From: Alphaproteobacteria bacterium MarineAlpha9_Bin3
GTDB taxonomy: Bacteria > Pseudomonadota > Alphaproteobacteria > TMED109
Direction of reading: 5' to 3'
NCBI GenBank assembly: GCA_002937655.1
Contig: PTKH01000014.1
Location: 1 to 40,117, forward strand
Length of the DNA stretch: 40,117 nt
Shown here: positions 1 to 40,117 of the stretch, piece after piece
Position numbering within the stretch: the stretch's first letter is position 1
How the letters are laid out: the number at the start of each line of letters is the position of its first letter
Program-made: the position numbers and the translations under genes
Notes under the pieces: generated by a model
Databases searched by the model: none
Told to the model about the DNA's origin: nothing
What the model saw: the letters and a program-made list of their open reading frames with translations, nothing else

Positions 1-1250
1 ATTGATTTAGGTGCAACTCCTTTTAAATAAAACAATGCAAACCCAAAGGGCGGTGTTAAAAAAGACGTTTGTAAATTTACTGCAATTAAAACAGCAACCC
101 ATGGAATAACCATTGTAGGATCTAAATGTGTGCCAAAATCAAGTGTGGCCAGAATAGGTGCAAAAAGAGGAAGCACAATTAATGTAATCTCAACCCAATC
201 AAAGAAAAACCCTAATAAGAAAACCATGCCCATCATAAAAAATAATATTCCCCAAGAACCTAATCCTAAACTCTCAACAAAATGATGGATTAAATCATCA
301 CCACCTAAAGATCTAAATACATATGAAAATGCGGTTGCACCAATAAATAAACCAAATATCATAGCACATGTTAAAGCAGATCTTTCTGTAACACTTTTTA
401 TAACAGTTTTAGTTAAACGTTTATTAAATAAGGCTAATATGATTGAACCTAAAGCGCCAACTGCTGCAGCCTCAGTAGGTGTAGCTACACCTGCAAATAT
501 TGAACCTAAAACGCATAAAATTAAAAATATAGGAGGTAAAAAAGATCTAAAAACCATCATCCACAATTCGGATTTAGTTTTAGGTCCAAGATCATCTGAA
601 AGTGGAGGCGCTAAACTAGGATTAAATTTTGTTCTTAAATAAATATATATTGTATAAATAAATGCTAGAAGTAAACCTGGAACTACAGCAGCTAAAAATA
701 ATGTTCCGACGGAAATTGATAGAAGGTCAGCCATAATCACTAACATAATAGATGGAGGAATTAATATACCTAAAGTTCCTGAAGCAGCTATCGTACCTGT
801 AGCTAATGATGGGTCATATTTTCTATCTAACATAACTGGAAGAGCAAGAAGAGTCATCATAACTACTGACGCTCCTATAATTCCTGTTGTTGCAGCCATA
901 ATCGTACCCATAATGGTAACTGATAGTGCTAGTCCACCTGGTACTTTCCTTAAAAGAACCTGTAAGCAATATAAGAGGTCATTTGCGACTCCGCTTCTTT
1001 CTAGCATAGTTCCCATAAATATAAACATTGGGACAGCTACTAAAATTAAATTTTCACAAACACCTCCCCAAATTCTAGATATAATATTGAAAAATTCTAT
1101 AAAACTAAATACATCAAATGCTATACCTAAGAAACCAAATCCTAACCCAACACCACCTAATACAAATGCCACAGGAAAGCCACTAAACAATAGAAGGGCT
1201 AAAGTAGCAAACATTAAGACCGGAAGTAATGTTACAAAATCCATATGCAT
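1..1250 (-). CDS. dctM: TRAP transporter large permease (DctM/FcbT3-type), partial
   Basis: The minus frame is open from an ATG at 1250 to the left edge, so the C-terminus is missing; about 416 residues are visible. This is the ion-coupled channel subunit of a tripartite ATP-independent periplasmic transporter in the inner membrane. The translation is a long series of hydrophobic helices with glycine- and proline-rich hairpins typical of DctM, including ATTGIIGASVVMM, GTLGILIPPSIMLVIMAD and GVATPTEAAAVGALGS. The ATG overlaps the dctQ stop (TAATG) and has GAGGAG 8 bases upstream, which favours it over a second ATG at 1244. The longer TRAP subtype (COG4664-like) is suggested by the C-terminal pattern. 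Substrate is unknown because no binding protein (DctP) gene is inside the window; it may lie just to the left. Confidence 0.93.
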   Translation of the reverse strand, partial: MHMDFVTLLPVLMFATLALLLFSGFPVAFVLGGVGLGFGFLGIAFDVFSFIEFFNIISRIWGGVCENLILVAVPMFIFMGTMLERSGVANDLLYCLQVLLRKVPGGLALSVTIMGTIMAATTGIIGASVVMMTLLALPVMLDRKYDPSLATGTIAASGTLGILIPPSIMLVIMADLLSISVGTLFLAAVVPGLLLAFIYTIYIYLRTKFNPSLAPPLSDDLGPKTKSELWMMVFRSFLPPIFLILCVLGSIFAGVATPTEAAAVGALGSIILALFNKRLTKTVIKSVTERSALTCAMIFGLFIGATAFSYVFRSLGGDDLIHHFVESLGLGSWGILFFMMGMVFLLGFFFDWVEITLIVLPLFAPILATLDFGTHLDPTMVIPWVAVLIAVNLQTSFLTPPFGFALFYLKGVAPKS

Positions 1251-1897
1251 TATTTATTCTCCTCTGTATTTGCTTCTTTAATAAGTTCATCAGCTGCATT
1301 AGCTAATTCAGGAGACATAGATTGTGAAGCTTCAACAATTAAGTCATTATTATTACTTAAACCAATCAAATATGCTAAATTTCTACAGAGTACACTTATT
1401 CCCGCTAACCATAAAAATGCCATTCCCATAGGCACAAATGATTTAATAATCCACCTGTGCGATAAACCAGTAAGTGCAGAAGAAACCTCATTCATCTGAA
1501 ATGAACGACTTACAAAATCTAGTCCAAACCATACTATCAAAGCGGTATATGGGAGAATAAAAAATAGAATTCCTATAACTTCTAAAATAGATTTTATTTT
1601 TGTCGAAAAACTTTCTCTAATCACTTCTATTCTAACATGAGAATTTTTTACGTATGCATATCCTAGAGCAAGTAAAAATAATGCTGCATGTAAATGCCAT
1701 TCCATTTCTTGAAGTTTTGTTGATCCTAATACGAAAAAACGTCTAGATATTATATCAAATATTATAATGCCTATTAAAGGTAAAGATAACCATGCACCTA
1801 TTTTACCAATAAAGACCAATATATTTTCTAGCTTTAAGCTTATCTTTAATAAAGTTTTTGATAATCCATCATCTAAACTTTCGTATGAAATATTCAT
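1250..1897 (-). CDS. dctQ: TRAP transporter small permease (DctQ/FcbT2-type)
   Basis: A 215-residue membrane protein with four predicted helices at roughly 27-50, 68-86, 103-127 and 150-176. The segment EMEWHLHAALFLLALGYAYV followed by HVRIEV is the typical DctQ signature around the second helix, and GLSHRWIIKSFVPMG is the usual start of the fourth. The protein pairs with the large permease encoded immediately downstream, with a one-base stop/start overlap, so the two are translationally coupled. The ATG is preceded by AGGGGAA. The C-terminal 35 residues are acidic and non-membrane. Identification as a TRAP small subunit is firm; the transported solute cannot be read from it. Confidence 0.92.
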   Translation of the reverse strand: MNISYESLDDGLSKTLLKISLKLENILVFIGKIGAWLSLPLIGIIIFDIISRRFFVLGSTKLQEMEWHLHAALFLLALGYAYVKNSHVRIEVIRESFSTKIKSILEVIGILFFILPYTALIVWFGLDFVSRSFQMNEVSSALTGLSHRWIIKSFVPMGMAFLWLAGISVLCRNLAYLIGLSNNNDLIVEASQSMSPELANAADELIKEANTEENK

Positions 1898-1969
1898 TTG
1901 TTTCCCCTGATTTATCTTTCGTAAATTTTTATAATGAAATATCTTACATTATTTTAATAAAAAAAACTA

Positions 1970-3178
1970 TTAAACAGTTCTATCGAAGATATCAAAGGTT
2001 TGAAAGCTTTTTCTTAAAATGTTTTTAGAATCAACTTGCAGCCATTTATCAATTATTGTTGCATAAACACTTCTAAAGTCAGTGGTGTATTTTAAATTAT
2101 CTCCTTCATCTAAACCATTTACAAGGTCTGGAATTTTTCCATAATGTCCACCTTTTACAGAGGAACCAATAACAAACATTGGGCCTGCAGAACCGTGATC
2201 GGTTCCTAAGCTAGTATTTTCAGGAACCCTTCTGCCAAATTCGGTCATTACTAATATAATAACATCATTTGATCTTCCCATTCTATCAAGATCACTCATA
2301 AAGCCTCTTATAGCGTCAGATGCATAAGTAAGAAGTCTCGTATGAAGATTGTTTTGATGGACATGCGTATCAAATGCATTATCTCTGAACGAAGTGTAAT
2401 AAAGTTTAGTAGGTAAATTAGATTCAATTAATGCTGCAATTTTATCTAAATCTACAGCATCAATACCATAATCAACTTGTCTTCTATATTTTGACCAAGC
2501 TTCGCTGATTATATTTGAAGATAGATTAGCACTTTTAGCTATTTCATTTAAGAATTTATGAGACGAATTAACTTCAATATTAGTTTGATTATTTATTATT
2601 GAATTTAGAGCATTTTTTTGAGCATAAAATCCTTCCCTCTGATATCTTTCTGGGCGGTCAAATACTATAGGAACATGATTTTTAGATTTTACAGCAAGCG
2701 ACTGTGTTTTATCTACATTAATTATAAAATTTTTATAAGATGAGGGAGCCATTTGATCCGCTAATCTTCCTAGCCAGCCATATTCTTCTCCACTATTTGG
2801 TGCTGCTGTATGCATATATGCCATAGATGTAAAATGTGAAAATGATGGATTGTCATAACCACATCCATGAATGATAGCCATATTTCCATCCTTATACAAA
2901 GATTCTAACCCAATAATTCCTGGATTAAAACCAAAATAATCGTCAATTTTTAAAAGTTTATTTTCTTTGATTCCAATTTTAGGCCTATGTTTGTAATAAT
3001 TATCGTCCCCATATGGTACTATAGTATTTAAACCATCATTTCCTCCAGATAATTCTAATACTACCAGTATTTTTCCATTTATAGTTTCATTAGAATGTAA
3101 GTAACTAATAGGAGACATTGCTCCTATAGTTGCTGCTGAAGTAGCTTTAAGAAATGTCCTTCTTTTAATATTTTTCAT
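1970..3178 (-). CDS. DUF1501 family protein with Tat signal
   Basis: A 402-residue protein beginning with a twin-arginine signal (KRRTFLK, residues 5-11) followed by a short hydrophobic stretch, so it should be exported folded to the periplasm. The DUF1501 domain fills the rest. Its markers are ELSGGNDGLNTIVPYGD near residue 42, SFSHFTSMAYMHTAAP, MTEFGRRVPENTSLGTDHG and the following GPMFVIG. The family is related by sequence pattern to the alkaline phosphatase/sulfatase superfamily, but no reaction has been established for it as far as I know. It starts four bases after the DUF1800 gene ends, so the two are one operon. This pairing is common in Proteobacteria and Planctomycetes, which suggests a joint, still undefined envelope role. 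Confidence 0.9.
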   Translation of the reverse strand: MKNIKRRTFLKATSAATIGAMSPISYLHSNETINGKILVVLELSGGNDGLNTIVPYGDDNYYKHRPKIGIKENKLLKIDDYFGFNPGIIGLESLYKDGNMAIIHGCGYDNPSFSHFTSMAYMHTAAPNSGEEYGWLGRLADQMAPSSYKNFIINVDKTQSLAVKSKNHVPIVFDRPERYQREGFYAQKNALNSIINNQTNIEVNSSHKFLNEIAKSANLSSNIISEAWSKYRRQVDYGIDAVDLDKIAALIESNLPTKLYYTSFRDNAFDTHVHQNNLHTRLLTYASDAIRGFMSDLDRMGRSNDVIILVMTEFGRRVPENTSLGTDHGSAGPMFVIGSSVKGGHYGKIPDLVNGLDEGDNLKYTTDFRSVYATIIDKWLQVDSKNILRKSFQTFDIFDRTV

Positions 3179-3182
3179 GTAA

Positions 3183-5018
3183 CTACCCTAACTGATATTC
3201 TGGTTGACTCATTATTAAATGTAATGTCATTTTAAGAGAATCTTCTAAATAAGTTTTAGCTTCAATAATATCTTTTGTTCCTAAATTATCACTTAAAAAA
3301 GAAACTATCATATTTCGTTTTTCATTATTTAATTTAACAATTAAAAATCTATTAATTAAGTAATCAACAGCATCTGTAGTATTTTTTGCTCCACTATTTA
3401 GAACCATTGACGTAAAATTAGTATTGATCGTATTTCTTGCTATGGGTTTAACTTTAGAGACAGCCATTTGCCAACCTCTATAAGAACCATATCTTGTATT
3501 AAAATCTTCATCTCTGTCCGCCATCATATTTGCCTCGGACATCATCATCATGGAGTCTCCACCATTACTTGATTTAGTAGCGCTAGTTATATCTGCTCCA
3601 TTTCTAATTGCTTTATGCATCACGATAATTTTTGGATCAGGTGAATAAAAATCTTTATCTATAAAATCTATATCTGGATATAAAAAACTTCTAGCAAAAT
3701 TACCTCTTTCCATCAATAATGCTGGAGTAATCCAACTTTTTCCCCCAGCCCAACCAGCTACCGTAGGAGGCCAAAATAAAGTTTGTCCCATGGAAGTTGT
3801 GGATTGATTAAAGTCTGGAATACCAGGGGTATCTTTTAATCCTAATTTTCGATAAGTGGAAACAACTAATTCTACTGGAGACTTTATATGTGAACCCATA
3901 TTTTTTTTGCTATAAAAATCTTTTGATATAAATATTGCAGACAAAAGTGGTTTTAATTCAAAATTATTTTTTCTTAATATATCGGCGTAGGATTCAATAA
4001 TTTTTTCATTATAAATTTCATTTACAAATTCTTTATATATTTTTTTTACAATAAATTTTGAAGCAGCTTCTTGAGAAAGTAATATATCAATTACATCTTC
4101 TCCTGAGAAATTTCCTGTATTATTAAGTATAGTTTTATTACCTGAGTCATGTTGGTCTTTATTAACTATAAATTCTAAATCATTCGTATTCCAACCTGTA
4201 AATGCTCTAGCTGCCTCGCGAATATCTTTCTCTTCATAATTGCCTACACCTAAAGTAAAAAGCTCCATAATTTCTCTAGCGAAATTTTCATTAGGAGATC
4301 CTTTAATATTTTGTCCAGCATCTAAAAAATATAGCATGGCCGGGTCTTTCGCTGTTGCTATAATTAAATTTCTAAAATTACCAGTAGCATGAAGTCTAAA
4401 AGTTTTATTTTGTAATAGTAGTTTTCTGTAATCTCTTACTTTAGTCTCATTATTTGCAAAATGATTATGCCAAAATAAAGTCATTTTTTCTTCTAGAGGC
4501 CTAGGAGAATTTATCATTCTATCTGCCCACCAGTATGCAACTCTTTTAGTTTCTAATCTGCTAGCTCTCAGCCAAAAGAAAAACTTATTCACTATGGGTT
4601 GTAGTTTTCTATTGCCAGATTCTTTTACTTTTATTCCAAGAGCCTCTCCGGTTTCTTTAGCTAGCTTAGTAGTTGCAGGCCTACTTGGTGGAAAATTTAT
4701 TAGTCCTGGATCATGTATATCTGATTCATCAAATTCAGGCATATGTATGACTGAAATATTTTCATAGTAAACGAGGTGCTCAACTGCTTTTGGCAATCCA
4801 AGTCTAAATAAAAACTCTACTTCTTCAGGTGTGCCTCCAAATCCAGCTCTTTCTAATAGATGCTTAGCTTTAGATAAATCCCAATCTTGGTTTTCTAATG
4901 GTTTTAAACTGTCATGCCAATAATCTTTTTCTGAAGCTAAAATGTTTTTAGAAAAGAACAATAAAAATAAGAGTAAATAAATATTTATTTTACCTATAAA
5001 ATGCCATTTAAATATCAT
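3183..5018 (-). CDS. DUF1800 family exported protein
   Basis: A 611-residue protein with an N-terminal hydrophobic segment (about 11-28) that looks like a Sec signal peptide or anchor. DUF1800 markers are clear: AKHLLERAGFGGTPEEV (51-67), MTLFWHNHFAN (179-189), NENFAREIMELFTLGVGNY (243-261), EAARAFTGWN, KSPVELVVSTYRKLG and FWPPTVAGWAGGKSWI (415-430). It is the first gene of a two-gene unit with the Tat-exported DUF1501 protein, four bases apart. An unusual insertion at residues 485-505 is methionine-rich and acidic (M490-493 and M498-499). The divergent MFS gene starts 98 bases away, so both are probably driven from 5019-5116. The function of the family is unknown to me. Confidence 0.9.
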   Translation of the reverse strand: MIFKWHFIGKINIYLLLFLLFFSKNILASEKDYWHDSLKPLENQDWDLSKAKHLLERAGFGGTPEEVEFLFRLGLPKAVEHLVYYENISVIHMPEFDESDIHDPGLINFPPSRPATTKLAKETGEALGIKVKESGNRKLQPIVNKFFFWLRASRLETKRVAYWWADRMINSPRPLEEKMTLFWHNHFANNETKVRDYRKLLLQNKTFRLHATGNFRNLIIATAKDPAMLYFLDAGQNIKGSPNENFAREIMELFTLGVGNYEEKDIREAARAFTGWNTNDLEFIVNKDQHDSGNKTILNNTGNFSGEDVIDILLSQEAASKFIVKKIYKEFVNEIYNEKIIESYADILRKNNFELKPLLSAIFISKDFYSKKNMGSHIKSPVELVVSTYRKLGLKDTPGIPDFNQSTTSMGQTLFWPPTVAGWAGGKSWITPALLMERGNFARSFLYPDIDFIDKDFYSPDPKIIVMHKAIRNGADITSATKSSNGGDSMMMMSEANMMADRDEDFNTRYGSYRGWQMAVSKVKPIARNTINTNFTSMVLNSGAKNTTDAVDYLINRFLIVKLNNEKRNMIVSFLSDNLGTKDIIEAKTYLEDSLKMTLHLIMSQPEYQLG

Positions 5019-5116
5019 ATTATAATCCTTAATAAATTCGCATACATTTTATCATAAAAATTTATTTATTACATAAAAAAATATCAATTTAATATTTATT
5101 TATGTAATAAGGTTTT

Positions 5117-6343
5117 ATGTTTAATAATAAAAACCAGTTTTTTTATATAATGCTTGTCCTATGTGCTGGTTATACAGTAAGTCAATTTTTAAGAACTTCA
5201 ATTGGTGTTTTATCTCCAACATTAATGACTAATTTTAATATAAACCCTAATAATATGGGATTATTAGGTGGCGTATTCTTTCTTTCTTTTGCATTATTTC
5301 AAATACCAGCTGGAATATTGATTGATAGATATGGTCCTAAAAAAGTAATGTCATTAGTTATAATTTTTGCAGTTTTAGGATCAGTTATATTTGCATCATC
5401 AAATTCATTTTATAGCTTATTATTAGGCAGAGTTTTTATGGGTTTAGGTTGTTCTATCTGTCTTATGGGTGCTTTAGTTCTTATAACAAGATGGACTAGT
5501 AGTGATAAGTTCTCTAAGTTGGCTGGCATAATATTGGCAGTAGGAGGAATTGGAGGGTTATTAGCTACAACTCCCTTGTCATACTTTTCAGAAATTTATG
5601 GATGGAGATTATCATTTTGGCTGGCATCAATAATTACATTATTAGTTATGATGCTTTATCATTTTACTTTAAATGATAAAAAAGAAGATTTGGTTTTAAA
5701 TGAAAAAAATGAGTCAATATCTATAAAAAATTTATTATTTATTTTAAAAGAAAGAAACTTTAAATATATGATACCTATGTCTCTTCTTAGTTATTCTTCT
5801 TTGGTTGTTATTTTAGGTTTATGGGGGGCTCCATATTTAAAAGATGTTCACGGGATGGATAACATATCAAGAGGTACAATTTTAATGTTAATGGCAATAA
5901 GTTGGAATATAGGATCATTTGTATTTGGAAGTTTAAGAAGCTTATTTGGAAGCTACAAAAGCTTAGTGATATTTGGGTCTTTAGGAGTAATTACACTACT
6001 TTGTATACTCTCAATAATTACTCAAATTAATAGTATATATTTATATATACTGTTTTGCGTATTAGGTTTTTTTGGAGCATTTAGTATAGCTTTAATTTCT
6101 CATTATCAGACTTTATTTGATAAAGAATATATGGGAAGAGCATTATCTACTGCTAACTTTTTTAATTTTGCAGGTGTGTTTTTTATTCAATGGTTAACTG
6201 GTAAAATAATTTATTTAATGGGAGGAGACTCTTCCGGCGCCCCAATAGAGGCTTATAGAGTAGCTTTTTTATTTGTGGCTATTTTACTATTAATATCTTT
6301 AATTATATATTTATTTTCCAATGAAAAGAAAAAAGATTTTTAA
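5117..6343 (+). CDS. MFS transporter
   Basis: A 408-residue polytopic protein with about twelve hydrophobic helices and a charged central loop near residues 188-205, the layout of the major facilitator superfamily. The cytoplasmic loop 2-3 motif is present as GILIDRYGPKK at residues 66-76. The family moves small solutes across the inner membrane by uniport, symport or antiport. The ATG has AAGG a few bases upstream. The alcohol dehydrogenase gene begins 47 bases after its stop and the class II aldolase-like gene follows, so it may import the substrate of that pathway or export a product. The substrate is not identifiable. Codon use is as AT-rich as in neighbouring genes. Confidence 0.88.
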   Translation: MFNNKNQFFYIMLVLCAGYTVSQFLRTSIGVLSPTLMTNFNINPNNMGLLGGVFFLSFALFQIPAGILIDRYGPKKVMSLVIIFAVLGSVIFASSNSFYSLLLGRVFMGLGCSICLMGALVLITRWTSSDKFSKLAGIILAVGGIGGLLATTPLSYFSEIYGWRLSFWLASIITLLVMMLYHFTLNDKKEDLVLNEKNESISIKNLLFILKERNFKYMIPMSLLSYSSLVVILGLWGAPYLKDVHGMDNISRGTILMLMAISWNIGSFVFGSLRSLFGSYKSLVIFGSLGVITLLCILSIITQINSIYLYILFCVLGFFGAFSIALISHYQTLFDKEYMGRALSTANFFNFAGVFFIQWLTGKIIYLMGGDSSGAPIEAYRVAFLFVAILLLISLIIYLFSNEKKKDF

Positions 6344-6389
6344 TTTTATAGTTTTATATATATAGTTTTTCATACAAAGGAGTTTACTA

Positions 6390-7532
6390 ATGAATAAAAC
6401 TATTAAAAGTCGTGCCGCTGTATTATATGATATGGGTTTACCTAGACCATTCGCTAAAAGTAAACCAATAAAAGTGCAAACAATTGAAGTTGATCCTCCT
6501 GGATTTGATGAAGTTTTAGTTAAAGTTTCTGCCGCTGGTTTATGTCATTCGGATTTATCAGTTGTAAATGGAAATAGACCTAGGGCTATGCCTATGGTTT
6601 TAGGTCATGAAGGATCTGGAGTTGTTGCAGCATTAGGAGAAGGAGTTAAAAATTTAGAAATAGGAGATCATGTTGTATTTGTGTTTGTTCCATCTTGTGG
6701 AAATTGTATTCCATGTCAGGAAGGTAGGCCCGCTCTTTGTGATCCCGGTTTAGCTGCAGGTGGAGCAGGTACTCTATTATCAGGAGAAAAAAGATTCAAA
6801 ATAAATGGTGATTTTATTAATCATCAAGTAGGAGTTTCTTGTTTTTCAGAATTTACAGTAGTTTCTTCAAAATCTTTAGTTAAAGTTGAAAAAACTCTTC
6901 CATTAGACGAAGCAGCATTATTTGGCTGTGCAGTAATCACAGGAGCTGGAGCAGTTTTTAATACTGCCAATATTAGAGTTGGATCTACAGTGGCAGTAGT
7001 AGGTTTAGGCGGTACGGGTTTAGCTGCATTAATTGGAGCTAAAGCTGCAGGTGCGTCAAAAATTATAGGTATTGATTTATTAGAAGATAAACTCGCTATT
7101 GCTAAACAACTAGGAGCAGATGAGGTTTATAAAGCTGATGATAAAAATATAGTTGAACAATTGAAAAATAGCTATAATGGAGGAGTAAATTATTCTTTTG
7201 AGTGTGTAGGTTCAGAAAAAGCTATGGAACTAGCCTATAAAATTTTAAAAAGAGGTGGAACAGTAGTTTCCTCCGGTTTATCACATCCTGAAAGAAATTT
7301 TTCTATACAACATGTAGACTTAGTGGCAGGAGAAAAAGTTATTAAAGGCTCATTCTTAGGAAGTTGTGTGCCTGATAGAGATATACCTGCATATATAGAT
7401 TTATATAAATCTGGTAGATTAGAAGTTGATAGATTAATGAGTGATCATATATCTTTAGATGATATTAATGAGGGATTTGATAAGTTATCTGAGGGGTCTA
7501 CTGTAAGACAAGTGATAATGTTTAATGATTAG
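6390..7532 (+). CDS. Zinc-dependent alcohol dehydrogenase (MDR family)
   Basis: A 380-residue medium-chain dehydrogenase. Catalytic zinc ligands are visible as C52 (GLCHSD), H73-E74 (GHEGSG) and C180 (FGCAVITG). The structural zinc loop has four cysteines C103, C106, C109 and C117 in the classical CX2CX2CX7C spacing. The Rossmann motif GLGGTG (205-210) is followed by IGID with D229, which favours NAD over NADP. The family oxidises alcohols to aldehydes or ketones; the layout is closest to the class III/AdhC group, but the exact substrate cannot be inferred. A good ribosome site (AAGGAG) precedes the ATG. The class II aldolase-like gene starts 8 bases after its stop, so the two are co-transcribed. 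Confidence 0.9.
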   Translation: MNKTIKSRAAVLYDMGLPRPFAKSKPIKVQTIEVDPPGFDEVLVKVSAAGLCHSDLSVVNGNRPRAMPMVLGHEGSGVVAALGEGVKNLEIGDHVVFVFVPSCGNCIPCQEGRPALCDPGLAAGGAGTLLSGEKRFKINGDFINHQVGVSCFSEFTVVSSKSLVKVEKTLPLDEAALFGCAVITGAGAVFNTANIRVGSTVAVVGLGGTGLAALIGAKAAGASKIIGIDLLEDKLAIAKQLGADEVYKADDKNIVEQLKNSYNGGVNYSFECVGSEKAMELAYKILKRGGTVVSSGLSHPERNFSIQHVDLVAGEKVIKGSFLGSCVPDRDIPAYIDLYKSGRLEVDRLMSDHISLDDINEGFDKLSEGSTVRQVIMFND

Positions 7533-7540
7533 GCAATATT

Positions 7541-8284
7541 ATGGATAATATTGAATTAAAGGCACGACAAGATCTAGCAGCCGCCTATAGATTGGCAGAT
7601 TATTTTGGTTTTTCAGAGGGAATTGATAATCACTTATCATTATCTTTGCCTAATCAAGACGACAAGTATTTATTAATACCTTATGGATTACATTGGTCAG
7701 AAGTTACAGCATCTTCTTTACTGGTTGTTAATGGCGAGGGGGAGAAAATATCTGGCGAGGGATATGCAGAACCTACTGCTTTTTTGATTCATGGCGCTGT
7801 GCACAGAGCTAATAATAAAAATAAATGTGTAATGCATACACACATGGAATCTGCTTTAGCGATTACGATGTTAGAAAAAGGTAGATTGTTAATGGCTGAC
7901 CAAAATGCTTGTAGATTTTATAATAATATTAGTTATTTAGATGAATATGAAGGCTTAGTATTAAATAAGCATACAGCAAAACCTATTGGCGACTCAATGA
8001 TTGAAGCGGATATTTTATTTTTAGCTAATCATGGAATTATTGTTACAGGAAATAGTGTTTATGAAGCTTGGGAATCTCTATATTACCTAGAAAAAGCATG
8101 TAGAGCTCAAATTTTGGCGATGTCTACAGGAAAACAAATTAAATCTATTAATGGGCAAATTGCAAAAAAAGTTGCTGATCAAGTGAAAGCAGAAGCATCT
8201 GGAGAGTCTGCTAACTCATTTAGACATTTTGAAGCTTTAAAAAGGTTACTAGTAAACAGCGGCCATGAAGAATTTTTGGATTAA
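7541..8284 (+). CDS. Class II aldolase/adducin-family protein
   Basis: A 247-residue protein of the class II aldolase/adducin fold. The zinc-binding HxH is at H99 and H101 (MHTHMES), and the third histidine lies in LANHGIIVTG. The N-terminal DLAAAYRLADYFGFSEGIDNHLS is the usual family opening. Characterised members are zinc-dependent sugar-phosphate aldolases, epimerases or decarboxylases. Many bacterial members like this one, of about 250 residues, have no known substrate. It follows the zinc alcohol dehydrogenase by 8 bases in the same frame of transcription, and an MFS transporter heads the set. A short catabolic route for a hydroxylated compound is a reasonable inference but unproven. It converges with the DUF4389 gene, 17 bases away. 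Confidence 0.87.
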   Translation: MDNIELKARQDLAAAYRLADYFGFSEGIDNHLSLSLPNQDDKYLLIPYGLHWSEVTASSLLVVNGEGEKISGEGYAEPTAFLIHGAVHRANNKNKCVMHTHMESALAITMLEKGRLLMADQNACRFYNNISYLDEYEGLVLNKHTAKPIGDSMIEADILFLANHGIIVTGNSVYEAWESLYYLEKACRAQILAMSTGKQIKSINGQIAKKVADQVKAEASGESANSFRHFEALKRLLVNSGHEEFLD

Positions 8285-8301
8285 TTAAATATAGTAAATA
8301 A

Positions 8302-8622
8302 TTATTTTTTTGATTTAGTCTTTGTTTTCTTATCTGTCTTTATTGGCAATGAAGAAAATGGATAAGGCTTTTGGTCAGTTTGATAGGTTATATAATCAAA
8401 TATCTGAACTATATACACGATAATTTGGTTTGATAAATTAACTAATCTAGAATTTGGAATGCCCTCAAACAATTGAAATCCAAATTGAATAACTGACAAA
8501 GCTAATAATGGCCATATCAAAATATAAGCAATTATTCCAAAAGCGACCATATATAAAAGCCTTATTAAAGCCGGATTAAAGTTGGGCTTGTTAACATTAA
8601 ATTTTTTTAAATTACTTATCAT
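8302..8622 (-). CDS. DUF4389 domain membrane protein
   Basis: A 106-residue protein with one long or two short hydrophobic segments around residues 20-50 and a second near 65-80. It matches the DUF4389 pattern, with RLLYMVAFGIIAY, then FQLFEGIPNSRLVNLSNQ, then IFDYITYQTDQKPYPFSSLP. It should sit in the inner membrane with a lysine-rich C-terminal tail. No function is known for the family. It stands alone, convergent with the aldolase gene and divergent from the Tat/GMC operon that begins 160 bases to the right. Confidence 0.75.
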   Translation of the reverse strand: MISNLKKFNVNKPNFNPALIRLLYMVAFGIIAYILIWPLLALSVIQFGFQLFEGIPNSRLVNLSNQIIVYIVQIFDYITYQTDQKPYPFSSLPIKTDKKTKTKSKK

Positions 8623-8781
8623 AATTACTCACCTACTATTTATACTATATAAATTTTTTTGTTGGTCAAATTACAAAATATTAAATAATTTTATAAATTG
8701 CTTGTTTCTGAAAATTATTTATGCCAACCTTTTATATACATTATTAAATATTTAATATTTTTATTTCTTGGGAGGAAAAAA

Positions 8782-9318
8782 ATGTCAAATAACGTTAGTA
8801 GAAGAACCTTTATTCAAGGTTCTGCGACAGCTGGTGTAGTGGTTTCAGGAGCAGGAGCTATATTAGCTAATACCGAAGAAGCTTGGGCATTAAGTACTGA
8901 GGTGTTGTCCGGTGATACTGCTCTTTCAATCTTAATTATGGCGCGAACGCTTTATCCACATGATTTCTTAGGAGATCAATATTATGCTGAAGTTGTTGCT
9001 AACTTAGATGAGCAAGCTAAGACAGACTCATCACTTGTCGATAAATTAGACAATGGGGTGAAAGAACTTAGTAAAGTAATTGAGTCTGATAGAACTTATA
9101 ACGTTCCGTTCAAGGACCAATCTTCAGGATTACAACTTCAAAATCTCAAAAGAATAGATGGGAGTGATTTTTTTGAAACCGTAAGAGGTGCAACTTTAGC
9201 TGGTTTATACGGCAACCCTAGAGTGGCAGCATTATTTGGTTGGGAAGGATCTTCTGTTGAGCATGGAGGTTATATTAATCGTGGATTTAATGATATTGGC
9301 TGGTTGCCAAAAAGTTAA
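8782..9318 (+). CDS. Tat-exported small subunit of GMC dehydrogenase (gluconate 2-dehydrogenase subunit 3-like)
   Basis: A 178-residue protein when started at the ATG at 8782, which has GGAGG ideally placed at 8771; an in-frame upstream TTG at 8698 would add 28 residues before the signal peptide and is unlikely. A twin-arginine motif SRRTFIQG lies at residues 6-13, followed by a hydrophobic alanine/glycine/valine segment. The body resembles the small-subunit family of gluconate, fructose and glucose dehydrogenases, with ARTLYPHDFLGDQYYAEVV as the recognisable core. Such subunits carry the Tat signal for the catalytic flavoprotein. The flavoprotein gene follows after 12 bases and has no signal of its own, so the pair is probably exported together. 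Confidence 0.82.
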   Translation: MSNNVSRRTFIQGSATAGVVVSGAGAILANTEEAWALSTEVLSGDTALSILIMARTLYPHDFLGDQYYAEVVANLDEQAKTDSSLVDKLDNGVKELSKVIESDRTYNVPFKDQSSGLQLQNLKRIDGSDFFETVRGATLAGLYGNPRVAALFGWEGSSVEHGGYINRGFNDIGWLPKS

Positions 9319-9330
9319 GGGAGAAAGATA

Positions 9331-10911
9331 ATGACTAAAAAATTTGATTTGAATGATGACAGTGTTGTAGTTGTAATTGGCTCTGGTGCCGGAGGTGGTA
9401 CACTTGGTAACGAATTATCTCAGAAAGGTATAAATGTTGTTTGCCTTGAAGCAGGTAAAAAGCTCTCACTTGATGATATTGAAAACGATTGGGGGGCTAT
9501 GTTTGGTAAACTCAGCTGGGTTGATAAACGCCAAGGGACTGGTGATCTTTTAGCAGGTTTACCCTTATGGGTATGTAAAACAGTTGGTGGTACAACAGTT
9601 CATTGGGCTGGAGCTAGTTTAAGGTTTAAAGATCATGAATTTAGAGCTCGTTCAAAATATGGAGAGATAGAAGGAGCTAATTTATTAGATTGGCCAATTG
9701 ATCCAAATGAAATGGAACGATTTTATTCAATGGCAGAGGATAAAATGGGAACAACAGGTACTCATGGAATTCCTAGATTGCCAGGGAACAATAATTTTCA
9801 AGTCATGGAATATGGAGCAAAAGCTATAGGTTACAACGATGTGCATACTGGGAATATGTCTATTAATTCTCAGCCTAGAGATGGAAGACCAGGGTGTCAT
9901 CAGATTGGTTTTTGTATGGCAGGTTGCGCAATAGGCGCAAAATGGTCTACTTTATATACAGAAATTCCTAAAGCTGAGGCCACAGGTAGGTTTGAGTTAA
10001 GATCAGAATCTATGGTTCTTAAGATAAATCATAATAAAGAAGGCAAAGCAACAGGAGTTGTTTATGTAGACGCAGATGGCAATACTCATGAACAAAAAGC
10101 AAGAGTGGTAGCTATTGCAGGAAATTCTGTTGAAACTCCTAGAATACTTCTTAATTCAGAGTCTAACATGTTTTCGGACGGTATGGCTAATTCTTCTGGT
10201 CAAGTTGGAAAAAATTTCATGCGCCATATGACTGGAACTGTATATGGGACAATGCCTGGTGCTGTACATTTTGATAGAGGCACCCAAATGGCTGGTATTG
10301 TAATGGACGAGTCTGGTCACGATGATAGCAGAGGTTTTGCAGGAGGTTATTACATGCAAACTTTACCAGGATTTGGATTATCTGCTATTGCTGGAAATAT
10401 AGGTAATATGTCTGTGGATTCTCCAGGTAAATGGGGAAGAAACTATACTAGAGAAGTGGTAGAAAATTATAAAAATATGGCTGGAATGTGGCTCGTAGGG
10501 GAGGATATGCCTCAGGAAAAAAATGGTGTTACTTTACATAGTTCTGAAAAAGATCAGTATGGCTTGCCTATTCCTGTAGTACATTTTGAAGATCACCCAA
10601 ATGACGTGGTTATGAGGAATCATGCCTTTAAAGCAGGAAGTGCTGTTTATCAAGCCGGTGGATCTAAAAAGCAATATCAATTGCCACCATTTCCAAGTAC
10701 TCATAACTTAGGTACATGTAGAATGAGTGCTGATGCAAGAGATGGTGTTTGTTCATCTACTGGAGCTACTCATGATATTTCTAATCTATTTATTTCAGAT
10801 GGAAGTTCTTTTACAACTGGTGCTGCAGCTAATCCTACATTAACCATAGTGGCTCTTGCTATTAGGCAAGCAGAAAATATGTCAAAGTTATTAAGTCAAA
10901 ATTCTATTTGA
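9331..10911 (+). CDS. GMC-family FAD-dependent dehydrogenase (periplasmic, via Tat partner)
   Basis: A 526-residue glucose-methanol-choline oxidoreductase. The FAD dinucleotide fold is at GSGAGGG (17-23) with the ribose-binding E40 in LEAG. The C-terminal catalytic region contains HNLGTCRMS and DGSSFTTGAAANPTLT, supplying the usual His and Asn. Three cysteines, C189, C195 and C199, have the CX5CX3C spacing I recall for the [3Fe-4S] cluster of bacterial FAD-glucose dehydrogenase catalytic subunits, so it probably passes electrons to an external acceptor rather than oxygen. There is no signal peptide; export is presumably with the Tat-bearing small subunit encoded 12 bases upstream. No cytochrome c subunit gene is adjacent. 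The likely substrate is a sugar or sugar acid, not determinable here. Confidence 0.92.
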   Translation: MTKKFDLNDDSVVVVIGSGAGGGTLGNELSQKGINVVCLEAGKKLSLDDIENDWGAMFGKLSWVDKRQGTGDLLAGLPLWVCKTVGGTTVHWAGASLRFKDHEFRARSKYGEIEGANLLDWPIDPNEMERFYSMAEDKMGTTGTHGIPRLPGNNNFQVMEYGAKAIGYNDVHTGNMSINSQPRDGRPGCHQIGFCMAGCAIGAKWSTLYTEIPKAEATGRFELRSESMVLKINHNKEGKATGVVYVDADGNTHEQKARVVAIAGNSVETPRILLNSESNMFSDGMANSSGQVGKNFMRHMTGTVYGTMPGAVHFDRGTQMAGIVMDESGHDDSRGFAGGYYMQTLPGFGLSAIAGNIGNMSVDSPGKWGRNYTREVVENYKNMAGMWLVGEDMPQEKNGVTLHSSEKDQYGLPIPVVHFEDHPNDVVMRNHAFKAGSAVYQAGGSKKQYQLPPFPSTHNLGTCRMSADARDGVCSSTGATHDISNLFISDGSSFTTGAAANPTLTIVALAIRQAENMSKLLSQNSI

Positions 10912-10932
10912 TATATTTTTGATTAAAAATAT

Positions 10933-10970
10933 AAGGCGCTAATTATTCTTAAGTTAGCGCCTTTTTTTTT
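10933..10970 (+). terminator. Rho-independent terminator after the GMC operon
   Basis: A perfect 10-bp stem, AAGGCGCTAA (10933-10942) with TTAGCGCCTT (10954-10963), an 11-base loop and a run of nine T. It lies 22 bases after the GMC stop and is the clearest classical terminator in the window. Confidence 0.95.
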
Positions 10971-10978
10971 TATAATTT

Positions 10979-11006
10979 TTGATATAAAATAATTTTTAGA
11001 TAATAT
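10979..11006 (+). promoter_or_regulatory. Candidate promoter of the asmA-like gene
   Basis: TTGATA (10979-10984), a 16-base spacer and TAATAT (11001-11006) sit directly behind the upstream terminator and 34 bases before the ATG. Both boxes deviate from consensus and the region is AT-rich, so the match is suggestive only. Confidence 0.35.
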
Positions 11007-11039
11007 ATATATTTATTAAAGTTACTAGGATTTCAAATT

Positions 11040-14000
11040 ATGCTAAAGGCTACAAGACCTGATAGACCACCTGTAGCAAATAAAGAAACTAAAAAAAGAA
11101 GTAATAATACTCTAAGGCCTAAAAATTTTAATTCTGGATATTTTAAAAAATATTTTTCCTATATAATTATTATAATTTTAGTTCTGTTTTTTAGTTTTAT
11201 TTTTTTTGCACCAATGTTTATTAATCTTAAAGTATGGAAGCCTGAAATAATATCTATGCTAGAAGATAATACTGGAAAAACTGCAAGAATAAGAGGTGAT
11301 ATAGAATTAAAAATTTATCCTTCTCCTCAGGTTAAAGTTCATGACATAAGTTTAGTAGATGAAAAATCTGGAGTTATTAAAAATTTTATTAGATCTGATA
11401 GTATTATAGCTAAATTATCATTCTTACCTCTTTTGAGAGGTAATATTGAAATAGAGAGTATAGTTTTTGATAATTTAACATTAAATTTACTAAATACTTC
11501 AAATAAAAAACCAAATTGGGTATTAGAAAAATCGTTTAATAATGAAGAGCAAATAGATGACTCAGTTAATGATAAATATTTAAAGTTTAATCAAATTAAG
11601 TATCCTAATGTAAAAGTTAATGAATTTAATATTATTAACGGTACGATAATATATAATAATACATCTAAGTTAAATTTTAATAATCTTGCAATTAAGACTA
11701 GCAAAAAGCTAAATATAATAGAAGGACAAATAAATATTCAAGGTACTGATTATTTATTAAACTCATCCATATCTAAATCAGAAAATAGCGAAGATTATTG
11801 GGATACTAAATTAACAATAAATAATAATAATATTGATTTAAGAACTGACCTTAATATTAGTTATGATAATTATTTTCCAGAGATAGAAGGTAAAATAGTT
11901 TTTACTTATAATAATTTAAGAAAAATGTTTAATCTAGACTCATTAAAATATTTAAACTTGATTGACAAAAAATCTAAATTTATTGGGGATGTATCATTTA
12001 ATTTCAATAATAATATTTTATTTTATTCATTGTACAACATGTCTGCTAATATTGGAGATTTATCTTTTACAGGTGCTTTATCAGGAAATAATGAATTAGA
12101 TCCAAATATAGAAGTTGCATTGTCATCTAACAATTTAGATTTAGATATATTTATTGATCAAATAAATAATATTAAAAATAATTATAATAATGATAAAGTA
12201 GATAGTTTTAGTTATTGGGATAAACTTAATGGAAAGTTTATATTTACTATTGGTACATCAAAGTTGTTGGATTATCCAATAAGAAATTTAAGTATAGAAA
12301 TCAATAAAGAGCAAAATAATTATATACTAGACTCTGGTTATGCCACATTTCCTGGAAATACAGAAATTAAATTTGATGGTATTTTCAAAAATAAATTTTC
12401 TATTTTTGAGGGCTCTAGCTCTTTAGCCAGTGAAAATATTAGAGATTTTTATAGATGGTTATCTATAGATTTAAATAATATTTCAGATACTAGGTTACAA
12501 AAAGCTAATATAGAAAGTGAAGTAGTATTTAGAAAAGGAGGAGCAACTTTTGCAGGATTAAGAGGAAAAATTGATTCTAGTAATATTAATGGAGAATTAA
12601 GGCTAAGATATGGCGAAATTAATAGTTTATTTGCAAATCTTAAAATTGATAATTTAAATTTAGATTCTTATTTAAATAAAGAGGAAATTGCTGAAAGTAA
12701 TGATTTATATAAATCTAATTTATTCAATTTTGATGTCATAAATTTTGATCTTGAATTAAAAAACTTATTATTTTTGAAATCAAAGTATAGTGGTATAATT
12801 TTAAAAAATTCATATAAAGATAATGTTCTTAAAATAGATAGTGTAAATATTGCGGACTTTGCAGGTGGCGAGCTTAATGGAGTTGGTAATATTAATTATG
12901 AAAAGAAAGATCCAGTTTATGATATAACAATTAATGTAAATCATAAAAATTTTTCTAAATTCTATGATTTTTATCAATTACCTTATATTTTTAAAGACTT
13001 TATTAACAGTGAGGGATTACTTAATATTTCTTCGAAAGGTAACTTAAATAAACTTAAAAGTAAGGTGGTTTTTAAAAACCAAAATTCTAAAATAGATTAT
13101 AATGGTATAATTGATATTGATAATTATTTGATTAATTCCTATCAGGGTGATTTAAATATTTCCGTTAGAGATTTAAACAAAATTATAGATATAGGAGTGG
13201 AAGGCGAGACTAAATATTCATCTAATTTTGAAATGAAAGATAATACCTATAGTTTCAAAAATATATCTCTTGATAGCGAAAATTATAATTATTCAGGAAA
13301 TATATTTTTAAATAACAAAAAAGAGAATTTATATGATTTTGACATTGAGTTGAATGCAAATCTTTTAGATGTTTTAATTGTAAAAAATATTCATAACTAT
13401 TTTAATAAAGATTTTAATAAAAAATATATAGGTGATTTAAAAATTGAATCTGATTTATTTACTATAAATAATTATGAAATATCTGACTTTAATTTTTTAT
13501 TAAATGTAGATAAGGAATTGATAAACTTAAAAGAAGCTAATGGTAAAATATATGGAGGAAGTGTTAACACTAATGCTAAAATATTTATTAATAATTCTGA
13601 TGAGTATAGTGGAAAAATTATATTTAAAAACATAAAAAGTGCTGAATTTTTTAAGAATTATTTTTCTTATGATAAGTTAAATTCAGAAATTTCATCTGAA
13701 TTTACAATTAGTGGTAAAGCTAAAAATTTTGATGAATTTTTTATTAGTATGGTTGGTGAGGGAAAAATAGATTTTAAGAAAAATTTAATTAAAGGTTTAG
13801 ACATTAATAAAATTACTACAATTGATAGTATTGAAGAAGATGATGATTTATTGAATTATGTCTATGAATCGTTCACTACTAATAAAGAAAAAAAAATAGA
13901 TAACTTTACAATCAATTCAACTTATTCAGAGAATACTCTAATTTTTCAGGCTTTTGAAATTAAATTAGATAATATTTTCACGCTAATAGATGGGCAATTA

Positions 14001-14507
14001 AATTTTAAAAATAGGAATTATTCCTTATCCTCAAAATTTTTCAAAAATAATAATTTAAATAATTTCTTGTCTGTAAATTTGACTCGCTCAAATAATAATG
14101 TTGTTAATTTTGCTCAAAAAAGAAGTTCTATAGTTAATACAGATATCAATGTAAATAATCTTAAAGACAATACTGATGGTAATAAAGAAGATAGAAGCTT
14201 TGATAACTTAGTAAATGACTTATCAATTGAAAATGAACTTATTGTTACAGAAAAAGAGCTCGTTAAAGATAAAAATAACATTAAAATTAATAATGAAATA
14301 TCTGAAAATATAGATTTATCTTTAAAACCAGAAGAGAATATTATCAAGCAGCCTTTACCTAACTTTATAAAAAATATTATAATAATACCTCTAAAAATTT
14401 ATTATAAACCGAATATTATAGTAAATGATATACCTGTGCCTAAGCTTCCTTCAGAAGAAGATATACTTGATGATTTATTAGATAGTGTTTTATCGCCTAA
14501 TGACTAA
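11040..14507 (+). CDS. Large AsmA-like envelope protein
   Basis: A 1155-residue protein with a basic N-terminal cytoplasmic segment, one transmembrane helix at about 38-60, and a very long periplasmic body. Immediately after the helix, the stretch with WKPEIISMLEDNTGKTARIRGDIELKIYP-type sequence (res 66-95) is the AsmA N-terminal signature; related patterns recur later (GGELNGVGNINY, IYGGSVNTNAKIFI, GEGKIDFKKNLIKGLDIN). AsmA/TamB/YhdP-type proteins form long beta-rich grooves thought to move phospholipids between inner and outer membrane. The body is extremely rich in N, K, D, I and L, in line with the AT-rich genome. The C-terminal 130 residues are charged and low-complexity. It has its own terminator-isolated transcription unit, perhaps shared with the downstream GST. 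Confidence 0.85.
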   Translation: MLKATRPDRPPVANKETKKRSNNTLRPKNFNSGYFKKYFSYIIIIILVLFFSFIFFAPMFINLKVWKPEIISMLEDNTGKTARIRGDIELKIYPSPQVKVHDISLVDEKSGVIKNFIRSDSIIAKLSFLPLLRGNIEIESIVFDNLTLNLLNTSNKKPNWVLEKSFNNEEQIDDSVNDKYLKFNQIKYPNVKVNEFNIINGTIIYNNTSKLNFNNLAIKTSKKLNIIEGQINIQGTDYLLNSSISKSENSEDYWDTKLTINNNNIDLRTDLNISYDNYFPEIEGKIVFTYNNLRKMFNLDSLKYLNLIDKKSKFIGDVSFNFNNNILFYSLYNMSANIGDLSFTGALSGNNELDPNIEVALSSNNLDLDIFIDQINNIKNNYNNDKVDSFSYWDKLNGKFIFTIGTSKLLDYPIRNLSIEINKEQNNYILDSGYATFPGNTEIKFDGIFKNKFSIFEGSSSLASENIRDFYRWLSIDLNNISDTRLQKANIESEVVFRKGGATFAGLRGKIDSSNINGELRLRYGEINSLFANLKIDNLNLDSYLNKEEIAESNDLYKSNLFNFDVINFDLELKNLLFLKSKYSGIILKNSYKDNVLKIDSVNIADFAGGELNGVGNINYEKKDPVYDITINVNHKNFSKFYDFYQLPYIFKDFINSEGLLNISSKGNLNKLKSKVVFKNQNSKIDYNGIIDIDNYLINSYQGDLNISVRDLNKIIDIGVEGETKYSSNFEMKDNTYSFKNISLDSENYNYSGNIFLNNKKENLYDFDIELNANLLDVLIVKNIHNYFNKDFNKKYIGDLKIESDLFTINNYEISDFNFLLNVDKELINLKEANGKIYGGSVNTNAKIFINNSDEYSGKIIFKNIKSAEFFKNYFSYDKLNSEISSEFTISGKAKNFDEFFISMVGEGKIDFKKNLIKGLDINKITTIDSIEEDDDLLNYVYESFTTNKEKKIDNFTINSTYSENTLIFQAFEIKLDNIFTLIDGQLNFKNRNYSLSSKFFKNNNLNNFLSVNLTRSNNNVVNFAQKRSSIVNTDINVNNLKDNTDGNKEDRSFDNLVNDLSIENELIVTEKELVKDKNNIKINNEISENIDLSLKPEENIIKQPLPNFIKNIIIIPLKIYYKPNIIVNDIPVPKLPSEEDILDDLLDSVLSPND

Positions 14508-14592
14508 TTTATATTTTTTTTTCTATTAGATATTATAATTCTGAAATATAATATGATAGTTTTAACCTAACTTTAAATTATGGAGGAATATT

Positions 14593-15252
14593 ATGATAGA
14601 ATTGTTTACAGCAGCTACTCCAAATGGATATAAAGTTTCAATTGCTTTAGAAGAATTAGACATTAAATATAAAGTAAGAAAATTAGATTTTAATATTGCA
14701 GAACAGAAAGAAGATTGGTTTTTAAAAATTAATCCTAATGGAAGAATACCTGCTATTATTGATCATGATAATAATGGCCTTTCTGTTTTTGAAAGCGGTG
14801 CAATATTATTATATTTAGCTGATAAATATAAAAAACTTATTCCTCTAGATCCTGTTGGAAGAGTAAAATGCATCGAATGGTTGATGTTTCAAATGGGAGG
14901 GTTAGGTCCTATGCAAGGACAAGCAAATGTTTTTGGTCGTTACTTTGATGAAAAAATACCTAGTGCTATTAATAGATATAGAAACGAGTGTAGACGGCTT
15001 TATGAAGTTTTAGATAAACATTTAGAAGGAAGGGAATGGCTTTGTGATGAATATACTATAGCCGATATAGCTAATTGGACGTGGGTTAGAATTTATAAGT
15101 GGTCAGAAATTGATATTACAGGTTTAAATAACTTAAGATTGTGGATGAATAGAATGCAAGAGAGGCCTGCTTGCCAAAAAGGTTGTAATGTTCCTCCTAG
15201 ATCTGATGAAAAAACACAAGTTAAGTCGGCAAAAAGTATGATTCAAAAATAA
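14593..15252 (+). CDS. Glutathione S-transferase, YfcG-like (Nu class)
   Basis: A 219-residue GST. The N-terminal thioredoxin-like domain (1-80) opens with TAATPNGYKVSIALEELD, placing T9 and N11 where E. coli YfcG has its active-site Thr9 and Asn11. INPNGRIPAIID carries the cis-proline and FESGAILLYLADKY binds the glutathione gamma-glutamyl group. The helical C-terminal domain follows, with WLMFQMGGLGPMQGQ and YTIADIANWTW. YfcG-type enzymes reduce disulfides with glutathione in the cytoplasm rather than conjugating xenobiotics; that role is inferred. GGAGGA precedes the ATG. It converges with the fumarase gene with only one base between stops. Confidence 0.9.
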   Translation: MIELFTAATPNGYKVSIALEELDIKYKVRKLDFNIAEQKEDWFLKINPNGRIPAIIDHDNNGLSVFESGAILLYLADKYKKLIPLDPVGRVKCIEWLMFQMGGLGPMQGQANVFGRYFDEKIPSAINRYRNECRRLYEVLDKHLEGREWLCDEYTIADIANWTWVRIYKWSEIDITGLNNLRLWMNRMQERPACQKGCNVPPRSDEKTQVKSAKSMIQK

Positions 15253-15253
15253 A

Positions 15254-16873
15254 TTATGAAATACCGAACGATTCAAAAAAGTCATTTCCTTTATCATCAA
15301 TCACAATAAAAGCTGGAAATTCTTTGACTTCAATTTTCCAAATGGCTTCCATTCCTAATTCAGGGTACTCAAGGCATTCTACTTTTTTAATGTTATTTTG
15401 AGCTAACTCTGCTCCTGGTCCTCCAATAGAACCTAAATAAAAACCTCCATTTTTTTTACATGAGTCTGTAACTTGCTTTGACCTATTCCCTTTAGCTAGC
15501 ATTATTCTTGAACCACCTTTTTCTTGAAACATCTTAACATAGCTATCCATTCTACCAGCAGTAGTCGGTCCAAAAGAACCAGTGACCATACCTTCTGGAG
15601 TTTTTGCGGGTCCTGCGTAGTAAATAGGATGATTTTTAAAATATTCTGGCATTTTTGCTCCTGAGTCTAATTTTTCTTTTATTTTTCCATGAGCCATATC
15701 TCTTGCTACAATTAAGGTTCCTGTTAATATTACTCTTGTCTTAACTTCATATTTGCTTAAAATCTTACATATGTCATCGATAGGTTTATTCAAATTTATT
15801 CTGACAGAATTTTTAGAAAGTTTTGAATCAGGTATTTTAGGGAAATATTTAGAAGGGTTTTTTTCTAGTTTTTCAATAAAAACACCATTTTCATTTATTT
15901 TTGCTTTTACTTGTCTATCAGCGCCACAGCTCACACCTATGCTAATTGGAAGACTAGCTCCATGTCTAGGAAGTCTAACTACACGAACATCATGACAAAA
16001 ATATTTTCCACCAAATTGTGCACCAATTCCAAATTTACTGGTCATACTTAAAATTTCTTTTTCCATTTCTTTATCACGAAATGCTCTACCACTATTATTT
16101 CCATTAATAGGTAGCTCATCTAAATATTTACATGTGGCCAATTTTAATGTTTTCATATTCAACTCTGCAGAAGTTCCTCCAATTACAATACCTAGGTGAT
16201 ATGGAGGGCATGCAGCTGTACCTATATTTTTGATAAGCGGTTTTAAAAAATCTAATATTTGTTTTGTTCTAATTACAGACGGAGTTGCTTGATAAAAAAA
16301 AGTTTTGTTTGCTGACCCTCCACCTTTTGCTACAAATAAGAAATTATACTCATTACTATTTGTAGAATATATATCAATTTGAGCAGGTAAGTTTGTTTTA
16401 GTATTTACTTCTTCAAACATTGAGAGAGGCGCTAGTTGACTATATCTCAAATTATTTTCGCTGAATGCTCTATAAATTCCTTTTGACAAAAATTCTTCAT
16501 CATCAAAATCAGTCCATATTAAAGAACCCTTTTTTGCGACAATTATTGCTGTTCCAGTATCTTGACACATTGGTAAAACTCCACCAGCAGCTGTATTTGC
16601 ATTTTTTAAAAGAGTTAAAGCTACATATTTGTCATTTTCAGAAGCTTCATCATCATCAAAAATATGGGCTATTTGTTTTAGATGAGATTCTCTTAAGAAA
16701 TGTGAAATTTCATAAAATGCAATTTTTGATACATTCTCTATAATATTGCTTGGTATATGTAATATGCTTTTTCCTTTAACCTTAGTTTTCTCAATTGGGC
16801 CTAAATCTAATTTTCTATAACTAGTTTTATCTTTTCCATATTGGAAGAGTTTTTCATAATTAAATTTAGTCAA
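15254..16873 (-). CDS. fumA: Fumarate hydratase class I ([4Fe-4S])
   Basis: A 539-residue class I fumarase, the oxygen-sensitive iron-sulfur enzyme that interconverts fumarate and malate in the citric acid cycle. The three cluster cysteines are visible at C103 (MCQDTG), C222 ([11 protein letters not shown]) and C316 (GVSCGAD), matching the spacing of E. coli FumA (105, 224, 318). N-terminal alpha domain and C-terminal beta domain (from about 360, with [25 protein letters not shown]-type core) are both complete. The ATG directly abuts the sspB stop, so the two genes are co-transcribed and probably translationally coupled. No odd residues are seen. Confidence 0.95.
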
Positions 16874-17320
16874 TTATTTATCCTTTTTAAAATCTTTAAT
16901 ATTAATTATATTCTCTTTATTAGAAATTTTATTTTCTTTTATTTTATTTTCATTGTAATTAACTTTAGGAAATTTCAAATGAAAATTTGCGAACGGATCT
17001 GAAAAAGATACTAATGAATTAAAAGGTATAGTTAGTGTATTTTTTATACCATCAAATGAAAGTTTTAAAGTAAAACTCTCTTTATCAACATTTAAATCCC
17101 AAAAAGAGTTTTCAATTACTATTGTCATTTCATCTGGATATTTCTTTCTAAGAGCATCCGATATTACTACGTCTTTATAATTTGTTATATAAGATATATA
17201 AAAATGGTGTTTATCAGGTAATCCTCTCTCAGATATATCATATAATAGTTTTCTAACTAAACCTCTCATTGCTTCAACAGTAAGCGCATCGTAGTCTATA
17301 GTAAGATAATTATCATGCAT
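16874..17320 (-). CDS. sspB: SspB-like ClpXP adaptor (alphaproteobacterial type)
   Basis: A 148-residue protein from the ATG at 17320; a TTG at 17338 in the same frame would add six residues (MEIKKL) but lies only 7 bases from the stem-loop that ends the tmRNA gene. IDYDALTVEAMRGLVRKLL, then GLPDKHHFYISYITN, YPDEMTIVIENSFWDL and LKLSFDG...LTIPFNSLVSFSDP are the ordered signatures of the alphaproteobacterial SspB family. SspB binds the ssrA tag on stalled translation products and tethers them to ClpXP. The C-terminus is lysine- and asparagine-rich and ends in a hydrophobic-basic stretch that could be the ClpX-docking tail. The tmRNA gene lies directly upstream on the same strand, and fumarase abuts downstream. 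Confidence 0.9.
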   Translation of the reverse strand: MHDNYLTIDYDALTVEAMRGLVRKLLYDISERGLPDKHHFYISYITNYKDVVISDALRKKYPDEMTIVIENSFWDLNVDKESFTLKLSFDGIKNTLTIPFNSLVSFSDPFANFHLKFPKVNYNENKIKENKISNKENIINIKDFKKDK

Positions 17321-17344
17321 AAGTTTTTTAATTTCCAATTTCTA

Positions 17345-17370
17345 GAAGTGGTAGATAAATCTACCACTTC
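17345..17370 (-). terminator. Stem-loop at the 3' end of ssrA
   Basis: A perfect 11-bp inverted repeat, GAAGTGGTAGA and TCTACCACTTC, with a 4-base loop. It is not followed by a T run on the minus strand (TAGAAATTGG comes next), so it is more likely a processing or 3'-end stability hairpin than a simple terminator. Transcription probably continues into sspB. Confidence 0.6.
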
Positions 17371-17669
17371 CAAGAGCGTTCTGTTGCCAGGTGCTTCTTA
17401 TACCTCGCCCAAACGGTGTGACGCGCTGGGAGTTCAACCACGGTATTACTTACTGCTTATGCAGCAAGAGCAACCTCACGACTATTGTCGTTTGCAGTTA
17501 TAAAATTGGCCCATTACGTAGGTACCATCCCGAGCAAAAGCAAATACCCTTCAATGCATGTCGATCCTATTTCACCCCCATAAATATTGGTGGAGGTGCC
17601 GGGTACTGCCCCCGGGTCCATTACATTTATATAATATCCCGTTTATTGCCATAGCTGATTTAAATCAGC
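17345..17669 (-). ncRNA. ssrA: tmRNA, circularly permuted two-piece ssrA
   Basis: Read on the minus strand, the order is permuted: 3' acceptor piece first, then 5' coding piece. The mature CCA end is at 17590-17588 (CACCTCCACCA). After 8 intervening bases (17587-17580) the other acceptor half starts at 17579 with GGGGGTG, then the D-arm-like AAATAGGATCGACA. The halves form a 7-bp acceptor stem with a G3-U70 wobble, the alanine identity element. The T-stem CCGGG/CCCGG encloses GGCAGTA, not the usual T-loop. The tag reading frame is 17495-17457 and encodes ANDNSREVALAA before TAA, with a CTGC/GCAG stem around the stop (helix 5). The gene ends near a perfect 11-bp stem-loop at 17345-17370. The 5' end is set from a TATAAT at 17681-17676 and is approximate. 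The product rescues stalled ribosomes. Confidence 0.93.
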
Positions 17670-17681
17670 ATTTTCATTATA
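17654..17681 (-). promoter_or_regulatory. ssrA promoter -10 box and overlapping palindrome
   Basis: On the minus strand a TATAAT at 17681-17676 is followed 6 bases later by the perfect 16-bp palindrome GCTGATTTAAATCAGC (17669-17654). The palindrome would therefore cover the transcription start. No convincing -35 box is seen. It could be an operator, or a hairpin at the 5' end of the precursor RNA. Confidence 0.5.
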
Positions 17682-17801
17682 ATAAATAGTAAATTTTAAT
17701 AAAGGATTTTAAAATATTTATTTATAAATTAAAAATAAATATTTTTATTAGTTAAATTATCGTTTATATATTTATAATAATTTATGAACTGAGGCTAATT
17801 G

Positions 17802-18746
17802 ATGACTAACTCAAAAAATAATCTTTCAAACGAACAAATAGATGAAATTAATGCTTTAAGAAATAGCTCTAGTGAGACGATAAGACCAGTTGCTAAAGGT
17901 ATTGAAGAAATATTATATAAAGTTTTTCCTGCTTTAGATCATGGGTTTGTAAGAGTAGTAGATTATATGGGAGATGACCAGGCAATAGTGCAAGCTGCAA
18001 GAGTGTCATATGGAAAAGGTACCAGTCGTGTGTCTGAAGATAGAGGTTTAATAAGATACTTAATGAGACATAGACATTCAACGCCTTTTGAAATGTGTGA
18101 AATAAAATTACATGTAAAGCTACCTATGTTTATTGCTAGACAATGGATCAGGCATCGAACCGCTAGTATTAATGAGTATTCAGCTAGATATTCGGTTTTA
18201 GATAAAGAATTTTATATTCCAGAAGAAAAAAATTTAGCAGTTCAATCAAAATTAAACAAACAAGGCCGAGGAGATACTCTTACACCAAAAGATTCTAAAG
18301 AGGCATTATTTTTGTTAAAAAGAGATGCAGAAAAATCCTATGAAACCTATGAATATTTATTAAATGAAAATCCAGAAGGTGATATTGTAGATAAAAATAG
18401 AGACGGATTATCCAGAGAGTTAGCAAGAATTAACCTTACTTTAAATACTTATACTCAATGGTATTGGAAAACCAACTTACATAATTTAATGAATTTTATA
18501 TTTTTAAGAGCTGATAGTCATGCTCAATATGAAATTAGAGTGTATGCAGATATCATCTATAAAATTATGGAGTCTTGGGTTCCAATTACAGCTGAAGCTT
18601 TTAAAAGTTATAGATCTGGTTCAGTTGAATTATCTGCTGAAGCTATGCAAGTTGTTAGACAAATGTTAGATGGGCAGCAAGTCGATCAAAAGACAAGTGG
18701 CTTAAGTGTTAGAGAATGGAATGAGCTACTTAATCATTTGAAATAA
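17802..18746 (+). CDS. thyX: Flavin-dependent thymidylate synthase
   Basis: A 314-residue ThyX, which makes dTMP from dUMP using FAD, NADPH and methylene-tetrahydrofolate. The ThyX signature RHRx7S is at R117-S127 (RHRTASINEYS), and YLMRHRHSTPFE (86-97) is the conserved FAD/dUMP-binding stretch. I start at the ATG at 17802 behind GAGG; a TTG one codon earlier is less likely. The protein is longer than the usual 220-260 residues, with an extended N-terminus of about 40 residues and an insertion around 145-175, as in the alphaproteobacterial subgroup. The 130 bases between ssrA and thyX are plain AT-rich DNA with no further gene. It converges with mrp, 6 bases apart. Confidence 0.95.
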   Translation: MTNSKNNLSNEQIDEINALRNSSSETIRPVAKGIEEILYKVFPALDHGFVRVVDYMGDDQAIVQAARVSYGKGTSRVSEDRGLIRYLMRHRHSTPFEMCEIKLHVKLPMFIARQWIRHRTASINEYSARYSVLDKEFYIPEEKNLAVQSKLNKQGRGDTLTPKDSKEALFLLKRDAEKSYETYEYLLNENPEGDIVDKNRDGLSRELARINLTLNTYTQWYWKTNLHNLMNFIFLRADSHAQYEIRVYADIIYKIMESWVPITAEAFKSYRSGSVELSAEAMQVVRQMLDGQQVDQKTSGLSVREWNELLNHLK

Positions 18747-18752
18747 TAAATA

Positions 18753-19865
18753 TTATTCAAATTTAATTATAGGATCAACAATGTTATCTTGATCTAATTT
18801 TTGAATAAATTTTATTAGTTTATCTGAAATATTATCAAAATAAATAGCATTATTTGATTCTTCAAGAATTGTTTTATTTGGAAGTCCTTTGTCTGAATTA
18901 ATACGGATATTTATATCCAAAGGTATTTCACCTAAAAAATCTACCGACAAATCTTTTGATGTTTGTTTTGCTCCGCCATGACCAAATATTTTAGCTTCTG
19001 CCTCACAATTAGGGCATATATAGAAACTCATATTTTCAACAATACCTATTATTGGTACATTAACTTTATTAAACATTTTTAGTCCTTTTTTAGCATCAAT
19101 TAAAGCAATATCTTGAGGAGTAGACACTATTATTGCTCCTGAAAGAGAAACTCTTTGACTCATAGTTAGTTGAACATCACCTGTACCTGGAGGCATATCT
19201 ATTAGTAAAATATCTAATTCTCCCCAATCTACATCTTTAATTAGTTGTTCTAAAGCTCCTTGAACCATTGGTCCTCTCCAAATCATAGGTTTCTCTTCAT
19301 CAACTAAAAAGCCAATAGACATACATTTTACATTATAACTGTCTACAGTAGTAATTTTACCAATAGGTGTTTGTTCTGGTTTTTTATCTTTAAGTCCTAA
19401 CATTCTAGGTTGAGAGGGACCATATATATCAGCATCTAATATTCCTATTTTTAAATTTTTATTAGCTAAAGATAAGGCTATATTTGTAGTTAAAGTTGAT
19501 TTACCTACTCCACCTTTACCGGAGGCGATAGCTACAATATGTTTTATGCCCTCAGGCTTTATTCCGTTCTTTTTAACTTCTTTATTCTTCAAATTATTTT
19601 TGTCAATATTTGTGTTTTCTAATTCTGACGTTAGTAAAACATTTACCTCTAGAATATTATCGTAATTTTTTATTAATATTTTGCATTGTTGAGCAATATC
19701 TTTATATAAATGTTCACTTTCTTTTATCTGCAATATTATAGAAATTAGATTTTTATCTATAATAATATTTTTTACTAAACCGCTATCTACAATGTTATCT
19801 GAGGATTGAATATTATTTATATCTTTTAATATATTTTTTATTATATTTTCATTGATGTTAGTCAT
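18753..19865 (-). CDS. mrp: Mrp/ApbC-type iron-sulfur carrier P-loop ATPase
   Basis: A 370-residue protein from the ATG at 19865, which has AAGG five bases upstream; a longer frame to 19925 adds 20 hydrophobic residues without a ribosome site. An N-terminal MIP18/DUF59-like domain (about 5-85) is followed by a lysine- and asparagine-rich linker. The deviant Walker A GKGGVGKST lies at 116-124, with DADIYGPSQPRMLG, LLIDMPPGTGDVQLT and a C-terminal CPNC (near 290) that bridges a [4Fe-4S] cluster in the dimer. Mrp proteins load or carry iron-sulfur clusters to client enzymes in the cytosol; class I fumarase nearby would be a possible client. Next to hflK, as in many Alphaproteobacteria, but divergent here. 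Confidence 0.93.
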   Translation of the reverse strand: MTNINENIIKNILKDINNIQSSDNIVDSGLVKNIIIDKNLISIILQIKESEHLYKDIAQQCKILIKNYDNILEVNVLLTSELENTNIDKNNLKNKEVKKNGIKPEGIKHIVAIASGKGGVGKSTLTTNIALSLANKNLKIGILDADIYGPSQPRMLGLKDKKPEQTPIGKITTVDSYNVKCMSIGFLVDEEKPMIWRGPMVQGALEQLIKDVDWGELDILLIDMPPGTGDVQLTMSQRVSLSGAIIVSTPQDIALIDAKKGLKMFNKVNVPIIGIVENMSFYICPNCEAEAKIFGHGGAKQTSKDLSVDFLGEIPLDINIRINSDKGLPNKTILEESNNAIYFDNISDKLIKFIQKLDQDNIVDPIIKFE

Positions 19866-19972
19866 TTTTACCTTAATTTTACAATTTAAATAAATATAGC
19901 TTGTAATATAATATTTATATACCAATATATTAGATAAATGTTTTTAAAATAGAAAAATGTTTACTTTTAAGC

Positions 19973-20000
19973 TTGCAACAAATTTTATGATTGTTATAAA
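19973..20000 (+). promoter_or_regulatory. Candidate promoter of the hflK operon
   Basis: TTGCAA (19973-19978), a 16-base spacer and TATAAA (19995-20000) lie 35 bases before the hflK ATG. This is one of the better sigma-70-like matches in the window, but unproven in such AT-rich DNA. Confidence 0.45.
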
Positions 20001-20034
20001 AATTTTTAAAAAATAAACTATAAAGGAAGCAAAT

Positions 20035-21150
20035 ATGCCATGGAATAGTAATGATGATGGCCCTTGGGGGTCTGGTGGAAGTGACCCTTCTGGTAATAAG
20101 GGATCTAAAAATAATAATCCGTGGAATAATAATAATAATTTAGATGACATAATTAAAAGTGCTAAAGAAAAAGCTAATTCTTTTTTACCAGGCGGTAAAA
20201 AAGGAATATCTCTAATTATAATAGCGATAATTGCAATATGGATGGTAAGTGGTTTTTATACTGTAGGACCTGAAGAACAAGGTGTAGTTTTAAGGTTTGG
20301 AAAATATATTGAAACAACTTCTTCGGGTTTAAATTATCATCTACCAACACCCATTGAGAAAGTAACAGTGGTTCCTGTTACAACCACTAGAAATATAGAA
20401 ATAGGTTTTAGAAAGGGCTCTGATAGAGGAGGTCAAATTAGTTCAAGAAATCTAGATGATGAGTCACTTATGTTGACGGGAGATGAGAATATAGTAGATG
20501 TAAATTTTGTTGTCCAGTGGTACATAGGAGATGCAGCAGATTATCTATTTAATGTAAGGAATCCGAGTCAAAATATTAAAGATGGTGCTGAAAGTGTAAT
20601 GAGAGAAATTATGGGTAGGACTAATATTGAATTTGCGCTTTCAGAGGGCAGAGAACAAATTAGGCAGGAAGCACAACAAATGCTTCAAGATATCTTAGAT
20701 TCTTATAATGCTGGAATTATCATATCTTCTTTATTAATGCAAAGAGTTGATCCACCAGCAACTGTTATAGATGACTATAGAGATGTACAAAGAGCAAGAG
20801 CAGATAAGGAAAGATTGATTAATGAATCTGAAGCTTATGCTAATAGAATAGTTCCTGAGGCTAGAGGTGAAGCTTCTAAAATAATTGCTGAAGCTCAAGG
20901 TTACAAAGAACAAGTTATTGCAAGAGCAGAAGGAGCAGCACAGAGATTTATATCAATTTATGATGAGTATGCTAATGCGAAAGATGTAACTAAAATGAGA
21001 ATATATTTGGAAACCATGGAAGAGCTGATGCAAAATACAAAAAAAATTATAATAGATAAAAATGCAGGTAGCGGCGTAGTTCCTTATTTACCTTTACCTG
21101 AATTAAAAAGTAGAAACAGTAACAATTCTGTTAGTGGAGATTCCAGATGA
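20035..21150 (+). CDS. hflK: FtsH protease modulator HflK
   Basis: A 371-residue band-7/SPFH protein. The N-terminus is the typical glycine-, proline- and asparagine-rich cytoplasmic tail starting MPWNSNDDGPWG, followed by a transmembrane helix at 58-74 and the SPFH domain beginning YTVGPEEQGVVLRFGKY. The long helical, alanine- and glutamate-rich segment SEAYANRIVPEARGEASKII is the stalk-forming coiled coil. With HflC it forms a large periplasmic cage around FtsH and restrains degradation of membrane proteins. AAGGAAG precedes the ATG. The stop overlaps the hflC start as ATGA, so the two are translationally coupled at a likely equal ratio. Confidence 0.97.
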   Translation: MPWNSNDDGPWGSGGSDPSGNKGSKNNNPWNNNNNLDDIIKSAKEKANSFLPGGKKGISLIIIAIIAIWMVSGFYTVGPEEQGVVLRFGKYIETTSSGLNYHLPTPIEKVTVVPVTTTRNIEIGFRKGSDRGGQISSRNLDDESLMLTGDENIVDVNFVVQWYIGDAADYLFNVRNPSQNIKDGAESVMREIMGRTNIEFALSEGREQIRQEAQQMLQDILDSYNAGIIISSLLMQRVDPPATVIDDYRDVQRARADKERLINESEAYANRIVPEARGEASKIIAEAQGYKEQVIARAEGAAQRFISIYDEYANAKDVTKMRIYLETMEELMQNTKKIIIDKNAGSGVVPYLPLPELKSRNSNNSVSGDSR

Positions 21151-22016
21151 CACCTAAAAAAATAGCGTTAACAATATTTATTCTATTATTTATTTTCATA
21201 GGAGGCTCTAGTTTTTTTTATGTTGATCAGAGAGTTCAGGCTTTAGTATTACAGTTTGGAGAGCCCGTCAAACTTATTAAAGAGCCAGGATTACAGTTTA
21301 AAATACCTTTAATGCAAAACGTAGAATATTTTGATAAAAGATTGATACTGTTTGATAATCCAAGAGAAGAAATTATAAGTTCAGATAAAAAAAGGTTGAT
21401 TGTAGATGCCTTTGCTAGATACATAATTACAGATCCATTAAGATACTATCAGTCAGTAAGATATGAAGCAGCACTAAGAAATAGATTAGGGTCTATCTTA
21501 AATGATAGTTTACGTCAGGTTTTAGGTCGGGTTCCGCTTAAAGATGTTATATCTAATAAGCGTAAGTTACTTTTAGACGAAGTAGGTGCTCTAGTTGCAG
21601 AAGAAGCAAAGGAATTTGGAATTAAAGTTGAAGATGTAAGAATAAGAAGAGCTGATCTTCCTCCTGCAAATTCAGAGGCTATATTTAGAAGGATGCAAAC
21701 AGAAAGACAGCAAGAAGCTGCTCAATTTAGAGCAGAGGGTGCTGAGGAAGCTAGAAAAATTACATCTGAATCAGAAAGAGAAAGAACAGTCATTTTGGCT
21801 AATGCCGAAAGAGATGGAGAAATCTTACGTGGACAGGGAGATGCAGGAAAAAATAAAATTTTAGGAGAAGCTTTTAGTAGAGATCCTGAATTTTTTTCTT
21901 TTTATAGATCTATGAAAGCTTATAGTCTGGCTTTAAATGATGAAGACACTACAATGGTATTATCACCAGATAGTGAATTTTTTAATTTTTTCAATGATAT
22001 GAATGGAATAAAATAG
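21147..22016 (+). CDS. hflC: FtsH protease modulator HflC
   Basis: A 289-residue SPFH protein with a transmembrane helix at about 6-25, then SFFYVDQRVQALVLQFGEPV at the start of the SPFH domain. Family markers include GLQFKIPLMQNVEYFDKR, VDAFARYIITDPLRYY, the coiled-coil RRMQTERQQEAAQFRAEGAE and SPDSEFFNFF near the C-terminus, which is the usual HflC ending. It partners with HflK in the inner-membrane complex that modulates FtsH. Its ATG overlaps the hflK stop by four bases. The DUF2065 gene follows after 13 bases and degP after that, so this is a membrane and periplasm quality-control operon. Confidence 0.97.
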   Translation: MTPKKIALTIFILLFIFIGGSSFFYVDQRVQALVLQFGEPVKLIKEPGLQFKIPLMQNVEYFDKRLILFDNPREEIISSDKKRLIVDAFARYIITDPLRYYQSVRYEAALRNRLGSILNDSLRQVLGRVPLKDVISNKRKLLLDEVGALVAEEAKEFGIKVEDVRIRRADLPPANSEAIFRRMQTERQQEAAQFRAEGAEEARKITSESERERTVILANAERDGEILRGQGDAGKNKILGEAFSRDPEFFSFYRSMKAYSLALNDEDTTMVLSPDSEFFNFFNDMNGIK

Positions 22017-22029
22017 TTGATATAATTTA

Positions 22030-22233
22030 ATGTCTATTGATTTAAACTTAATAGAATTAATATTTTTTTTCATATCCATACTCTTCATAGGCGAGGGAGT
22101 AATTTATTTTTTATTTCCTAGTTATATGAAGAAAATGCTACATTATATTTTAAATCTAAATACTGATAATATGAGAATTATTGGACTCTGTTTTACTTTT
22201 TTAGGTACAATGATTTTATATATTATTTTATAA
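22030..22233 (+). CDS. DUF2065 (YjeT-like) small membrane protein
   Basis: A 67-residue protein with two hydrophobic helices (about 8-28 and 47-66) separated by FPSYMKKMLHYILNLNTDNMRIIG. It matches the DUF2065/YjeT family, which is regularly encoded beside hflK-hflC. The role is unknown; the position between hflC and degP suggests an accessory of the same membrane proteolysis system. No strong ribosome site is seen, and coupling from hflC across the 13-base gap is possible. Confidence 0.85.
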   Translation: MSIDLNLIELIFFFISILFIGEGVIYFLFPSYMKKMLHYILNLNTDNMRIIGLCFTFLGTMILYIIL

Positions 22234-22371
22234 AATATGATCGGATTTTTTAGTTTTTAAGTAAATACATAGTAGTTCGGAATATTAATAAATATTAATT
22301 AAATAGAAATGTTTATTTAAAGTAGATGTTCTATATTATAATATATTTTAAAATTTTATAAAGGTAAATAC

Positions 22372-23823
22372 ATGTTGATATATTTAGTAAAAATTAGAGT
22401 TTTTTTATCCACTTTATTTTTAGTTTTAGTTTTTTCTTATAGTTCACTAGCTGATAGTTATCCACCAGATTTTTCAGATTTGTCAGCACGACTTTCTCCA
22501 GCAGTGGTAAGTATATCTACAACTATGAGTGTGGAGCCAAATGCACCAGGAGCTCCTAAATTTCCGCCCGGTTCACCTTTTGAAGATTTTTTTAATGATT
22601 TTTTTGAAAAAAGAGGAGGGCAAAGACCGCCTAGAGAGAGAAGGCCTCAACAAGCTATGGGTTCTGGTTTTATAATTGATAGCAGTGGATTAATAGTCAC
22701 GAATAATCATGTCATTGAAGATGCTATATCAATAAATGTGATTTTAACTGATAATAGGTCCTTTAAAGCTAAGCTAGTTGGTAAGGATAAAAAAACAGAT
22801 TTAGCTTTACTTAAAATAGATGTAGAAAACAGCTTACCTACAGTCGAGTGGGGAGACTCGGATACTGCTAAAGTAGGTAATTGGGTTTTAGCAATTGGAA
22901 ATCCTTTTGGATTAGTCAATACAGTGACAGCCGGTATTATTTCAGCTAGAGGTAGAGATATTAGTGCGGGGCCTTTCGACGATTTTATTCAGACCGATGC
23001 TTCAATTAATAGAGGTAATTCTGGGGGTCCTTTATTTAATTTGAACGGCGAAGTAGTAGGAATTAATACTGCAATATTTTCTCCAAGTGGAGGAAGTGTA
23101 GGGATAGGTTTTTCAGTGCCTTCTAATTTAGCAAAGAGTGTTATATTTCAGTTAGAGAAATATGGGAAAACTAAAAGAGGTTGGCTTGGTGTAAGAATTC
23201 AAACTGTAACAGATGATATTGCGGCAAGTTTAGGTTTAAATGAAACTAAAGGAGCATTAATTTCTGGGGTTATGCCTGATGGTCCCGCAAAATTAGCTGG
23301 TATTAAGTCAGGAGATGTAATCATCAAATTTGATAATAAAAATGTAGATGATATGAGAAGCTTACCTAGAATTGTAGCAGAAACTGAAATTGATAAACCA
23401 GTATCAGTTGAGGTTTGGAGAAACGGTATGCCTATGAAACTTCAAGTTATTGTAGGAGAAATGATTGAGGAACAAGATGTATCTGCTAAACAGCCCCAAA
23501 ATAACAATCCTGAGTCTTTAGAAATAGAAGAATTAGGATTACTTTTAAGTGATATTTCTGAGGACTTCAGAGCCAAGTTTAATATCCCAAGAGACCTAAA
23601 TGGAGTACTTATATTGAATGTAAGGTCGGATACAGATGCATCAGATAAGGGTATTTTGCCTGGAGACATAATTTTAGAAATATCTCAAAATAAAGTCTTT
23701 ACTCCTTCCGACGTAGAAATGAGAGTAAATGAAGAAATTAGCTCTTCTCGAGATTTTGCTTTATTATTAATTAATCGTAAGGGTACTCTATCTTATATAG
23801 CTTTAAAGTTAAGTAAAGAATAA
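22372..23823 (+). CDS. degP: Periplasmic serine protease/chaperone DegP (Do family)
   Basis: A 483-residue Do-type protease. A Sec signal peptide occupies about 1-27 with a likely cleavage after SSLA. The trypsin-like domain has H113 (NNHVIEDA), D143 (TDLALLKID) and S217 in RGNSGGPLF, so the catalytic triad is intact. Two PDZ domains follow at about 275-365 and 385-475. The Q-linker region at 55-95 is rich in P, R and F, as in other DegP LA loops. It degrades or refolds damaged periplasmic proteins. AAGG precedes the ATG. A 138-base gap from DUF2065 contains a TATAAT at 22337-22342, so it may also have its own promoter. Confidence 0.95.
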   Translation: MLIYLVKIRVFLSTLFLVLVFSYSSLADSYPPDFSDLSARLSPAVVSISTTMSVEPNAPGAPKFPPGSPFEDFFNDFFEKRGGQRPPRERRPQQAMGSGFIIDSSGLIVTNNHVIEDAISINVILTDNRSFKAKLVGKDKKTDLALLKIDVENSLPTVEWGDSDTAKVGNWVLAIGNPFGLVNTVTAGIISARGRDISAGPFDDFIQTDASINRGNSGGPLFNLNGEVVGINTAIFSPSGGSVGIGFSVPSNLAKSVIFQLEKYGKTKRGWLGVRIQTVTDDIAASLGLNETKGALISGVMPDGPAKLAGIKSGDVIIKFDNKNVDDMRSLPRIVAETEIDKPVSVEVWRNGMPMKLQVIVGEMIEEQDVSAKQPQNNNPESLEIEELGLLLSDISEDFRAKFNIPRDLNGVLILNVRSDTDASDKGILPGDIILEISQNKVFTPSDVEMRVNEEISSSRDFALLLINRKGTLSYIALKLSKE

Positions 23824-23846
23824 TTACACCATGAAGAGAATTTATT

Positions 23847-24788
23847 ATTAATATTAATCTTTCTAGTCCAATAATAGTTATTGCCGGGCCGACTGCATCA
23901 GGAAAATCTGACTTCGCTGTTTCCTTAAGTAGGATATTAAATGGGGTTATTATTAACTTCGATAGCATGCAAGTTTATAAAGAGTTAAAGATAATATCTG
24001 CAAGACCTAATAGTGAAGCTGAAAGAATTGCAGATCATAAACTATATGGGTTTATTTCGGGAAAAAAAAGATGCTCTGCATTGTTATGGAGCAAAAAAGC
24101 TGTAACTGAAATTAATAAAGCCTTAAATAAAGGGGTCGTACCTATTTTAGTTGGGGGTACCGGTCTTTATGTCAAAACTTTGATGGATGGAATAAGCGAT
24201 GTGCCTATTACCTCTGATAAAAATAGAAAAATAGCAGAAAACCTCTTACAAAATGATGGTGCTGATAATTTTTATATTAAATTACAAAATATTGATAAAA
24301 ATCTTGTTAAAAATATTAATTTAAACGATAAGCAAAGATTAATCAGGTCATATTCTGTTTGGTTGGAAACAGGAAAGACTCTTCATGAATTAAGACTTGC
24401 AGACAAAAAAATAAACATGTTACCTAATAGTTTTCTTAAAATTCAGCTTTCAACAGATAGAGAAGTATTAAGATCAAATATAAAAAAAAGATTTTTTGAT
24501 ATGATAGATCAAGGTGCTTTGAAAGAGGTTAAAAAGGTTGAAGATTTTGATAAAACTTTACCTATTATGAAAGCACATGGCGTAAGAGAATTATTATCTG
24601 TTAATAAAAATGAAATTTCTCTAAAGGAAGCTGCAGAAATTACAATTAATCATATCAATCAATATGCAAAAAGACAGGAGACTTGGTTTAGGCATCAATA
24701 TAATACAGATTATAAAATACTGAATTTTAAAGATAATATTGATAAATATTGTAGTAATGTCTTGTCTTTATACAGTAAACTGTATTAA
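23847..24788 (+). CDS. miaA: tRNA dimethylallyltransferase MiaA (non-standard or frameshifted start)
   Basis: MiaA adds a dimethylallyl group to A37 of tRNAs that read UNN codons. The full family sequence is encoded: P-loop GPTASGKS (14-21), INFDSMQVYKEL, ISARP, GGTGLYVKTLMDGI, and the tRNA-binding C-terminus with HINQYAKRQETWFRHQ. However, the frame upstream of the P-loop has a stop at 23832 and no ATG, GTG or TTG before 23967. Starting at the ATG at 23967 would remove the P-loop and kill the enzyme. I place the start at an ATT at 23847 (GAAGAG 8 bases before). Equally possible is the ATG at 23831 with a one-base frameshift: dropping one T near 23841-23843 gives MKRIIININ before the conserved region. 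Length is then normal, about 313 residues. Confidence 0.85.
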   Translation: MNINLSSPIIVIAGPTASGKSDFAVSLSRILNGVIINFDSMQVYKELKIISARPNSEAERIADHKLYGFISGKKRCSALLWSKKAVTEINKALNKGVVPILVGGTGLYVKTLMDGISDVPITSDKNRKIAENLLQNDGADNFYIKLQNIDKNLVKNINLNDKQRLIRSYSVWLETGKTLHELRLADKKINMLPNSFLKIQLSTDREVLRSNIKKRFFDMIDQGALKEVKKVEDFDKTLPIMKAHGVRELLSVNKNEISLKEAAEITINHINQYAKRQETWFRHQYNTDYKILNFKDNIDKYCSNVLSLYSKLY

Positions 24789-24854
24789 TAAGTTCTTATA
24801 GATTATATAAATAAATATAATTTTAAATTGTTTTTGGTAAATGTGGATTATTTT

Positions 24855-26603
24855 ATGAAATTATCAGGCTCTGAAATTATTATTAAAACTTTAGCAGATT
24901 TGAATGTTGAGGTTATCTTTGGTTATCCTGGTGGTGCTGTCTTACCTATTTATGATGCTATATTTAAACAGAATAGAATAAGACATGTATTAGTTAGACA
25001 TGAACAAGCTGCTGTTCATATGGCAGAAGGATACGCTCGGTCTACAGGAAAGGTTGGAGTGATCTTAGTAACTTCTGGTCCAGGTGCTACAAATGCGGTT
25101 ACAGGATTAACTGATGCATTAATGGATAGTATTCCATTATTATGTTTAACAGGACAAGTTCCTACACATTTAATTGGAACAGATGCATTTCAAGAAGCAG
25201 ATACAATAGGAATTACAGCTTCGTGTACTAAACATAATTACTTAGTTAAGGATATTAATGATCTAGAAAGCACAATAGCAGAAGGTTTTTATGTTGCAAG
25301 ATCGGGAAGACCTGGACCAGTAGTAATTGACTTACCAAAAGATGTTCAGAATGCAGTTAGCAATTATAAAGAAATTAAAGTAAAAAGTATGATTTCTTAT
25401 AAGCCTGCAAAAAAAGCAAAGATAAGTAATGTAAAACAAGCAGTAGATATCCTCCTTAAATCAAAAAAGCCAATAATATATTCAGGCGGAGGTGTCATAA
25501 ATTCTGGAGTTAAGGCTTCAAATATATTAACTAAATTGGTGAATTACCTTAATATTCCTATTACACAGACTTTAATGGGCCTTGGAGCTGTATCTGCAAA
25601 AAATAAAAAATTCCTAGGCATGCTAGGTATGCACGGTACCTATGAAGCTAATATGGCTATGCATGATTGCGATGTAATGTTATGTGTAGGTGCTAGGTTT
25701 GATGATAGAATTACTGGAAATTTAAAATATTTTTCACCAAATTCCAAAAAAATTCATATTGATATTGACCCTTCTTCTATAAATAAAAATGTTAAGGTGG
25801 ACATACCTCTAATAGGAGATTGCTACTACGTACTAGATATGTTGTTTAAGGAGTTAAAACAAAATAAAAGTAAATTGAACTCAAAAAGTATTGATAAATG
25901 GTGGAATAAAATAAATAAATGGAAGAAAAAAGATTGTTTATCTTTTAAAGACTCTAAAGAGACAATAAAACCTCAAAAAGCCCTAAAAGTTTTAAATGAT
26001 GCTCTAAAAGGAAAAGATGCTTTTATTACTACAGAGGTAGGGCAGCATCAAATGTGGGCTGCTCAATACTTAGATTTTTATAAACCAAATAGATGGATGA
26101 CTTCTGGAGGTTTAGGCACTATGGGTTATGGATTTCCTGCGGCAATAGGAGTACAAATCGCTCACCCAAAAAAACCTGTAATATGTGTTGCTGGTGAAGC
26201 ATCTTTTTTAATGAATATGCAAGAACTATCTTCATTGAGACAGCTTAATATTCCTGTAAAGATATTTATATTAAATAATGAATACATGGGCATGGTAAGG
26301 CAATGGCAAGAGTTTTTTCATGGAGGTAGATATGCTGAATCTTATACAGATTCATTACCAGATTTTATATCATTAGCAAATTCTTTTGGGATAAAAGGAA
26401 TTAGAGTTACAGATCCAAAAGAATTAAATAAATCAATAAAAGAAATGCTCGATCACAAGGGCCCTGTTTTGATGGATGTTTGTGTTGCTAAAATGGAGAA
26501 TGTTTTTCCAATGATTCCAGCTGGTGCTGCTCATAATGAAATGAAATTAAGTGATAAAGATGATAAAGAAACACAAACTGCTGAGGGACTTGCTTTATTG
26601 TAG
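24855..26603 (+). CDS. ilvB: Acetolactate synthase large subunit
   Basis: A 582-residue ThDP enzyme from the ATG at 24855, which begins like other IlvB proteins (MKLSGSEIIIKTL); a TTG at 24828 adds nine unlikely residues. It condenses pyruvate with pyruvate or 2-oxobutyrate in valine, isoleucine and leucine synthesis. GYPGGAVLPIYDA lies at 23-35, the catalytic glutamate is E50 in RHEQAA, and the ThDP/Mg segment is GEASFLMNMQEL followed by NNEYMGMVRQWQ. GEAS in place of GDGS is normal in Alphaproteobacteria. Its regulatory partner ilvH is not directly adjacent; a TetR-family gene intervenes. Confidence 0.96.
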   Translation: MKLSGSEIIIKTLADLNVEVIFGYPGGAVLPIYDAIFKQNRIRHVLVRHEQAAVHMAEGYARSTGKVGVILVTSGPGATNAVTGLTDALMDSIPLLCLTGQVPTHLIGTDAFQEADTIGITASCTKHNYLVKDINDLESTIAEGFYVARSGRPGPVVIDLPKDVQNAVSNYKEIKVKSMISYKPAKKAKISNVKQAVDILLKSKKPIIYSGGGVINSGVKASNILTKLVNYLNIPITQTLMGLGAVSAKNKKFLGMLGMHGTYEANMAMHDCDVMLCVGARFDDRITGNLKYFSPNSKKIHIDIDPSSINKNVKVDIPLIGDCYYVLDMLFKELKQNKSKLNSKSIDKWWNKINKWKKKDCLSFKDSKETIKPQKALKVLNDALKGKDAFITTEVGQHQMWAAQYLDFYKPNRWMTSGGLGTMGYGFPAAIGVQIAHPKKPVICVAGEASFLMNMQELSSLRQLNIPVKIFILNNEYMGMVRQWQEFFHGGRYAESYTDSLPDFISLANSFGIKGIRVTDPKELNKSIKEMLDHKGPVLMDVCVAKMENVFPMIPAGAAHNEMKLSDKDDKETQTAEGLALL

Positions 26604-26647
26604 ACAAATGTTTGGATATTTTAAATTATAGTTAAGGCTTTATTGGT

Positions 26648-27265
26648 ATGTATGAAAATAAACAGTATCACCATGGTGACCTTAAAAATTTACTTATAAA
26701 AAGCGTATTAGATGCCGTAAAAGAAAATAATTTAGATAAGTTTTCTATTAGAGAAACAGCCAGATTTCTAAATGTCTCTCCAGCGGCGCCATATAATCAT
26801 TTTACAGATAAACAATCACTTATTTTGAGTTCTATATATTTTTGTAAAATTGAGTTTATTACTTATTTAAAAAATAAAGTTTTATTGAATAAAAATCAAA
26901 AAAATAGAAAGCTAGCAGTAATTGGTAAAAGTTATTTAGAGTATGCAAATGATAATCCTGAGATATTTATTTTTATGTTTTCTCAAACTTTATCTAAAAA
27001 AGATAGATTAAATAATTACGAGGACTTCCATCAGTTATTTTTAGATGCTATTAAGGAAAGTTTTAGTTTAAATGATTTAAGAAAAAGAGTTTCTATGAAT
27101 TCTGCAGTTAATTCTGCATGGTCTATTATTCATGGAACAGCATGCTTAATAGCTAGTAAAACTATAAGTGATCAAGAAGTTGATGGATATATAAATGGAA
27201 ATTTATTTAATGAAATTTCTGCAATTTGGGCTGTTGGTGTTTCTAAACCTATAGTTTATAGATAA
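26648..27265 (+). CDS. TetR-family transcriptional regulator
   Basis: A 205-residue regulator. The N-terminus HHGDLKNLLIKSVLDAV leads into a TetR helix-turn-helix at about 28-60, with FSIRETARFLNVSPAAPYNHF as the recognition unit. The C-terminal ligand domain contains SAWSIIHGTACLIASKTI, which resembles the WHG-type TetR C-terminal domain. Ligand and targets are unknown. It sits between ilvB and ilvH on the same strand, 44 bases after ilvB and 107 bases before ilvH, an unusual insertion into an otherwise standard ilvBHC order. It may control this operon or be a passenger. Confidence 0.87.
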   Translation: MYENKQYHHGDLKNLLIKSVLDAVKENNLDKFSIRETARFLNVSPAAPYNHFTDKQSLILSSIYFCKIEFITYLKNKVLLNKNQKNRKLAVIGKSYLEYANDNPEIFIFMFSQTLSKKDRLNNYEDFHQLFLDAIKESFSLNDLRKRVSMNSAVNSAWSIIHGTACLIASKTISDQEVDGYINGNLFNEISAIWAVGVSKPIVYR

Positions 27266-27372
27266 TAGGTTTATGTTCTTGTATATTTAATATATATTAT
27301 ATAATTGTTTTATAATTTTACATTGTTATGAATTAAATGTAGATAAATATTAATTTTATTATAAGGATATAT

Positions 27373-27888
27373 TTGTTGACTGATATAAACACACATACAT
27401 TTTCTGTAATAGTAGATAATAAATCTGGTGTACTAGCAAGAGTAGTTGGAATGTTTTCTGCTAGAGGTTATAATATTGAAAGTTTAACTGTGGCAGAAGT
27501 TGATGAAGATAGAAATTTATCTAGAGTAACTGTAATGGTGACGGGTACTACTATGGTAATAGAGCAAATAAAAGCTCAATTAGAAAGAATCGTTCCGGTA
27601 AGAAAAGTTGTTGACTTAACCAATGAGGGGGCGTTTGTAAATAGAGAGTTACTTTTAGTAAAAGTTAAAGCTAAAGGGGAACGTAGGGTGGAGTCATTAA
27701 GAGTTGCCGACATATTTAGAGCTAGAGTTATAGATAGTTCAAGTCAATCTTTTGTATTTGAATTAACTGGTTCAGCAGATAAATTAGATGCTTTTATTAA
27801 ATTAATGCAACCATTAGGACTTGTTGAAGTTTCTAGAACTGGTGCAGTAGCAATTCTAAGAGGTGAAAAAGCATTACTGGCAAAATAA
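27373..27888 (+). CDS. ilvH: Acetolactate synthase small (regulatory) subunit
   Basis: A 171-residue IlvH/IlvN protein. The N-terminal ACT domain (6-80) begins THTFSVIVDNKSGVLARVVGMFSARGYNIESL, split here by its conserved GVLARV and YNIESLTV. The C-terminal domain carries ELLLVKVKAKGERR and GAVAILRG. It binds valine and adjusts activity of the large subunit. The start is a TTG at 27373 with AAGG six bases before; the next codon is also TTG and there is no ATG nearby. A 107-base AT-rich gap precedes it and may hold a separate promoter. ilvC follows 24 bases after its stop. Confidence 0.95.
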   Translation: MLTDINTHTFSVIVDNKSGVLARVVGMFSARGYNIESLTVAEVDEDRNLSRVTVMVTGTTMVIEQIKAQLERIVPVRKVVDLTNEGAFVNRELLLVKVKAKGERRVESLRVADIFRARVIDSSSQSFVFELTGSADKLDAFIKLMQPLGLVEVSRTGAVAILRGEKALLAK

Positions 27889-28932
<1,044 letters not shown>

Positions 28933-28942
28933 CTAATAAAAA

Positions 28943-28968
28943 AAATGTAATATTTTAAAATTACATTT
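28943..28968 (+). terminator. Weak stem-loop after ilvC
   Basis: A 9-bp stem AAATGTAAT/ATTACATTT with an 8-base loop lies 11 bases after the ilvC stop. It has almost no GC pairs and no clean T run after it, so termination would be weak. Confidence 0.35.
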
Positions 28969-28983
28969 ATATTCAAAATATGC

Positions 28984-29012
28984 TTGAATCCTTTGCTTTC
29001 TAGGCGCATATT
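28984..29012 (+). promoter_or_regulatory. Candidate promoter of the leuA leader
   Basis: TTGAAT (28984-28989), a 17-base spacer and CATATT (29007-29012) lie 31 bases before the leader peptide ATG. The spacing is ideal and the boxes partly match consensus. Together with the leader it suggests leuA has its own regulated start separate from ilvC. Confidence 0.4.
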
Positions 29013-29042
29013 AGAAGAATATATAAATTAGAGAGTAATAAA

Positions 29043-29132
29043 ATGAAATTATTTCATTTAACTATAGAATTATTTTTCATGGGTTTATTAAAAACTCTGC
29101 TTGGGTCTCGACTTATTTTCCCAAAGTATTAG
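29043..29132 (+). CDS. Putative leucine leader peptide upstream of leuA
   Basis: A 29-residue ORF with GAGAG eight bases before its ATG and a TAG at 29130. Eight of 29 residues are leucine, with a cluster at codons 15, 16, 19, 20 and 24 (LLKTLLGSRL). It lies 49 bases before leuA, and its last third runs into a strong stem-loop. High leucine content before the leucine pathway gene is the hallmark of ribosome-mediated attenuation, known for leu operons of other Proteobacteria. It resembles no protein I know beyond that, so the assignment rests on position and composition. Confidence 0.6.
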   Translation: MKLFHLTIELFFMGLLKTLLGSRLIFPKY

Positions 29133-29160
29133 AGAATGCTTTGGGTTATAACGAGATTTT
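29099..29160 (+). promoter_or_regulatory. Candidate leuA attenuator (terminator and competing fold)
   Basis: An outer stem TCTCG (29106-29110)/CGAGA (29152-29156) extended by TTAT (29113-29116)/ATAA (29148-29151) encloses an inner stem CCCAAAG (29120-29126)/CTTTGGG (29139-29145), followed by TTTT (29157-29160). This is a terminator-like hairpin. GCTTGGG (29099-29105), within the leucine codons of the leader, can pair with CCCAAAG instead (one bulge), giving a competing fold. The leader stop codon falls in the inner loop, which is not the textbook trp or leu geometry. Confidence 0.5.
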
Positions 29161-29181
29161 AATAGTCTATGGGAGAAAAAA

Positions 29182-30762
29182 ATGGAATATGAAAAAAATA
29201 AATCATCAAGTAAGAGTTTAAACGATAAAGTTTTAATATTTGACACAACATTAAGAGATGGTGAACAATCTCCTGGTTGTTCTATGAATTTAGAAGAAAA
29301 ATTAAGGATTGCTGAAACTCTGCAGTCGCTTGGAGTAGATATTATAGAGGCAGGTTTCGCTATAGCTTCTAATGGAGATTTTGAGTCTGTAAAAAAAATA
29401 TCTGATACTTTAGATGGCCCTATAATATGTTCATTATCGAGAGCTGCTCATAAAGATATTGATAGATCAGCTGAGGCTTTAAGGTTTGCTAAAAGAAAAC
29501 GAATCCATACTTTCTTGTCTACTAGCCCATTACATATGAAGTATAAACTTCAAATGGAACCTAAAGATGTATTAGATATGGTAATAGATAGTGTTACATA
29601 TGCAAGAAATAAAGTAGAAGATGTGGAGTGGAGTCCAGAAGATGGGTCAAGAACAGATCATGATTTTTTATGCAGATGTGTGGAAGGGGCTATTAAAGCT
29701 GGAGCAAGAACTATAAATATTCCTGACACTGTTGGATATGCAATACCTGAAGAGTTTGGTTCTTTAATTAGTATGCTTAAAAACAAAGTTCCAAATATTG
29801 ATAAGGCTATATTAAGTGTTCATTGCCATAATGATTTAGGTCTTGCTGTTGCAAATTCTTTAGCAGCAGTAAAAGAGGGTGCTAGACAAATTGAATGCAC
29901 AATAAACGGAATTGGTGAGAGAGCAGGAAACACCTCTTTGGAGGAGATAGTAATGGCAATTAAAACTAGAAAAGATTTATTACCATTTGATACAAATATA
30001 AATACAGAAGTGATTACTAGATCTTCAAAACTTTTATCTGCAATTACAGGTTTCTCTGTTCAACCTAATAAAGCTATAGTAGGGGCTAATGCATTTGCTC
30101 ATGAATCTGGTATACATCAAGATGGTATGCTTAAGCATTCAGGAACATATGAAATTATGACACCTGAATCTGTAGGACTAAATAAATCAACTTTAGTAAT
30201 GGGTAAACATTCAGGCAGGCATGCGTTTAAATCAAAATTGAGTGAATTAGGATATGAAGTTTCAGACAATCAATTAAATGATGCTTTTCAGAGATTTAAA
30301 GATCTATCAGATAAAAAGAAAGATATTTTTGATGATGATATTATAGCTCTAGTAGATGATGGAATTGCTGACTCAGGAGATTTTGTTAAATTAAATTCAT
30401 TATCTTTGGAATGTGGATCCAAAGGACCAGCATTGGCAAAAATAAGCTTAACAGTATTTGATAATATAGAAGAAATAGAAATTAATGGAGATGGCCCGGT
30501 TGATGCAATTTTTAAAGGTATTTCATCTATAGTAGAGGGGGATTATAAATTACAGTTATTTGCTGTTAATGCAGTTACAGAAGGTACTGATGCTCAGGCA
30601 GAAGTTTCAGTTAGATTAATAGAGAATGGAAGATCCGTTAACGGTCAGGCAGCTGATACAGATACTATGGTTGCTGCTGCAAGAGCATATATTGGAGCCT
30701 TGAATAAATTAATAATTAAAAGAGAAAAAAAAGCACTTGTAAATAATTCTGTTGGAAAATAG
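29182..30762 (+). CDS. leuA: 2-isopropylmalate synthase
   Basis: A 526-residue LeuA, which condenses acetyl-CoA with 2-oxoisovalerate in the first committed step of leucine synthesis. The TIM-barrel starts at FDTTLRDGEQSPG with metal ligand D21 and R25; H214 and H216 in SVHCHNDLG are the other metal ligands. The flexible linker has ESGIHQDGMLK, and the C-terminal allosteric domain (about 385-510) includes GPVDAIFKGI and TEGTDAQAEVSVRL, so leucine feedback inhibition should be intact. GGGAG precedes the ATG. Expression is probably regulated by the Leu-rich leader upstream. mreB starts 18 bases after the stop, so read-through into the cell-shape operon is likely. Confidence 0.97.
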   Translation: MEYEKNKSSSKSLNDKVLIFDTTLRDGEQSPGCSMNLEEKLRIAETLQSLGVDIIEAGFAIASNGDFESVKKISDTLDGPIICSLSRAAHKDIDRSAEALRFAKRKRIHTFLSTSPLHMKYKLQMEPKDVLDMVIDSVTYARNKVEDVEWSPEDGSRTDHDFLCRCVEGAIKAGARTINIPDTVGYAIPEEFGSLISMLKNKVPNIDKAILSVHCHNDLGLAVANSLAAVKEGARQIECTINGIGERAGNTSLEEIVMAIKTRKDLLPFDTNINTEVITRSSKLLSAITGFSVQPNKAIVGANAFAHESGIHQDGMLKHSGTYEIMTPESVGLNKSTLVMGKHSGRHAFKSKLSELGYEVSDNQLNDAFQRFKDLSDKKKDIFDDDIIALVDDGIADSGDFVKLNSLSLECGSKGPALAKISLTVFDNIEEIEINGDGPVDAIFKGISSIVEGDYKLQLFAVNAVTEGTDAQAEVSVRLIENGRSVNGQAADTDTMVAAARAYIGALNKLIIKREKKALVNNSVGK

Positions 30763-30765
30763 TAA

Positions 30766-31821
<1,056 letters not shown>

Positions 31822-31844
31822 ATATATACGTTTTGGAATAAAAA

Positions 31845-32723
31845 ATGACAAGAATCTCTAATTTTAAAAGAGTTCAATCAATTATTAGAGAAAGAACATC
31901 TAATAATAAACTATTAACAATTCTTTCATTCGTCTTTGCTTTTATTTTAATATTGTCAACTATAGTATTTCCAAATATTAATTATACCATAAAAGCTAAA
32001 GTTGTAGATTACTCAAGTGGTATTATTAATTCATTATATTCTCCAATAAATACAATCAATAGATCCGCTACAAATTTATATAATATTATTAATGTTCATA
32101 ATTTAAATAAAAAATTAAGACTTGAAAATCAAAAATATGAATTACTTAATAATGAATTAATTATTTTAAGGAATAAAAATAAAAAGTATAAAGAGCTATT
32201 AAATATTTCTAAAGATATTGAATATAAATTTGTAACGGCAAAAATAATTTCTAAAAGTAATCTTGCATATACTAAATCTGTAATTTTAATGTCAGGTAAA
32301 AATGACAATATTAAAAATAGAAGTCCAGTTATATATGATAATTCATTAATAGGTTATATTAATGATGTAGGGAATACATCATCAAGATTAATTTCTATAA
32401 CCGACGCGCTAGTAAAAATACCGGCTATTATTGTTGATAAAAACTTAAAAATTATCGTATCTGGTAATAATAATAAATATTTAGAAATTTTAAATATAAA
32501 TGATTTAACTCTTATAAAAGAGGGTGATAAAGTTTTCACTTCTGGAGATGGAAACAAATTTCCTGAAAATTTATTTGTTGGTACTATTAGAATAAAGAAA
32601 AATGGGGATTTTATAATAGAACCTTCTTTTGATCTTAACAGTTTAAATTATGTAAAAATTTTAGATTGGTCCTTAAAAAATAGAGGTATTGATATTAAAA
32701 CAGATCCCATATTTTATGATTAG
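31845..32723 (+). CDS. mreC: Rod-shape determining protein MreC
   Basis: A 292-residue MreC with an N-terminal transmembrane helix at about 24-44, a coiled coil near 72-108 (NLNKKLRLENQKYELLNNEL) and the periplasmic beta-barrel domain after it, marked by SNLAYTKSVILMSGKNDNI and SVIYDNSLIGYINDVG-like sequence. MreC activates PBP2 and RodA through direct contact. It begins 23 bases after mreB, with TGGA before the ATG, and its last codons overlap the mreD start. The order matches the conserved mre cluster. Confidence 0.93.
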   Translation: MTRISNFKRVQSIIRERTSNNKLLTILSFVFAFILILSTIVFPNINYTIKAKVVDYSSGIINSLYSPINTINRSATNLYNIINVHNLNKKLRLENQKYELLNNELIILRNKNKKYKELLNISKDIEYKFVTAKIISKSNLAYTKSVILMSGKNDNIKNRSPVIYDNSLIGYINDVGNTSSRLISITDALVKIPAIIVDKNLKIIVSGNNNKYLEILNINDLTLIKEGDKVFTSGDGNKFPENLFVGTIRIKKNGDFIIEPSFDLNSLNYVKILDWSLKNRGIDIKTDPIFYD

Positions 32724-33237
32724 TTTGAAATATATGAGCTTTTATTCAATAATTATATCAAATTTAAAATATTTAATTCCTCTTTTAGCATCCTTATTCT
32801 TTAGTATTATTACAATTATGCCAATTATGCCTATAGGCTATGAATCTATAGCGCCATTATTAGGTGTAGTTTCCATGGCATTTTGGATAATGCATAGACC
32901 TGATATAATGAGTTGGTTTTTTGTAATCATTATTGGTTTTTATTGTGATATTTTATACGGGACTATTTTAGGATCAGGTGTTTTATCTTCAATTATAATT
33001 AGATTTGTAATTACTAAAGTTTTATATAAACTAGAGCCTATAAATATATATCATACTCTATTTTATTTAAGTACTAGTTTGTTTATATGGCTATTCGTTT
33101 CAGTATCTATAAATTCCATTATAAATTTAGAGGCTTACAATTTTTTTAATACCTTTTTTCAAGGATTAATTTCAATTATAATCTCACCTATAGTAATATT
33201 TTCTCAATTATATTTATTAAAAAAAATATCTATTTAA
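32716..33237 (+). CDS. mreD: Rod-shape determining protein MreD
   Basis: About 173 residues from the ATG at 32716, which overlaps the mreC stop by 8 bases; another ATG at 32734 and a TTG at 32689 are alternatives, none with a strong ribosome site. It has five or six hydrophobic helices. Weak but positioned MreD features include MPIGYESIAPLLGVVSMAFWIMHRPD and FVIIIGFYCDILYG, where a conserved DIL/DLL lies in the third helix. MreD is the small integral-membrane partner of MreC. The call rests on this pattern and the position between mreC and mrdA. Confidence 0.88.
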   Translation: MISLKYMSFYSIIISNLKYLIPLLASLFFSIITIMPIMPIGYESIAPLLGVVSMAFWIMHRPDIMSWFFVIIIGFYCDILYGTILGSGVLSSIIIRFVITKVLYKLEPINIYHTLFYLSTSLFIWLFVSVSINSIINLEAYNFFNTFFQGLISIIISPIVIFSQLYLLKKISI

Positions 33238-33240
33238 CTT

Positions 33241-35085
33241 ATGCTTAATGATAAAAGAATAAAAAATAAAATTTTAAGAAGAGTTTTGCTAGTTGGAAGC
33301 TTAAAGCTAGTAGTGTTTGCAGCTATAATAGGAAGACTATATAAATTGCAAGTTATTGATAGAGATAAATATAAAACTTTATCTGATAAAAATAGAATTA
33401 ATTTAAAATTTCATGCTCCATTAAGAGGTAAAATTACTGATTCTACAGGTAAGATTATTGCAAATAATAAATCAGTCTATTCTTTAACTTATAGTTACTC
33501 ATATATTCATAATTTTGAATCTACTTTGGCTAAATTAATAAAGTTGATAAATTTTAATGATTTAGAATTAGATATAATTCAAAGAGAAATTATAAATATT
33601 AAAATGACTAATAAAAATATAATTCTCAAAGAATATCTAAGTTGGAAAGAACTTTCTATTATCTATGTTAATATAGAAGATTTGCCAGGTGTAAATATTA
33701 AAAGTTCTTCTATTCGTGAATACAGTAGAGGATCATATTTTGCACATACTATTGGCTACACATCATATATTAAGGATAAAAATACTGAAATAGGTATTGA
33801 AAAAAAAATGCCTTTTTTTTTAAAGGGTCAAAATGGTATTGAAAAAATTTATGATAATTATTTAAAGGGTATTCCAGGTACTGAAGAAATAGAAGTAAAT
33901 GCTAAAGGTAAATTTGTTAGAAGGCTGAGCTTCATAAAAAGTAAACCAGGAAAAGATATTCAATTAACAATAAATTCAGAACTACAAGATTATGGTCATA
34001 ATGTAATAGGACCAAATATTGGAGCAGTATTAGTTCTTAATGCTAAGAATGGTGATATTTTATGTTCAGCCTCAAGTCCCTCATATGATCCAAATATATT
34101 TTCTAAAACTTTAAATACTAAAAGTTGGAATAATATTTTAAATTCAGCTAATGCTCCGTTAATTAATAGGCCTATTAAAGGTCTATATCCGCCTGGATCA
34201 ACATTTAAGCCTGTAGTTGCTCTAGCTGCTTTAAAATATGGATTAATAGATAGTAATGAAAAAATATTTTGTAATGGTACATATGTTTTAGGAGATAGAA
34301 ATTTTCATTGCTGGAAGAAACATGGACACGGAAAACTAAATTTATTAAATGCAATGGCACAATCATGTGATACTTATTTTTATGATTTAGCTTTACGATT
34401 AGGTATAGATAAAATTGCAGATACTGCTAAATTATTAGGTTTTGGTAAATATTATGACGATTATTATGGCATTTCTAAAAGTATTATACCTAATAAAGAA
34501 TGGAAAAAAAACAATTTTAATGAACGTTGGCAAAAAGGAGAAACTTTGAATGTAGGTATAGGACAAGGATTTTTATTATCAACTCCATTGGAGTTAGCAA
34601 TAATGACAGGTAATCTTATTAATAATGGTAATATTATAATTCCTAATATAATCAAATCTATATCAGGTGAAAATTTGAATTATAATAAAAATATTAAAAA
34701 AAATAATTTTAATATTGAACATTTAAATATTGTTAAAAAGGCTATGTATAGAGTTATGAATACACCAAATGGAACTGCATGGAAAAGTAGAATAGATGAC
34801 AGAGGTTTTAAAATAGCTGGAAAAACTGGAACTTCACAAGTAAGAATAATCTCTGCTAAAGAGAGAGAAACGGGTATTATTAAAAACGAAGACTTACCTT
34901 TTGAAAAAAGAGATCATGCTTTATTTACTGGTTTTGCTCCTTATGAAAACCCTAAATATATTACCACTGTAATATTAGAGCATGCCGGAGGAGGAGCTAG
35001 TAAAGCGGCACCTTTAGCTAAGAAGTTACTTATTAAGTCTAGAAAGATTATAGAGGGTTTAGATACTGATCCTACAGTGTCATAA
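33241..35085 (+). CDS. mrdA: Penicillin-binding protein 2 (elongasome transpeptidase)
   Basis: A 614-residue class B penicillin-binding protein. An N-terminal membrane anchor (about 15-32) is followed by the dimerisation/pedestal domain with LRGKITDSTGKIIANN, then the transpeptidase domain. Active-site motifs are S320-K323 (PPGSTFKP), S375-C376-D377 (QSCDTYF) and K528-T529-G530 (GKTGTSQV). SxD rather than SxN in the second motif is the usual PBP2 form. It crosslinks peptidoglycan during side-wall growth with RodA and MreC. It starts three bases after the mreD stop and is followed by rodA after 7 bases. Confidence 0.96.
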   Translation: MLNDKRIKNKILRRVLLVGSLKLVVFAAIIGRLYKLQVIDRDKYKTLSDKNRINLKFHAPLRGKITDSTGKIIANNKSVYSLTYSYSYIHNFESTLAKLIKLINFNDLELDIIQREIINIKMTNKNIILKEYLSWKELSIIYVNIEDLPGVNIKSSSIREYSRGSYFAHTIGYTSYIKDKNTEIGIEKKMPFFLKGQNGIEKIYDNYLKGIPGTEEIEVNAKGKFVRRLSFIKSKPGKDIQLTINSELQDYGHNVIGPNIGAVLVLNAKNGDILCSASSPSYDPNIFSKTLNTKSWNNILNSANAPLINRPIKGLYPPGSTFKPVVALAALKYGLIDSNEKIFCNGTYVLGDRNFHCWKKHGHGKLNLLNAMAQSCDTYFYDLALRLGIDKIADTAKLLGFGKYYDDYYGISKSIIPNKEWKKNNFNERWQKGETLNVGIGQGFLLSTPLELAIMTGNLINNGNIIIPNIIKSISGENLNYNKNIKKNNFNIEHLNIVKKAMYRVMNTPNGTAWKSRIDDRGFKIAGKTGTSQVRIISAKERETGIIKNEDLPFEKRDHALFTGFAPYENPKYITTVILEHAGGGASKAAPLAKKLLIKSRKIIEGLDTDPTVS

Positions 35086-35092
35086 AAAAATT

Positions 35093-36250
35093 ATGTTATC
35101 TGAAAAAATTTTACAGTTTAGTTCTTATGTTTTCTATAAATTATTATTTATAAATTATTTTATATTAATAATTTTATCTTTAATATTTTCTATAGGTATA
35201 GCTCTTTTGTATTCTGCTGCAGGAGGATCAATGGATCCTTGGGCATCTAAACAACTTATAAGGTTTATAATTTCAATAATATTATATCTTACAGTATCTA
35301 TAATTAGTATTAAATTTTGGTTAGGTACGTCTTATTATATATATATTATTAGTTTAATTTTACTAATATCAGTAAATTATTTTGGTAATACAGGTTTAGG
35401 AGCGCAAAGGTGGATTAATTTAGGTTTTTTTAATTTACAACCTAGTGAATTAATGAAATTTGCAATTTTATTGTCTTTAGCGAAATATTTTCATGCTGAA
35501 AGAGATTTAAGTTTTTGGAATAATATAAAAAATTTTATTATTCCCCTATTTTTAATATTAATTCCTGCTTATGTAATATTTATACAACCAGATTTAGGGA
35601 GTTCATTAATACTGCTTATGGCTAGCTTAACAATATTATTTGTTATTGGATTATCTATATGGTTTTTTGTATTTAGTTGCATCATTTCTTTAATAATGGC
35701 TCCATTTGCTTGGCTTTATCTATTATATGACTATCAAAAAGATAGGATATTAACTTTTTTAGACCCGTTAAGAGATCCTCTTGGAGCTGGTTATCATATT
35801 ATTCAATCAAAAATTGCCTTAGGCTCAGGTGGATTATTTGGTAAAGGCTTTTTAAATGGTTCGCAAAGTCATTTAAATTTTTTACCGGAAATGCAGACTG
35901 ATTTTATTTTTACTTTATTAGCCGAAGAATTTGGAATTTTTGGTAGTCTAATTTTACTATCTTTATTTATAGTATTAATTATCTATACGATGATTATTAG
36001 TTTTATATGTAAAAGTCGATTTGCTTGCTTTATAGTTATAGGAGTAGCAATTAATATTTTCTTTTATGTATTTATTAATACTGCTATGGTAACTGGTTTG
36101 ATACCAGTAGTGGGTGTTCCTCTTCCTTTAGTTTCTTATGGGGGAACATCTATGATGTGTGTAATGTTTGGTATGGGATTAGTTAGTAATGCTTATCTAA
36201 ATAGAAATATAATAATACCTAGGTATAAAGATGGTTTATTTGGCTGGTAA
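35093..36250 (+). CDS. rodA: Peptidoglycan glycosyltransferase RodA
   Basis: A 385-residue SEDS protein with about ten transmembrane helices. It polymerises lipid II for side-wall growth and works with PBP2. The essential aspartate is D270 in the motif LNFLPEMQTDFIFTLLAEE; GLGAQRWINLGFFNLQPSEL and PLVSYGGTSMM are further SEDS signatures. It closes the mre operon; its stop is 8 bases from that of the convergent ABC-F gene. There is no clear terminator between them. Confidence 0.96.
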   Translation: MLSEKILQFSSYVFYKLLFINYFILIILSLIFSIGIALLYSAAGGSMDPWASKQLIRFIISIILYLTVSIISIKFWLGTSYYIYIISLILLISVNYFGNTGLGAQRWINLGFFNLQPSELMKFAILLSLAKYFHAERDLSFWNNIKNFIIPLFLILIPAYVIFIQPDLGSSLILLMASLTILFVIGLSIWFFVFSCIISLIMAPFAWLYLLYDYQKDRILTFLDPLRDPLGAGYHIIQSKIALGSGGLFGKGFLNGSQSHLNFLPEMQTDFIFTLLAEEFGIFGSLILLSLFIVLIIYTMIISFICKSRFACFIVIGVAINIFFYVFINTAMVTGLIPVVGVPLPLVSYGGTSMMCVMFGMGLVSNAYLNRNIIIPRYKDGLFGW

Positions 36251-36258
36251 TAAATTAA

Positions 36259-37749
36259 CTATAAATCTTTCCAACCAATTTTTTTACAAAACTCTTTATA
36301 ATTACCATTAAAATTAAAAACTTTACCATTGTCATAAATAATTAATTTATTTGCTATCTTTTTTAAAAAGTATTCATCATGGGTAACCATTAATACTGAT
36401 CCAGAAAAATTATAAACAGCATTCATTAAAGATTCAGTTGACTCCATATCCAGGTGATTTGTTGGTTCATCTAAAAAAAGTAAATTTACAGGTTTTAATA
36501 GAATTTTACCTAACATGACTCTGCTTTTTTCTCCTCCAGATAGAACAGAAATTTTTTTGTCAGCTAAATCTCCAGAAAACATCATATGTGCACAGGTTTT
36601 TCTGACTTTTGTTTCTAATATTTTATCATCTGCACTCTGGATTTCTTCATAAATTGTTTTATTTTTAGATAATCTGTCAATGTTCATTTGACCAAAATAA
36701 CCTATTTCTGTTTTTGAATGTGTAGTAATATTACCAGAACAAGGATTCACTTCTTTGTGTAGTAGTTTTAAGAGTGTAGATTTACCTTTACCATTTTTTC
36801 CAATAATACAAATTTTATCTCCCTTATTTATTTTTGTGTTGAAGTTATTAATTAAAAATTTATTATCATTATATCCAAAAGATAAATTATTTGTTTCTAA
36901 TAAACATTCTTTACTATTATAATTTAAATAATTAAATTCAAAATTTAAATTTTCAATCTCACTTAATTTACTTAAAACCTCTTGTTTTTCTAGCATTTTT
37001 ATTTTTGATTGCGCCCTACTTGCTAATGTTGCCTTTGATTTAAATCTATCAATCCACTCTTGAGTTTTCTTTCTATTTTTTTCCTGATTTAACCTTGTTT
37101 TTTCATGTATAATTTCTTCTTGTTGAATTTGCTCTTTAATTTTTTTTGTATTTCCCGGTAATTTTTTAAAACCACCCCTATGAATATTTAATGTATGCGT
37201 TATTATGCTATCCATAAATGCTCTATCATGAGTAATAAGTATAATTTCTGATTCCCATGATATTAAAATTTTTTTCAGCCATTTAATAGAATGAATATCT
37301 AAGTAATTTGTGGGTTCATCTAAAAGTAGTAAATTAGGTTCTAATAATAATAGTTTTGCTAAATTAATTTTAACTTGAAAGCCACCTGAAAATAATTTTG
37401 GATCTTGAAGCATTTCATTTTCAGTAAATCCAAGGCCATTAAGTATTTTTTCTCCTTTCCATATTTCATATTGTCTTTCTGAATTTAAAACGCTGCATAC
37501 TTCGTCTATTATGGTATCTTTTGTAAATTTTATATGTTGCTCTAATATACCTGCTTTATAATTTTTAGAATACTCTATAATTCCATAATCTGGATCTATT
37601 TGATTAATTAATAATTTAAATAATGTTGATTTTCCTGTTCCATTTCTTCCAATTAATCCAATTTTTTCTTTGGGATTAATATTAAAGTTAGCTTTAGAAA
37701 ATAATTCATTTCCAGCGAATGAAATTGATAAGTCTTTTATTCTAATCAT
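36259..37749 (-). CDS. ABC-F ATPase, YheS-like and compact
   Basis: A 496-residue soluble protein with two ABC domains and no membrane part. Walker A motifs are GRNGTGKST and GKNGKGKST, signatures FSGGFQ and LSGGEKSR, and Walker B LLLDEPTNYLD and LFLDEPTNHLD. The inter-domain linker has WIDRFKSKATLASRAQSKIKM, which is close to E. coli YheS (RFRAKATKAKQAQSRIKM). ABC-F proteins bind the ribosomal E site and act on stalled or slow translation. Compared with YheS (about 637 residues) it lacks most of the arm insertion in ABC1 and the C-terminal domain. It is alone on the minus strand, convergent with rodA. Housekeeping translation role is more likely than antibiotic resistance. Confidence 0.9.
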   Translation of the reverse strand: MIRIKDLSISFAGNELFSKANFNINPKEKIGLIGRNGTGKSTLFKLLINQIDPDYGIIEYSKNYKAGILEQHIKFTKDTIIDEVCSVLNSERQYEIWKGEKILNGLGFTENEMLQDPKLFSGGFQVKINLAKLLLLEPNLLLLDEPTNYLDIHSIKWLKKILISWESEIILITHDRAFMDSIITHTLNIHRGGFKKLPGNTKKIKEQIQQEEIIHEKTRLNQEKNRKKTQEWIDRFKSKATLASRAQSKIKMLEKQEVLSKLSEIENLNFEFNYLNYNSKECLLETNNLSFGYNDNKFLINNFNTKINKGDKICIIGKNGKGKSTLLKLLHKEVNPCSGNITTHSKTEIGYFGQMNIDRLSKNKTIYEEIQSADDKILETKVRKTCAHMMFSGDLADKKISVLSGGEKSRVMLGKILLKPVNLLFLDEPTNHLDMESTESLMNAVYNFSGSVLMVTHDEYFLKKIANKLIIYDNGKVFNFNGNYKEFCKKIGWKDL

Positions 37750-37927
37750 ATGAAGCTACAAAAAATACAGTTTATTATATATAAAATATTTATATATATA
37801 TATATAAATTCTGTCTTTATTTATATTTTTTTTATTTTGCATTTATTCACCATTTATCCAAATTGGCTAAATAGCTTTAAAATCACTACAGTAAGTGGTG
37901 GTTTAATAATTCCTATAACACCTATAG

Positions 37928-38107
37928 AGTGTATTTTTAAATAACTTTGATACTATCAAAACAACATCTGTAGAGAAGTTTAGGCTTCACCAACCTGCCA
38001 AGATCTGGCAAAGGTGGTTCAACGATGTGGCTTTAATTAGCAACAATAAGATCGTAGGAACCTCTATTGATGGAAATCATTGGAGGTTTTTTTTATGCCT
38101 TCAATAA
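37928..38107 (+). other. Candidate structured leader RNA, or broken ORF without a start
   Basis: This stretch is less AT-rich than its surroundings and has nested complementarity: ACATC/GATGT could close a junction with GAAG/CTTC and TGCCA/TGGCA hairpins (about 37964-38030). The same bases read as an open frame of 59 codons with protein-like content (FRLHQPAKIWQRWFNDVAL, then GTSIDGNHWRFF) but no ATG, GTG or TTG at its beginning; a TAG precedes it. I do not recognise either. It ends in the stem-loop at 38057-38094 and is followed by tiny ORFs. It could be a riboswitch-type leader, a small RNA, or the tail of a decayed phage gene. Confidence 0.4.
38057..38094 (+). terminator. Terminator hairpin that includes a ribosome binding site
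   Basis: AACCTC pairs with GAGGTT, the stem continues through TATTGAT/ATCATTG with one mismatch to a GGAA tetraloop, and eight T follow. It is a good intrinsic terminator. The 3' arm contains GGAGG, correctly spaced before an ATG at 38095, so the same fold would both end transcription and hide a ribosome site. Confidence 0.75.
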
Positions 38108-38121
38108 CTATGGAGGATACC

Positions 38122-38265
38122 ATGAAGAAGAAACAAATAGATCTCGTACAATTTACTCCTGAAATGAATGAAGAACAAATTCTAGAGAAGCTTGAGCAAC
38201 ATCTTTGTAAACAAGGATGGACTATTATAGAGGATGAAGAAGTAGAGGAGAAAGATAATGGTTAA
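38122..38265 (+). CDS. Small acidic ORF of unknown function
   Basis: A 47-residue ORF from the ATG at 38122, with GGAGG five bases before it. An in-frame ATG at 38095, itself behind a GGAGG, would extend it to 56 residues. The protein is charged, with a predicted helix (EEQILEKLEQHLCKQGW) and an acidic end (EDEEVEEKDNG). It is not recognised. The next small ORF overlaps its stop by 8 bases, and both have strong ribosome sites, which is a phage-like arrangement. Base composition is less AT-rich than the host genes around it. Confidence 0.55.
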   Translation: MKKKQIDLVQFTPEMNEEQILEKLEQHLCKQGWTIIEDEEVEEKDNG

Positions 38266-38413
38266 AATAACTAGTAAGAGTTGGGTAGAAAAAGATGATC
38301 CTATGTTTACTGACAGGTTTTATGTTAATTCAGTAAGAGAAAAAGAATCTGTACAAAAGAATAAAAAAACAGATAGAGTTAAAACTAGAAAAGAATATAA
38401 GATTAAAAGATGA
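38258..38413 (+). CDS. Small basic ORF of unknown function
   Basis: A 51-residue ORF starting inside the end of the previous one, with GAGGAG seven bases before its ATG. It begins MVKITSKSWVEKDDPMFTDR and ends in a lysine- and arginine-rich tail (TDRVKTRKEYKIKR), suggesting nucleic-acid binding, though that is only a guess. It is not recognised. The overlapping start and good ribosome site are the reasons for calling it. Confidence 0.5.
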   Translation: MVKITSKSWVEKDDPMFTDRFYVNSVREKESVQKNKKTDRVKTRKEYKIKR

Positions 38414-38417
38414 TGAA

Positions 38418-38525
38418 ATGGAAATAATTAATCCTAAAGTAATTTATTATATATTGTATCATTTAAATAGAATACCTGATTGTTTAACTAAGACTATATT
38501 TAAATCTGATTTAATTAATAATTAA
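38418..38525 (+). CDS. Possible tiny ORF of unknown function
   Basis: A 35-residue ORF (MEIINPKVIYYILYHLNRIP at its start) four bases after the previous stop. Only a weak ribosome site is present. It is called mainly because it continues the tight spacing of the two preceding ORFs; it may be chance. The 106 bases after it contain a 7-bp stem-loop at 38545-38565 (TTCTCTA/TAGAGAA) and nothing else I can support. Confidence 0.25.
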   Translation: MEIINPKVIYYILYHLNRIPDCLTKTIFKSDLINN

Positions 38526-38631
38526 ATTTTAGCAAACTAATTAGTTCTCTACAAATATTAGAGAAGATAGTAAAACAAAGTAATTGAATATTTTTACTTA
38601 AAAAGATATTTTGTAATATGCTAATAAGTGT

Positions 38632-38707
38632 GGGCCCTTAGCTCAGTTGGTAGAGCAGCTGACTCTTAATCAGCTTGTCGCAGGTTCGAATCCTGCAGGG
38701 CTCACCA
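38632..38707 (+). tRNA. tRNA-Lys(CTT)
   Basis: A complete 76-base tRNA with encoded CCA. Acceptor GGGCCCT pairs with AGGGCTC; D-stem GCTC/GAGC; anticodon stem GCTGA/TCAGC with loop CTCTTAA, giving anticodon CTT, which reads AAG lysine; T-stem GCAGG/CCTGC with TTCGAAT loop. It lies between the small-ORF region and the convergent SDR gene. A TAATAT at 38614-38619 is 12 bases upstream but is too close to be sure of as a -10 box. Confidence 0.97.
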
Positions 38708-38716
38708 TTATTAATC

Positions 38717-39484
38717 TTATCCTGCAGTCCATCCACCATCTATCATTAAAGATGATCCTGTAACCATATTAGATGCGTCTGAGGATAAAAATATTACTGC
38801 ACCCATAATATCATTCACTTTTGCTAGTCTATTCAACTTAATATTACTATTTATCCATTTTCTTATTTTTTCATCTTTAAGACTTTTCATTGTTAGATTA
38901 GATTTAATAAAAGTTGGACAGATTGTATTTACTCTAATTTTATGCTTACCAAATTCTATTGCCATTGATTTTGTAAATCCTTCAATAGCATGCTTTGAAG
39001 CTGAATATACGGCTCTATCAATACCACCAACATAGCCCATCTGAGATGAAATATTTATCAAAGAACCTGAACTATTATTTTTTATTAATCCTTTAGCAAC
39101 TGCTTGTGTTAAAAAATATGCAGATTTAGTATTGATATCCATAACTTTATTATAATCATTTTGCTTTGTGTCTAAGGATTTTGAATGCTTCGCTATTCCT
39201 ACACAATTAACTAATATTTCAAATGGCCCATTTCTATCTATTATTTTCCTTACCGAACTTATATCAGATATGTCTAGTAATAATTTTTGTACTGAAAAGC
39301 CTTTCTTACTTAAGGCTAAGGCTAGCTCATTTAGTTTGTCATTATTTTTTCCAGAGATAGTTACATTTGCACCAGCTTCAGCTAGAGCTACACTACAACC
39401 CAGACCTATGCTTCCATAAGCACCTGTAACAAGTGCTTCACGATTATCTAGTCTAAAAGAAGGTGTAGTTGGTAATTCAATCAT
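38717..39484 (-). CDS. Short-chain dehydrogenase/reductase (SDR)
   Basis: A 255-residue classical SDR. The nucleotide-binding motif is TGAYGSIGLG (20-29), the active site has S146 or S147, Y160 and K164 (YSASK), and N118 lies in MDINTKSAY. FLSSDASNMVTGSSLMIDGGW is the usual C-terminal segment. The residue after the second strand is S44-G45 rather than an acidic residue, which tends to favour NADP. It oxidises or reduces a hydroxyl or keto group; substrate unknown. Its ATG directly follows the stop of the histidinol-dehydrogenase-family gene (TAAATG), so both enzymes probably act in one pathway. Confidence 0.92.
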   Translation of the reverse strand: MIELPTTPSFRLDNREALVTGAYGSIGLGCSVALAEAGANVTISGKNNDKLNELALALSKKGFSVQKLLLDISDISSVRKIIDRNGPFEILVNCVGIAKHSKSLDTKQNDYNKVMDINTKSAYFLTQAVAKGLIKNNSSGSLINISSQMGYVGGIDRAVYSASKHAIEGFTKSMAIEFGKHKIRVNTICPTFIKSNLTMKSLKDEKIRKWINSNIKLNRLAKVNDIMGAVIFLSSDASNMVTGSSLMIDGGWTAG

Positions 39485-40117
39485 TTATTCAGCAGCTTTA
39501 CCATATGGTATATTTTGTCCTCCGTAGCGTCTAATTCTAATATTAGCTTGTTCAGCATGTCCAACAAATGATTCTAACATAGAAAGTCTTGAACAATATT
39601 TCCCAATTTTAACTGCTGCTTCATCAGAGGTAATTTTTTGATAGCTATGCGTTTTAAGAAATTTTCCGACCCAAAGGCCACCAGTGTAACGTCCTGCTCT
39701 TTTTGTAGGTAATGTATGATTAGTTCCAATTACTTTATCTCCATTAGATACATTAGTTCTTGGGCCTAAAAATAATGCTCCATAAGAATGCATATTATCT
39801 AAAAACCAATCATCTTTGGAGGTCATAACTTGAACATGTTCTGATGAAATATTATTAGCAACTTCTAACATCTCTTCGTAAGTATCACATAAAATGACTT
39901 CCCCATAATCTTTCCAACTAATGGAGGCCGTTTCAGCAGTTGGTAAAATAGTTAGAATTCTTTCTATCTCTTCTATAGTATTTTTTGCAAGTTTTTCATT
40001 GTTAGTTATTAAAATTGCAGGAGAATTATAGCCGTGTTCTGCTTGTCCAAGTAAATCTGTAGCACAGAGTTCAGCGTCAACAGTTTTATCTGCTATAATC
40101 ATTGTTTCTGTCGGACC
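39485..40117 (-). CDS. Histidinol-dehydrogenase-family protein, HpsN-like, partial
   Basis: The frame is open to the right edge, so the N-terminal half is missing; 210 residues are visible, starting in [21 protein letters not shown]. The fold's C-terminal half is clear: [39 protein letters not shown] and the end [14 protein letters not shown]. The [11 protein letters not shown] version and the neighbouring SDR fit the branch that includes sulfopropanediol dehydrogenase (HpsN), rather than true HisD of histidine synthesis, which has a different pattern in this region. HpsN makes sulfolactate from dihydroxypropanesulfonate by two NAD-dependent oxidations. The specific substrate is inferred from family pattern and context only. 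Confidence 0.85.

Follow-up and report, generated by a model that had tools for sequence, protein, structure and literature searches.

Circularly permuted ssrA genes are a well-described feature of Alphaproteobacteria, and the two-piece tmRNAs of Caulobacter and Sinorhizobium are the closest known counterparts of the RNA considered here. In S. meliloti, the precursor is unstable and two mature tmRNA pieces have been reported (PMC2873474). A 2007 study of Sinorhizobium further noted that both genes flanking the tmRNA gene are conserved in Alphaproteobacteria, and called the functional link uncertain (PMC2245857). In the current study, we describe an ssrA locus that resides within a stretch of 40,117 nucleotides of alphaproteobacterial DNA, which is hereafter called the window. 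Its ssrA is an ordinary alphaproteobacterial permuted two-piece tmRNA gene located in an ancestral neighbourhood. The main value of our analysis lies in correcting a claim of novelty. The observation made in a preliminary description of this DNA was right, and the system itself is ordinary.

Features of the ssrA-sspB locus, listed in ascending coordinates of the window
Feature	Coordinates	Strand	Basis
Class I fumarate hydratase	15254..16873	-	PF05681/PF05683, NCBIfam
sspB (SspB-alpha, 148 aa)	16874..17320	-	PF04386, PDB relatives, alignment
Extra hairpin between tmRNA and sspB, no U-tract	17342..17373	-	fold, conservation
3'-terminal pseudoknot-like element of coding piece	17372..17405	-	read from sequence
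tmRNA coding piece	17372..17579	-	ARAGORN, RF01849, sequence; 3' end approximate
Tag reading frame ANDNSREVALAA + stop	17457..17495	-	ARAGORN
Intervening segment ATATTTAT, 8 nt	17580..17587	-	sequence
tmRNA acceptor piece, first in gene	17588..17669	-	RF01849 alignment + sequence; 5' end approximate
ssrA promoter CTTTAT (17704-17699), 17 nt, TATAAT (17681-17676)	17676..17704	-	conserved position
thyX, divergent neighbour	17802..18746	+	PF02511, TIGR02170

The preliminary description proposed that ssrA is circularly permuted and that a covariance search could establish this, and such a search with cmscan bears out the proposal. The alpha_tmRNA model (Rfam RF01849) matches the minus strand at 17370-17707 with 242 bits (E=3.2e-69), compared with a gathering threshold of 50, and is covered from end to end (model positions 1-355). 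A second Rfam model, RF04321, also matches the window tmRNA (150 bits). ARAGORN calls a permuted tmRNA at 17366-17683 on the minus strand and returns the tag ANDNSREVALAA, in agreement with the readable tag announced earlier. The tag frame carries a resume codon and an AA end, and the tags of congeners are identical or nearly so. A chance match or a misannotation of the tmRNA or of sspB is ruled out by the full-model Rfam and Pfam matches.

The gene is permuted in that the acceptor half precedes the coding half. The acceptor piece, whose length agrees with that of the 82-nt S. meliloti piece (PMC2873474), comprises the 3' tRNA half, the T arm and an encoded CCA at 17590-17588, and the sequence reveals that it ends with CACCTCC-A-CCA (17598-17588). 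The coding piece opens with the 5' acceptor strand GGGGGTG (17579-17573), which pairs with 17598-17592 to form an acceptor stem of 7 bp. This stem includes G3-U70, which is the alanine identity pair. At the other end of the coding piece, the pseudoknot-like element pairs AGGT (17405-17402) with ACCT (17392-17389) and contains a weakened stem formed by AAG-A-AGC and GCTCTT. Most members of the class have a stronger stem at the end of the coding piece, for example GGGGGC-ACCGGGCAACAGAA-GCCCCC.

A spacing of only 8 nt between the CCA end and the 5' half of the acceptor had been described, and it is evident in the sequence at 17587-17580. The intervening segment ATATTTAT is predicted to be lost during maturation of the RNA. 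Among 80 loci, intervening segments span 2-17 nt in AT-rich class members and mostly 20-58 nt elsewhere, and we therefore rejected the idea that the length is unusual, given that 8 nt falls within the range of the AT-rich relatives. Two loci (L069 and L077) have an intervening segment of 2-3 nt, such that almost nothing separates the CCA from the 5' acceptor half, and ARAGORN gave no call for the permuted tmRNA genes of these two loci.

Congeners carry the same promoter element at the same position upstream of ssrA. This element is present in 56 of the 80 loci versus 6.3% of random windows (P=2.5e-17 for the signal relative to a control region), and it resembles the published S. meliloti promoter consensus CTTAGAC-n17-CTATAT (PMC2245857). 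Given its location, the start of the Rfam match at 17707 takes in the promoter. The RF01849 model spans the promoter, and the transcript itself probably starts downstream of where the match begins, near 17669.

The genes that follow ssrA on the same strand had been named as sspB and then fumarase, and both assignments hold. The predicted SspB protein matches PF04386 with E=3e-34 and 118.8 bits, well above the curated cut-off of 27, and its relatives with solved structures are PDB 2nys, 2qas and 2qaz (E values from 1e-20 to 8e-27). Translation of sspB is likelier to start at ATG 17320 than at TTG 17338, since the ATG starts of relatives align there. In an alignment, the C-terminal sequence IINIKDFKKDK falls at the class motif VVxLDxFRKK, which it resembles, and this tail may have the ClpX-binding role of the tail of E. 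coli SspB. Fumarase begins directly past the sspB stop codon with no gap. Elsewhere in the window, a match to the SAM-I/IV riboswitch was found on the plus strand (37959-38057, 55.8 bits). No ORF of at least 90 aa follows it on that strand within the window, where a tRNA-Lys (38632-38707) is the sole feature past the riboswitch.

The distribution of this gene arrangement was surveyed by searching RF01849 and PF04386 each in the same 116 genomes, of which 92 have both genes and 79 have both on one contig. In 69 of these 79 genomes, the tmRNA is located immediately upstream of sspB in the same orientation, with 40-217 nt between the end of the Rfam match and the start of the Pfam domain. In seven others the two genes share a strand and lie less than 20 kb from each other, and in three they are far apart. 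Because 17 of the 69 linked genomes come from the family of the window and each remaining family of the class is represented by one genome, the family-corrected value is 53 of 63. An independent set of organism-named SspB loci, which are mostly from Rhizobiales and include Bradyrhizobium, Devosia, Bosea, Magnetospirillum and Methylobacterium, has the tmRNA directly upstream in 65 of 80 cases. No ssrA-sspB proximity was evident in 75 genomes of the phylum from outside the class, all of which have both genes; 16 of these have both on one contig, with the nearest pair separated by 165 kb. A divergent thyX upstream of ssrA and a fumarase downstream of it were each observed in at least 37 loci, these counts being lower bounds because some of the loci are truncated. 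The order thyX-ssrA-sspB-fumarase is an inherited block, and most of the class has ssrA and sspB side by side. That the tag maker precedes the tag reader in so many families, with no such case seen outside the class, provides a hint of joint expression. The linkage is dispensable, because 10 of the 79 genomes have the two genes in non-adjacent positions.

Two additional loci depart from the common pattern. Locus L141 of the related genome G009 (approximately 1360-1610) retains the thyX-ssrA-fumarase block without an intact sspB, and a 40-aa frame in the gap resembles a decayed SspB start by eye only; BLAST revealed no similarity of this frame to SspB. Locus L139 of genome G076 encodes a tmRNA tag, AKSDYAEYALAA, that does not have the usual ANDN start, and no SspB was found in this genome, which is 97% complete. 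It is possible that SspB loss and tag drift are linked.

We consider it probable that some transcription runs from ssrA on into sspB and fumarase. Read-through is likely because the ssrA promoter is clear, none is apparent before sspB, the gaps are short and, at most junctions (53 of 69), the tmRNA stem is not followed by a T-rich tail. The 100 nt preceding sspB have a promoter score no better than that found inside sspB (P=0.63), as judged with a matrix built from ssrA promoters that other promoter types could escape. In 19 genomes the sspB start is within 45 nt of the last tmRNA stem. One alternative, which we judge to be unlikely but worthy of attention, is that ssrA and sspB are neighbours by inheritance only and yield separate transcripts, wherein the tmRNA stops at a hairpin and sspB is transcribed from a promoter of its own that may be located within the tmRNA gene. 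Separate transcripts would be consistent with the strong hairpin located exactly at the ssrA-sspB junction of the window, with the T-rich tail that does follow the tmRNA stem at 16 of the 69 class junctions, and with the existence of the 10 non-adjacent genomes. However, this hairpin is not followed by a U-tract in five related genomes, the region before sspB has no promoter signal above the control, and five members of the family leave just 14-16 nt between the last tmRNA stem and the sspB start. The preliminary description had held that a strong transcription end at 17345-17320 combined with a separate sspB promoter would speak against its single transcript. The stem at 17342-17373 could terminate or cut the transcript and thus partly matches this description, whereas neither the U-tract nor the sspB promoter signal was found.

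The junction hairpin folds with a predicted energy of -19.8 kcal/mol (z -6.1) and forms 12-14 bp directly after the weakened 3' stem of the tmRNA. It is specific to the genus of the window and a second genus of that family (L062-L066). Given that none of the five genomes has a T-run after the hairpin, its assignment as a canonical intrinsic terminator is unsupported, and its presence as a single copy in the genome led us to reject a dispersed repeat. On the simplest reading, the hairpin is a stem that protects the 3' end of the tmRNA or takes part in its processing, and it may also help to set the expression of sspB. A more elaborate proposal, which we regard as doubtful, is that the hairpin is a control element that shields the 3' end left on the tmRNA by an RNase cut and determines the amount of transcript that reaches sspB. 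Its confinement to two genera beside a weakened tmRNA 3' stem points in this direction, as does the retention of all 12 counted pairs, with a single compensatory change, across five genomes, although covariation among these five sequences is not above the shuffle control (157 of 500). At the corresponding position G009 has an unrelated hairpin, which likewise could suggest a control function, but no intact sspB follows there and thus that hairpin cannot serve sspB.

It is extremely improbable that the pairing of a tag maker with its tag reader, which the preliminary description set apart as undescribed, is an unusual or perhaps new arrangement of the window genome. We rejected it as unusual, since it is the prevailing arrangement in both surveys above, and conserved tmRNA neighbours were published in 2007 (PMC2245857), even though our literature search, largely without subscription journals, found no paper that names ssrA-sspB adjacency outright.

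With these alternatives in mind, we have high confidence in the overall account, which involves a permuted ssrA in an ancestral block, RNA processing, tagging, SspB delivery and probable read-through. Its anatomy, family membership and class-wide gene order are drawn from the results presented above, and its processing, tagging and delivery steps are modelled on studied relatives. A sigma-70-type promoter at 17704-17676 would generate a precursor RNA, from which tRNA-processing enzymes are predicted to excise the 8-nt segment to leave an acceptor piece of ~82 nt and a coding piece of ~208 nt. The two pieces would stay joined by base pairing, and the resulting RNA would add ANDNSREVALAA to stalled proteins, as in related systems, such that SspB-alpha could hand the tagged proteins to ClpXP. 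Until processing frees it, the coding piece would be carried in the 5' region of the sspB transcript.

SmpB is present in the same genome, and neither ClpX nor ClpP was found in the window's assembly. Three congeners (G003, G005 and G006) encode both proteins at neighbouring positions, and both are present in G001. Because the two are missing together yet are adjacent in congeners, we attribute their absence to an assembly gap, and the side-by-side clpP-clpX genes of congeners also led us to reject a genus that has SspB and no ClpXP. As a speculative extension that we consider rather improbable, the tmRNA coding piece might double as the sspB 5' leader throughout the class, in which case one promoter would set both tag making and tag reading, 3' processing would decide the survival of the sspB message, and the genus-specific hairpin would have been added as a tuner.

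Among known systems, the thyX-tmRNA locus of Pelagibacter ubique resembles that of the window in having the tmRNA beside thyX, but differs in that the table of the corresponding paper names no sspB beside the tmRNA (PMC2704228). The window SspB is similar to the SspB-alpha proteins of known structure (PDB 2nys, from Agrobacterium locus AGR_C_3712, 2qas and 2qaz) in its sequence and C-terminal tail motif, and it is distinguished by a shorter linker and by the particular sequence of its tail. For the RNA itself, the counterpart is the alphaproteobacterial two-piece tmRNA represented by RF01849 and by the ssrA genes of Caulobacter and Sinorhizobium. Shared characteristics include the permuted order, the encoded CCA, a tag of the form ANDN...AA, the 3' pseudoknot-like element, the upstream promoter and a leader hairpin. 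The window tmRNA differs in its short intervening segment, which is normal for AT-rich relatives, and in its weakened 3' stem followed by the extra hairpin.
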